Assembly: GCA_949130485.1 (NCBI GenBank)
Contig: OX422186.1
Span: 2,645,313-2,709,312, forward strand
Direction of reading: 5' to 3'
From: Agelas oroides
Lineage: Eukaryota; Porifera; Demospongiae; Agelasida; Agelasidae
DNA: 64,000 nt
Shown: one piece after another, positions 1 through 64,000 of the stretch
Layout: every line of letters begins with the position of its first letter
Numbering within the stretch: position 1 is the stretch's first letter
Notes under the pieces: model-generated
Database searches by the model: none
Told to the model about the DNA's origin: nothing
The model's input: the letters and a program-made list of their open reading frames with translations, nothing else
Position numbers and translations under genes: made by a program

Positions 1-2211
1 TACGTTCTCATGCTTTGATCTTGTAATCTTGTACACTTGTACTTGTAAATGTGTGAGCCTAACCTCATAGAAGAGGGAGAGATGGTTTGAGCTCATAAAC
101 AACAATAGCCATGGTGTGACTAACTTATTCCATATTGGCCTGGAAATTCCATATGGCTAGCAGTGGTTGCTAGGCAACACTAAACAATGGTGCTACTTTA
201 AGCTCATTATTACACCTACATTTACATACATGTGTGCCAGTCCCAAGTAAATATCCCATACAAGTTAAGTCTTCTAACCTGAAAATCACTGCGTGTAACT
301 GTACTCTCACAGCTACTAGCAACCAACCCATCATCCTATCAGATGTACAGTCTACCTCACACCCAAATATTCCATTTCTTGGTAGGTTACCATTAGATAT
401 ATGCAGTGATCCATTTCATACTTACTTGAGTCCTTTAAGTTTATGACACTCTTTGAGGCCACTCGCTAGTTTAGAGAGTCCTTCATCACCAAGGTTGCTA
501 CCTACAAAGCTGTGGAAAGAGACATAATTCTCAGTCACCATCCTCTAGGCAACACAAAACAATGGCAATACATAGTACACACAATATGTAATGCAGTGAT
601 TGTTGAGAACTGACTTAAGCTAATTAGCACATTTCAACTAATATTGTGTGGCATGAGAAATATGATGCCAGTGTCATGACATTTCAGGGACTCTGTGAAA
701 ATAGCACAACTGTCTCCCACTGGAAGCGTATCATATGATCTAGTAGTAAATGCACACCTCCCCTCTCCCCAATGTAAATAAGCCCACTCCCCTAGGCTTG
801 TTGAAGATATGCCCTTACATAGGTCATACTGTGGTCACAAGTAAGCTATCAACACAACATAATTATCAACACGAAACTAACGACTTTCCATAATTTCTAT
901 CCAAGTAACAGCAAAACCTCTATGGAACACACCATCTCTAACTGTTCTAAGTTAGTGTGTTGGGTTTCAATCACCATGAAAGGTACGTATCTCTGGTTCT
1001 TGAAAATATGAGATATAGATTAATTAACCCTTTAACTATTGACAACATGCGTACTCATCATGTCACATGTTAGCAGTTGGCACAATTCATTTGGAGATAG
1101 ATTTTGCACTAGCAAAAAGGGTGGGATAGGGGAAGGGTGGCGGGTATAGTCACAAAGTGCCATGCACACAGCAGCTGTCTCTTGGCTAGCTGTACAAAGG
1201 CCTTGGTTGACACTGGCTGGGCCGTTTCTCTCCTTTATGGTACAAACCACTATAGAAACCACTGCTCTGTCCTTGTAAAGGCTCAAGTTTTGGCATTGTA
1301 GGCATTTTTTAATCAGAAGGAGCGTTCAGTGGTCGGAGAGCCCTGACAATTGAACACTCACTAATGGTGGGCATGGTCAAGGTTGCCAACCCTAAGAGAA
1401 TTGATAAATAAACGTGTGGGTCAAGTTTCCAGTTCTACCTCCCAGCAGAAGTGAAAATACAGTTATTAATTAGTTGTCATGGCAACAATTTTGTTTTCAT
1501 TTTTAGAATAAGAAAGCATTGTTGCTATCCTTGGTTCAAAGTGAAACCTCATGTTCGTACCTGCTGCCATGGTTTTATGAGAGAATAACTGTTAAAGGTA
1601 CCATGACAAATTATTTGTATCTACATACGTAGCTGCCTTAACTGTGCTATAAACATTTTGGAAATCTTGTAACCCAGTGCAGTACGTCACACCACAATGA
1701 CTGTACAGTTAAAACAAACTGTTATTGATATCCAACTCAATGGAACTTAATGTGTGGCTACGAAATAAAAGCCCAACCAAATTTACTTCCTCACTTCTGT
1801 GTGTAATATGTGGAGATCACGGCACATAATTATGTAGGTTGCCCTACATTTAGAGACAATGGCCAAATGTTGATTGCGTACAGAGTATGAAAGATGTACT
1901 ACATACAGAATGGAATAACAATTTTTATTATATACCTAGTTAACGTACTGCTACACTCAGCTTCTTACACTCAGTTTCCATATCCCATGACCTTATCTCT
2001 AACACCTTACCTTAACAGGTGCTTCGGGGGAAATGTTGGGTGTTGCCAAAATCACCCAACATCCGCCCAAGGAAGGCCAGAGTCCTACCCCCCAAGCACC
2101 TAGCCTTATTTGAACTAGCAACCTACCACCTACCATAAGCACATCACCTGCCAAACCAACCATAAAGATAAACTGTATAGCAACATAGCAATCAACATCG
2201 ATACTTAAGTG
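1..2211. other. Non-coding stretch, no gene recognised
   Basis: Only short ORFs without recognisable domains are present on either strand. A close match to the RFX-factor X-box (GTTGCTAGGCAAC) lies at 166-178. No transposon ends were recognised. The DIRS-type element on the minus strand begins to be readable at 2212. Confidence 0.5.
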
Positions 2212-3596
2212 TCAATTTTGCTTTGACAGCACAGTAGACAGTCCCGCTAGTCTCTCCCTCGGTATACGCACATAGGCAGAGCTCTCCCAACGACCAAGTG
2301 TCTTAATTAGGGAGTCTTCCACTCCCCGAGCTGCCGCTGTTGTAGCCGCCCCAATTCGGAAGCTGTGTCCTGTGAACTTGGATGCCTCCAGCCCTGCCTC
2401 CGTTAACGCCTCTCTGACTTTGATAGCAAATCGTTCACGTGACAGTGGGCGACCATCTCTGAACTGGAAGAAGGGCCCCGGCTGGTTCCCTCGAATTGCC
2501 AGGTATGCTGCCAGTGCTGCCACTGGGCACAACCGATTGCCAGTCTTTCCCAAGAAGATTGATACCCCGTGCTGAAATGGATCCGTCTTTGAGGCTTTAA
2601 TGTTCAGCTGAGCAATTTGGGGGGCACTCCGGCTGTCCAGTGTAACACAGATGAGCTCCTGGGTCAAACTCCTGCCATGATGGGACTGTAATTTCCCCTG
2701 ACCTGAGAAACCCAAAGAAGCAGGTGGTACATGCTGCCCACAGCACGATGTTATCAGGTTCCCTGCTATTTTCACTCGTGTCCAGTGTTGTCTTCAATTG
2801 TCCTGGGATGATCCTGGGATGCTCTTGTGTAATGTTGGTGTGTTAAAGACAGTGCAGTGTACCGCAGTTGGCAGCAGTGTGTAGTCGGATGGTTAGGGCC
2901 TAGTGTTACAGTTAGGGTTAGGGTTAGGGCTAGGGCCAGGGAATGGTTTTTTTCCCTTCTTTTTTTTTTTTTTTAAGTCAGACATCTTGGTGTATATGTC
3001 AGACTTAAACATAGGGTTAGTCAGACATCCTGGGTTATCCTGGGTTATTCTGTGACATTTGAAGGCAACACTGGACAACCCTCGCTATTTTGCTCCCACA
3101 CATGACGAATCCGCAGGAGCACCTCTGGCGTAATAGGGAGCCGAACCCGTTGGGCCGTTGGAGACTTCTTGGCTTGCTCACTTTTAATACCACGGAGCAC
3201 ATATTCTAGAAGGGGCATCTTCTCCCTAAATGGGTCACCCTGACCTGACATGACCTGAAGATGGCAAGCTGCTGATAGGTAACACTTTATAGATTGGTGT
3301 TTCTTGTCACCTTGAGCTAAGTATGCCACATATTCACACAAATTCTTCTCTGTTAACGGTAATGGGACCATCTTCCTCTCCGAGCAGAATTTAACATAGC
3401 GATTCTTTCCTGCAGTGTAAGTCCGTGTAGTTGACGGGGCCAACGAACATTTTAGATAGTGCTGAACCACCTGCGCCAGGCTGGAGACGTCCAGCTGTTC
3501 AGCCTGACCAGTCCTTCCATCAACACACAAGGTACTGGGACCTGCTGTCGCTCTGCCTGGGGAGTCAACGAGAAAAAGGAAGTCAACTGGTTTCAT
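2212..3596 (-). pseudogene. DIRS tyrosine recombinase, broken
   Basis: The recombinase would insert the circular DNA copy of the element by site-specific strand exchange. The N-terminal core-binding part (3596-3078) has a typical sequence around CYLSAACHLQ and VRLPITPEVLLRIRH. The catalytic part (2797-2212) has FFGFLRSGEI, CPVAALAAYLAIRG and the box II motif GHSFRIGAATTAA with the H-x-x-R pair. Defects: a 299-bp inverted-repeat element splits the two parts; a frameshift lies near 2630, where FGFLRSGEI and NIKASKTD are in different frames; and the segment after GRWESSAY is about three residues shorter than in copy 2 (STAYLSYIQPP), so the residue expected to be the catalytic tyrosine seems lost. 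The family call is firm. The tyrosine loss is inferred from comparing the two copies. Confidence 0.8.
2779..3077. mobile_element. 299-bp inverted-repeat (MITE-like) insertion with telomere-like core
   Basis: The ends are inverted copies of TGTCCAGTGTTG(T/C)CTTCAA followed by repeated CCTGGGAT motifs. The interruption lies exactly between the two halves of the recombinase frame. An imperfect direct repeat of host sequence, CCCT(C)GCTATTTT, occurs at 2761-2772 and 3079-3091. The core contains three tandem TTAGGG units with degenerate neighbours (2912-2935) and a T-rich tract. No ORF belongs to the element. Confidence 0.7.
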
Positions 3597-5192
3597 GACA
3601 GGGCATTGGCACGTTCATTTAGCTGGCCTGGAATGTGTGATGAGGTAATTGTGCAGCAAAACTTAGCCTCAATGAAAAAGAGGCATCTGAGCATATGAGC
3701 CATGTAGGTCTCCTTGGACCTTCCTGCTTTAATGGATGCCACCACTGCCTCATTGTCACAATTGCATTGAATAGTGAGGCCACCCCACTCTTTTCCCCAT
3801 AATGCAGCTGCCAACACAATGGGCAACAACTCTTTGGCTGCAATTGGGGCTTTCACAAATTCTGGCACCTCCAGCCAGCTCACCTGAAGCCACCTACTGC
3901 ACCACATCCCCAAGAACCTGATGCATCACTACAAATGCTCACATCTGGTTGCTCCACACTACTGGAGTATAGCATCGAGACTCCATTCCAGTCTTTTAAG
4001 AACACCCCCCACCATTCTATGTCTCCATGAAACTGCTCATTTAGCCGAATAAAATGGTGTTGCTTCTTTGTTCGAGCCAAAAGATCAAATATCCCCCCAA
4101 AGAAATCTCCTACCTGGCCGGACTTCCTTACAAGCATGGCACAGATAACCAGTCAGCAACTCTAAATAACATTTCTTACTCCGTGATCAATTGCCTCAAT
4201 TTCTCCAATTTCTCACCAGGGAGGTGAAACTCTAGTGCAACTGTATCTACCTCAATGCCCAACAAGGTGATACATGTAAGTGGCCCACACACTTGTGGGA
4301 TGCCACAGGAACTCACGGCATACTGTCAACGCCTTCTCCAAGTCCTCTGCACACTCCATTGACCTGGGGCTGCCCATAATGATGCAATCATTCAAATAAT
4401 GAGCCACATTGTGCACTCCTCTTGCTCGCATCACCCATTCCAAAGCATCCGCCACTGAATTGAAAATCTTGGGGGCAGATCGTAAACCAAATAGGACAGT
4501 TGTATCTATGTAAATTCTCCCTTTCCATACCATCCCAACAAATGGCGGTCATCCGGATGAACAGGCACTGTACGGTATGCTGCCTGAACATCCAGTTTGG
4601 CCAGTAGGGTACCCTGCCCCAACCTCTGGATGACTGGCACAATGTTGTCTACCCATACATAGGAGAGAGAGCACAACTCTTTGCAGATTCCATCGTTCAC
4701 GCTCTTTCCCTCCGGCGATGATAAATCTACGATAAGGTGCCATTTTCCAGGCTCACTTTTTGGAATTACTCCAAATGGACTGATCTGCACAAATGGAACA
4801 TTCTCTGGTGCCAATGGCCCAACCACTCTTCCTGCTGTTTGCTCTGTGAACAGATATTCCTCCACCACATCTGTACTTTCAGTTGCTGACTTCATGTTAC
4901 TGTGAGCAGGTTTTCAACTAAATCTCTGGTAATTAAACCCGATTCTGAAGCCCCCAGCAATGCCCCGCAACACAAATCTCGCAAATTCACCATCCGGATG
5001 CTGAGCCAATGCCTGCTCGCAGGTCCTCATCTTAAGTGGTGTCTTGATTACTGCCAACTGAGGCGCTATTGGTCTAGCCACCATAGGAGCACATTGTTCC
5101 AGTTGCAGCAGCTCCTCTGTAAAAGGATTTCCACCCACGATCTTTTTCTGGCCTGAGTGTTTCTGATCACACCATTCGCAACACCCAACCAA
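3593..5192 (-). pseudogene. DIRS reverse transcriptase-RNase H, broken
   Basis: The polyprotein start (5192-4914) has the conserved block around FVLRGIAGGFRIGF. The RT palm follows: PFGVIPKSEPGKWHLIVDLS, KLDVQAAYR (motif A) and FGLRSAPKIF (motif B), then HYLNDCI in place of the catalytic Y-x-D-D (motif C). RNase H follows with SICSDASGSWGCGA, AAKELLPIVLA, CDNEAVV and HIPGQLNERA. Frameshifts or stops occur near 4900, 4515, 4230-4130 and 3890, and the first aspartate of motif C is Asn, so the enzyme is inactive on two grounds. It lies between gag and recombinase and corresponds to the 60728-62326 gene of copy 2. Confidence 0.85.
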
Positions 5193-5558
5193 ATTCAGGT
5201 CAGCTGCCTCGAATTATCCTAGAAATAGGCAGAATGTAATTCTAATACCCAAGTATGAGGAGTAAGCCTATGGATCACCACTTACTGCCTGGCTTCTGAC
5301 TCTAAGGTTCTGGAATACCGCCGCCTACAGACAAGACTGATCACACTCAACAACTGACTGGAGAACAGATACCCAGTACCCTGTGGGATCCATGGGTTTA
5401 CCCCTGGAATTAATAGTAATGAGATTACTATATATAATTATTACGTATATATATTCTGTTGAATTATATAGAGTGATAGTGACCACATGATACCTTTGTA
5501 ACTGAATGTGATATTGCATGCATGTGTTCCTCTCTGTTCAAAGCTCAACAATCCTGAC

Positions 5559-6995
5559 CTAAGGGGGTCCACCAGCCAACGAAGTAAACCCTTTCTTTGG
5601 AGCATTAGCTCTTCTGCAGGAGACCCTTGGATGACGGCCTGCACACTCTGAGCAGATGTACCGAAACCTACATTTATCACCATACCTACAGGCACCGTCG
5701 TTAAAATCCCAACAAATTCCCTTCCTTCCCTTAGGAATTTCCTCCAGCCGACCAAAGGTGCCTCCTCCACTTGCCACTTCCGATGAGGCTGCACAGTGGG
5801 GCATTCTTCAGTCTCATGTGTGGCAGTACTACAATGAGTGCACAGCAACCTCTTCCTTGCCCGGCCTGTGAATATTTGATTGTAGATGTGTGTGTCAATT
5901 TGTAGGGTATCCAACCTGAAATATGAAAGTGTGCGCATTGATTCCAAAACAGTACTTTTCATACCCAGGTAAGAAAGAAACCACAGATGGATCGGGTTCG
6001 CATGTCAATTTTTTCGGAAACAGTGCACTTTTCCGGAAGTGATAAATCCCGAAAAATGGTACGTGACCAATATCAAGCCATGGGCCTAGTTATCCCCCCC
6101 CAAAACTTACCCTCACAGACCTAATGTACAACTCACTGTCATGTTTACAGTAGTCTTGTTCGCTGTGGTCAGTGGTCTGGGAACAAAATAATTTTACCAG
6201 TTACGGTGAACTTGAATGGTTGGTCAAGTGCCATTTTTCGGAACTTACCACTTCCGGAAAAGTGCACCAATTCCGAAAGAAAATGACATAAGAACTCGAT
6301 CCGTCTGTAGTTCTTTCTTACCTGGGCTGGCTCTTATGAAAACCACTGTTTTGAAATAAATGCGCACACTTTCATCTTTTAGTTGGGCAGCCTACAATTT
6401 GAGACCATTTTCGATTACCCGTGCCTGCGGCCTTGTCCCAGAAGGCCTCATCATATACGTGCCACGCTGGCTCTTCGTATTCACGTTGGGCCCGCAACAC
6501 AATCAGCAAGTAAGCCAACATCTCCGGCACCATGTCAGGGTACTTCTTCGCCATCACCGCAATGTAAATGTTGAAGCACTGGACCCAAGTAAGCACATCT
6601 CGGATTGGCTTCTTGCAGGCCTGAGTGACCTCCAGACCTGGCAGGATAACAAAACGATGTGGATCTGGTTCAGCACTGAGTTTTTCCAACACCCCAAAAG
6701 GTTGAAGTTCCGCCATATCCACAAACTCCCACCGCAGGATCTTCTCGTATGTCCTTCATGATATCGCTGGAAGCCCATCACCAACCCACACCTTTGGGAG
6801 TTTTGATGCTTCCAACTCCGATTGGGGGACCAGCAAGCTCATCAATGAACCAGCTGCACTCATCGTATCCACCACTGTCACTTTGGCCCCACTTGATGAA
6901 GGAACCCCTGCATTGCTGCTGATTGGCGGTAAAGGTGGTAGCAGATCCTCTGGTGGCAACCTTCCTAATTCCACTGTGGGAGACAGCACCAACAT
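5559..6995 (-). pseudogene. DIRS gag-like nucleocapsid protein, broken
   Basis: This would be the structural, RNA-binding protein of the element. From the start (6995) a low-complexity Pro/Ser-rich region is followed by WVGDGLPAIS and, past a TGA at 6753-6755, by a conserved core with WEFVDMAEL, TWVQCFNIYIAVMA and EPAWHVYDEAF. After the insertion at 5903-6394 the protein resumes with QIFTGRARK, a zinc knuckle C-x2-C-x4-H-x4-C (CTHCSTATHETEEC) and, past a frameshift near 5800, a CCCH-like cluster (CWDFNDGACRYGDKC) whose histidine appears to be replaced by Tyr. The same order is seen in copy 2, where the zinc knuckle reads CSHCLSEDHTVDEC. The start codon is uncertain. Confidence 0.8.
5903..6394. 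mobile_element. 492-bp inverted-repeat element with 7-bp target duplication
   Basis: The ends begin TAGG and end CCTA, and the inverted repeats run for roughly 150-170 bp on each side. They share GAAAGTGTGCGCATT, AGGTAAGAAAG and GTGCACTTTTCCGGAAGTG. The element is flanked by CAATTTG at 5896-5902 and 6395-6401. It sits inside gag. Removing it with one CAATTTG leaves gag in frame and alignable to copy 2, which independently confirms the borders. The middle contains no protein-like ORF. No superfamily is assigned; a 7-bp duplication is not diagnostic. Confidence 0.9.
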
Positions 6996-8273
6996 TTACT
7001 TTAACATTTACTCCTCCATAGACACACCAGTTAGAGTTTAACCATCTTGTACCTTTCACCATTGTATGTACATACCAAATCAGGCTTGACCCCGCAAGTC
7101 TGCTATCTGCACTAGCACATGCACACTTGACCATGCAAGCTGGGCTGTCCACTCTGTCCAGCCATATACTATATCCAGTCGTTTCCATCACCACTTAATG
7201 TATGCCATACTTAATGTATGTCACACTTCTCATCAAACAAACGTCATACTTTGTCCCACCAGCTTTTCAGGCCTGACCCTGCAAGCCTTGACACATATCA
7301 ACCAATTTCCAAGTTTAACCACTAACTTCTACTTACGGGGCCTTTCTTTTTTGCCTTCTTCACCCATCACTCTGCACACACATGTATCAAGTATCAAGAT
7401 TCCGTGCACGCCTGAATGTTTCCGAATCAGTCTCTATACTAGCTAGGTCGAATATTGGTCCAGGCAGTTGAAATATCGTTGTCGAAAATTGGTAGTGGTC
7501 GAAAATCGGTAGCTTATGCTGTTTCTCACTCAGGCTCACCCCACGATAATATTTGCCTGTGCTATATGGTTGCTAAGGCACATGTTATAGTCAGTGCAAG
7601 TACGTATGGCTTTGTTGTACTTTAATGTTTCCTTGCAATCATGTTCTTTATAAAGGGTGTGTCTACTTATGCAATAAATAAAATGTGAACAATCAACATC
7701 ACTGTAGTAGCATTGTGTAGAAGAGAGCAGAAAGAAAGCACTAGCTATGTATGTTTATAATAGATCTTCTTTTTCTTTTTGCACATACTGTGAACAGGCA
7801 AAGCTGCAAGTTGTAACATAGTCTCATGAAGGAGTGCCCATCACCGGAAGTATGACAAATAAGGGGGTGGGTGCTCTTTCAAGTGTTCCCATGTGTACAA
7901 TGCTATGTTTACAGCACACTAGCACTCAAATCCATCATCTTGCTGGAGTTTACTTGAAAAGTATACTCCACTAGCCATGTGAAGCTTGCTTCAGGGTGCA
8001 TACTCATTAGAGTAAACTTTGACCCAATACAGGAAATTGAGCCAGAAGTAGGGGGTGGGCACTCTTTTGAGAGCGGGTTGGACAATGGGTCGTGCTTAGC
8101 AGTAGCGGAGTGTGTGTTGCAGTTGTAAATGGGACATGTCAGAGTGGAATGGATATGTGACTTTGTGGCTAGAGGTCACACCTGGGTAGGAGGAAAATGG
8201 TTGGAAGTGCAGGGGTACTGCTTGCATCCAGTGTTATGTAGCTGAGGGTGCAGTGTAGAGTGTATTGTCAAGC
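6996..8273. other. Non-coding; possible end of DIRS copy 1
   Basis: No convincing gene. Between 7078 and 7300 the sequence carries several scattered motifs resembling CAGGCTTGACCCTGCAAG, the reverse complement of the tandem repeat at 8274-8525. This may reflect terminal sequence of the DIRS element or an older inverted duplication. An A/T-rich stretch follows. Confidence 0.35.
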
Positions 8274-8525
8274 TGGTGGGTATCAAGGTTTGTAGGGTCA
8301 AGCCTTGGACTAAAAAGTTGGTTGGTGCCAAGGTTTGCAGGGTCAAGCCTTGGACTGAAATGTGTAGCAGGCAGCAAGGTTTGCAGGATCAAGCAGTGGT
8401 CTAGATGAGAGGTTGAGGGTTTGCAAGGTCAAGCATTGTAAGTGGAAGGTGGTGGATATCGGGGTTTGCAAGGTCAAGCCTTGTAAGTGGAAGTTGGTAG
8501 ATATCGGGGTTGTAAGGTCAAGCCT
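8274..8525. repeat. Degenerate tandem repeat, GGTTTGCAGGGTCAAGCCTTG core
   Basis: About six copies of a roughly 40-45-bp unit. Each contains a variant of AAGGTTTGCAGGGTCAAGC followed by a short variable spacer. The last two copies share GATATCGGGGTT. Inverted scattered copies are seen at about 7078-7300. Confidence 0.7.
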
Positions 8526-8813
8526 GGTGACCATTCATATACATGTTTGTGTATATAGTTCTAGACTTGTGCACTAGCCACAGCTACTATTTAACAGTGA
8601 TATTTATTTCTTGTAGCATTTCCAATATTGTGGCTACTCTTTGAGGGTGGAGGGCATTCAAGGGCAGAGTGTGATAAATGGTACTTTCACTCTTGCACCA
8701 ATCAAGTGTAGTCCTGACAACCATAAAACACTTGCAACTAAAGAGGTACAAATGATCTAGATAACAAAACTTGGACTAACTTCTTTGCCTACTTGCAACT
8801 AAGTTGCCCTCAC

Positions 8814-9009
8814 CTGCCATGATAAAAATCCAACTTGACACCAAGCCAATCCATTGAGCAAACATATCCTTTCTAAAGCTGACCAAGTGACGGACAAATG
8901 TTTGCAATGTCTCAGGTTTGTAAACCCCAGCCAGTCCACACCATGCACAGTGCTTTTGTTTTCCTTCCACATCAAAAAAAATGTTAAAGTGTAAAGTAGC
9001 ATCTACACA
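8814..9009 (-). CDS. Candidate exon of unknown gene
   Basis: On the minus strand an open stretch of 196 bp is bordered by a possible acceptor (TTTGCAG) and a possible donor (GCAG|GTGAGG). The encoded segment contains CAWCGLAGVYKPETLQ and FVRHLVSFRKDMFAQWI; I recognise no family. Its start phase (0) does not match the end phase (2) of the candidate leucine-rich exon just upstream at 9384-9461, so the two are not directly joined if both are real. Weak call. Confidence 0.2.
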
Positions 9010-9383
9010 CTGCAAACCACACAACTAAACATTTGTGCCACAATTAGTACTAGGATTCCTGCTTTTTTCCTGAACACAGTCTATCCTGGTCATAAATCAA
9101 GCTGATATAAACAGTAGGAGACATCCACCAGAACTAAGGCCAATTAAAGTTCAAACAAAAGCCTACCATAAAAAAGTGAAAGTGGTTGCAATGAGCAAGT
9201 GCTACGTACATGACAATTATGCTGTCTTGTATGACACTCTAAAGTAATGTGACACTGCATACAGACAAAATGTAGGATTTTCCCTCAGCAGACTACGTGC
9301 AAGATGAAGAGCCTAGACACTACTGACTAAAAGCATAACTTGCGAAATACTTATGCTCATATGTAATACATGCACACACTCAC

Positions 9384-9461
9384 TTAATCTCTTGTGCTCT
9401 GGGACAAAGTTTCAACAGCTCAGCAACTGCTTGTACATCAGCATCAGAAAAGCCAGCTCTC
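9384..9461 (-). CDS. Candidate leucine-rich-repeat exon
   Basis: A 78-bp minus-strand segment lies between a good acceptor (TCATTTTAG) and a good donor (GTGAGTGT). It encodes about 26 residues including GFSDADVQAVAELLKLCPRA followed by QEI. The spacing of hydrophobic residues fits one ribonuclease-inhibitor-type leucine-rich repeat. Its phase (one base in, two bases out) is the same as that of the 84-bp exon next to the NACHT exon at 31 kb. It may be an exon of another NLR or leucine-rich gene, or a stranded exon. No NACHT sequence was found near it. Confidence 0.4.
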
Positions 9462-10371
9462 CTAAAATGACAGTAAAAAATGAGTCAAAAAAAAAGAAAA
9501 AATGAACACTACATTTCATGCTCTACCTTGTTACACCACCATCATAGCAACTTTCCATTCTATTTGTAACATAACTTTGTGATTAAAGTGAGATCCTTGT
9601 GGCGCACGTCTTGACCTACTGCTATGTTATAAACCAGAGGCTCCACTCCTATTGGTGTCTTTCAGGTTTATTTTTATAAGATACTGTACCTCAGTAGCAT
9701 GGTTCCTCATAGGGATTTAGCTATAATGAGTGAGGTTAGAACTTGAGCTTCAATGGCTGGCCACATTACAAAACCTGTTTGCCTAATGTAATAGCTGTCT
9801 ACTCAGCTGAACCAAGTAGGAAACCAGATTTAAAGGCATTTCACTGTAAACAGATGTGTGCGGTGCCCTTTTGAGGATAAAAATTAATGTGGAAACACAC
9901 CCCCCACCTTGAAAAACATGTAAAATGTACTCCTATGGGTAATTTTCCATAAAACTATCGGCTCTTATTTCTTCTTTGTTTAGTCAGAATAGCACAATAA
10001 TGGCTGAAGCAATTACAATGATTGCAACTCAAAGGAGCAGCACACGTATTGTACTCACCACGTTATAATAGTCATAAAGAAATCGAAAGTTTAAGCATTC
10101 CGAGGTGAGTGCATGCTGCTCACGCCATTAATAAAGAACTACATCACCAGAAATTCAACTAGGCATGCGTTGGGCAAACTGCCAAGAGGAGGTTTACATG
10201 AATAATAAAAAGTAGCAGCTCACATATATGCAAAACACACGACAGAGAGAGTATGTGTTTCCAGGAGAAGCATGTATGTGTGCTAGGAGAAGCAGGTGGT
10301 GTACTGCATTGAGTACAGGACTGCATGAGAGAAGTCACTCTGCACAGGATTCTCCTGATGGAGAGAGTTTC
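9462..10371. other. Non-coding stretch
   Basis: No ORF with recognisable features and no clear transposon ends. If the leucine-rich exon at 9384 is real, this would be intron or upstream sequence of that gene. Confidence 0.35.
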
Positions 10372-10991
10372 AGTGGTGGTTCTAGAATTTTGAAAAGTGG
10401 GGTTCCAGTGTGTACTTGATTGTTATACTTGGCGAAGCATAATAAAGCGCGCGCGTGCCCACTAGGGGGTGTGGCATGCCCCCCCCCCCCCCCCCCCCCC
10501 CCCCACAGGAAAATTGTTGATTTCAGACCTTCTGAGATCGTTTCTGGTGCCGTTTTGGGGGTGAAATAGCAAGAGATGGACGACCTACTGCCAAATCTAG
10601 CCATTGTGTTTGAAGCCTTTAAACACTCGGAGAATTTAAAGGCTGTAAAGCGGCCGTGAGGCGCAGGAAAAAAAGAAAATTTTAGCTAGCTACTGTACTC
10701 GTACTCGAGTTGACACACGTGCGTTATTGCTATCCTTGTTCCCAGGCCCCGCCCAGCTTTTCATCGCTTGCAGTACGGAAAAGCGGCTTCCATACTGCAA
10801 GCGACAGAAAGCTGAGCGGGACCTGGGAACGAGGCTGCGTTATTGCTACTGTGAAGCTTCAGTGTGGCTTCTGTGTATCTCCAGTGTGGGCCGCAGTGTA
10901 TGTATGTGCAGACTTACTAAGTATACGCGAAGGCAGCCCTTCAAAAGGGGGGTTCCATGGAACCCATGGAACCCCCTCTAGATCTGCCACT
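10372..10991. mobile_element. 620-bp inverted-repeat element (hAT-like ends)
   Basis: The ends are inverted: AGTGGTGGTTCTAGA at the left and, read on the other strand, AGTGGCAGATCTAGA at the right. The direct repeat AGTTTC lies at 10366-10371 and, one base past the right end, at 10993-10998. A 25-base C run (about 10480-10504) and a palindromic 107-bp Mutator-like element (10731-10837) lie inside. The ORFs crossing the C run have no domain and are taken as chance. The AGTGG start is reminiscent of hAT ends, but the duplication is not a clean 8 bp. Confidence 0.55.
10731..10837. mobile_element. Mutator-like MITE, 107 bp, 9-bp target duplication
   Basis: An almost complete palindrome with ends related to TAGCCTCGTTCCCAGGC, here beginning TATCCTTGTTCCCAGGC and ending with CCTGGGAACGAGGCTG. 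The 9-bp CGTTATTGC occurs at 10722-10730 and 10838-10846. A 9-bp duplication with long inverted repeats is characteristic of Mutator-like elements. This is one of at least six related insertions in the window. Confidence 0.85.
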
Positions 10992-11272
10992 AAGTTTCGC
11001 AGTCAACCCCTGATGGGATACTGACAGCACATACATACTGAGTGGTTGCCAGGTGTGCGACTACAAGTATTCAGTACATGTACCATTATGTAGCAGCACA
11101 AGCCAAGACCCTGGGTTCATTTTCAGCAACTGCTGGCCTTCCACCCTCCTCTATTTTCACCTCATAACAACATCTCTTTATTGAGCTCCAACTGTTTTGC
11201 AACTAAAAAATTATAGCTATCAAATCAGAAGAAGACAGCAGCCAAGTAATTTGTTGCATCTGCAAGGTAAAT

Positions 11273-11374
11273 AAGGTGCCAAATTGGAGAAAGGCTACGC
11301 AAGTTACAATAAGGTACCAAATTGGAGAAAGGCTACGCAAGTTACAATAAGGTACCAAATTGGAGAAAGGCTAC
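11273..11374. repeat. 38-bp tandem repeat, about 2.7 copies
   Basis: The unit starts AAGGTACCAAATTGGAGAAA and recurs at 11273, 11311 and 11349 with only one or two differences. Confidence 0.9.
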
Positions 11375-14300
11375 ACACCAGCTAAAATCCTTAAAAACAC
11401 TCGGTGGGAAAGCTGGAACCAGAAGATTGCTACTCCAGGGACTTTGTTATAATTATGAATATTGGCAACCCTGAATCATAAGAATCAACATTTTGACAGC
11501 AATGAGCAAATATTTATCTGAGGCTATATTGCATTTTCCAATTGAGGTTATTATTGTTTGCGCACAGAACAACTGGATGCAAACCAATCACAGTAGTGTT
11601 CTACAACCTCCATCCACTTTCTGACATCAGTAGCCTGCTTTAACCCACCTAATTGACAAACTCAACAAAACTAGAAGTGTGTAGGATATAAGCTGTAGTG
11701 TGGCAGATAATTATTACTCCTACTTGTAGCTTATTTAGTATTGTGCATGTCATCATGCAGGTAAATAAAAATGCTCCACCTTCTCATAAACACTGTGCAG
11801 TAAGTTAACACTGCCAGAACTGTATTTCGGCAAAAGCAGTACCAAATAATCTTGCCAACCTGGTGATTCAAATGATTTTTGATGCACAGAATTCAGAACT
11901 GTTAACTAGCCTTGGTAAGTTCACATCATGAGGATATAAAATAGCTTGCCACAGAATACACTAAGATGGGAGTTGCTGCATCAAGTGGGGAGCTCCTGCA
12001 TCAAGTGGGGAGCTCCAACACCAACTGGCACATTATTAATCTTACAGGTGTGGGATTTTCTACACACAAATTAGGTGCGGAGTTGGGAAAAAGTGGGGCT
12101 GTTATAATTTAAATGGTTAGGGACATTTTGGTGAATTGGGTTGGGGAGTTTTGGTTAAGTGGGTGGAGCAAAAATATGTGGATGTCTAAATGAGTTACTT
12201 GGATATGCTCCAAAAACATTGGTCTTTAGGGGAATACCCTTTCCAATCATTGCATCACTATGAGTTTTGGCCGCTTAATTACCCATTTTCAATAAGGAGT
12301 GCAAACTCTCAGATATGAATTTTGGCCAAGATGTTGCTCCTTACCAGGACTAGACTCCAAGTTCTCTGGTATTCAGTGCTACCTATGGGACTTTTCTACC
12401 CATGATACAAAGTTTAACAGTTGGGTTCAAGTTGTGGTTCTGTCTCATGCTCTAAGAAACACGCAAGTCATGATCCCAACTGTAGCCCTTCTGCCAGTCA
12501 GACATATTTACTTCACAACATGAAATACAGCCTATACTTGGCAGCACTCAATCTCCATGAACTGTAATACAACTACTGTGAATAATGGCAACATCTTAAT
12601 TCACATGTCCATAGTGCTACAATTGTATGCAAGTGAGAAAATTATGTAAATTTCTAAGCCATATGTATGCAATTTTTATTTACATATTCTATCTGGAAGC
12701 CTTCAAAATACACGCATGTCACATCAATGTTTCGACCACATGCTTAGTAGGCCAATTGGCACTAGGCTTCTTGCAGGTCATGCACACTTTTTACATAGCT
12801 ACATTCAACTGAACTATGAGCTATAGCCTGGTAACCAGCATGGCATTTTACTCCAACACCAGTATTCAGAATTTATCTCATGACTCTAGCTACTTCACTG
12901 GATTTTAGTGAAGTGGTTTTGTCAGTGCTTTAGATGCTTTTTACATGTAGCTCACTACAGCCACAGATGTGCTATGAGCTTGCTGTGTGTACACCATGAA
13001 CTCATAGCGCATATCCGTCCATGTGGCACTGTGCACTCACGTGCATTCAGACAGTACAGCTCGTAACAACACAAGACAATTAATGTAAGTTACCCAAATT
13101 GAGCAGATCTGACTGGGTGAAAGTCATGTGATACATACAAATTAAATTCGGTAATCCAGTCCAGCAATCCAGTCCCAGTGATTAGACATGACCTAGGAAT
13201 GCCTTAGTTAACCAAACTGAGATGGAACCTACCTTTGCTGGACCAGTCAGACAACTGATTCATGGATTACTAGTACTAATATAGCTGCATAATGAGTACC
13301 CATTGCAAAATTTTATTACATTACTTGAAGTTTTCATCCAAAAACTTCCTCAGCTAGTAACAATGCAAAAATGGTGCCTTTGCATAGAGCCCATGCATGT
13401 ACACTGTGAAATACTGTAAGGATTACTTAATGGTAGGTGTGATGGTCAAAATCTGAGGCAACATTTTCAAGTGGCTAGTAGGCTAAAGTATAAGTATGCT
13501 GTCTGCATCAAATTCTTTGTATGACCTTTTCTTAGTGCTACCTCTCATGTACCATACATTCCAGTTTCTTTTGTAGAACATTAAAGACTTCTATTTCCCC
13601 TGTAAATTCTCCCAGTAAATTTGAAATCTTCCCAGCGTTTCTTTCAACAAAGTCTCGACTCTTTTCAAGGTTTGCACATCTTTATAGTGCACATCCATAA
13701 TGGAAATCATGGAGACACCTTTCCTGTCTGGTTGATGATAGTAAAATTAGCTCTTCTGCACATTAGGGGTCAGCTTTACACTTGATGCAATGTTTGCTGC
13801 ACATGAATAACAATTGCTTCCGTAGCAGTAGTAACAACTTCCCAAGACCCAAGAACAAGCTGTCAACAAAAGTCAATGAATAGGTCATAGTTTGGTCACA
13901 AACAGGTGCCTAAGTGGGTTGGCTAGCTAATGCTTCACCATTGCATTACCAGATTACAAGGTTTGTCACTTTCTGTGTCACAAGCTTCTTAGATGTGACA
14001 GCTTGGAGAAATTGTTATCAATGCAGTGAATGCCACAGAGAGGTGAGGTACTGTACAATAGAGTCATAAGTGCTGCCTAAGCAGCTCCTCGTGCTGGGTT
14101 TTAGTGTTCACACAGTGACGTGCAAAGACTGCCTCCTGCTGACCTCTGTTTTCTGTGAATACAGCCTTGCTTGCCGTGCATAGTCCTTACTTTCACAAAT
14201 AGCAGAGGAAAGTCATCACACATGCTATAAATACACAGCTATTCATTCTGTAAGTAGCCTGGTTTGTCAGCACAAGTGCTATGCAGGCCTCGTATAGAGG

Positions 14301-14647
14301 TTGTGTCTGGGCAGAAGACTAATATACCAGATTGCTGCAGGGGTGAAGTGGACTTGTAATAACTTGGTAGATATTGTAGTTCAAACTGCTAAAGATACCA
14401 TGGAGCAAATTTTTGAAATACACAATGTTTCAACCTATGAAGTGTTCTTCAGGTGTAACACTAAACATTTTGTCCTGAGATATCTATGGCAGTTCAGACT
14501 ACAACTCTCCATTATGTAACTATGTTTTACTGAATATAACAATGGTCTAGACAAAGTCATTGTTGGACTCCTTCCCCAACTTGTTTTACATGCATGAAGA
14601 CCGTGAGCAATAACTGCATAGCACCATGGTATAAACTCCTGCACTGT
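11375..14647. other. Long non-coding stretch
   Basis: Only short ORFs without domains, mostly with biased A/T-rich composition. A short direct duplication CATCAAGTGGGGAGCTCC lies near 11990-12015. No RNA gene and no complete transposon were recognised. Introns of an unseen gene cannot be excluded. Confidence 0.4.
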
Positions 14648-14975
14648 AATAAGCATCAGTTTCATGCTGAAATGACGGTGAGTACTTAAGCCGCTTTCGA
14701 GATATCATTGTTGAACATAGTGGTCTTGACAAGAAAGAAAGAATACGAAAAAAGGCACTTCTGCTACCGCACACTTTTGCGTTTAGCTGTCTTCCATGTG
14801 GCTTTTGGGCACTTATATGAGTCTTGCTGATCATAAAGGCACTCGAAGAGGAAGGTTGGGCACTTAAATAAGCTTTTAGCGTAATTGTGGTGAAGTTATA
14901 TGGCTTTTGCTTAAGTATTGCATATATTGCTGATCCGCGCCATCCCTACATAGAGAGTCTACCAACTCTGATAAA
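14648..14975 (+). repeat. Dispersed 0.33-kb repeat, copy 1
   Basis: This segment is a diverged inverted copy of 43204-43530. Shared blocks include GCATCAGTTTC, the GGTGAGT donor-like site, GCACACTTTTGCGTTTAGCT, TATATGAGTCTTGCTGATCA and GCCATCCCTACATAGAGAGT. In copy 2 the first part is the 3' end of a possible coding exon. Here only the last dozen codons (around KHQFHAEM) remain recognisable and stops lie upstream. Confidence 0.75.
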
Positions 14976-15809
14976 CGTTGGTTAAATATTATAATACAAA
15001 TTCTAAAAGTCTACAGCAACAGCACAGGAATCTGGTGGTCACAGAAGGTTCAAAAACATTCATTTGCAGTTTAAGCATAGAATTTCACTGCTACTCTGAG
15101 TACAAGGCCAGTACACTTGAACTTCCCAAATCATTTTTCAATTATTATGTTCAGAACCCAGAAAAATCAAGATTGAGACAACACAATGTTACACACACAT
15201 AACAGATACCATCATTACTAGGTATGCTACCCAGTTGTGACCTTAAGTTGGATCAGATTCATCATAAAATCCTGCAAATGAGCTCTTACTCTGCATAAGA
15301 ATCACAATATATAGAAACCTGAAAGTTGCCTTGGCTAGCTAGATATGTGTATAGCTGGTTTTTCTAGAATTGGCTCCAGACTTCATCAAACTCTGCAACT
15401 AATGAAGACAGTACACCTGCTGAGAGACACATGTAGAAAGAGCACAAAGGAAGACAGCTGCACATCTGTTTCAAAAACACGTTGAAAATGACAGTTGAAG
15501 ACTCTTTTGGCAGTATTGATGGAAAATATGTGAATGACTCTTGACTCTTTTTAGTCTTCCATCTCTTCACTGATAATCTTTTTTGCAGCTGAAGGTGTTT
15601 TTGGTGCAAAATCCTTACGTAACCGCCAGTACTTTGGACTGAAGATTGTGGTAGATATATGTTAATGTCATGTAGAAAGATCACTTACACAGATTCTGGG
15701 GCAGTGCTTTGTTGTTATATTGACATGAGAGTTTGGTCAATGTACATAACAGCAATGCACTGCCATCCCCAATCCACAAAGGGATCTAACATGAGGATAA
15801 GTGTATTTG
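14976..15809. other. Non-coding stretch
   Basis: Two overlapping ORFs of 106 codons (15364-15684 minus, 15659-15979 plus) lack recognisable motifs, and the second runs into the transposon ends at 15819. No gene is called. Confidence 0.35.
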
Positions 15810-15894
15810 GCTTCATTCTAGCCTTGTTCCCAAGCTCTCCCCAAGCGTTAATGAAAAATCGAAAGGAAAGGGTAAAGCCTGGTAAAATTTATCT

Positions 15895-18110
15895 AGTGGT
15901 GGGACGAATGTTGCAACATTTGGAAGTTCATTCGCTTCATCGAACCTTCGAACGTACAGTTATGGTTTCGAACCAGTGACCACACCTACATTGCGCCCAT
16001 CAATTTCATTGGCGGTTGCAAGCAATTGCACAACGGCGCCACGTGTAGGTAGTCAGAATGGCGACTAGCAGCGGTAGTAGCACTAGTGGCACCAGTAACG
16101 CTAGTAGCGCTAGTAGTACAGAAAGATCCGATGTTTGGAAGCATTCTGACAAGACTGGCACCTATGCACCAAACAACTGGCATACCACGGAGGTACAACA
16201 AATCTTCGAGATCACCTCACTCGTGTCCACATGGACAAGTATAAGCCTGCCAAGAGGACAGACGATCAACTGTCACTGGAGACCGTCGTGCGGAAGTGCT
16301 CTGACGCTAGAGCGAAGTTAATCAACGAGCTAATCGTTGATGTAGTGACAATGGACATAAGACCACTTGCCATCGTCGATGGAGAAGGGATGCGCCGTTT
16401 ACTGCTGTACCTGGAACCTGGCTACCGTCTTCCTTCACGCAAGCATACTAGTAGTCTTCTAAGGAAGAAACACGAGAAAGCAATAGCCATTTTGAAAGGC
16501 AAGTTAACCCAGGATGCCATCGCTGTCTGGCTCACAAGCGACATGTGGACCAGCAATACGATGGAGGCTTACATGCCCGTCACAGCTCATTTTATCACAC
16601 CTGCTTGGGAAATGCAGAGCTGCGTATTGATGACTAAGCCTTTTCCAGAGCGCCACACTGGCTGAAACATCGCCGACAGCATTGAGCAAGTTGTCAGAAG
16701 TTTTGGCATCAACACGGCAAAGGTCAAAGCTGTAGTGCACGACACAGTAGCAAACGCGGAGCTTGCTGGTGATCTCATGTCTCTGTCTCTTGACTGGGAG
16801 AACGCTGAGTGTGCAGCCCACAAACTGCAGTTGGCAGTCAATGAGGGACTCCAAATTCCCGCCATTGCTCGTGCTATTGCAGCTGGACGAAAGTTGGTGG
16901 GTCACTTCAAACACAGTACCCTTGCTACAGCAGAGTTAAAGGTGCGACAGGAGTGAATGGATGTTCCCCAAAAGAAACTGAAGCAGGACTCTCCTACCCG
17001 ATGGAACAGCACCTTCTATATGGCCGAGCGTCTGCTTGCAAACAGGTGGTCAATATCTGCTGTTCTGTCAGATGACTCAGTAATAAAGAGGCAGGATAGA
17101 GCACTTGACCGTCGCAATGAGCAGTGGGAATTGTTACAAGAGCTGGTGAAGCCACTGCAACTTCTGGAGACAGCAACTGTCTTCCTCAGCAAAGAGACTA
17201 ATGTATCAGGCTCTGGTGTCTATCCCATCATACATGGCCTAATAACAAACCTTGAGGCAACTGACGAAGACGTGCCTGTGATCAGGCATTTCAAGGTGAC
17301 AGTGGTGGCAGCATTAAGACAGTATTGATTTTTGATGAGTTCACCAGCATTTCTTTCTGTACTAGACCCTCGCTTCAAAGCCCTCAAGTTTCTATCTGAT
17401 CCTGAGAAAGAATCCATGAAAGCCCACTTGGTGAAGCTGGCTAGTGAATAGGATGAGACAGAAGAGGAGAAGAATGAGTGTGTTCCTCCAGCAACCAATA
17501 AAAAGAAGACAGCTTTGGACTTACTGTTAGGCCCAGAAGAAGCTCAGTGTGAGGAAGAGCAAGGAGCTGCAGTAGAAGAGGTAACACGGTACTTTGGAGA
17601 AAAGCCAGTCGCTAGAGAGACAAAACCGCTTGTTTGGTGGAAGATGAACTGCTATTGCTTTCCAAGACTAGCTAAGCTAGCACGATGTATCCCAGCAACA
17701 TCCACCCCATCAGAGAGACTGTTTTCAAAGGCAGGTCAGATAATCAACAAGAGGAGAAGCTTACTCAAGCCTAAAAATGTGGATGCCTTTCTGTTTTTGA
17801 ACAGTAACTACAAATATTTGTGTCTTTGATTTGTGTATTGGTAGTGCCTGCTGGCTGACAGGTATTGCGTCTTTGATTTGGAACAAGTATTTTGTCTTTG
17901 ATTTGTGTATTGGTAGTGACTGGGGATGGACCATTGTGGTTATTTATCACATTACCACATGCTGTGCTAAGTGTGCTTGCAAAGATAATAGATCTTTAGT
18001 GTAAACTGTAACCATAGGTACTAGAGGCTGTGTAAAGAATGTATTCAAAGTTTGTTCGGTGGAAGCTGTCAAAGGTTCGAAGTGGGGAAATCCCCATTCG
18101 TCCCACCACT
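15895..18110 (+). mobile_element. hAT DNA transposon, 2.2 kb
   Basis: The terminal inverted repeats AGTGGTGGGACGAATG (left) and its complement at the right end are flanked by ATTTATCT (15887-15894) and ATTTATCA (18111-18118), an 8-bp duplication with one difference, as expected for hAT. The undisturbed sister sequence at 52360-52380 shows the empty-site text ATTTATCACGTGAG. A plus-strand transposase with inactivating mutations fills most of the element. Confidence 0.88.
16058..17829 (+). pseudogene. hAT transposase (ZBED-like), broken
   Basis: The transposase would bind the element ends and catalyse cut-and-paste transfer. A Ser-rich start (16058) leads to a BED-type zinc finger of which only SDVWKHSDKTG and, after a frameshift near 16170, TNLRDHLTRVH (histidine pair) remain; the cysteine pair is lost. 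From 16231 the hAT core is readable: WLTSDMWTS (first catalytic Asp), VHDTVANAE (second Asp), ECAAHKLQL (C-x2-H), SPTRWNSTFYM (conserved Trp), and the dimerisation region ATSTPSERLFSKAGQI with the catalytic Glu, followed by RRSLL and the end at 17829. In-frame stops occur near 16664, 16954, 17326 and 17449. The family is certain, and the protein cannot be made whole. Confidence 0.9.
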
Positions 18111-18658
18111 ATTTATCACGTGAGAAATGTCATAGGTAAAGAGAACTTAATTACATGTGGGCAAACGAATGAACTCGCCCACGCTTTACGGACAAAATAT
18201 ATTCGTTCAGTCGTAAAAGCTTAATGGTCGACAGAACAGGACTAGATGCCATTACGCTACATTACCTGGCAGTATGGCAAGCTATATGGTAAGTATACAC
18301 AGACCCATACATTCAAACATCATGCTAACTTGCTCACTTACTTGGTAGACTGATTGCTGCACATCCCGGAGAATGGCTTCCAAGGCAATATTAAACTACA
18401 AGGTGGCCCTTTCCTAGGCTTTGCTCAAGCTTTCTCTGCCTTCTTGTTTGAGAGTATGGCCAGAATGGGCTCCTAACAAACACAGCTATGTGTACTGTCG
18501 ATTGCACAACTAAGTGGATTGGCACATTGACAATCTGCCTACACTCAATTAAGTCCTCTCTACTTTCTCTCTACGCTCTACGTCACTCACATGATAAGTT
18601 ATTTGCTCTTCTGTACTGCAAGCAACAGAAAGCTGGGTGGGGCCTAGGAACGAGGCTA

Positions 18659-19462
18659 GCTTCATTTCAGAAACTGTAATTTCTTGGCTTCAGTCATTAT
18701 GCACAAAATTGGATTATCACAAATAAATTGTGACCACAGCTTACATAGAATTAGTAAAATTCCTGGAGTCAATGTACAATGGATGTATTGACAGAAGATA
18801 TAATTATAATGATTCTGTGAATGACCAATGAACTCTTTTTAGCATTCCACCTGTTCATAATTTGTATTGCACTTCTGTAGCTGAAGGTAAGTGTGCGTGT
18901 GTGGCTTCATTCTAGAAAATGTTTTGGCTTCAGTCATTATCCACCAAATGCTTAGCATAAATAAACTATGACTGGCTTATGAAAATTCCTGGAATTAACA
19001 TAATATGGATTGTATATAACATTAATGATGTACAACTATAAGCAGCATTTCATCTTAAACATAATTCAAGTGAATTAAAATAACAAAGCTTGTGAGTGAA
19101 TGTAAAAGTGTTTTCAGTTTACCAAATAACAGACTAATCTCTAATTCACTTACTTCCGAGATAAATTGATGTCATAGGTTGATGTCTCATCAATCTGCAC
19201 AGAAACTAGTGATGTTTCTCTGGCCTTCTTTGCATGTAAGAGTCTACAGAAAGCAGTAGTACCAAACTGTAAACAAATCTTCATACTGAAACCATTTTCA
19301 TCTTCCTATACATTAGTTTATTTTAGTTCACTTCTCTGCTGAGTCACTATGTGCATTCTGATTCTGATTTCATTTTTCCATGAGTTTCACTATGTAAGTT
19401 GTAATTCTGAAGCAACAATTGAAACCCTAAGCATTATTAACAAGAAAATATGAACATTAGAA
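18659..19462. other. Non-coding stretch
   Basis: No ORF with domain features. A near-repeated sentence, TTGGCTTCAGTCATTAT with flanks, occurs at about 18683 and 18925, suggesting a local duplication of roughly 240 bp. Confidence 0.35.
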
Positions 19463-19695
19463 ACGTAAAAAGATCTAGGGATGGCACACCAAAAAGTATG
19501 CAAACAAGGTATAGGTATGATATAAAAGTGAAGGTAAATATAAAAAGCCTTATCCAAGCATCTCTTTTACACTAGAGTCACAACAGTAGTGTAAAAAGAT
19601 GTAGGGATAGGACTTTGTATATTTACCTTCACTTATATATCATCCCTACCTTGTTTGCATACTTTTTGGTGTGCCATCCCTACATCTTTTTACGT
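19463..19695. mobile_element. 233-bp hairpin element (GTAGGGATGGCAC ends)
   Basis: The arms are inverted copies starting ACGTAAAAAGAT(C/G)TAGGGATGGCACACC and containing ACCAAAAAGTATGCAAACAAGG. The loop lies near 19575-19590. A related element at 44159-44571 shares the TGTAGGGATGGCA and CAAACAAGGTAGGGAT blocks. No ORF. Confidence 0.8.
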
Positions 19696-20639
19696 AGATG
19701 TAGCTGATTTCCTGATTTTCGATCACATGACAACTCACCAGCACAGAATATCGTACCAATAGAGCATAAAAACTCACCATCCCATCATTACCAGAGCTGC
19801 ATTTTTTAGTGTAGCTATAAGTAAGTAACTGAATGCAGTGCCAAGTCTCATTCCCAAACCAATGATAGCGATGTCAGAGTCTCCAGAAGTATGCCAGTTT
19901 TCTTCTACAGAGGCCATATCTCCCCATTGCTATAACGTATCTGCATCAACTTGAGTACAGAGATTTCTCAGAGGCTTGGGTACATTTGCATTTACTAATT
20001 TGTGAAAATGTCTGCCTTAGACAAGAATACATGCACTTGTTCCTCATATTTCATCCTTTTTCTGCGCATGTTAATAACAGATTTTGTACTCCTGCTCACA
20101 ATGACTTGCAATATTCGACAATGTGCAATTATTTTGCCTCCAGACTAGTTGCCTAAGGGGACAGTGCAGGTTTCTGATTGTAACTTTGATCCAACTCCCA
20201 CGGAAGTGCTACTATTTACAACTGAAAATGTTTTTTTAAAGTATTTATCAAGCCAGACTAACTTTCACAGCGAGTTTCATCACATTGGACTTGCAGTCGC
20301 TTGTGGAACGGGTAGTGAATTTCTATCTGACGCACCCTTTTCGAACTTAGTCTCTGCACGATGTGCCTTGCTATCGAACTGTGCATGCGTGGTGGGTGGA
20401 GTTAAACTCTTGAACCTTAAGCTAGCGGGAACGACATCAACGTTCCTACTAGCAGCTAAACATGGCTAAAGCTACCAAAACTTTTGCAAATGTAAGAGAA
20501 ACATCCAAAAATGTCATCAAAATATACCCTAACCTTAACCCTGCATGCATTGCACAACACTTATACTAGTGTATACACATATTATCGGAATTCTCTTTTA
20601 CAACATACTAGTAAATAGTCTCACAAGCCACAAAGAGAG
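19696..20639. other. No recognised gene; one unassigned ORF
   Basis: An open frame at 20149-20469 (plus, 106 codons) contains CALLSNCACVVGGVKLLNL but matches nothing I know and has no clear start context. It is left as unassigned. Confidence 0.3.
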
Positions 20640-20811
20640 TAAGGGTCTGGTCACGCTGCAACTGACAAGTTGTCTCCCAAAAAATGATTATTGACTGTGC
20701 CTGTATTTACTAATCCATGACAATAACTAAAAACAGAGCATGGATCTGATTGGTTGTGGCAACATTCTACTGTACCGACAATTCGATTGTTGCAGCATGA
20801 CTAGATCCTTA
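20640..20811. mobile_element. 172-bp inverted-repeat element
   Basis: The ends TAAGGGTCTGGTCACGCTGC and, on the other strand, TAAGGATCTAGTCATGCTGC are inverted repeats of about 23 bp. No target duplication could be decided. No ORF. Confidence 0.65.
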
Positions 20812-22288
20812 CCCATTTTGCAAATGGTGGGCTGTCAAAAACTAACTACTAACATAAGGAGGACAGTATTGGCAAATAAATGTTACGTCCTTGTCTGACT
20901 TTGCAAATCAGCCACTGGCTTGATTGTAGTAGCAATGGCTTTGCGAATGATGCACAATTCATTTCCACTCCAATTGCCTGTGTTCACAACTTCACATCTT
21001 CAGAATGACTTTAAGAAGAAAAGACAATTTTCTTGTTTAATTGTGCATGTGTGCCTCCAAGGGTTAAGTAGAAAAGGACAACAATTTGGTGTGCCAGTAG
21101 AAACTTTCACAGGTGCATATCAGCAAAATAAACACATGCTTTTCACAGTGAAGTGGGAAAATTTCATCTGGATGAGACTTTTTCATCTTCTTCGGATCAC
21201 TTTACAGAGTGGGGCAGTCTGGGAGATTTCTCTGCAAGAAAAGACACTAAGTTTTTCATATTGCTCTCTTCTGCCAAGGTAGATATTTCATGTGCTAAAA
21301 TCTCCCAGCCTTTGTCATTACATGCTGGCCTTGTGTACAAACTGACTATTCACTGAACAGTCGAGTAGCTCTGCCTCAAATATTGTAATAATAGTTTGGA
21401 AAACAATGACAAAGGCCTAAGACATCTTCCTCACTACTGCAGGAGCTATAAAAACACATCGAGTATACTTCTAGGGAAGCGTGCACACTTTGCAACAGGT
21501 ATTTGACAGTGTAATCTGGTTACGTGAAGTATCTAATTGCTTTCCAGTGGGACACGGCTTGTATTCACAGTTCACCAGACCCTTCTCTTTTGTGAAAGTG
21601 GCTGGGTCTGGCTTCTGAGACCAGGACAGACATGACAAGCTTGGGCCTCAAGATTGTTTATAATGGGTTGGGACAACCGCTGTGTGTCTACCTTTTTTCT
21701 ACCTGATGTTGCATGATATCACCACACTTGAAGAGCTCTCCCATGCAGGTCTTACCCCACTGTATTTGCATACTATGCAATCAAATACTGGAGACAATGA
21801 AGGTTTGGAAATGAGGCGACATTCAGGGGGATCACAAGTCAATAAGTTAATTTTGTACAGTCATGCTATCAGGCTCTCATTTGTTCTGAGATAAAGCTGA
21901 TGGGAAAACTTTCGGAACCATTGTCTCAGCTGTGACTAGCTACAGTGACTCTGGGAGAATCCTTGAAACATAACATGACCAAAAAATTGCCTTTGTCAAC
22001 CACTACACTAGTTCAATCATTGTGGCAGACTTAGCATCTATTGCTCACCTTGCTTGATGCTGTATGAAAGCCACATCTTGACTTGCTGCTCCCTAGGTTC
22101 ATGGGTACAACTCCACCCACTCACACATGCGCAGTTCGTTAGCAAAGCACATGGTGCAGAGACTAAGGGTGCAGAGAAATTCGTGAACAGGTACTGCATG
22201 CATAATCATGCAAAATTTTCTGCAAGCCACTTGCATTTCTAAGCTCATACAACCTGCCATATGGAATCCATGTTAGAATTGCCGTTTC
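20812..22288. other. No gene recognised upstream of ISL2EU transposase
   Basis: Several ORFs of 60-120 codons overlap in different frames (for example 20920-21282 plus) without recognisable domains. Part of this may be the 5' region of the ISL2EU element, whose terminal repeat I could not find. Confidence 0.3.
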
Positions 22289-23549
22289 ATGCTCTTCAAA
22301 AATCATGGTTATTACCATTCATTTTTTCGCCTGCCACTTCGTAACAAGACTCTGCTAAGAAAATGGTTGACAAATATTGGAAAGAAACGTCTGCCTGAAA
22401 GTTCCACAGTTTTCTTGAGCATGGCAAGAACAAGAGAGAAAATGAAATTTCAAAACCAAGTCTGTTGTCCACATTAATCAGTTGGCATGCAAGTCACCCA
22501 CTCAGCGTCAGCCATACATAGAGCAGTCAAAGAAAGTGCTTGTTAGTGTCAACACTGATGAAAGAGTACTGGAACTTGAGGGCAAAGTGAACTGTCTAGA
22601 GACCCAGCTTAAACAAACCACCATTTCTTTTTGCCGTATCAAAAATGATGATGATAAAGTTCGCTTCTACACTGGTTTTCCTTCAAGGAAACACTTTGAG
22701 TCCTGTTTTAGGAATCTTGGTCGATGTGTGAATTCATTACATTACTGGGGATCACACTATGCTGCAGACTGTCAGCGGGAATTGAAGTATGCCCCACAGT
22801 GAAAACTGTCTCCAGTAGAGAAGTTTATTTTATGACACTGTCGCCTAAGGGTAGGGTTATTTGAAGAAGATTTAGCAGATCAATTTGGAGTACATCTCTC
22901 AACTGTCTCCTGTATTTTTATTACACAGGTAATTTTCTTCTATTTTAAATTTAAAGATATCGGCCAAGTCGTGCTAAAGTACATCATATGCCAGAATGTT
23001 TTAGGAAGAAGTATCCTACAACAAGAGCAATCATTGATGCCACTGAGGTTAAAGTTGTGCAGCCTTCTGACCCAGCAGAGCAGCAGATGACATTTCTAGT
23101 TATAAAACACTAACACCTCATTGATAGGAATCACTCAGTCATTGATAGGAATCACTCCCTCTGGAGCAATTTGTTTTGTGTCTTCTCTCTACTCTGGCAG
23201 TATTTCTGATAAGGAACTGACCAGACAATCAGGTCTCCTGTCTTTGCTAGAGAAGGGTGATAGTGTAATGGCGGTCAAAGGGTTTCACATCAGCGACTTG
23301 CTTCTATCCCTTGATGTATCATTGAACATTCCTCCTTTTCTCCATGGGAAGTCCCAGCTAGATGAACATGAACTAATTGAGACCAGGAGAATAGCATCTC
23401 TTAGAATTCATGTGGAAAGAGCCGCAGAGCATATCAAAAACTTCCACTTTTTCGATAGGCCTATACCAGCAAGTCTTGCATGCGTAGCAGTTCAAACATT
23501 TTTTGTTTGTGTGGTGATAACTAACTTTTCCCCTCCACTTGCTGAGTAA
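22289..23549 (+). pseudogene. ISL2EU transposase (THAP + HTH + DDE_Tnp_4), broken
   Basis: Order: a THAP-like DNA-binding segment (FFRLPLRNKTLLRKWL, about 22320-22400) lacking the expected Cys/His ligands; a coiled stretch (LELEGKVNCLETQLKQ); the conserved block VRFYTGFPSRKHFESCF and LHYWGS; a helix-turn-helix readable after a stop at 22800 (LSPVEKFI and FGVHLSTVSCIF); then the DDE domain with YPTTRAIIDATEVKV (first Asp, about 23010-23050), GITPSGAICFVSSLYSGSIS, SVMAVKGFHI where active relatives have the second Asp in ADRGF, and RIHVERAAEHIKNF (Glu). Defects are the stop at 22800, frameshifts near 22800-23110 and the missing second catalytic Asp. Homology is certain and the protein is inactive. 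Confidence 0.88.
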
Positions 23550-23640
23550 TCAAATACTGAATTGATAATAATGTCTGATAAACAATGTTTACATCTTGCT
23601 GTAATACTGTATAATACAAATTACAAAACATGACTTGGTT

Positions 23641-24798
23641 TCATGCGAGGAAATAGAATCTTAGGTAGAAGAGTGTTGTCATAGAAGTATTGAAGTTTAG
23701 GGATGTCTTAAGTTGCCATGCAAGATCTGGATAAATGCGTTCAATTGCAATGCCTTTAGTAGTATACACAAAGAAGTCACACCATTTAAATGTAGTGACA
23801 GCTAATTGCAGCTGTACTTGGTGGTAGTAGTCGTATTCTCTTTTCAGTTTGAAGTTTCCAGTGCAAAGGGTGCCATAAAAATCGGGATTTGTGCAGGACT
23901 GAAGGGGATGATTTTCTCTTTCCGAATAAAGGGATGGGATGCTATCTGGCTCTGCATGCATCTGGAGTTGCTGTTAACCAGCCATGATAAGGGTGGACAT
24001 ACAGACCACACAGTCTTTGGTCCGTACAATTCTTCAGCTGTTTCACTTCCTCGTACCTTTTGCGAGCAGATTTCCCTGTTTCCTTCCCCACAAAATTGGT
24101 GCAGGTAAAAACCCAAAAGGCTTTGAGTATTGCACGTGCTGTTGTTCTTGTGGGCCTTTGTAGTATTTTCCCACAGACTGATGCTGTAATTCTGTGCCTC
24201 CTTTTCTCAAACCATATAGGATTGTCACTCTGTGCCCTTGTATTTCTCTCCACTTCCTTGATTTGATCTGGGGAGAGTGTCATTTCTTGCTTGAATCTTT
24301 CCATCTCTTCTTTTACAGGTAACTGTATGATGTTCTCACTACCTGAAAGGGTGCTGAGGCAAAGGACGATCTGGTGGCTCACTGGTTCATGTGTTGAGTG
24401 GTCATGGCACACACTAGCAACAAGGTCAGTGGCTGGACCCAATAGGTGAAGGAAACAACATGGTGTAGCCATGTGTGCTAACTCACTTCGTAGTTGGGCG
24501 AGTGCTTCGTAGTCTGGATCTCTATGGCGAAGTGGTCTGGGATCAAAAACAGAAGTGAGTGGTTTATGCTCCTGGCTAGGCTTCTTTCCATACTTCAACT
24601 TTTCAGGTTCTAGACTGGGATGAGTTTCACCTTCTTTGCCCTCGGCTGATTCCAGGCTTGTAGTTGGCTGGTACAGCTTAAGAACTGTGGAATCTGTTGT
24701 GACTTGCAGAATTTGTCCAGCAAGTAGCACAAAACAGCCCGCGTATGTGACGTCATTATGCAAGTTGGCCATTCATGCAAGAATTTTTTGCTTTCCAA
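23641..24798 (-). pseudogene. YqaJ-type viral-recombinase nuclease of the ISL2EU element, broken
   Basis: YqaJ proteins are lambda-exonuclease-fold nucleases that resect double-stranded DNA. Visible parts on the minus strand: an N-terminal segment with LQAWNQPRAKKV (24798-24610) in one frame; then, in the next frame, FDPRPLRHRDPDYEALAQLR, TRAQSDNPIWFEKRRHRITA (the W-x3-R..ITAS signature), KETGKSARKRYEE and YVHPYHGWLTATPDA with the metal-binding Asp; then, after a frameshift at about 23950, NPDFYG, FKLKREYDYYHQVQLQLAVT with the late Gln-rich motif, and KWCDFFVYTTKGIAIERI. The expected E-x-K is eroded near YSEREN. At least two frameshifts are present. It would work with the neighbouring transposase, perhaps in end processing or repair (inference). 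Confidence 0.85.
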
Positions 24799-27659
24799 TA
24801 GAAACCCACTATTCCATATTTAAACAAATGCTATATAGCTCACACCTCAGCCTACGTGCCAAGATTAGTAGCTTCACACTGAAGCTCTCAGTGACAATCT
24901 ATCATGCAAGTAATCAATGTAACACATGTCCAGACCACCATTATTGGATTTGTGTAATGTTGGCATAGAACACCATTCTCATGAAAACTAGAGGTCTTCA
25001 GAGAAGGCATACCCAGTGCAATTTCAATGTCATGCAGCAAACTGAACTGTTTGTTACCCATGCGTGCCAATAACTACTGCTATTAATTAATAGCTACACA
25101 GATTAACTTTCCTACCACCGCAGGCTATTTACTGGAAGTCTTTATTAGGCTATGGATACCTTCCTTAGTCCGTATTTCCACTTCTTCATGGAGCTAGCAC
25201 TGGAAACTTGAGTCAAAGCTTTATTGATACATTCCCTGTTGGTTCATGGCCTTAGCCACACACACTCATTAGCGAGCGTTCAATAGTTAGGGCCCTCCAA
25301 CCAGAGAACATTCCTCTGGACTAAAAGCTGCCTAAAATGCCAGAAATGGAGCCCCTACAAGGTGAAAGGAGCGTTTTCTACACCTGTTTGTGTAAGAAGG
25401 CAGACAAATGGCCTAACCGGTGCTGACCAGGGCTTTTCTACAGCCAGCTGCAACAGCCCTCATGTCACCAGTCTTTGCATGGGTATGGTATGTCTAAAAA
25501 TCCGAATGTTCATATGAGCGTTCGGATTTTTAGACACTAATAACACGCCATATTTCACTCACCTGTCAAATGGTAGTCTCGTGTCGAGACTAGTCAAATT
25601 AAGTGAATGCGTAGCCTCGTTCCCAGGCACCCGCCCAGCTTTTCGCAATCCTGGGAATGAGGAGGCTGGTGGATGCAAACATGTGTTTGGAGTCCGCATA
25701 TGCCCGGTCTCCACCATATCCAAGTGGTTGACCGTATTGAAATTGTGGACAATACCAATGTTAAATACAAAAGAGCTGAAATGCAGAGGAGTGAACTGCT
25801 TTGCTCTCTATCAGGTACACATACATTATTATTTCTTAGATTACATTGCTGCATACAGCAATTGTTTAACCCAGTAAATGTGGTGATTTCAAAATTTTTC
25901 AAAGTGAGAAACTGACAGACGGACAAAACCGATTGCTTAACCCCTTCATGCATGCGCGCGCAGGGTAAAAATTACATGCAGTCACTCCAGTGCAGCTGAT
26001 GAGGCCTGGTGTTGGCTGAAACACATCCTTTGCAGTGACTGACTTTGCATACCATTTAGGCCTACTTTTTAGGGAGATGTGGACTGTTGATTGTTCATGT
26101 AGAGGTGGACTTGCATTAATTTTGTAAGGCTGTTAATAGCCACTTGACCGGACTACTGAGTTTTAATAACTAATAAATAAATAATGCAGCACTACAGAAA
26201 AGGAGGAAAGTCTAGCCTTGACACTGCAGCCAGGTCTTTTCCCCCAATTTTAAACTTAGCAACCTAGATCAAGTAAAGATTCTAGGAACTGGAATGGTAT
26301 CTACAGTGATGCAGTCTGTCTGGTAAGTATACGTATTGTACTCAACTATAGTGTCAACCAGGGAGTATTTACTAATCCTGTACTTGCTGAGTGTGCATTG
26401 CACTTTCTGCAGAAATACACTGTCACTAAGTAGATGGTTATGCAGGCCGTAAGAGATAAGGTAGCAAGAAGTTGTGTGTTTGGAAGCTAATCTCTGTGTA
26501 TAAGGACTATACTGCAAAGTAAATATATGACTTCATAACTACCTGGCAGATGCCACTTTCCCCAACTCCTTCGACACCTCAAGATTGATTGTTAAACCAC
26601 CGCATCTGAATATAAAAGTACATGTATAACAACAGTGAATGTGGCAGAGAGGCATTTAATAGAAGTTAAAGTTCTCACTGGAACAGTTCAAGTACCATAT
26701 ACTTATAATGGAGTAAAAGATACAGACCAAGCAACACCACTTCAAGTGTTTCATTAGCTAGTGAACAGTGTTGGCATTGTTTTGGTTACAAAGAGGTATC
26801 ACAGTAAATTGTTGCAGGCTAAATGGGAACAAGGGGAAATGAAATAAATTTTCGTACTGCTTTCCATAGGTTATCAGTAGAAATGAGGTTGGCAAAGAAT
26901 AATGTTACTCCCTCCTTTTGTACTAGTTGTTTCTATAAAAACCATCTTTGGCTACGCATAACCCATTTCCGTAACAAGTGTATCTCCTAGTTGCGTTATT
27001 TCAAGCAGTCATAACTACATAAATAAAATTAATAATAGCATCTTACCAAAACATTCCAGACACTAATATCTACGTGATCACTGAAAATAATAAAAAATAT
27101 GTACTCCACACCTGATCATTTCCAGTGTGGAAATTGTGTTCAGTAACTGCAAAACACCTCCACCACTTCTGATGACAGCAAAATCTGTGCTGTTTGTCAA
27201 TACGGATAATAAAAATGGTAAATGTTATGTCAGTAAAACTGCAAGGAAGAGACACTCAACTTGGATAACAAATAATCTAGCCGTACTACATTTCTATAAT
27301 TCAGATGTAAAAAAAAAGGTCTCCCACATAAGCAAGCATGTCCATAGCATACTCCTCCTCCTAAGAAACACATACATCGAAAATACTCACATCAAGGATT
27401 TCAGTGAATTCAAAGAGGAAAGTTGTGCAATCAGAGCTTCACCAGATGGTAGCTGAGAGCACTTTGTGAATTTAAATCTGTGGACACAAATGTATCATAC
27501 GGGTACATCAATTATTACCCAGTTCATATACACTCTAGTATTCTCTGTATGTAGAACTACTGTCAAGTAGCGTGTGATATTCATGGTAGTTATTTGATTG
27601 CAGCTGTTGCCCAGGGCAACCATACAAAAACTTAATTGTGTGATATTGCACATGTGAAA
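24799..27659. other. Mostly non-coding; weak exon candidates
   Basis: No firm gene. A short inverted repeat TCTAAAAATCCGAATG with its complement lies at about 25493-25534. On the minus strand, splice-bordered open segments at 26543-26605 (CGGLTINLEVSKELGKVAS) and about 27104-27176 (GGGVLQLLNTISTLEMI) have hydrophobic spacing vaguely like leucine-rich repeats. They could be distal exons of the NLR gene upstream but are too weak to call. Confidence 0.3.
25612..25668. mobile_element. 57-bp member of the Mutator-like MITE family
   Basis: It begins TAGCCTCGTTCCCAGGC and ends with CCTGGGAATGAGGAGGCTG. The flanking 9-mers are GTGAATGCG (25603-25611) and GTGGATGCA (25669-25677), which differ at two positions. 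It is a strongly shortened relative of 10731-10837. Confidence 0.6.
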
Positions 27660-28690
27660 ACTCACAAATGATATAGCAACAAACAATACAAAGACAGCTG
27701 CCCATACAAAAATGACAAGGTTGCACAAGCATGTGACATGGTTGTAACAAGCTTGTATACAAGAAACATGCTATCAACAACCTTGTTTCCTGGTTGTTAC
27801 AAACTGCACAAGGTTGTGACAAGCTGTCACAGGTGCAAAACCTGTTTCATGTGACATGCATGTTTCGTACATGGAGTGCAGTGGTTTGAAAAACAAGAAT
27901 GTTGCATTTTTGGCAACATGCATGCAACATACATGTTTCCTGGCCAGTATCCACATGCAACATGCATACTGTGTGCTACATGCGTGTTGTATGTTATGTG
28001 CATGTGGCATGCACATAGTATTCTCATTCATGTGGCTATCTGTTATGCTCTTCCCTACAACTATAACATTTTTATGACAAAGCCCTGCCCTGTGTGATGC
28101 TCAGAACACCTACCGTCTTGCCACATTTTGGGAGTGGGAGAGAATCAAGCTGCATGCAGCGAGCTGGTAGTCTTGTACCCAGCTTCCCTGTTTGGTAGTC
28201 TTGTACTCTAGCTTCCCTGTTTCCAGGGGTTTCTTTTTATCATCTGCAGCACTGGCATTGTTTGATAGTGCTCTGAGTAAACGTGGTTTACCTGTTCAAT
28301 CAGTGGCTTCCGCTACAAAGACTGACAGCCATGTCTTAGACTTGAGTCAGTATGCATATTATGTGTATGTGCTGTAACACTATAACTGTTGATCATTGCA
28401 TGGATCAATCAGAGTATTGGATTTTTGAATTTGAAATTAAGTTGTACAACCTTGTCAGAATGAAATTCAACAACCTTGTAACAACATTGTGACAAGGTTG
28501 TACATACTTGTTACAGGGTTGTCTAAGTCTGTTTACAGTTTCATGTACAAAGTGCTGGCAAGGTTGTGACATGGTTGTGACATGGTTGTGACATGATTGT
28601 GACATGGTTGTGCCAAGCATGTCCACAACCCTGTTACATCCATGTCACAACCTTGTTGACAAAGTTGTAGCATCCTTGTTGTACAAGCTT
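27660..28690. repeat. Degenerate ACAAGGTTGTGACATG repeat region
   Basis: Two blocks (27700-27850 and 28440-28690) are built from short variants of GTGACATGGTTGTGACAAGG in both orientations, with a middle block rich in ACATGCAT and TGTTGC motifs (27850-28020). Many overlapping Cys/His-rich ORFs here follow from the repeat composition and are not called as genes. Confidence 0.55.
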
Positions 28691-28799
28691 GTTATTTCTG
28701 CATGGGTGAAGAAGACTACAGCACTGTAGTCGAAACATTGGCATTTGATAATTGATGTAAAAATTCGGGTTGGAATTGAAGAAACCAAAAATCAAAGAC

Positions 28800-30075
28800 A
28801 GCTTTGTTTAGTATGTTAAAGTACACAAGAATGTTGTGAAGAAAACTCAAAGCCGTATGAACGCTTGGAAATGGTGGCGTGATTCAATCAGCAAACAGAG
28901 AAATGTGGAAGATAAGAGCTATAGACTCTTCCACAGCATTTTTTTTCAGAGCTTTGACTACTAATTAAAAGACAAAGGGCAGGCCATAGGTATCACCTTA
29001 GACAAGGAGTTTGAAGGAGTAAGAAAAGTACTTGAGGCTAAATGCAAAACTTTGAGAAAGCAGGGAAAGGGAAGAAAACAGTAAGCAGCTCAGGAAATAA
29101 CAGAAGATTAAGGGTGGTCGGAACTGACAACCGTGCGCATCCAAAGGTATGCAAAAAGCTGTTGTCATAAAACAACCTGGGCAATCACTTACTGGAAGCC
29201 TCAGGTGCGTCTGCGTTTATATTGCAGCAAGGAGGTTGGATTACTGTACACAAGAGGCGGTTCTTTCTCAGAAAAGCTAGGTGCGGTTTACATAACTCTG
29301 TAAAACTCAGCCTGCGTTCACTGGAATTGAACTTTAGTTTGTTTTGCGACATCCTGAGGGAGTGGACTTGACCGTAACAGAACGTGTTTTTTTTTGTGAA
29401 ATACGCGCTGAAAAGCCAGGCATTATACTGCGCCGCTAGCCCGTGAAAACGGCGAAGCGCGTGCTTCTGTTTGTCTTACGATGAAAAGCGTTCTGTTATT
29501 GGATTCCTCTCGTAATAACAGCTCTGTAGACGATGTTCCAAGTCAGTAAGTTACTCCGTTCGAAAGTTTTATCAACAAATATGTCTGAATTTAGCCGTTC
29601 CACTGTTCAGCTTGTGGACAAGGTAGATTCATAAACTTGTACGTGTGTTTAGTAGTTCACACAGACGCTAAGTTGCAGCAGACCGTACGTTTATAAGCCT
29701 TTTTATTGCCGAGATACAACCCCCTAGCAACCGGCCGCGCGCGCGCCCTCAATTAGTTCCGACCATGTACCACCCTTAAGCTCTGGTTGAGTAACCAGCC
29801 AGAAATCGCTCAACGCAAAACCTCAGTACAATGCGTTTTGGGTGGAGGAGCTGTAATGAAGATCACCATGCTTGCCTAGGAGACTTTCTTGTGTCAGAGG
29901 ATGATGAAAGCACAGAATACATTGAATCCTTGATTGTAAGAGGGACAAAAACCAGAACAGGATGTGAATGTGAATGGCAACAGGAATTAAGGTGCTTTCA
30001 ATCCCTGTATGTATGGCACTGGGACCAGATGTGGTCCAGTTCATTAAGTAAGTCTTCATCCAGAGAGGGCATATG
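28800..30075 (+). pseudogene. Crypton-like recombinase fragment (DUF3504-type), interrupted
   Basis: Read on the plus strand in several frames: KKTQSRMNAWKWW (about 28835), then GITLDKEFEGVRKVLEAKC and LRKQGKGRK (28990-29080), then after the insertion at 29112-29775 KLWLSNQPE (29779 on), and MRFGWRSCNEDHHACLGDFL...TEYIES...TKTRTG (29831-29965). This order and wording match the DUF3504 domain of ZMYM/QRICH-type proteins, which derives from Crypton tyrosine recombinases: an N-terminal SAM-like half, then a half with an arginine-containing strand (TKTRTG). Stops and frameshifts are frequent and no C-terminal H-x-x-R or tyrosine was found. It could be a Crypton relic or a retired host gene. Recognition is from memory of the family, so confidence is moderate. 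Confidence 0.55.
29112..29775. mobile_element. 664-bp TTAA-flanked inverted-repeat element
   Basis: TTAA occurs at 29108-29111 and 29776-29779. The inner ends are inverted: GGGTGGTCGGAACTGA at the left and, on the other strand, GGGTGGTACATGGTCGGAAC at the right, differing by a 6-bp indel. TTAA duplication is used by piggyBac and Kolobok transposons. The GGG start is not the usual piggyBac CCC, so Kolobok-like is the better guess. It splits the DUF3504-like reading frame. No ORF of its own. Confidence 0.75.
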
Positions 30076-30660
30076 AAAGTAAATCCCCTTTTTAAAGAGA
30101 ACATTCATTACAAGAGCTAATTTGTAGGTATCCACTCGCTGCCAAAACTTGTCTAGGACCAACAACAGTGTTGTGGTGAGGACATTGATTTGAGCAGCAG
30201 CCCAAACATTTTAGACATGAATCCACCAGTTGTCAGGCCACTGCTTTGTCTAGATTGTCATCTTCAGGAAATACAAGTAAAATCAAAAACATTTTATCTG
30301 CAGTATCACTGGCAAGAATAAAAATCATACAGCATTACATTTTAAGTTAAACTCAGCCATGAACTGAACAAAACAGGTAGGCTATAGCAAATTTTCTTCA
30401 TAGAAGTATCAAGCTACTGTACTGTGTAGATGTATTTTCAAGTGAAATAAAGCAAAAAATTTGGCATGCACAAGTTTAGCAGCTACTTTTGGTTGGGTCT
30501 AAAACATTGCTGCCCTAGAACTCTCCCATATTATGCTCCTGGTGGGAACAATGTTTACAATATATGAATCAACAATTCCATCCATTCGGTGGCAAAAACT
30601 AGTCAATAAAATCAGCAGCAAGCCTTCACAGACTGACCAGTTATATATTTAACAACTCAC

Positions 30661-30744
30661 TCTAATGTTTCTACATTCGGAAACTTTCCAAGGAAGGCAA
30701 CAAATGCAGTAACAACCTTCTTTCTTATCAACGTCTTCTTGAGA
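30661..30744 (-). CDS. NLR leucine-rich-repeat exon (84 bp)
   Basis: On the minus strand, downstream of the NACHT exon, an 84-bp segment lies between acceptor TTGTTTTCAG and donor GTGAGTTG. It encodes LKKTLIRKKVVTAFVAFLGK followed by FPNVETLE, one 28-residue ribonuclease-inhibitor-type leucine-rich repeat. Exons of 84 bp coding one such repeat are typical of NLR genes. It starts with one base and ends with two, and the NACHT exon ends with two bases of a codon, so the two join in phase. Further repeat exons may exist below 30600 but were not secured. The product would be the ligand-sensing side of the receptor. Confidence 0.65.
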
Positions 30745-31253
30745 CTGAAAACAAGTGAACAGAGAGAACACTAAAATATAAACCTTATCATTACAGTAAC
30801 TGTGGGGGTTTGATTGTGCAGCACAAGCACTGTCTCCTGGGTTTTGAGGTGTAATGGAGAGTCTATCAGTGTATTGCATTTTTTCAGCCACACCCACTCA
30901 CATTACCATGGCAAGTTCTTCATGCATGAAAGATGCCGCACACCTTTTCTATATTCTAGTTCTGCTATCAGGTGCTAGACGTTTTCCCCTGGCTAACTTT
31001 CAGAGTAGCACGTTAGTAGTTCTGCTTCACCAGCAGTGCAAAGCCTGTTGATTAGTTTCAAATACTGTCATCTCAGACAGAAAGAGAGCAGTATACATAG
31101 CTGCTGATAACTTAGCACCAGATGTCATGCATGACTATAACTGTTCAACACTTGAAACATTCATTATCTTATCACAATCAAAACTTAGCCCACAGTACCA
31201 GTCAACAGTTCAGTAACACACAAAATGTCCTGCATCACGAATATACACTGTAC

Positions 31254-32853
31254 CTGAGACACTTTACATTCAATAGTGGATGACAGCACTCTGATGTCAG
31301 CACCTGTAGTTCCTCGCCTCCCAAGTAACAAGAATGGAAACCAACTTTTGTCAGTGTATCAAGAGCATTCTGCATACAGTAAGCAACAGCTACAGAATCA
31401 GTGGGAGTAAGAATTTCATCTGAAATACACAGTTCACCACTCATGCTTGAAATGAGTTCACAACAAGCACTCTTGTTCTGTGACTCGTGGATGCTGTGTG
31501 ACAACAGTAGGGGGTCCAATTCATCCTGCTGCAATAGTACACGGAGGACACTAGTAGCGACATCCCCAGACAGTTTTGTTAATCCACAGTAAAACTTCCA
31601 CATGACTCGCATGTGCCTGTCACCACCATTTTCCTCTGCTGCCTTCAACTGTTCTGCATCTGGAAGTTTAGTTAAGTGATATGCTGCAAGAAATTCTTGG
31701 AACGTAAGATGAGCGAAGCTGTAAGTCTCTTCCAAGCCCTGCTCTACAAGAAGTCTGTCTTCAGTAAGTAGGCCTAGACTTGTCAACCTGAACTCTCTTG
31801 ATCCAATGTGCTCCTGAATTTCATCTTTGGCAAAGATCTGCTCTGACTGTACTGTAGCAATGTAAGCTAATCTACAAATGTTCTGGAATATCTCCAGTGT
31901 TCCTGAAGGTAGTTGCTTGATGTCACTCAATTTGGAGCATGTTATGCCTAATTTCCTCATGTTAAGCAGCAAGGTATGTAACATGAACTTGTTGTAAATG
32001 TCAGTTTCAGTGTGTGGAAGAGCGCCAGTTTCTAGATTATCATTAAGGTAAACAACCATAGCTAGATGCAGTGGCAGATAACACATGTGGCTAATGTTTG
32101 GATGGTGTTGCAGGTAAGTAGATAAACTTTTTACTTTATCATCCTTCCCCTCATAGTGCTCCTGGATGTATTGTTGTATTTCTGGACGAAGAAATCCGAG
32201 GACTTCAACTCGCTGTGTTGCATATTGTCGTATATCATGAGCTGCAGCAGGGCGGGAAGATGCAGTCACTACAGAATTGGGCAGCATTCTGCCAGCAAGA
32301 ACCTCCAGAACAAAGTTACCAGGAATTAAGCTTTGTGGATATTCATCAATTCCATCAAACACAATGCACACTCCCTTTCCACCTGAGTTAGACACTTCCT
32401 CTCCAACAGCATGGCAAAGGTGCCCAGTGTCATACAATTGTAGAATGTCATCTAATTTGACCTCTGGCTTATTATGAAATCTTCGAAGTGGGACCAAAAG
32501 CAACAGTGAAATGTCTTTGAGGATCTTCTTGTTTGCCCAGTCAAGACTGACCTTATTCATTAGGGTCGTCTTACCACATCCTGGCCGTCCCTCAACCACT
32601 ATCCTAGCACCACCTTGCAAACTATCAAAAAGCTCATTATAACCAACTCTTTTCTTCTTGCTGACTATATCATCGGCAGATCGCTGAATTGTCATAAGTG
32701 TATAGTCATCGCTAAATTTCAGTTTATCTGACTTCAATATCGCAAGGTTTATAAATGTTACTTTTCGCATAGGAGGCCAACAATCTTCTTTCTGAAGAGT
32801 AGCTCTTTGGTACACTGCACAAACATTGCTACAGTAATTATGATAAGCAGCAC
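31254..32853 (-). CDS. NLR-type receptor, NACHT ATPase exon
   Basis: A single 1.6-kb exon without stops codes for about 530 residues of a NACHT ATPase, the nucleotide-switched oligomerisation module of NLR innate immune receptors in the cytoplasm. Counting from the open frame at 32863: Walker A EGRPGCGKTTLM (91-102), Walker B VCIVFDGIDEYP (165-176), sensor-like VTASSRPAA (199-207), and the winged-helix/NACHT-associated end YSFAHLTFQEFLAAYHL (381-397), then a helical stretch to LNVKCLR. The exon has no ATG at its start. It begins after acceptor TTTTTGTTTTTAG and ends CTCAG before donor GTACAGT, so it is internal. A phase-compatible leucine-rich exon lies 0.5 kb downstream. N-terminal exons (death-fold or other) were not found. 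The catalytic motifs look intact, so the gene could be functional. Confidence 0.9.
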
Positions 32854-35255
32854 CTAAAAACAAAAAGAAGAAATTGCAATATTACAAACTATAGTTTCTT
32901 GGGAGCACATGATGATTCCTACCTTTACACCAATAAACCAATCACTTGTTACTGCATGTACATGTGATTCAGTTGTAGTATAAGTCCCACGGGGAAGTAC
33001 GTATATAGGTTAACACTTCTGTTCAGTGAGTGAGGTGGTAGCATTAAGTTATGAAATTTCAAGTAGCCCTTGACATTAGTTTCCTCAAATCTTGCTTACA
33101 ACTCAACATGGTTGCAAGGTCACTTGTATTTATAAATATTCACAGAGGTTGTGTATGTTATAGCACAGAATCAAGCTTTGATCAATATTTGGAAGTGACA
33201 GTAGTACATATGCGATGATCTGGCAAAGTAAACCTCAGTTTAGTTTGGGAATAGGAATTACTATTAAAGTCATACCATTCACATGCAGAATTGTTAGTTT
33301 GATGCTCATTACAGTTGGGATTTGGTCAAAGGGTGGTCTGAGGTATATTTGCCCAAGAAACCTATTGATATTGCTACCACCCACATGCCCAAGTTTCTGC
33401 CTTCAGAGAGCCAAGTTGCACCATGAATGACTTTGACCATCCAACCAGTTGGTAAAGAATGAACTTAGAGTCGAAGAGGATAAACAGACTGACACTATAT
33501 CTGGTGCACACAGTGTTGATGCAGACTAGAACAGAGAGGCACCTCCCTGTCCCCTTTACTGAGTGGAGCTGAAGCAAAATAAAGTATATTACAATGAAAC
33601 CAGTCTTGATACAGAATGGACAGGGGATGAAGGCTATCCTTGTGGAATGCCCACTGGTAACTTGATGCTCATCATAAGACTTGCCGATAAGAAGAGAAAT
33701 TAGCATTGTTTTAGTGCTGATAGATTGAGACAGCATACTGTTGCCTTGTCAGCCACTCTTCGGGAATCCTGATTTAATCTTACATACAATAAACTGATAC
33801 AGGATATTATGTCACTGATAAGTGATGTAACACATCAAGTCAATCATCCTCCTACTTACACATCCGTTTAGGCATTGACCATTCACAGGGGGCTTTAAAA
33901 GTGTTTTTGCTTTGCTTTAAATGTCAAATGTTAACTTGTCATGGCACACAGCAGGATTTGTCACTGTCTACTGTTACATGAGGATAATAAGCCAAACCTG
34001 ATGACGCATAAATATAGGTTATACGATGAAACCGAGGGGTCTACGGGATTTAGATACCCGCGGAAACCTATATAAACACCCGCGCGCGAAGCGCAAGGGT
34101 GTTTATGGTTTCCAAGGGGATCTAAATCCCGTAGGCCCCGAGGGTTTCATCGTATAAGGTATTTATACTATAGCCAATCAAATCGTTTCTCTCCTTGGCA
34201 ACAAAACTGCGTGCATTTCTCTCCTTAGCAACAAAACTGCCTAGCAACGGCTACAGTTCAAATTCTGAATGAACGAGCTCTCTTTCAAGCTGTTCGCTGA
34301 CCGCTTACCTTGCAACGATTCAACTTTGTACTCGCTCGGCAACGCTCGCTAGTGATTGGGATTCAAAACCGAATTCAAATTCAGAGCGCCTGAGAATGAG
34401 ACCGAAATGTCCCGCCCCATGACATTGTGAACTTTCTGGTGAGTGTTGTGTTGAGCGAGTACTAGCGCTTTCTTGAATAGTAGCTACCTATGGCTCCCAT
34501 TGAAACTGTAGGCAAACTCCGTGTGAACCGGTTAAGTTCGAGACCACCGCTGTCGAGCCAAACGCTTTCTATCCGAAGCTGTCTTCAGACTGCAGCCATT
34601 GTCATACAACCGCTAACGAGCTTAGCGCTTTGCGTACAGAAACTGTATGAGAGCTGGTGGCTATATTTGTAGCGCTTCATGGTATTAAACTATCTCTATA
34701 CTATCTACGGATATCACAGGTGGTATAAGTTCAATTTACAGGTGGTATAAGTGATTTATACTACCTGCAATGACCAATCAGATTGCAGTATTTCATTTAG
34801 CTATAGTATAAGTATAGGTATCACATATGCCAACAAGTTGCAGCCATTTCTCCAGCCTAGGCTACACATGCATGGACTAAGCTTTACACTGAAATCATGA
34901 GCTGAACTTCATGGCGTTTATGAGTGCCGTTTTTTTGCATTGCCCTGACCTGAAACTGAGATAAATATAAGTATCACATATGCCAGCTATTTCTCCAGCC
35001 AAGGGCACCTAATGTGGCTACACATGCATGGACTAACCTTTACACCGAAATCATGAGCTAAATTTCTGGCGTTTATGAGTGCTGTTTATGCATGGCCCTA
35101 ACTGAAGCAACCCAGTCAACCACTGTCCGTCACTAAATTTGTACCACCTGTGAGCAGCCTGCCATCGTCGATAGAAGCACAAACCAGAATTAAGTTGCCA
35201 CGCGTGCTTCAACTTCAGTCGTCTTCGCTCCGGGTCACCGACGCTGCACTCTGAC
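32854..35255. other. NLR 5' intron/upstream region, no exon secured
   Basis: This should hold the upstream exons and promoter of the minus-strand NLR gene, but no death-fold or CARD-like exon could be recognised. Overlapping ORFs at 33374-33736 (minus) and 33215-33430 (plus) lack known motifs. A 139-bp palindrome sits at 34019-34157. Between 34188 and 34250 the sentence TTTCTCTCCTTGGCAACAAA is duplicated, followed by CCTAGCAAC. Confidence 0.35.
34019..34157. mobile_element. 139-bp near-perfect palindrome (hairpin MITE)
   Basis: The arms TTATACGATGAAACC... and ...GGTTTCATCGTATAA are complementary over about 60 bp each, including TCTACGGGATTTAGAT and AAACACCC, around a short GC loop (GCGCGCGAAGCGC). 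Around it, ATACTATAGCCAATCA (34167 on) and the inverted CAATCAGATTGC...AGCTATAGTAT (about 34767-34805) suggest a second, larger inverted pair. Confidence 0.75.
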
Positions 35256-35651
35256 ATGTCTGACAGTCAGACCTTCACTGGCCTTCACATGCTTCATGAT
35301 ATCGATCTTCGTGAAATATTTGAATGCGCTCATTTAAAATTTACGGTAAGTGGTCGGTCCATCCATAGATAGATACACACATGCGTGCGCAATGCAGTCA
35401 CGCTAGTGTGGAGCTCGCTCAGGCTCGCCCCAATTAGCTGGTGAAACCTAAACAAAACAATACCACAGCTATTTGGAACAAGTGTGCAAGAAATGCATGC
35501 TGCTACTGCTGCTACACATACGAACTCAGAAGATTCTTTGATTCAAACCCTTGAGGCTTTACTTCAGCATGAGACTTCACAAGAATACCAGGGACTCATT
35601 TCTAAAGCTTATGGACACAGACTACTTGAGCCATTATATTTGCTGGAATAA
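35256..35651 (+). CDS. Candidate two-exon small gene, unknown function
   Basis: Exon 1 (35256-35345) is an ATG-started 30-codon stretch, MSDSQTFTGLHMLHDIDLRE and onward, ending at ACG|GTAAGTGG, a strong donor in phase 0. Exon 2 (35469-35651) follows acceptor TACCACAG in phase 0 and runs 60 codons (including NSEDSLIQTLEALLQHETSQ and KAYGHRLLEPLYLLE) to a TAA. The matching phases, good splice signals and balanced composition support a real transcript of about 90 residues, or the 5' end of a longer one if splicing avoids the TAA. No domain recognised; predicted mostly helical and soluble. It is divergent from the minus-strand NLR gene, so the region between could hold promoters for both. Alternative: chance. 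Confidence 0.4.
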
Positions 35652-36190
35652 TGTTCCTGAACACCGTTTTGAAAGGAGGAAGTGGCTATGTTCATGGCAC
35701 CCGTTATACATGCATATAAACATGGCAGCTGCATTAATGCAATGCAGACTTTCAGCATGCAGGAAAATAGTTAAGTTGTCAGGACCCAAGTTCCCTCAAG
35801 TGAGTGGCTGGATCTACAGTTCTGGCCTGGCAATTTCTACTCAAAAGTCATATCACATTCTGCAAGTTACCCCTGAAGACTTGCACCACATTCCTGGCCA
35901 CTATAATTAAAAGATGTACAGTATTGCTTACTCTCAACACTTGTTTCCCAGATGACAAAGCCAAAGTACCAGTTGGTAAGTGATTCATATTTGAATGAAG
36001 CACATATAGTGCAAAACCCTCGGCGTTTCATGTGTGTTTTGGGTCACTGAGTGATAATTATGTCATGAAAATGTTTAACTTTAAAAATTTTGTACTAAAA
36101 CTGGCAATAACCCTGTCATTATGCTCTTATGTAATGTTATTATGCTGACATGGCAAGCATAGCTATGCAAGTATGACGTTCCAAGGTGTA
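35652..36190. other. Non-coding stretch
   Basis: The frame at 35551-35910 overlaps the end of candidate exon 2 in another frame and has no known motif; it may be chance. Nothing else recognised. Confidence 0.3.
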
Positions 36191-36829
36191 TACTGTAAAA
36201 TCGGGATAAAACACACAAAATAAGCACCCCATGATTATAGGCACCCGTTTTGATTACAACAACCGCATCGCGTTTATAAGCACCCATACAAAAATAGCCA
36301 CCCCACATGAAAAGGCACCTGTTACTATGCAAGCAGAAGTGAATTTGCTGATTCAGCTTTTTCGAACGTAACGGCAACTTTTTGCCAGTGTGATTGCAGG
36401 GATAATATACGTGTACGTACACGTAATATATTATCCCTGGTGATTGTAAGCAAGCTATTGACACGGGATAAACCGAAATTTTAGGTAAGGCTTCTTGGTA
36501 AAACGAATCCGGGATTTAGCAAAAACCTGTCACAGATTCGTTGGTTCCAAGTGCTTTACGTTGGCGGGCGGGGGTTGGCAATGATTGATTGCTGACTGTA
36601 TCTCTGTTTGTACAAAAGCTATAAACATTGGACAAAAATTAGCAGAAAAAGAACATAGGCCTATGTAAAATATACACAGCTAATCCGTTCCCACACAACT
36701 GCATGCTACCATAAAATTACATGCGTTTATTAGCATCCCATGAAAATAAGCACCCCTCGAAAATAAGCACTCATTCTGGCTGCTAATTTCGAAAATAGGC
36801 ACCTGTGCTTAATATCCGATTTTACGGTA
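36191..36829. mobile_element. 639-bp inverted-repeat element (TACYGTAAAATCGG ends)
   Basis: The left end TACTGTAAAATCGGGATA and right end (other strand) TACCGTAAAATCGGATATTA are inverted. Both sub-terminal regions repeat AATAAGCACCCC and GCGTTTATAAGCA-type motifs. A target duplication could not be decided. A minus ORF (36081-36464) arises within it without a known domain. A 43-bp palindrome with its own target duplication lies inside at 36397-36439. Confidence 0.7.
36397..36439. mobile_element. 43-bp palindromic insertion with 7-bp duplication
   Basis: The segment starts CAGGGATAATATACGTG and ends as its near-exact complement, centred on GTACGTAC. GTGATTG precedes it at 36390-36396 and follows it at 36440-36446. 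This looks like a very small mobile hairpin, or the scar of a larger foldback element, inside the 639-bp element. Confidence 0.65.
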
Positions 36830-36844
36830 GCACGGTGTGAGGAT

Positions 36845-36870
36845 TATATATATATATATATATATATATA
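36845..36870. repeat. (TA)n microsatellite
   Basis: Uninterrupted TA dinucleotide run of about 26 bp directly after the right end of the 36191-36829 element. Confidence 0.95.
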
Positions 36871-38141
36871 CTGTATAGCTGGAAAATTTATGCTGGAATA
36901 AAATTAATGGATAGTGTGAGAAAATTAATGTGACAATTAACACTTTGCACGCGGAAATTATACACGTCACCGTTTATTAACGCGGAAATTAAAATTATCT
37001 GTGTGAGGTCAAAGTTGCTTAGCAAGCCCTAGGCCTTGCCAGCGGCCTGATTTGCATAAGTAGCATGTAACAAGGCTGGACTAGTTCATCTAAATTGCTG
37101 ATCACTGCTAGGTAAGCAATTTGTACCTGTTTGAAGCCATTATCTGTAGGTGTATATCGTAGCTTACCAGCAATTTGAAACGGTGCCGATTTTCTCATTT
37201 GTCACGTACAGCTCCGACGGACTAAGCCCTTTTCCAAGTTATTTGAAGCTAGTACTCCAGCCTTATGTGAAATCTGGAAGCCGCTTGTTCCCTATGTTGA
37301 AGAAAAAGCTTCGCTTTGACGGCCCTTCTCAAAATTCACGAACGATCACGATCTAGCACCGCCCCTTCCGGCTTCCCTGCCGGGTGATCTAAGTGGAAAG
37401 GTGTGGTCTACACATAGTGCCAGGTCAGCAGATACACACCGACGAAAGCCAAGAAGCTTTCGAGGGTAGTAGTAAGATCAGTGACAAGTCAGTCGTGTTA
37501 TAGGAGCTGTCGCTATCCCTACACACTAGTCTGTCTCTCTTGTCCATCGAGAGCTCGTCATCATCATCAAGAAGCCAAGAATGCAGTGGCGGTCAGAAAA
37601 TCACGCCAGAACTTTTGAACGAAGCGTTTTCAGCGAAAGCCACACGACTAAAATCTTGAAAACGCCATAAACAACCCTATGACACCTCACTTGAGACGTA
37701 TAAACGAGGTATGTAGCTCGTTACCAGAAATCGTTGGACACGGACGTTAATTATTCGTAAACTAGTTCGTATACCTATCCGCATACTAACATTTAATTTG
37801 TATTGGCCTCTATGGGGCTACATAAACTTTGTTGCTTTCTCACTCAGAGGAGGGAGCTACCACACTTCTGATCATCCACGATGGAAGTACACTCATTCAC
37901 CTGCCTGAAACTACAACCAGCGTTCCCTACAGTATAACACTGATTTTTCGACAAAGCGATCTTCACACGGCACTTGGCTTAGCCTACTTACTATAGCCAA
38001 TGTAAAAATTTACTGAAAACAGTTTTTTGTATCAATTTTTGACATGGACAAAACCTTTTTTTTGCCTTTGTTGGAGGAGATGGCAGATCTAGACAGGGGA
38101 GATCGGCACCTTAAGGCAAGTGATGGCACTGAATATATGTG
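36871..38141. other. No gene recognised
   Basis: The ORF at 37150-37356 (plus, 68 codons) has no known motif. The segment 36900-37010 repeats ACGCGGAAATTA and AAAATTAATG motifs, as in some inverted-repeat elements, but ends were not defined. Confidence 0.3.
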
Positions 38142-38143
38142 TA

Positions 38144-38622
38144 CAATGGAACCCCTCTAAGGTGGACACCATTGGGAGTTAACATTTTGTCCCTTATAGC
38201 AATGTCTCCCTAACTCAGGGGCTTATGGTACATTTCCGGTAGGCGTGGTAATTCATAATCGTGCTGTTGAACACAGTGTGGCCATGTTTTCAGAGCTTTC
38301 CCTCACTGTACGCTGGCATGGAAGGCCAACCAAAGGCTAGTACTATGAGTAACAGCGCTAATCTAATGTCAAGTTTTAACTTCAGCAGCGATGGTGGAAA
38401 TCTTGCAGAAAGGTCAATGAGTGTTTGCTTATTGAGGGTCATTAAGTATTGTTTGCGTACAGCTAGGAGTGTGAAAAGTGTCCGTTATATGGAGTAGTGG
38501 GATGTCCGTTACTCAGGGGTTGCAAAGTGAATGGAGGGACAGTTGGAATTTTTGTAAATGTCTGTCATATAGTAGATGTCTGCTATTGAGGGGTGTTCAT
38601 GCTATTGTTCGAGGTTCCACTG
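38144..38622. mobile_element. 479-bp pogo/Tigger-like element, TA duplication
   Basis: The left end TA-CAATGGAACCCCTCTAAG and right end GAGGTTCCACTG-TA are inverted and flanked by TA (38142-38143 and 38623-38624). The inside repeats wording such as GTCCGTTA and TCTGCTATTGAGG on opposite strands. TA targets and CAGTGGAACC ends fit the pogo branch of Tc1/mariner. No transposase ORF. Confidence 0.65.
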
Positions 38623-38638
38623 TATGTGTACACTCACC

Positions 38639-38680
38639 TAGCCTCGTTGCCAGGCCCGTTGGCACCTGGGAATGAGGCTA
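38639..38680. mobile_element. 42-bp relic of the Mutator-like MITE family
   Basis: TAGCCTCGTTGCCAGGC at the left and CCTGGGAATGAGGCTA at the right form a short hairpin. The flanks do not form a clear 9-bp duplication. Confidence 0.55.
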
Positions 38681-38744
38681 CACACACTTGAAAGTATGTG
38701 CTTTACGTAATCGTCCCTCTACCTCTCTCTCATGCATGCACAAA

Positions 38745-39095
38745 CACACCCACACACTTGGTCATGTACACACATATATACACACATGCAAGCGCACACT
38801 CACACAGAGCACACATGCACACACACATACACAATGCACATGCACACATGCAAGCGTACACCCACACACACACACACAGAGTACACACAGTGCACACCCA
38901 CACAGAGCACACATGCACACACACAGTGAACACACACACGCACACACATGCAAGTGCACACCCACATAGAGCACACACATGCAAGCGCACACCTACACAC
39001 ACGCACACACAGACACACACACGCAGTACACACACACACACATGCAAACGCACACCCACACAAAGCACACATGCACACACACACACATGCATGCA
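38745..39095. repeat. CA-rich minisatellite with ACATGCAAGCGCACAC units
   Basis: About 350 bp of (CA)n interrupted periodically by CATGCAAGCGCACAC and AGAGCACACATGCACAC. All reading frames on both strands are open through it (Thr/His or Val/Cys repeats), which follows from composition; these ORFs are not genes. Confidence 0.9.
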
Positions 39096-39873
39096 CAAAA
39101 CATGCCTGTAGGGTTGCAAGAAAACAGTACTGTCCAGGGTTACGCAGCAGCAAATCACTGATTTTTAAGTTTGTGGTTCTGTTGTGTTGTACTCTGCTGA
39201 TAAGGCCCAACAAGGCCAAAACAGTACTAAAAAGACTCATACATGTGTGTATACAACTAGAGCTTTGTCCATACCTGTCTGCATGTTGCTATGGCAATAT
39301 ATATGTATACTGGTAATCTTGTGATGAGTGAGCTCAGGCAGACAAGCGTGTGCTCATAAGGTGATTCATGTGTAATCTTCTATCATAAAAAAGATTCATA
39401 ATAATGTTTGCTAATTCAATATTGATAAATTGTTATAGGGATGTTAGCATCTTGCCAACAAATCATCTCAGCGAAGGCTTATTAGCATCAGTTCAGCAGA
39501 CTTCGGATGTACTTCAGCAATGGAATCGCTGATACTATCATATACCAGACGATAGGCTGGGCAGGGAGCTTCAAAAGCACTGTAAAAGATATAATACAAT
39601 TCATTGTCACACCAAAACAGCTGCCCAAATGATAAGCCATGATCATTGTTCTATAGTATCGCACTGTCATGCTTCTGGTGGAGGCTATAGCCATGCCAAT
39701 AACATGTATTGGTTTTAATGGAGTAGCAGCCGTTCACAAAATTAATGCTTCCCATGTGGGTGATTCTTTTGGGTAGCAAGAGGTGGTCACTTATATGTCA
39801 CCTGTTGAAGCATTTGTTGTGACCAACAACAGATCAATGACACTAGGGAGGCATGGTTGCCATTTTGTCCTTT
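39096..39873. other. Non-coding stretch
   Basis: No ORF with recognisable features between the CA-rich repeat and the 44-bp satellite. Confidence 0.4.
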
Positions 39874-40137
39874 GAACCACTGTAAATCAAGCCATCAAGA
39901 GCTTCGGAAGGGAACGTGAACCACTGTAAATCAAGCCATCAAGAGCTTCGGAAGGGAACGTGAACCACTGTAAATCAAGCCATCAAGAGCTTCGGAAGGG
40001 AACGTGAACCACTGTAAATCAAGCCATCAAGAGCTTCGGAAGGGAACGTGAACCACTGTAAATCAAGCCATCAAGAGCTTCGGAAGGGAACGTGAACCAC
40101 TGTAAATCAAGCCATCAAGAGCTTCGGAAGGGAACGA
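39874..40137. repeat. Perfect 44-bp tandem repeat, six copies
   Basis: Units beginning GAACCACTGTAAATCAAGCC start at 39874, 39918, 39962, 40006, 40050 and 40094 and are identical as far as I can read. The last one breaks off at GGAACGA. Perfect identity points to very recent expansion. Confidence 0.98.
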
Positions 40138-40439
40138 TCAACCGATCAAGCACAATTTCCACTGATCAAAAATCGTGATCCTAGTTCAACAGTCTACATA
40201 TAAGTGACTACCCTTTGGGGTAGTCACTCCAGAGGACTAAGCACTCATCAGTTCCTACAGCACAGAAATGTAGAGACTGGCTACCCTCAGGCTAGCTATC
40301 TATAATTATACATGTATAGCTAGTGCTTGCACGTCAACGTGCTTATGGCTTTATAATCTCCACCACTGAATTCAAAGGCACACATAAAGACTACAGTGGT
40401 TAATTACCTTCCTTCTCTTGGCCACAAGACGCTCCACCT

Positions 40440-40605
40440 CATAGAGCAACCTTCTGGGAGGTCACGATCGGCGCTCACTCGGAGCTTGCCGTGTTCGCGG
40501 TTGCGATGGCCAAGCCCAACACCCAGGACGTCCGCAGAGCCGTGGTTATGCAGAGCGCGGTAAAACCCTGGAGAGTGGCGACTGGCGTGCTCGCTTCGCT
40601 GAGGT
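40440..40605 (+). other. CpG-rich patch, possible exon or promoter
   Basis: A strikingly GC/CpG-rich island in AT-rich surroundings. An ATG in good context at 40506 opens 33 codons (MAKPNTQDVRRAVVMQSAVK and onward) ending at GAG|GTAGAA, which is either a stop or a weak donor. The other plus frames are also open, so the reading frame cannot be decided. It may be a first exon with promoter, or foreign or repeat DNA. Confidence 0.3.
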
Positions 40606-42292
40606 AGAATTTACTCTCAAAATGATGCCATTTCTGTCTCTTTGCATTTTCCGCAAACTAACCGTATATTATTGGCACACGTAAAACAAAACGGAGTTAT
40701 TCCGTCGACCAAGGAAGTCCGTGTCATGTCCGCTAGTACAGTATTAATTTCTGGTAACGGCTAGCGTGGTAACAGACAGACAGACAGACACACACACACA
40801 CACACACACACACAAAACGACTACTGTAACCCTACGGCGCATGCGCGCCGAGGGTTAATAAGTTGTTGCACTATATATCAACACGTTCAAAGGGTGCAGG
40901 GTGCAGGGTGCAGTTAGGATTCTAACACAGTGTTGTCTAGAGTAGCTCTTTTTTTCAAATCCATCAGTTCCATAGTTGCCACAGTCTCATGCAGTGACAC
41001 AAACGACACTTCTCATACATAACATCATGCAACAAACCAGTAATTAACTCTGTGTGGCATGCATGCGTGCGTGCATGTGTGCATGTGTATGCATGTCCTG
41101 CCTCTATCTGGTATGTGGCATTCCAGGCAGTGAACTACATAGTACATGTTTTAGTCAGTAGGCACTATACTTCTAAGTGTATGTAATTGTGTAACCAGTC
41201 TGTCTTCAGGTGCAACAAGTCGCCCCTGGTGTGAGGGGGCCACAACCTTTCCATAACCCTGTGTTTTTATTTCAATCCTCTTCACACATGCTCCATGGTC
41301 AAGAATTATGTACCACGCTTTCAGCCAACCGCATGGATGAAAGAGGTCAGTTTCCTGCCAAATCACTCTTCCTGCATGCGTACACAGTAAGCAGCCAAAC
41401 CATCAATTAACATTGACAACTGTGCAATTACAACGTGTGTAGATGCATGTCTACAGGATATAAAAGGTTAACATTGACAACTGTGCAACTACTGTACGTA
41501 TGTGTGCCTTTTTCTGAAGTTGAATCTAGACATGCTTGTGGCAGTGGGATGTTCTACCCATATCAGAGTCAGACTAACCTGAGCACTGAATGCCCAATTT
41601 GGCCCTACTGAATTAATGTGGCTTCTAAAGAAGTGCAATGTCTTTATAGATGGCAACAATAGCTTCTTGCACACACGCCATTAGTACATACCATCTCACA
41701 AGAACCATTACAGTACCTTGCGTCTGAACTTGACTGTCATCCAGCCTTATTCTCTTGGGTTCCGGCTGCGATGTAGTTGGCATGGGACCTGTGAAAGGTG
41801 GAGACAGTTGTATGCTACTTGGAATCTACCATGAGCCATTGGAATGCATCATGAGCCCATGTACTGTCATTTATAACTGCATTTGCAAAGCTGCATGCAA
41901 AGTTTATATTTGTAAACAGTTCTTATATATTACGGTAATTTCACTGAATAGCATCACTCCACGAACGAGTACGTATAACCAAATCATGGCTTAGTGAGGC
42001 GTTTGAGAGAAAAGTAAAGCCAAGTTGCACCAATCTATTTATACAGGGGTGTCATGTGTCAGAAAAAAGCACCAGTTTTGGCTTCCATCATCCTTAGGGC
42101 ACTCCTCAACCAGCAAAGCAGTGTCGGGTTCATAATCGCTATGACCCACTGAGTAATGAGCCAACATCTCTGGCTCTGAGGAGGCCAAGAAGACACTGAG
42201 ATCATTATGTAAATTTGTTGTGGTTATGAACTGTAGCATTAGATAATCATTGCTACATTGTGGCCTAGTGGATAAATGTCATTGTGACTAGA
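40606..42292. other. No recognised gene; short repeats
   Basis: Contains a CA microsatellite preceded by CAGA repeats (about 40770-40815), a GCATG-rich block (41057-41096), and ORFs at 41151-41366 (minus, with TQGYGKVVAPSHQGRLVAPE) and 42039-42239 (minus) of unknown family. The segment from about 41990 to 42055 (TTTGAGAGAAAAGTAAAGCC...) is a diverged copy of 48727-48800. Confidence 0.3.
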
Positions 42293-42440
42293 ATCATCCA
42301 AAATTGGAGGATTTTGTTTGTTCTTGTTCTATATAGAGACAAATGAGCTTAAATCATCCAAAATTGGATGATTATTGCATTTCATGAAAAAAGCATCCAA
42401 ATATGGATGATGGTCAAAAATCATCCATTTTTGGAACCAG
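42293..42440. repeat. Clustered ATCATCCAAAATTGGATGAT palindromes
   Basis: Four or five variants of the short palindrome CATCCAAAATTGGATG occur within 150 bp, some as half sites (CATCCATTTTTGG). This could be a local palindromic repeat or part of a short element. Confidence 0.6.
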
Positions 42441-42590
42441 ACCATACCTGTACTACCAGATGGCTAGCAAGAGAAGATCTAGTAGAATTTGTTTCTGCTG
42501 ATTTTACATGATGTCATACACATAGATTCAAATACAATAGAGCAAGCTAGATGCTTCCATGAATGCCTCCCATACAAAATTATTCACATA

Positions 42591-42850
42591 CCGTAGTGTC
42601 CCGGAAATATGCCCCCCCTTTTGCAATCTTAGCCTTAGTACAAAGTGCTTATACGCAGGATGCGACATTTTCTCTCACGATTACGCCCTCCCTTCTGTTG
42701 CCCCACTCACAACTTCTTGTCCAGATAGAAGAAGAGAACGCATTTGACGACTTTGCAGTTGCTATCTGGAATGATGTTATTTATACAATCATAGTTGTCA
42801 GTAAATTTTGGTAACAGCCATATATGGTTGGAGGGGGGGGCTTATGCGCG
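42591..42850 (+). pseudogene. Decayed relative of the HIRAN-carrying element
   Basis: Starts CCGTAGTGTCCCGGAAATAT directly after TA, the same end as the intact element at 58694. It continues with the same C-run and GCTTAT motifs and contains a frame with EENAFDDFAVAIWND, the core of the HIRAN domain that reads NNIHDDFAVAVLKN in the intact copy. The front half of the domain is missing and the frame ends soon after. The right end is a G-run followed by CTTATGCGCGAG, without a recognisable right terminal repeat, so the copy is truncated or rearranged. Confidence 0.7.
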
Positions 42851-43203
42851 AGATAAAAATACCTCTGCAAGACTTTGCGCTAAAAATGCAGCATACACAT
42901 CCTGACACAAGACAGAAGTTGTGGAGGTGACACAGATCTAGTGAAATGATGTCAACAGAATGAGGCTATGTTGAAATTGCTGTGGAGATCATCCGACAAG
43001 TATTTGTATACACGTCACAAGCTGCATATGCATGATCTGCTGTCTATAACAACCATTCCACATTGTACATGTACCTGTCTATTGTTCTCGTGAACAAAAC
43101 AATCATCCTCACAGAGCACCTAAGTTTGCAACAAGTCTGCCATGCATGTATCCAGTAGCACATATTTTTCTATTGGCAATAGAAACCAACCACTTAAGTT
43201 TTA
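42851..43203. other. Non-coding stretch
   Basis: No ORF or element ends recognised. Confidence 0.35.
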
Positions 43204-43530
43204 TTATCAGAGAGTCGGTAGACTCTCTATGTAGGGATGGCGCCGACGCGCAATATATGCAATACTTAAGCAAAAGCCGTATAACTTCACCACAAATATG
43301 CTAAAAGCTTATTTAAGCGCCTAGGCATCCTCTTTGAGTGCCTTTATGATCAGCAAGACTCATATAAGTGGCCAAAAAGCCACACGGAAGATAGCTAAAC
43401 GCAAAAGTGTGCAATAGCAAAAGTGCCATTTTTCGCCTTCTTTCTTCGTTACGACTTTTGTTCAAACAACGATAACTCGAAAACAGCTCAAGCACTCACC
43501 TTGATTTTAGCACGAAACTGATGCTCATCG
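43204..43530 (-). repeat. Dispersed 0.33-kb repeat, copy 2
   Basis: Inverted, diverged copy of 14648-14975. It starts with the small palindrome AGAGAGTCGGTAGACTCTCT and TGTAGGGATGGC, a motif also found at the ends of the hairpin elements at 19463 and 44159. Its other end overlaps the 3' part of the candidate exon at 43500-43598. Confidence 0.75.
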
Positions 43531-43598
43531 CAGCCTGCAGCTTCCCAACCACTCTGCGTCTTCATAGCTTCAAATTCACCCTGGTCAACAAAAGCCAT
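43500..43598 (-). CDS. Candidate first exon of an unknown gene
   Basis: On the minus strand an ATG at 43598 opens 33 codons (MAFVDQGEFEAMKTQSGWEA, then GCDEHQFRAKIK) ending AAG|GTGAGTGC, a strong donor in phase 0. The last dozen residues and the donor are conserved in the diverged copy at 14648-14700 (KHQFHAEM then GTGAGT). This suggests either a duplicated gene start or an exon belonging to the repeat. No domain recognised and no second exon secured. The region upstream contains a hairpin at 43671-43716. Confidence 0.35.
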
Positions 43599-43670
43599 TC
43601 ACAACACTCTGAGGCTGCTGTCCGTTGCTTAGGATGCCATTTTCTAATTTTGTACGCATGCGCACACGAA

Positions 43671-43716
43671 TCTCGTTCCCAGACCAAAGACCATGGTCAT
43701 TGGTCTGGAAGCGAGA
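43671..43716. mobile_element. Small hairpin with TCTCGTTCCCAGACC ends
   Basis: TCTCGTTCCCAGACC is followed by its complement GGTCTGGAAGCGAGA around ACCATGGT. The wording is close to the Mutator-like TAGCCTCGTTCCCAGGC family and may be a variant of it. No clear target duplication. Confidence 0.45.
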
Positions 43717-44158
43717 CTAGTACACAGTCAAAATGGCCAGCAGGCAGTACGCATGGCTGGCACGGGCTTTCCCCCCGCGGCATTGGGCAAGGCTTATGAA
43801 CACCACGTAGGTAAGGCACTACCTAAAGCTACTTGTAGCTACACTAAAAATAGCCTACTCACAGCTTTAGTGAACTGTAAAGCTAGGATCGTCAGTTGTC
43901 AGTATGATAGTTTTCTGTGCTGCAGCTGGTCAGTCGTCATGACAACTGAATCATGAAATTGGTTTCACAAAGTTTGGTAAGGAGAGCGGCTGGCCCTTCA
44001 TCAGGTTCTAGCTGGCTATATTACACAACACATTATTATTACATGCCTGCATGGAACTACTACTAAACTGTCAATGCTGTTTCAAGTTCTGGTGTTATGA
44101 AAGAAATATTCTTAGGCTTACGTCTACTGTAACCGAGATTAGCATCAAAAAAGTACAG

Positions 44159-44571
44159 AAACAAGACTTAAAAGATGTAGGGATGGCATGCCAAAAAGCA
44201 TACAAACAAGGTAGGGATAATGCATGAAAGCAAAGGTCAACATATTGCCAAAGCCCCATCCCTACATCTTTTTCACACTATAGCTGAGGGTCATACTAGC
44301 CTCATTCCCAGGCCACGTGGGAGGAGGAAGTGGCCTGAGAACAAGGCTACAGCCATGAACTACCAGTAAAGGTTGTGAACTTGTGGTACGTATGTGTTAG
44401 GAAGACCCCCATGCACTGTCTAACTGTAGTGTGAAAAAGATGTAGGGATGGGGCTTTGCCAATATGTTGACCTTTGCTTTCATGCATTATCCCTACCTTG
44501 TTTGTATGCTTTTTGGCATGCCATCCCTACATCTTTTTACATTTTTAATGTTTTTTTTAAGTCTTGTTAAA
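44159..44571. mobile_element. Hairpin element (TGTAGGGATGGCA), 0.41 kb
   Basis: Two long arms (about 44168-44285 and 44425-44540) are inverted copies with TGTAGGGATGGCATGCCAAA, CAAACAAGGTAGGGATAATG and GAAAGCAAAGGTCAACATAT. AACAAGACTTAAAA outside the left arm is also mirrored at the right (44558-44571). The loop contains a 53-bp Mutator-like hairpin. Related to 19463-19695. No ORF. Confidence 0.8.
44297..44349. mobile_element. 53-bp Mutator-like relic nested in hairpin loop
   Basis: TAGCCTCATTCCCAGGCCAC is mirrored by GTGGCCTGAGAACAAGGCTA. It sits in the loop of the 44159-44571 element; a target duplication is not evident. Confidence 0.55.
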
Positions 44572-45690
44572 CATGTAATCCCCACCACAAACAGGTGCAT
44601 TTTACAACAAAAATAATCTAGAGGCAACATGACACACACATACACAATTCAGGGACAAATGGTCAATGCCTGGCACAAAAATATCTGTCTCTTATCTCCT
44701 TATTTACCTTACTAATAAAAAATCCACACTGCTATAGTCATGCAAAAATGAGAAAGCAAACTTGTAATTATAACCAACACATGATAGGGAGGAGGTTTAA
44801 AAGATGGAACAGACAAGATGTATGTTGTACATACTGACTTTACTGTTCAGGTTGAGTCTTTAGTCATTTTCCTGTGACAGTTGACAACCTCTAATTTTAC
44901 TGGGCCCTCACCCTTTCTATTCACTGAGCAGTTAGCTAACCATAGGTGCTAGACCTTGGTAAATTGGAGCACCTGGTGAATTGTTCATGCTAAGGAATAA
45001 CATCTTCATTAGACACACACTGGTATTGGGGAGGTACTGGGAATCTGTAACAGTTAACAGCATCAGAGATCATATACCAGCTAATCTAACTCCTATATCT
45101 GACATGGAGAGTATGAGGCTACACAAACTTCTCAGCCACTTCAACTGTCAAACCAATGAAGACACATAAGCAGCAATATATAGTCTTACCTGACATACAT
45201 GCTGTAAGATACAAGTGAGTCCGAGGTAGCTTATGTAGCTACTACCTTCAGCAGACAGACTATTCTACCAAGCTAGACCAGAGATGTTTTTTTCATGTTT
45301 CTTTTTTTTTCTTTTTTTTCTTGATACGACAACATTTGCCTGCTTTGCACTGATCAACTGGCAAAGAAACCATGTCGGAAATGATCCTGTTTAAATTAAT
45401 TAATAGTCAAGAGCAATAATAAACTGCACATCATAAAAGAAACCACTTATGAAAAGATCCATAATCTGCTATGTATGTCTACTAATCTGAATGGAACACT
45501 TGAATGCAATGTACGAATATTTACACCGTTTCATCACATTTGTACATGTAATTATACACATAGCTCCTCAAGTCCAATCACAGCCTTGTTTCCAGGTTCT
45601 CAAAGTGTATGGGCAGAGAAAACGGTGCTTGGTGCAACCTCCACAAGGCAGCTGACTTCTCCTATGTGAAAGATGCATGTCACGGAGCCC
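44572..45690. other. No gene recognised
   Basis: Short ORFs only. A T-rich tract lies at 45290-45322. Confidence 0.4.
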
Positions 45691-45947
45691 AAGATCAGTT
45701 GCAGGTAAAACGTAAGCAGGTACAGCTAGGTGCAGCTAATATTATCCTCAAGATCAGTTGCAGGTAAAACGTAAGCAGGTACAGCTAGGTGCAGCTAATA
45801 TTATCCTCAAGATCAGTTGCAGGTAAAACGTAAGCAGGTACAGCTAGGTGTAGCTAATATTATCCTCAAGATCAGTTGCAGGTAAAACGTAAGCAGGTAC
45901 AGCTAGGTGTAGCTAATATTATCCTCAAGATCAGTGGCAGGTAAAAC
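45691..45947. repeat. 59-bp tandem repeat, about 4.3 copies
   Basis: Units starting AAGATCAGTTGCAGGTAAAA recur at 45691, 45750, 45809, 45868 and 45927 with single-base differences (GGTGCAGC in the first two, GGTGTAGC in the next two). The shared variants show the copies duplicated in pairs or stepwise. Confidence 0.97.
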
Positions 45948-47166
45948 CAGAGCTGGGAAGTTTGGGTCTGGCTTGATATCTTGTCTTTAGTTCTCAGTGA
46001 AAAGAACCTTTTCTAGGTAGTCAGTCAACCAGTGACATCTTATTTCACCAGTGGCTTTCTGTGGAGCGTCATACACAAATCAGAAGGGCAAATGATAGAA
46101 GGAAGGCTATTGGGTTTTGCGTTACTACAAATGTGGAAATGAGGTAAGTCCTCAGCCACAGTATCACCAAGCAGTGGAGTTCCCCACTCCAAGCCAATGC
46201 GTCAAACAAATAGGAAAACTGTCTACCAATGAGACGAATGTGTGATTATTACAATGTGAACATTTATTGTTGGTGTGAATGCAGTCAGATGTGCGAAATT
46301 TTATCTTGAGTTACAAGTTGTATACATGAAGGCTGCTCTTACATAGGTTAATTGATATTGAATGTTGTACATGTGTTGTAACTGAGCAATGTAGCAAACT
46401 CTGTCTTGCTGGAAAGTTTGTAACAGCAATGGTAGCTGCACTCTGGGCTACTCCTTGTTGTGAAATAAATGTATACAGCTAGCTAGCTAGCTATACGTAC
46501 ATACATGTATTAGTTATGATACAGCCATGGTTATTGTCGAGGCTTGGTAATCATGACGTAAGCATAATGAGGCTTGGTAGTCATGTTTTATTGTCAGCCC
46601 CACATGTAATGTAAATGTATGCCATGTTTTTGGCCTCAGGGGGGCACAGGTTTAATCTATTACTTATTGTGCAGTATCCAAGATCAATTAGTGATGACTT
46701 GTCCTGGTATAGTGTGGGTAATATCACATGTTTAGTCAACATAGCATTGGTAGGAAAAGCTCCTGGGACAGCAATGTAGATCAAGCTGGATGTTTACAAT
46801 GGGCTTGCTTGTTTATACCTACAATCAAGACCATGAGCGATGGAGGTCAAGCTGAACACTTCCCTTGCGCATGGCTCATGCTCATGCTCAGCAGCGATAG
46901 CAATCATGTGTGCCTAAATGCATGTCTGGAATTTATGGTCAATAACCACCCACCTCCAACAAAGGAGCCCAAAGACAAGGGTGGGTTGTTACTTAATTGG
47001 TTGCTGTTGCTATTAGTGCACATTCAAGGTAGTTTACACTGTAAACAAGGTAGTTAATGGGAACATCATTTACAAGTTTCTGTGGTTTATAAAAATAGAA
47101 ACTATAAATTCAATTACTTATAGAAACAAGGGTGAAGTAGAGATTGCAAGCTTTCTTGTATATGAA
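45948..47166. other. No gene recognised
   Basis: GAGGCTTGGTAATCATGACG at about 46540 is mirrored in the window near 54092-54112, a shared short repeat. Otherwise only short ORFs and an AGCTAGCTAGC run near 46480. Confidence 0.35.
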
Positions 47167-47284
47167 ATACCATGGCTTGCAGTGCAATTTAGGATTACTT
47201 GCACAAGGTTTGTAATTTCATGAGGCAAAGCCGAGTAACCTTACCAGCGTAATTAATCCCAAATTGCACTGCAAGCCATGGTAT
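47167..47284. mobile_element. 118-bp inverted-repeat element
   Basis: ATACCATGGCTTGCAGTGCA at the left is mirrored at the right by TGCACTGCAAGCCATGGTAT. The inner TTTAGGATTA and TAATCCCAAA also pair. Arms are about 30 bp. No ORF. Confidence 0.8.
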
Positions 47285-47299
47285 CACATAGTAATCATA

Positions 47300-47797
47300 T
47301 ACCATATAGGGCTGTAATTTTCACGTTTTTCGCAGTCAAGTGGGATCTGCAAAAAAACAACCCGCAAAAATTTGTGACTTGTATCCATGTGCGAGTACTT
47401 TTACAGACATTTGTGTCTATGAAACATGTCACTGCCACAACAGCTATCCTACGAAAACAGTTACCAAACTCCAAGAGCCACTCCCTTTCTTGGTTTAGCC
47501 TGCTGCTGTCTGTGCCTAGTCTCGGGCAAGCCAGCCCACTTCTGCCTATGATACTAGTCAGTATGCTGCTAACAAGTGCGTCCATAACCATAATACTGCA
47601 CAACATGATAAAAAAAGTCTCTGTTGCGAGCATCTCTGGTATAAACTATAGCTAGCATGCTTCACGCTTGGTAAATGTCAATAAATGATATTGTAAATTT
47701 GCTTTCCGCAAAAATTTAACCACGAAAATTTTTCGTAATACAATAGATCATGGTTCTGCACAAATTTTGTCCTGCAAAAAATACACACTATATGGTA
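47300..47797. mobile_element. 0.5-kb element with TACCATATAG ends
   Basis: TACCATATAG at the left and CTATATGGTA at the right are inverted, and the sub-terminal regions share CGCAAAAATTT and TGCAAAAAA wording in opposite orientation. Two overlapping ORFs of 112-125 codons (47278-47655 plus, 47295-47633 minus) have no known motif and are not called. Confidence 0.5.
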
Positions 47798-48159
47798 GGT
47801 TTCTTCACCTAAGCTTACACTTGTGTATACAATGATGCTATTATGAGCAACTAGTTAGTGCACTAGTGGGAAGAGGAGAAGGCATGCCGGCAATTGGTTG
47901 TTCGATCTACAAAGCATGCGAATCAAACCTGAACGATTCTCTGCTCAATGTCGTTCACCAAGAAACACACAGAATCATCCAGGAAAACAGGCCTACAATC
48001 TTCTGCTACCTATCAGCAATCCTCCGCCAGGCTCTGGTGACCTGAAAGTTTAGAAGACATGGTAATGGTCGTCCTATCACTGCTTTGAAGTCAAGGGTAG
48101 CGATTCTCGTCGGCAATTCACTGGAGAGCAGCTAATACAACTTTCTGCCATTGTTTCTT
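47798..48159. other. Non-coding stretch
   Basis: Nothing recognised. Confidence 0.35.
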
Positions 48160-48500
48160 TCATAGAAAGGTGGAACAGAGATTCGTGTGGAGGGACACCA
48201 TGGGATGTCCCTTCATGTCCCATGATGTTCCTTGGGAACTAAGGGATGGGATGGACAGACAGGACAGAGAGCTGCGTTGAGGGACACCATGAGATGTCCC
48301 TTCATATCCCATGAGTGTACCTTGGGGACTGAGGGATGGGATAGACAGCTGTGAGGGACACCATGGGAAGTTCTTCACTGTTCATATCTCCCTTGGGCAC
48401 TGAGGGATAGGACAGCTGGAACAGAGGGTTGTGTTCAGGGACACAATATGATGTCCCTTGATGTTCCATTCATCCCTGAGGGACTGAGGTATGGTACAAA
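48160..48500. repeat. Imperfect tandem repeat, GAGGGACACCATGGGATGTCC
   Basis: Three to four diverged copies of a unit of roughly 70-110 bp containing GAGGGACACCATG, GATGTCCCTTCAT and GACTGAGGGATGGGAT. The CCATGGGA and GTCCC wording echoes the 73-bp repeat of 54-55 kb but is not the same unit. Confidence 0.7.
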
Positions 48501-49557
48501 AGTGGCAAGTCCCTTATGCTCATACTGTCACCATCTTGTCTGAGTTTGGAAATAGCCTGGCCATTGATTGCTTATTTACAAGACGACAAAGGAGCTAGGA
48601 TGTCTCAAATTCCCCATGACCAGTCAATGGCAATGCTGGACATATGGTGGGAACTGAATGGTGAAAATGGTGGTCATCTTCCATCAAATAAGATCACTCC
48701 ATGGAAAAGTCTTGGAATTGCTTAGAGAGACATTTGAGAGACAAACAAAGTCAAGTTGTACTAAGACAGTTTTCTATTCAAACAGAGGTGTTATGTAAAG
48801 AAATACGGGCCATTTGATAGAAAAAGGGTCTTCAGGGTGATTTCTGGAAATCTGCACTTTTATGCACCAAATTATACTTCATCAATGACATGGCGGACTC
48901 AGAACTCTGTATACCTAATTATCAGGTTATTCGCGATGATTGCAACCGCCATGGTGGAGGAGTGTTGATGTATGTGCTGTAAACTAACAGACATTATGCA
49001 CACTTTTTCTCTAACGCAGGCTGTTGGAGAGTCAACACACACCACACCCACTGGCAAAGAGACTCTGATTGATTGAGCACTGGTTTCCCAGATGACAAAA
49101 CTGAGACACTGTGCAGTGATACCACCTTTAGCAAACTCAGATCACAATGCCCGGGCTTCTATTACAGTGGATGTGGAAACTACCTGGAAACCAGACAAGA
49201 TTAAAGCCAAGACAAATATGGAGGTATGCACAGGGAGATTTTGAAAGAGCAAAAAATATGCTGTCTAGTGTTGACTGGGAACAACTGATAGACCCTACCG
49301 ACATTAATCAATCCCTGTTAACCTGGGAGAATTATTTTAGGAATGTAATGGAATCCTGTATGCCCAAGGGTATCCTTCCCAAGAGGAAAAATCTTCCCTG
49401 GCTTTCAAAGAACATACGATGGGCAATGCAGAAGAGGAACAACATAATTATACAAAAGGGCCAAGTTGTCTGGGTGTTCACAGCTTTGGAACAAGTTTAG
49501 AACAATGAGAAACAAGGTCACAACTATGTTGCAGAATTCTAAACAGGCGTTTTTTAA

Positions 49558-50150
49558 CCCTTTGGGTCCTAAAATTACTTGCAAAATTTAATCCACATGG
49601 TATAGGTGCTGACAACTGTACTTCAAGCGCTGCTCAATACACCCTACGACAAAAATTACAGCGTTCAACAGTCTCGAGGGTATGCCCCGATGGTTATTTA
49701 TAATGATTATTGCTCTGGGCAGGAAGAGGTGGGATGCAAGGGGTGGGGCCAACTCCGAGGTAGCCACGCGGTAAGCGTGCTAGTCGTAGCTTTGTAAAAC
49801 TGTCTGTTTTCACGTTTGCTGCTGCTAATCGCTTCACTGCTGGAGAGAAGAGGTTCATAGTAACTCACAACAGGAGCGCTACTCCAGGTAAGCTCGGAAC
49901 AAAGGCCGTTTTACTTGTACCGTTCGATCGACGTTATCGCTGGCACAATGTCTCTGTTTTGACAGCTGCTTGCCTCATTGTACAGGACCTTAGCCCGCCT
50001 TTATTACTAGAGCCTGAGAGAGAGGAAGTACTAATAAACTAACTGTAGTAATGTCGGCGCTTGGGCATAAAGCGTTGCAAAGAGAGAAGCCACAAAATAG
50101 TTCAATGTCAAAATGTTGCAGATCTATCTGCAACATTCGGACTTAAAGGG
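49558..50150. mobile_element. 593-bp piggyBac-like MITE (TTAA target)
   Basis: TTAA (49554-49557) is followed by CCCTTTGGGTCC, and the right end GGACTTAAAGGG is followed by TTAA (50151-50154). TTAA duplication plus CCCTTT ends fit piggyBac. Just inside the right end is a hairpin, TGTTGCAGAT...ATCTGCAACA. Removing the element with one TTAA leaves the LINE frame open across the junction. No ORF. Confidence 0.85.
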
Positions 50151-51620
50151 TTAATAGAAATGTGAACACAACCAATAAAAAGCAGTTCTGGAAAACAATT
50201 AATGAAGTACATGAGATTAGATAAGTCTACAATACCGACTCTTTCACTGGACGACAATGAAGCGATCACAGACAAAGATAAATCAACCATGTTCAACTCA
50301 TACTTCTCTGACTGTTTTAATAAGTCATTACCACCTCTAGATGTGCCATCAGAAACTATGCTGTCTGAAGTTAATCCTAACACTATTGAGGAATTACTGT
50401 GTACTGAAGAGGAGGTCCTGCAACTGGATCTCCGGTAGGATGTTGAAAGCAACAGCAGTTAGTGTTGCTGCACCGGTTACCAAACTATTTAATTTATCTA
50501 TCTCCTCAGGAACCTTTCCTACTAAATGGAAACTTTCCTCAGTTGTACACATCCCCAAATCTTCAGACAAGGGCAGTCCTAAAAACTATCGCCCAATATC
50601 ACTGCTGCCCATACTAAGGGAGAAACATGGTCTACTGTCAAAACATCTACAACTTTCTGAACCAATTTATGATTCACAGTTTGGTTTCCAACGAGGAAAA
50701 TCAACTACTACTGCTCTATTGGAAACTACTCATAACTCGTTGCAACTGCTGGAGAGTGGGAGGGACATAGGAGCCATCTTTTTTGATTTCAAAAAGGCCT
50801 TCGATTCTGTACCCCATCGTGCATTGATAGACAAGCTTAAGGGTATCAATCTGAATCCTCTACTTCTGCACTGGATTCAGAGTTACCTCTCTGGCAGGAG
50901 TCAAGAAGTCCTAGTGAATGGGGAGAAATCGGACCCATGTCAGGGATCAGTCATTGGTCCTCTTTTGTTCCTGATATATATTGATGGCATCAAAACAACC
51001 CCCCTATCTGGTGAAAGCCATCTAACATTATATGCTGACAATATGCTGCTTTATAGACCAATTACAAGCATAGCTGATTTTGCATTGTTGCAACAAGACA
51101 TTGATAGCATATCCGACTGGGTTGACAAAAACTATCTGCAATTTAATGTTCAGAAATGCAAATTCATGCACATAACAAGAAAGACCAAATGCAGTCAACC
51201 GGCTTCACACCTAACCCTTTATGGCCAGCCTCTAGAGAGAGTCAACACATACGTACAAATATCTTGGTCTGTTGCTATCAAGTGATTTATCCTGGACCCA
51301 GCACATTAATAACATATGTACTAAAGCTAAGAAGCTCTTTGGCCTAATCTACCGTCGCTTTTACCAATTCTCTACTCCTGCGAGTCTTTTTCAGATGTAC
51401 ATCTCGTTGGTCCGTCCCAATCTGGAATATGCCAGTCAAGTATGGAGCCCATACAAAGTCGGAGAAGTTAATTCTTTAGAACATGTTCAAAAGTTTGCAC
51501 TACGTATGTGCGCTAAATCTTGGGACACTAGCTACCAAGAATTACTTCAGTTGTTCTCCTTACCAGATCTCCAGCAACGCAGGCTTTACCTGGATCTGTG
51601 CACAATGTTTAGAATATTAA

Positions 51621-51872
51621 GTGGCAGTCCCGTGTAGAAATCGAAGGTTATTCCGTCGCATATTTCGATCGCATCGCTGCGTTCAAAGCGCCGTATCGCT
51701 GAACTTCCGTTAAGGGCGGGGCTCATACTTGCTTCGTAGATGATCTAATGAGTTTACGAAGCGCGTATGAGCGCCGCCCTTGACGGAAGTTCAGCGATAC
51801 GGCGCTTTGAACGCAGCGATGTGATCGAAATACGCGACGGAATAACCTTCGATTTCTACACGGGACTGCCAC
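51621..51872. mobile_element. 252-bp perfect-ended palindrome inserted in LINE
   Basis: GTGGCAGTCCCGTGTAGAAA at the left is exactly mirrored at the right (TTTCTACACGGGACTGCCAC). The arms pair over about 110 bp each, including GATACGGCGCTTTGAACGCA and GGAAGTTCAGC. It separates the LINE thumb region from its conserved C-terminal end. GC/CpG content is higher than in the surroundings. No ORF. Confidence 0.9.
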
Positions 51873-52295
51873 ATAAATGGATTATTTTATTTTCCTAATG
51901 ATGTGTTTGTACACCAAACCTCTAGCATAATCACTCGCTCGTCAACCTCTCAAACTCTTACCTGTCCTTTTGCACGTACATGTAGTTATTTTAACTCATT
52001 TGTGCCACGCACCATCCGTTCATGGAATTTCTTGCCTACCTCTGTAACTAGTATTAATAGTCTTTTAAGTTAAATCTCCCGGCACATATGTATTAGCTTT
52101 TGCTATTTTGTGTCCTTTGCATATATGCAAGACCTTTAATAAAAAAAAATAAATAAATAAATAAAAAATCAAAGAACATTTGTCAAAATAACTCATTTAT
52201 TGTGAAGTTAGATCTTAAAAACAAATCATGTACAAAAGAAACTTTGAGAAAAAACAAAAACACTAGTTTAACAAGTGTTTCATGCTGGATGTGGG

Positions 52296-52438
52296 TAGCC
52301 TCGTTCCCAGGCTCTCCCCGTGCGCGAACGAAAAATCGAAAGGAAAGGGGAGAGCCTGGTAAAAATTTATCACGTGAGAAACGTCATATACCATACTGCA
52401 AGCGACGGAAAGCTGGGCAGGACCTGGGAATGAGGCTA
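52296..52438. mobile_element. 143-bp Mutator-like MITE, 9-bp target duplication
   Basis: Ends TAGCCTCGTTCCCAGGC and CCTGGGAATGAGGCTA. The flanking 9-mers are GGATGTGGG (52287-52295) and GGATATGGG (52439-52447). The interior contains TTTATCACGTGAGAAACGTC, the sequence cut by the hAT element in the sister copy at 15819. Confidence 0.85.
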
Positions 52439-53176
52439 GGATATGGGCATGTGTGCACATTCTGATTTTTATAGCTCAGGCATTTGTCAAATGGGAAATG
52501 ATTGTCAACCACATCCACTTTCTAGCTCTGTTTGTGCCAGAAAATTTGGCTGGTCATCCTCATTTGAACCAAGTCTAGAGATCACGGGGCCAAGGTCCAA
52601 TTAATTTTTACTCCGAGTGTCCATATCAGAATCTTCTGCCGTAACCATATGTGTTTCTAGGTCCTCCAAAGCAAACCCATAGAATTAATCATCCTGCTGA
52701 GTGAATGCAGCAAAGAATGCTTATGCCATCACTATGAGTGGCCATAGCTCACATTAGCTGTAGCGACACTACTAAATGTTAAGGAGTTAAAGCTACCGTA
52801 TTTATTCAAATAAAATGCATGATCCAATCTAGCGCAGAAATTCAATTCTGAGAATTTATGAGCAGATCCAATTTAGTACAAGCTGCCACTGATTGATCTT
52901 GGGTTGGTCCAATTTAGCGCAATACCAGGAATGAAGCTTCTCAGTTGTCTCATTCATTATGACAACAAAAGGCATTTATAAATTCTGCCATCAAACTATA
53001 ATTTGGTACACTTTTCTGCTTCACATGGATCCAGGGTTTTTTGCACTCATTTGTATTCCTTGCCTTCTTAAATGAAGGCACATTACAGGATATGAATGTG
53101 GGAGATGAAAGAATCTGCTTCATTCTGAGCTACTGAAGAGGGTTTTCAAATGAAAAGGGTCGGCAGGACTAGATGA
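52439..53176. other. No gene recognised
   Basis: TACCGTATTTATTCAAATAA at 52796 followed by repeated GATCCAATYTAGYRCA motifs (52829-52925) resembles one end of an inverted-repeat element; the partner end was not found. No exon upstream of the 53177 frame was secured. Confidence 0.35.
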
Positions 53177-54002
53177 GGGTTAATAGAAAAGAGTTCCCAT
53201 AAACTGTTTGTGAATCCAGACAATGTGTTTAAATCACTCTTCAACTTCACAGACAAAGCTCGTTCACACTCGCTAATATCCTCAGACCCATTTGGAATGT
53301 GTTTTTGTAGCAATGAGGGTCAACCCAACGTTGGCATAGAACAGTCCATTCAGAAAGAGGCCTATCCGGGACAAATATTTATGTACGTAGAAGCTGTGGC
53401 AGTTGGTCAGTACAATGGAACAACACTAGCCTCCTTCCCAGGCCTACCCCGTTTTTTGTTCTTCGGTTTGTGTTCAGTATAATACACGGAGGCAGAAGAG
53501 CGCGAAAAACGGGGAAGGCCTGGGAACACTTATCACGTGAATGACGTCAGGTGGACGCAAGGTGGACGTAGGGGGGGCGGTGCCCGACTACAAGTACGTG
53601 CGCAATAAACCTGAGAGCAGGTTTCTTACCGGTCAAGCGGAGTACTCGCGATCTTGTGAACGTCTGGGGTCTTGCCCAGTGACGGAGCGCTCGATGATGA
53701 AGTCTAGTACGTTATTTCATGAATTTAAATACGGATCCCTCCCCCCCTACGTCCACCTCACATCCACCTGACGTCATTCACGTGATAAGCTTTCCCAGGC
53801 CTTCCCCGTTTTTCGCGCTCTTCCGCCTCCGTGTATTATACTGAATGAAGAACAAAAAACGGGGTAGGCCTGGGAACGAGGCTAGAACAACACCAGGTGT
53901 AGTCCTTGCAAGAGCTGTCACTAGTAATACTAAAGGAGGTGCATTTGGCACAAGAAAGCAAACGCTCATGTACCAGGCTTCAGTATTCCGTTTCATCCAT
54001 CA
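53177..54002 (+). pseudogene. Exon of an unrecognised, probably extracellular protein, split by a transposon
   Basis: An open frame from 53177 reads KLFVNPDNVFKSLFNFTDKA, PFGMCFCSNEGQPN, then QKEAYPGQIFMYVEAVAVGQ and YNGTT up to 53426. After the 458-bp insertion it resumes in the same frame with TPGVVLARAVTSNTKGGAFG and ends at CATCA|GTGAGT (54002), a strong donor. The CxC cluster, the YPGQ...VAVGQ pattern and an N-glycosylation site suggest a secreted or surface protein. I recall similar wording in uncharacterised large proteins of sponges and cnidarians but cannot name the family. Only this exon is seen; the insertion should disrupt it unless spliced out, so it is listed as broken. Confidence 0.55.
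53427..53884. mobile_element. 458-bp Mutator-like element, exact 9-bp duplication
   Basis: Ends TAGCCTCCTTCCCAGGCC and GGCCTGGGAACGAGGCTA. GAACAACAC occurs at 53418-53426 and 53885-53893. The arms of about 150 bp include CCCCGTTTTTTGTTCTT, TATAATACACGGAGGC, TTATCACGTGAATGACGTCA and GTGGACG. The spacer (about 53590-53740) is unique with no protein-like ORF. It interrupts the frame of 53177-54002, and one GAACAACAC copy fits that frame. Confidence 0.92.
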
Positions 54003-54188
54003 GTGAGTATGAGATAATTCAGTTGGTCCCTGCTACCTAGCTTCCCTATGCTTATGTTACACCTCCTCCTACGCAACTCCTCCTACGCTACGTCATGATT
54101 ACCAAGCCTCGCTCCACTTTGCTGTGGTCGGCAATGAACAACGCTTATCCTACAGTGTCCCCTAGCAATAGTGAATGTACCGCATATC
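54003..54188. other. Intron-like sequence
   Basis: Follows the donor at 54003. Contains the repeated ACTCCTCCTACG and the CGTCATGATTACCAAGCCTC motif shared, inverted, with 46540. Confidence 0.3.
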
Positions 54189-54329
54189 ATGGTAACAGCA
54201 CTCTTAAGGCATGGTCAGGTTAGGGCAAGCTTGAGGTATGTCCAGTACTGCCACGGCTTGTCCTAGGACAACTCGGGACATCCCTAGATACATAGGACAC
54301 CCCAGTATCACATACCCAGGAGGTCCCAG

Positions 54330-55227
54330 ATTGTCCCCATGGTACTAAGTATCCCGGGATACCCAGGACAGTCCTGGGTAGTCCCACAAGGCATGGAGTC
54401 CCATGGATCCCGAGATACTAAGTATCCCGGTATACTCAGGACAATCCCGGGTAGTCCCACCAGGCATGGAGTCCCATGGATCCCGAGATACTAAGTATCC
54501 CGGGATACCCAGGACAGTCTCCAGTAGTCCCACCAGGCATGGAGTCCCATGGATCCCAAGATACTAAGTATCCCGGGATACCCAGGACAGTCCCGGGTAG
54601 TCCCACCAGGCATGGAGTCCCATGGATCCCGAGATTCTAAGTATCCCGGGATTCCCAGGACAGTCCCGGGTAGTCCCACCAGGCATGGAGTTCCATGGAT
54701 CCCGAGATACTAAGTATTCCGGGATACCCAGGACAGTCCCCGGTAGTCCCACCAGGCATGGAGTCCCATGGATCCCGAGATACTAAGTATTCCGGGATAC
54801 CCAGGACAGTCCCGGGTAGTCCCACCAGGCATGGAGTCCCATGGATCCCGAGATACTAAGTATTCCGGGATACCCAGGACAGTCCCCGGTAGTCCCGCCA
54901 GGCATGGAGTCCCATGGATCCCACGATACTAAGTATCCTGGGATACCCAGGACAGTCCCGGGTAGTCCCACTAGGCATGGAGTCCCATGGATCCCGGGAT
55001 ACTAAGTATCCCAGGATACCCATGACAGTCCCAGGTAGTCCCGCCAGGCATGGAGTCCCATGGATCCCGAGATACTAAGTATCCCGGTATACCCAGGACA
55101 ATCTCGGGTAGTCCTGTCATGCATGGAACCCCATGGTACTAAGTATCCCGAGATATCCAGGATAGTCCCAGGTAGTCCCACCAGGCATACAGTCCCATGG
55201 TACTAAGTATCCCGGGATACCCCAGAC
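54330..55227. repeat. 73-bp tandem repeat, about 12 copies
   Basis: The unit contains GTCCCACCAGGCATGGAGTC, CCATGGATCCCGAGATACTA and AGTATCCCGGGATACCCAGG. GCATGGAG recurs every 73 bp (54391, 54464 and so on). The unit is rich in palindromes (GTATCCCGGGATAC). Because 73 is not a multiple of three, the staggered 62-codon minus-strand ORFs are by-products of the repeat. Confidence 0.97.
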
Positions 55228-56084
55228 GAAGTTTTCCAAACACGTGTGAACATAACAAGTACTTGTATTAACAGCCTGCTCCAACTACTCACAGATTCAA
55301 GTTTAATGCACACTGATGTCCAATTATGTGTATATCCACAAGTGAATATTGTAATACGAGATAGGAAATCACAAAACAAACAAGTTAATTTTGTTTCTGA
55401 TTGTGTAGGTCACAAGCATGAAGTAGATAGAACAAAAAATGAGCCTTATTCATGTACCTAGTTATTCGTTTATACCTCGACAGCCAGGAAAACGTTTGCT
55501 CACAGATTTCAGTGTCAACCTGTGAATAAATAAGACATGCTGTATGGTTATATGGATTAGTTTACATGTGTACATGTACCTTTTTGAGCCCATCAAAGTC
55601 ATTGGGGTTACAGTAACGTCTGCACTACAGATCTATATGCCCCTTGAAATGCATTTTGCCAATGACGATTTCCATGGCTGCAATCCTCTTAGTTATATCA
55701 GTTAGTGTGCTCCTCACTGGGTTGTTAGCGAACTTCCTATGCCTATGTAGATGCCATAATATACATATCCCTACTTGTCCCCCCTGGGCATGTACTAGCT
55801 ACGTATATACATGTTTTAGATCAAACAGAAAGAGTAATGATCTCCTATGGTTTCAATTTCTCCACTGAATATCAAGGAATATGTGCCTTAACTCACTTGA
55901 TTATTGCCTTCCAGACCATCTGCTGGTTGCAAGCGCCCACGTGACTCTACCCCACCAGCAGCCCTTAGACGTCCACCACGGAAACTCGACTGAACAGATG
56001 CTGGTCCACAGTAAACTTATAAGTAGCTCACACTCTGCTGCATCCTTGGGTTTGTATTTATTTATCATTATATCTAGCTGCTAC

Positions 56085-56280
56085 AGTCATTCATTGATTA
56101 CCTAAGCTTAACCACCCAGCTCTCACCAATTCACCATACTTTCTACAAGTACTCTGATTATTGTCTATAGTCATTCATTGATTACCTAAGCTTAACCTCC
56201 CAGCTCTCACCAATTCACCATACTTTCTACAAGTACTCTGATTATTGTCTATAGTCATTCATTGATCACCTAAGCTTAAA
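56085..56280. repeat. 84-bp tandem repeat, about 2.3 copies
   Basis: AGTCATTCATTGATTACCTA starts at 56085, 56169 and 56253, with one or two differences between units. Lies in the core of the foldback element. Confidence 0.9.
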
Positions 56281-56439
56281 TAATGATCTACTGCCGATTC
56301 TTAGCTGTGACCAAATACTACAATAATTTCTTTCTCATATCCTGCCTGACCAGGGGGTAGGTGGAAGGAATTTGTCTTTGATGGTGAGCCTCACAAAGTA
56401 TCTCCAATATTAGAGCAAGAGTATTGTTTGATCTTGATA

Positions 56440-56900
56440 CCTGACTGGGACAACTCAGGATCATCCCGGGTTTCCCAGGATACTAAGTATTGGGGAATGT
56501 GAGTATTCTTCCTGACTAATACCTGGGACAACCCGGGAACATCCAGAGTATCCCGGGATACTAAGTATTGGGGAATGTGAGTGTTCTTCCTGACTAATAC
56601 CTGGGACAACCCGGGAACATCCAGAGTATCCCGGGATACTAAGTATTGCGGAATGTGAGTGTTCTCCCTGATTAAAACTTGGGACAACCCTGGCGGGACT
56701 ACTGGGGACTGTCCTGGGTATCCTGGGATACTTAGTATCTCGGGATCCATGGGACTCCATGCCTGGTGGGACTACCCAGGACTGTCCTGGGTACCCCAAG
56801 AACATCCTGAGTATCCTGGGAAACTAAGTATTGCGGAATGTGAGTGTTCTCCCTAAGACTTGGGACAACCCGGGACTATCCCTAGTATCCCGTGGTTGAC
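56440..56900. repeat. Inverted arm of the foldback array (78-bp units plus a 73-bp-type unit)
   Basis: CTAAGTATTG recurs at 56483, 56561 and 56639 (78-bp period) with GAATGTGAGTGTTCTTCCTG spacers. Then one reverse-complement copy of the 73-bp unit (ATCCATGGGACTCCATGCCT) occurs at about 56740-56760. A minus ORF (56391-56750) is a by-product. Confidence 0.85.
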
Positions 56901-57529
56901 TCAACTGTGTCAGGAAGACTGGGCAATCCCAGAACATCTCGGGATAAGTTGTGGCAGTACTGGACACTTCTGGGCTAGGGCTTACGTATTTAGGGCTGTT
57001 TTATGGCATGCACGTAGGCTGTGAATTAAGGTTTATATAGGGTTTAACAATAGTTAAAGCCAGTTAACGGGGAGGGGCTCACTGCACAAGCTGTCCCGCC
57101 ATAATCTAGGAGTTCTGTGCATGAGCACAAAAGAATGAATATTAGCGCCAACAGCCAAAGCACAGGCACAGCAAGATAAATCTTTCTCTCAAGCTGAAAC
57201 CGACTCTGCGCAGTCCAATCGTTCACAGACGGACAAGAATGGCCTTGAACACGGGAGAAGGAGATGGGACTGCCGGGACCCATCAACTAGCGGACGAACG
57301 AGACAGCTATCAACAGATGGACCCCCGCCTCGAGGGCGAGGACACAACGCCGCTACTCGGCCGCATTGAAGCGCTGGAGAGAGCCTTGAGAGCGGGCCAC
57401 AGCTCAGCAACACACGACCCCCCTAGTGTCGCCAATCCTGGCCATGGTAGGCAACTAATTATGACCATAAGGGTCAAGGGTCACACGATGATGTAATACT
57501 ACAGAGTGTTAAAGAAACCAACACGCAGC

Positions 57530-58225
57530 GCGACAGCACTAAGCAGCATGGGCCAACAAGCACATAGCAGCACACAGCGAGGCCAGCACTAAGCAACATG
57601 GGCCAACAAGCACATAGCAGCACACAGCGAGGCCAGCACTAAGTAGCATGGGCCAGTAAGCTCACAGCAGCACATAACACAGCAGGCATTAAGCAGCATG
57701 GGCCAACAGGCACACAGCATGGCCAGCACTTAGCAGCATGGGCCAACAAGCACACAGCAGCGCATAGCAGCACACATATTATAAGCAGCATGGGCCAAAA
57801 AAAAACAAACATGCGCAGCAGTACACAGCACAGTCAACACCAAGTAGCATGGGCTGCCAAGTGCACAGCAGCATGTAGCACGGCCAGCACTAAGCAGCAT
57901 GGGCCAACAAGCACACAGCAGTACATACCACAGTCAGCACGAAGCAGCATGGACCAACAAGCACACAGCAGCTCATAGCACGGCCAGCTCTAAGTAGCAT
58001 GGACTAACACGCACACAGCACCACATAATACAGCCAACACTAAGCAGTAGGGGCCAGCAAACAACAGCACATAGCAGGGCCAGCATTAAGCAGCACGGGT
58101 AGTGCAGCAAGCACACGGCAGCATAAAACAGCACGCAGCATGGCCAACTCTAAGCAACATGAGCCACTAGGCACATAGTAACATAAGCAGTTGGGCCAAC
58201 AAGCGCATAGCAGCATGGGGCACCA
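57530..58225. repeat. 50-bp tandem repeat inside gag, about 14 copies
   Basis: The unit resembles CACTAAGCAGCATGGGCCAA plus CAAGCACATAGCAGCACACA and GCGAGGCCAG. The first copies are nearly identical, and later ones diverge and vary in length (42-52 bp). All contain AGCAGCATGGGCCA. It separates the N-terminal and central gag segments. Confidence 0.9.
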
Positions 58226-58693
58226 CAGAGGTACGGCATATATACACAGTACGGTACCAAAAAAAAAAAAGAAAAAAAAAAGATGATATCCTTAGCAGAA
58301 TGTTACACTGGCTGCCAATTATAAGCAACTCTATCCCATACATAGCCCAGCCAGAGATGGGCATCGTACCACCACAGGGACGGTACCAATTATTGCACTA
58401 CCCAACCCCCCCCACTCATCCACACAACAGCAATGCAGGTATCACCAATGCAGGTTCCATCAACAAGCACCTTGCACAACACCACACCAGACCCACCTAC
58501 TAACATGCCCACAGGCTTGTTCATGGGGGACGCAATGCTGCCAATTCCTGACAGCCTTATCAGTAAGATCCAACGACTGGAATTTGTGGACATGGCAGAC
58601 TTGCGCCCAGAAGCATGGATGTTTGAAGACGAGCCCCACGAAAAATCACTAGCAGGCTTATTCAAACGTCAGAAACAGCCCGTAACAGATATA

Positions 58694-59451
58694 CCGTAGT
58701 GTCCCGTTAATACGCCCCCCCATTTTGTACACTACATCCTGCCTAAAGTGGGGGGGGGGCTTATATTCGAGGATGCAATTAGTCTCGACTATAAGCCCCC
58801 CCCCCCCCCCCATATGAAATCAATGCCTTTCACTATCAACTAACTATGGCGACGACTTTCAGGATCGAGAGTACTGTTCGCGGACATCACGTTTACAAAG
58901 CTGCGTGGTCTCCCTACATCGGAGAAGAGCTGCCAGTTCAACGCGAGGTCAATAACATTCACGATGACTTCGCTGTAGCTGTCCTCAAGAACGGCAACAC
59001 TGTCGGTCATGTACCACGGGAAATTTCCAGAGTCTGCTGGTATTTCTTGCACAAGAGTGGCAGCGAGATGACTTGCATCGTCAATGGTGACAGAAGACGT
59101 TCTGAAGTTGATGGGAAAGGACTCGTGGTTCCGTGCGTGTACATCTTCAGAGGGAAACAAAAACACCTTGACAGACTGATAAACCTGTTTGCTAAACTAG
59201 CAGCTTAAAACTTGGAACATCTAACCGGCTTTTCTAAAAGCCACAAAACTTACAAAAGATTCACCGACTACTATAGTCTTACTGAACGCACTTGCAACGT
59301 ATAGTAAGCACGTGTAGTTTTGATGTTCCAGAAGACGCTCACCGGGGGGGCGTTATAACGAGTCAAACTACCCTGTGCAGGAACTTTGGCGGAAAAGAGG
59401 GGGGGGGGGGGGGCGTATTTTCGAAGGGGGCGTATTAGCGGGACACTACGG
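58694..59451. mobile_element. 758-bp TA-flanked transposon carrying a HIRAN ORF
   Basis: The left end CCGTAGTGTCCCGTTAATAC and right end GTATTAGCGGGACACTACGG are inverted, with TA on each side (58692-58693 and 59452-59453). Sub-terminal C- and G-runs and GCTTATATTCGAGG / CGTATTTTCGAAGG pairs extend the inverted symmetry. The gag frame is continuous when the element and one TA are ignored, confirming the borders. TA duplication fits Tc1/mariner-type transposition, but no transposase is present. The only ORF is the HIRAN protein at 58846-59208. A decayed relative lies at 42591. Confidence 0.9.
58846..59208 (+). CDS. Stand-alone HIRAN-domain protein
   Basis: An intact 120-codon ORF from ATG (context CTAACTATGGCG) to TAA. 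It has the HIRAN pattern: FRIESTVRGHHVYKAAW (strand 1 and conserved GH-Y), PYIGEELPVQREVNNIHDDF (the E-x-x-N-x-x-D core), AVAVLKNGNTVGHVPREIS (AVAV and the VG-VPR turn), then WYFLHKSGSEMTCIVNG and VPCVYIFRG. HIRAN domains of HLTF/Rad5-type helicases bind 3' ends of single-stranded DNA. Here it stands alone, without helicase or nuclease, and fills the interior of a TA-flanked transposon. It might recognise transposon ends or repair intermediates, or be a captured passenger (inference). Codons look normal, with no stops or shifts, which suggests a young copy. Confidence 0.8.
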   Translation: MATTFRIESTVRGHHVYKAAWSPYIGEELPVQREVNNIHDDFAVAVLKNGNTVGHVPREISRVCWYFLHKSGSEMTCIVNGDRRRSEVDGKGLVVPCVYIFRGKQKHLDRLINLFAKLAA

Positions 59452-60056
59452 TACTACTGTGGGTGCAATGTTTCGCATCTTACGTGGCTGTCCTGTCTCA
59501 GACACAGCCACAAAGTACTCCCCACCTAATGGCATACATGGCCACAATCATCCGCTGCCACAAAACATTCGAAGGACTGGGCTGGGTTGTATATGATAGT
59601 GCATACCGACGCCGGGCCGCAAGGCAGAGCAACCTCAATTGGGCAGTGATTGACAGCTCATTGTTTAACACACTTTTCACCGGCAGAGCTAAGTCATCAC
59701 TTAAGTGCTCGCACTGTCTCAGTGAAGACCACACAGTGGATGAATGCCCAGCAGCTAATGGCCCCCTTGTGCAGCTTACAAGAGACCTAGGCATAAGCGC
59801 TACAATGAGCCCAAGCTACTCTGCCAAGCATACAATGCAGCCTCCAAGCATGATTCCCCCAGCCAAACGGGTAGCTGCACCCATACAACCAAAGCCATGT
59901 GGACTGTTTAACTCAAACATGGGTCCACGATGCACCTACGGAGAAAGGTGCAGGTACATGCACATCTGCTCACTCTGCTTCAAGAACCACCCTAAGGCAT
60001 CATGCCAACGCATCTCAGCTGGCAATTGGAAACCAACAGCTCAAAACAGGAAATGA

Positions 60057-60727
60057 ATGGACCAGGGCATTGGCATACTGCTATGGAACAGTGAACAGCA
60101 TTACCCACTTACCCAAATGGGTTATTAGCCGGTAACAAGTTCTCTCAATAATACTCCTTGGTTCACTTCAATAACTCCATCGCTATACAACCAGTTATCT
60201 CCCATCAAACTCCCATGATCACATCACTGTAATTGTATCACCACCACTTCCCAAGCTTGTTTCCAATCAAAGCTATTAATAACTAGATAAATGATTTGGG
60301 CCCCACCCTTTCTTGTTTCTTTCCGTCCCGGTTTACACTGGGACGTGACAGGGGCTTCATAACTTATAAATCGTACTTAATCTCACGTCAGCCTCCGATC
60401 GCACATTTGCATTTAAGCGGGAGTGTACATGCAACGAACACGGTGGGCATACGTACCTGTACGTTCGACGCCTAGGCCGAGCAACCTACCGGTGTCTAGC
60501 AGCCAACTGGTATATACACGGTATAGATCGCGAATAACGGGCGTGGTCGGGGGCTGGCGTGGGGGTGGGATTGGCTTTAAAAATCCTCATATACCTGCTG
60601 CACACACACACACACCTACATAGCTGGGACATACCCATACACCGCCGACCTACTGGCGCTAGAAGCATGCAGGAGCAGCCACGAACGGCACAACCTTAAA
60701 CTCAGTCTAATCCACACACCTCTCAAT
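60057..60727. other. gag-pol spacer of DIRS copy 2
   Basis: No gene. In the pol frame, wording homologous to copy 1 (LKLSLIHTPL) begins at about 60690, so the true pol start lies somewhat upstream of 60728. A GGCGTGGGGGTGGG/CACACACAC segment lies at 60550-60615. Confidence 0.4.
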
Positions 60728-62326
60728 GTGCATATCTGGGCTCAATCCTTACAGGCTCACCCAGATCAAGCACTTGCCCGATACCTGCTGAAAAGCATGA
60801 CTGCCGGATTCAGAATAGGCTACGACTGGTCAAGAGAGCGCAAATCAGCCTGCAGCAACTTGCCATCAGCATCCGCGCACCCAGAGGTTGTACAGCAAAA
60901 CCTGGACCAGGAAGTAGCCTCCGGCAGACTACTGGGACCATTTCAGCCTGACGAACTCAGCCCACCAGAGAAGAAGCACCAACAAGGAAAATTCTGAATC
61001 ATCGTTGACTTGTCGTCTCCGGAAGGCAAAAGCATTAATGACGGGATCGCTACAGAGCTGTGCTCACTCTCCTACACAAGAGTGGACGACGTTGCGAAAG
61101 GTATCTGTCAGGCGGGCCCAGGCGCCCTGATGGTAAAAATCAATATAAAAAGCGCCTACCGTATTGTGCCGGTTCACCCAGTAGACAGGCACCTATTAGC
61201 AACACACTGGAAGGGGCAATTATATGTGGATGGGGCACTCCCATTCAGCCTAAGATCTGCCCCCAAAATCTTCACAGAGCTCACAGACGCATTCGAATTT
61301 ATAATCAAACAGCACGGTGTCGAATGGGTTTGGCACTACCTAGACGATTTTATTACAACTGCAACTACAGAATGCGCAGCAGCACTAGATATCATGCTGG
61401 CCTTGTCAGACCTCCTGGGCATACCGCTGGCGACAGACAAGATCGAAGGACTGGCATGCATAATCACATTCTTAGGCATCACTCTCGACACACTGCAGAT
61501 GGAGCTGCGCCTCCCAGAAGAAAAAATACAAAGGCTCAAGTCGCTCATTGAAGAGTGGTCCCCCAAACGGTGGTGTAGAAAAAGGGACTTGGAGTCCCTA
61601 ATTGGTCAACCACATCACGCAAGCACTGTCGTAAAACCCGGCAGGTCTTTTACGAGACGAATGATCGATCTTTGTAAGTCTGTTCACCGGCGAGACAGAC
61701 CGATCAGGCTAAACAAGTCGTTCCACTCAGACCTAGCATGGTGGCGCCTCTTTCTCACCCAGTGGAATGGGGTTGCGATGATGCCTACTCTCATCAACAA
61801 AAGACCAGAATACATAGTAACCTCAGACGCCTCCGGGTCATGGGGTTGCGGTGCCTTCTGCGATAATCACTGGCTCCAAATACCATGGAGCAACAGTACA
61901 GCGCTACTCTCCCAGTCCATTGCGGTAAAAGAAATGATACCAATCATTGCCTCATGCGTAGTATGGGGCCATGACTGGAGAGGAAAACACATCCTCGCCA
62001 AATCAGATAACGAGTCCGCAGTACATGTCATAAAGCACCGCAGTTGCAAAGATGAAACCCTCATGCACATGCTCCGCTGCTTATTCTTCATAGAGGCGCA
62101 CTTCGGGTTTACACTGGTAGCGGAACACATCCCAGGTGCGCACAATGAGCTAGCAGATGCTATTTCACGTAATCACGCTACTCTTTTCCTTTCCAAGGTA
62201 CCTGGCGCATGCAGAACCCCGACCTCAGTGCCGCAGGAGCTACTGGAGCTACTCATTCACCAACAGCCCGACTGGACCTCGCAGAACTGGACAGCCTTGT
62301 TCACTTCTATTTTAGAGAAGGTCTAG
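60728..62326 (+). pseudogene. DIRS copy 2 reverse transcriptase-RNase H, one stop
   Basis: The frame is open apart from a TGA at 60995-60997, just before IIVDLSSPEGKSIN (copy 1 has an amino acid there). RT: motif A reads KINIKSAYR, with Asn where the catalytic Asp belongs; motif B LPFSLRSAPKIF; motif C WHYLDDFIT intact; thumb FLGITLDTLQMELRLPEEKI. RNase H: VTSDASGSWGCGAF, SIAVKEMIPII, AKSDNESAVHVI and EHIPGAHNELADAISR, with the four acidic residues present. The end (to 62326) overlaps the recombinase start in another frame. The Asp to Asn change at residue 45 after 61010 and the stop make the RT inactive, although most of the 438-codon frame is preserved. Confidence 0.9.
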
Positions 62327-63259
62327 CAGCGTCAACTCGGAAGACTTATGAGGCCGGGAGGAAAAAATTCAACCAATTCTGTACAGAGCTCAACATATCC
62401 AACCCCTTACCAGTGAATCAGCAAACGCTCTGCTACTACGTTGCCTAACGCAATCTCTCTCCAGCGACGATAAAGGTCTATCTTTCAGCCTTACGACACT
62501 ACCACATAGCAAGCGATGTCCCAGAACCAGATAGAGCAAAACTGCAAAAATTAAAGATCGTGAGCAACGGAATTACACGCGTATCAGCCCTCAAAACAAA
62601 GGAGACACACACCCGCCTTCCAATCACTCCAGATATACTGAGACGGATCTATTTATACAGACTATGGCAGCCAAATCGTCACGAGTAAGAGACAATACTC
62701 ATGTGGGCTGCGAGCACGCTATGCTTCTTTGGATTCTTCAGGATGGGAGAACTCACAATTCCTAATGACAAGGCATACGACTATTCAATCCACCTGTCCC
62801 CAGGAGACATAGCAACAGACAGCCATACTAACCCAACAATGCTGCAAGTACACCTGAAAACATCAAAGACAGACAGGGATCGCAAAGGCACGACAGTAAT
62901 TGTAGGCAGAACAAGAGACCAACTATGCCCAGTCAGCACAGTTCTAGCCTACCTTGCCATAAGGGGCCACACCAGGACCACTATTCCAACTGGAAAACGG
63001 AGTACCCCTTACAAAGACACGCTTTATCCTTAAGTTCAGAGAGGCTTTAACACGGATTGGCATCGATGCCTCCAAATACGCTGGTCATAGTTTCAGAATT
63101 GGCGCGGCCACCACAGCTGCACAGCATGGTATTGAAGACTCAGTGATACAGAAAATGGGAAGATGGAGAAGCACAGCATACCTCTCATATATCCAGCCAC
63201 CAAAGGAATTCCTTACAAAGGTATCTGGCATACTGTCGTCAACAAACCCCACCCAGTGA
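62209..63259 (+). pseudogene. DIRS copy 2 tyrosine recombinase, broken
   Basis: It starts MQNPDLSAAGATGATHSP (62209) in a frame overlapping pol. The core-binding domain has FREGLAASTRKTYEAGRKKF and, past a TAA at 62446, SPATIKVYLSALRHYHI and TRLPITPDILRRI. A second in-frame TAA lies near 62686. The catalytic domain has LCFFGFFRMGELTIP, HLKTSKTDRDRKG and CPVSTVLAYLAIRG, then a frameshift near 62985, after which FREALTRIGIDASKYAGHSF with the H-x-x-R, and MGRWRSTAYLSYIQPP with the likely catalytic Tyr, end at 63259. The motifs are better preserved than in copy 1. Confidence 0.85.
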
Positions 63260-64000
63260 AGGACTTCCAGCAGACCATCTCAACAAACTCATACCTATTG
63301 TCAGCTATTCGCACTCAATGTTGCATATATCATTATTATAAGCACCCCAGTAAATATGTTAGCGCGAGCAAGTATAATAACCTTCAGGGCACAATCAGAC
63401 AACTTTCAATGGGTACCGGGAGCGTGAAGACCTTCGGATTGGGGAGGGAAGCACCAAGGGCTTCCGTTGGAGGAGTTAATACCAGAAGTAGGATTCCTAC
63501 TTGGTCTTAACAGGACCCCAATCCAGTACAGGGTACATTCCAATGTTCAGGCACTGACACCAAGTAACCTCGTTCCCAGGCTCTCAGCCAGGGAATGGGA
63601 TTATGGTGCCAAAGCATGCACCTGCCTCCCGGTACACCACCAACAATGGTAACCACAATGGGTACGAAAGGCAGTTATGACAAGAGGCCGACGGTAGTTA
63701 ACTTAATGGAAAGTGGGATGTAGGTTAGGTAGACTATTAACAGAAGGGGAAAGGGTGATAGGAAAGTTACTGTGGTCGAGTGATGCCATTTTAGTCTAGG
63801 CTATCTGCAGAAGAGTTTGCACAGATGGCAGTAACATCTTTGAGTCTTGTTGGTTATAAGAGCATGTGAATTTGCGGAGTGTATGAACATGACACGTGAG
63901 ATTACAGAGATTCTTCCTGTATGCAATCCATATTTTCGCACCACTTCATCATGCAGCCGTGCATCAAAATCTTGAAAAAAATTCTCTTTATTAGTTTTTC
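63260..64000. other. 3' flank of DIRS copy 2, no gene recognised
   Basis: Probably includes untranslated or terminal sequence of the DIRS element, but no repeat of its 5' part was recognised. AACCTCGTTCCCAGGCTCTC at 63567 is one end of the Mutator-like MITE family without a clear partner. ORFs at 63163 and 63467 overlap in other frames and have no motif. Confidence 0.4.

Follow-up and report, generated by a model that had tools for sequence, protein, structure and literature searches.

The 758 bp DNA transposon at positions 58694..59451 of the window (the whole 64,000-nucleotide stretch of Agelas oroides DNA that was analysed) carries an intact gene for a stand-alone HIRAN protein, and longer relatives with the same ends carry a pogo-type transposase gene as well. 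There is very little doubt about its anatomy, that of a TA-target transposon with two-gene pogo-type relatives. The fuller reading, in which it is a non-autonomous deletion derivative of such a transposon and HIRAN is an accessory acting in trans, is considered probable.

The window element and its HIRAN protein

The element lies within the frame of a host retroelement. Its parts, together with a second, degraded element in the same window, are as follows.

58433..58691, + strand: left part of the interrupted host retroelement frame, in phase with the right part
58692..58693: left copy of the TA target-site duplication, read in the sequence
58694..59451: the whole DNA transposon, 758 bp
58694..58719, + strand: left terminal inverted repeat, 26 bp, 25/26 matching the right end
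58846..59208, + strand: intact HIRAN ORF, 120 aa and stop (Pfam PF08797, HLTF fold)
59209..59425, + strand: 3' part of the element from the HIRAN stop to the right end; contains a poly-G tract
59426..59451, - strand: right terminal inverted repeat, 26 bp
59452..59453: right copy of the TA target-site duplication, read in the sequence
59463..60056, + strand: right part of the interrupted host frame; CCCH zinc-finger matches weak, below cut-offs
42591..42775, + strand: degraded B-like relative with one exact 13-bp end and a B-like continuation

The first-pass annotation had described a TA-target transposon with precise borders, whose removal restores a gag frame. Both statements were confirmed: the inverted ends and the TA duplication are as listed, the empty site (31 bp with a single TA) was found at four other places in the genome, and the two parts of the host frame are in phase. 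Downstream of the interrupted frame is a reverse-transcriptase ORF (window 61010-62326), which scores 29.1 bits with RVT_1, just under the cut-off of 29.6. The degraded relative contains a weak HIRAN remnant (10 bits) at 42710-42775, and no partner was found for its end.

The ORF had been called an intact, stand-alone HIRAN gene, and this also held. It scores 32.3 bits with PF08797 against a curated cut-off of 24.7 and shows the HIRAN fold of HLTF. HIRAN was the sole domain found in a Pfam search of the 120 residues, the SNF2 helicase and RING of HLTF/Rad5 being absent. The protein is identical to the translation of the family majority ORF; among the best 150 of 1095 candidates in the genome, 28 copies agree with it at every one of the 120 residues, and the matched stretch is free of stops in 128. 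When aligned with HLTF, its residues N36-N37, D40 and H55 correspond to NN(90-91), D and H, and alanines stand in place of R71 and Y72, which we take to have roles in 3'-OH binding; the HLTF numbering other than N90-N91 is likewise presumed. Database relatives reaching E 0.001 numbered 210. An alignment of 18 rows, made up of the window protein and 17 of 23 relatives taken from 120 of these that were listed, has 21 columns that are invariant across the rows so chosen. In relatives at 55-68% identity the domain is retained essentially in full, and one, P0104, diverges at its C-terminus.

Relatives in the genome

The whole 259-Mb assembly (141 contigs) was searched for related elements. There are 685 exact occurrences (351+334) of TA followed by the 13-bp end and 0 of the reversed pattern. 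A search for end-flanked pairs, as proposed in the first-pass annotation, gave 42 closed pairs of 531-2749 bp among the first 100 of the 685 ends, all on contig C1; 29 of the 42 measure 721-813 bp and 16 ends were unpaired. Subfamily A has the ends CTAATACGC (134+123 exact ends), and the left end of the window element is the variant TTAATACG. Pattern matches were also seen in bacterial (14) and viral (4) contigs, none of which was confirmed as a relative.

A sample of 35 distinct elements was assembled, ten by best-match search and the others from C1, partly picked by size. HIRAN sequence was detected by tblastn in 33 of them, one being a 38% remnant, and in every member of a consecutive run of 14 closed elements on C1 (E009-E022), several of these being frameshifted or truncated. 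Three of the 35 form a group of 545-548 bp in which HIRAN is cut after residue 74; they are 98.9-99.3% alike. This group has multiplied too, so HIRAN is not needed in cis.

Two long pairs were considered as autonomous copies and rejected. L061 (2749 bp) has no ORF of more than 89 aa and its HIRAN is a 38%-identity remnant. The 4.4-kb pair at C22:2765798-2770233 was set aside on the 1401 bases read (L109), in which, judged by eye, a LINE-type reverse transcriptase frame adjoins a scrap of transposase N-terminus.

The first-pass annotation had suggested looking for a long relative with genes for HIRAN and for a DDE transposase, and two were found. On C3, exact TA+CCGTAGTGTCCCGCTAATACGC ends lie at 1982216 (+) and 1984594 (-), and on C5 at 3984763 (+) and 3987143 (-); these pattern positions put the element lengths at 2373 and 2375 bp. 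In both, the HIRAN frame has 98% identity with the window ORF across residues 1-120. Divergent to HIRAN, each has a 455-codon frame without stops that holds DDE_1 (PF03184; 101 bits on C3, 103.5 on C5) and, in the same frame, an N-terminus with 57 and 56% identity, respectively, to the pogo-type N-terminus of a subfamily B copy on C19. This anatomy is known from search positions and profile scores. With TA and short inverted ends, a DNA-binding region of CENP-B/Brk and Tc5 type by its match to the C19 copy, and DDE_1 in frame, both can be placed on these features in the pogo superfamily. At a C2 locus an end, HIRAN (98%) and the transposase N-terminus follow one another as on C3 and C5, DDE_1 not being among the matches listed there. 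By coordinates, the spacing from HIRAN to the end is the same in the window element as in the C2, C3 and C5 copies.

As the C3 and C5 elements hold HIRAN and a transposase between the same ends, the window element is most simply, and most likely, an internal-deletion derivative which lost the transposase and retained HIRAN. The earlier description of a minimal transposon with HIRAN alone is thus right in that HIRAN is the only gene of the window copy and wrong in so far as it implied a self-contained one-gene transposon. HIRAN as the mobilising protein, also suggested there, was rejected: the longer relatives carry the DDE_1 frame, and in a deletion derivative of a two-gene pogo-type transposon HIRAN is therefore not the protein that mobilises.

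The sister subfamily, B, has A-like ends, CAAATACGC (53+46, or 99, exact ends), HIRAN at 65% amino acid identity and the transposase N-terminus. Its representative on C19, read as two contiguous pieces, is 1278 bp long; both of its ends are present, the right one mismatched at one of 13 positions, with TA on either side. The HIRAN frame is open, with 65% identity to A over 115 codons, and the usual ATG is absent. Divergent to it runs a frame starting MPTPRRNSYTVRLKV, which scores 25.1 bits with HTH_Tnp_Tc5 (cut-off 22.2) and 18.2 with BrkDBD, below the cut-off of 23.4. This N-terminus has 44 matches in the genome. For 19 of them, belonging to about 15 elements, one of the 99 exact B ends is no more than 1.5 kb away, against a chance expectation of 0.05. 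With the B-type HIRAN as query, one of the 150 scored matches was a B-type copy (90%) and the other 149 were at 59-64%, so that intact B-type HIRAN looks rare.

HIRAN genes were also found beside transposases in two further contexts, at the following loci.

L012-L027, L081, L096-L099 (e.g. C4:1.319 Mb, C5:6.825 Mb, C9:5.568 Mb, C22:5.507 Mb): second family, with HIRAN
L105 (C21:6.553 Mb), L106 (C1:24.517 Mb): single-gene relatives of the second transposase that lack HIRAN, with inverted ends starting TATAGTGC
L089 (C1:23.128 Mb), L090 (C3:1.093 Mb), L091 (C4:6.537 Mb, truncated): HIRAN-Ulp1 fusion

The second family has inverted repeats of ~530 bp and a HIRAN gene convergent with the transposase; as its ends are TACAGTGGAACC, its target is probably TA. 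Judged by its frames, this HIRAN gene probably has two exons. Three copies of the transposase have open frames of 619-626 codons. Pfam DDE_3 and HTH_33 are found in relatives of this transposase from public assemblies; the copies here score with both only below cut-offs, and the HIRAN-free cousin L106 passes for DDE_3 (36.5 bits). Among the relatives of a transposase of this genome is a protein, P0217, whose label gives its source as a 'symbiont of Poecilosclerida', Poecilosclerida being an order of sponges. L105 and L106 span 2636 and 2648 bp between their inverted ends and have long, open transposase frames, and their existence indicates that HIRAN is optional in this transposase family. Many 1.5-kb deletion derivatives of the second family still hold HIRAN sequence, and such remnants are flagged by 11 matches to residues 1-38 of the transposase. 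The DDE_3-type transposase (L081) was considered as the partner of the window family of inverted repeats. This was unsupported, CCGTAGTGTCCCG occurring in 0 of the 12 loci L096-L107, which extend only 1.5 kb past the matches. L097 and L098 contain CAGTGGAACC.

In the third context HIRAN (30 bits) and an Ulp1-like (C48) protease (18.5 bits, below the cut-off of 20.7) are fused in one ORF. At two places a DDE_1 frame lies convergent to the fusion, one scoring 55.1 bits (C3:1.093-1.095 Mb) and the other 35.3 bits (C1:23.126-23.129 Mb); near the truncated C4 copy there is no DDE_1 among the matches listed. The top HIRAN score in the genome, 55.3 bits, belongs to a long frame close to a chromodomain-like ORF (L011, C20:4534195-4534434). 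The identification of this locus as the host HLTF gene was unsupported, its frames not being HLTF-like by eye.

Selection on HIRAN and its possible role

Private changes in 23 aligned copies comprise 10 synonymous and 31 non-synonymous changes, in line with the unconstrained expectation of 0.28 synonymous (p 0.73). The raw divergence of the ORF (0.63%) is lower than that of the rest of the element (1.74%), a comparison that included homopolymer runs; with these excluded, the values are 0.79% for the ORF and 0.41% for the downstream region (14 copies, Fisher p 0.05). By these counts HIRAN is without constraint after insertion and recent copies drift neutrally, as is expected of copies mobilised in trans. 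Between subfamilies the pattern is different. The A and B HIRAN sequences differ at 32, 24 and 69 first, second and third codon positions (p 1e-6), with dN 0.26-0.29; dS is saturated, so no exact dN/dS ratio can be given. The codon-position bias shows past purifying selection on HIRAN between the subfamilies. A third-position bias is also found in the second family (22/13/43, p 1e-4). The neutral evolution that the first-pass annotation had entertained is thus seen after insertion and not between subfamilies.

The parent would have been a TA-target pogo-type transposon of ~2.37 kb in which, between the two TIRs, HIRAN ran leftward and the transposase, to its right, ran rightward. In the derivative the transposase would have been lost while HIRAN and the two ends remained, and this derivative would presumably have been mobilised in trans to reach hundreds of copies. 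We lean towards HIRAN being an accessory protein of transposition that acts in trans. Transposition in the Tc1/mariner group exposes 3'-OH ends, and HIRAN would most likely hold the ends exposed by the transposase, as the HIRAN of HLTF does at other cut ends; 3'-end binding is tentatively put forward as its actual step. According to PMC11237066, HLTF HIRAN binds the 3'-OH at a single-stranded DNA end, and HLTF depends on HIRAN for the removal of Cas9 from cut DNA, which is inhibited by the isolated domain, less so when N90-N91 are changed. An accessory HIRAN may aid synapsis or integration, shield the ends, or compete with a host HLTF-like enzyme. Its partners in this one genome are a pogo DDE_1 transposase, a DDE_3-type transposase and perhaps, beside DDE_1, the Ulp1 fusion. 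That TA-target Tc1/mariner-pogo transposons have repeatedly acquired HIRAN as an accessory, which would cap 3' ends against stripping or processing of the post-cleavage complex by host HLTF/Rad5-type enzymes and so be a transposon-encoded anti-repair factor, is a more doubtful proposition.

The neutral private changes, an ORF divergence no lower than that downstream and the multiplication of HIRAN-truncated copies would all agree with a functionless HIRAN that joined the ancestor by chance, its frame still open because the amplification burst is young. The first-pass annotation had likewise regarded HIRAN as a chance passenger should most copies with these ends lack it. This fails for subfamily A, where all 14 consecutive elements have HIRAN sequence, and largely applies to B, where there is one B-type HIRAN copy among 150 scored against the 99 exact ends. 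However, a functionless gene is hard to reconcile with the third-position bias between A and B and in the second family, with the wholeness of the domain in relatives at 55-68% identity, and with the presence of HIRAN next to transposases in three contexts, and this explanation is thought unlikely.

Two other roles can be imagined for HIRAN. It might guide the transposition complex to 3' ends present where DNA is repaired or at replication forks, copies then inserting into newly replicated DNA and multiplying; HIRAN-only derivatives are indeed far more numerous than the intact two-gene copies found (two), but high numbers of non-autonomous copies are common in transposons without HIRAN, and such steering seems improbable. 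Deletion derivatives of certain other transposon families encode truncated proteins that damp or tune transposition, and HIRAN-only derivatives might do the same by making an excess of HIRAN that competes for cut ends. Derivatives that keep HIRAN are the common form of subfamily A, and the isolated domain is dominant-negative on HLTF according to PMC11237066. Against this, no selection on HIRAN was seen among the derivatives, and a regulatory role is judged very improbable. The accessory role in trans remains the preferred reading.

Relation to known systems

To our knowledge, pogo and Tc1/mariner elements have mostly been described with the transposase gene alone. The elements described here resemble the pogo superfamily, as presented in PMC7386202, in their TA duplication, short inverted ends, DDE_1 and HTH_Tnp_Tc5 with weak BrkDBD, and their length falls inside the 1.2-5.2 kb given there. 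The HTH_Tnp_Tc5 and BrkDBD layout is reported in the same paper for POGK, a Passer-derived pogo gene. The pogo catalytic triad is of the type DD29-56D. The relatives found here differ from the superfamily in adding a second, divergent HIRAN gene.

Additional genes are known from the TBE and Tec elements of ciliates, which are Tc1/mariner elements with extra ORFs (PMC7325037). These are likewise TIR-bounded elements of the Tc1/mariner group with more than one gene. The word "HIRAN" occurs 0 times in the main text of the pogo survey PMC7386202 and of the Tc1/mariner survey PMC7325037. In bacteria, HIRAN genes lie in genomic islands beside HipA and dinuclease genes (PMC11706625). There too the gene travels with mobile or island DNA; in contrast to the sponge genes, those described there are bacterial, outside a TIR-bounded transposon and unpaired with a transposase. 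Unlike HLTF/Rad5, the transposon HIRAN is stand-alone, without helicase or RING, and the equivalents of R71 and Y72 are not kept. Searches of open-licence PMC texts for HIRAN together with mobile-element words gave no listed title or abstract with HIRAN in a eukaryotic DNA transposon. What appears to be new is that a pogo-type transposon has HIRAN as a second gene kept by selection; extra ORFs in Tc1/mariner elements and HIRAN in bacterial islands were already known.

A selected second gene that recurs beside different transposases and has the cut-end fold of HLTF would point to a host barrier at a post-cleavage step. Such a gene, which lends itself to direct biochemical testing, might also serve as an accessory factor when transposons are used for gene delivery, and would offer an origin for the stand-alone HIRAN proteins in public assemblies.

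The window element is similar to a MITE in being short, TIR-bounded, TA-flanked, present in high copy number and presumably mobilised in trans. It differs from one in retaining an intact protein-coding HIRAN gene, MITEs being non-coding.
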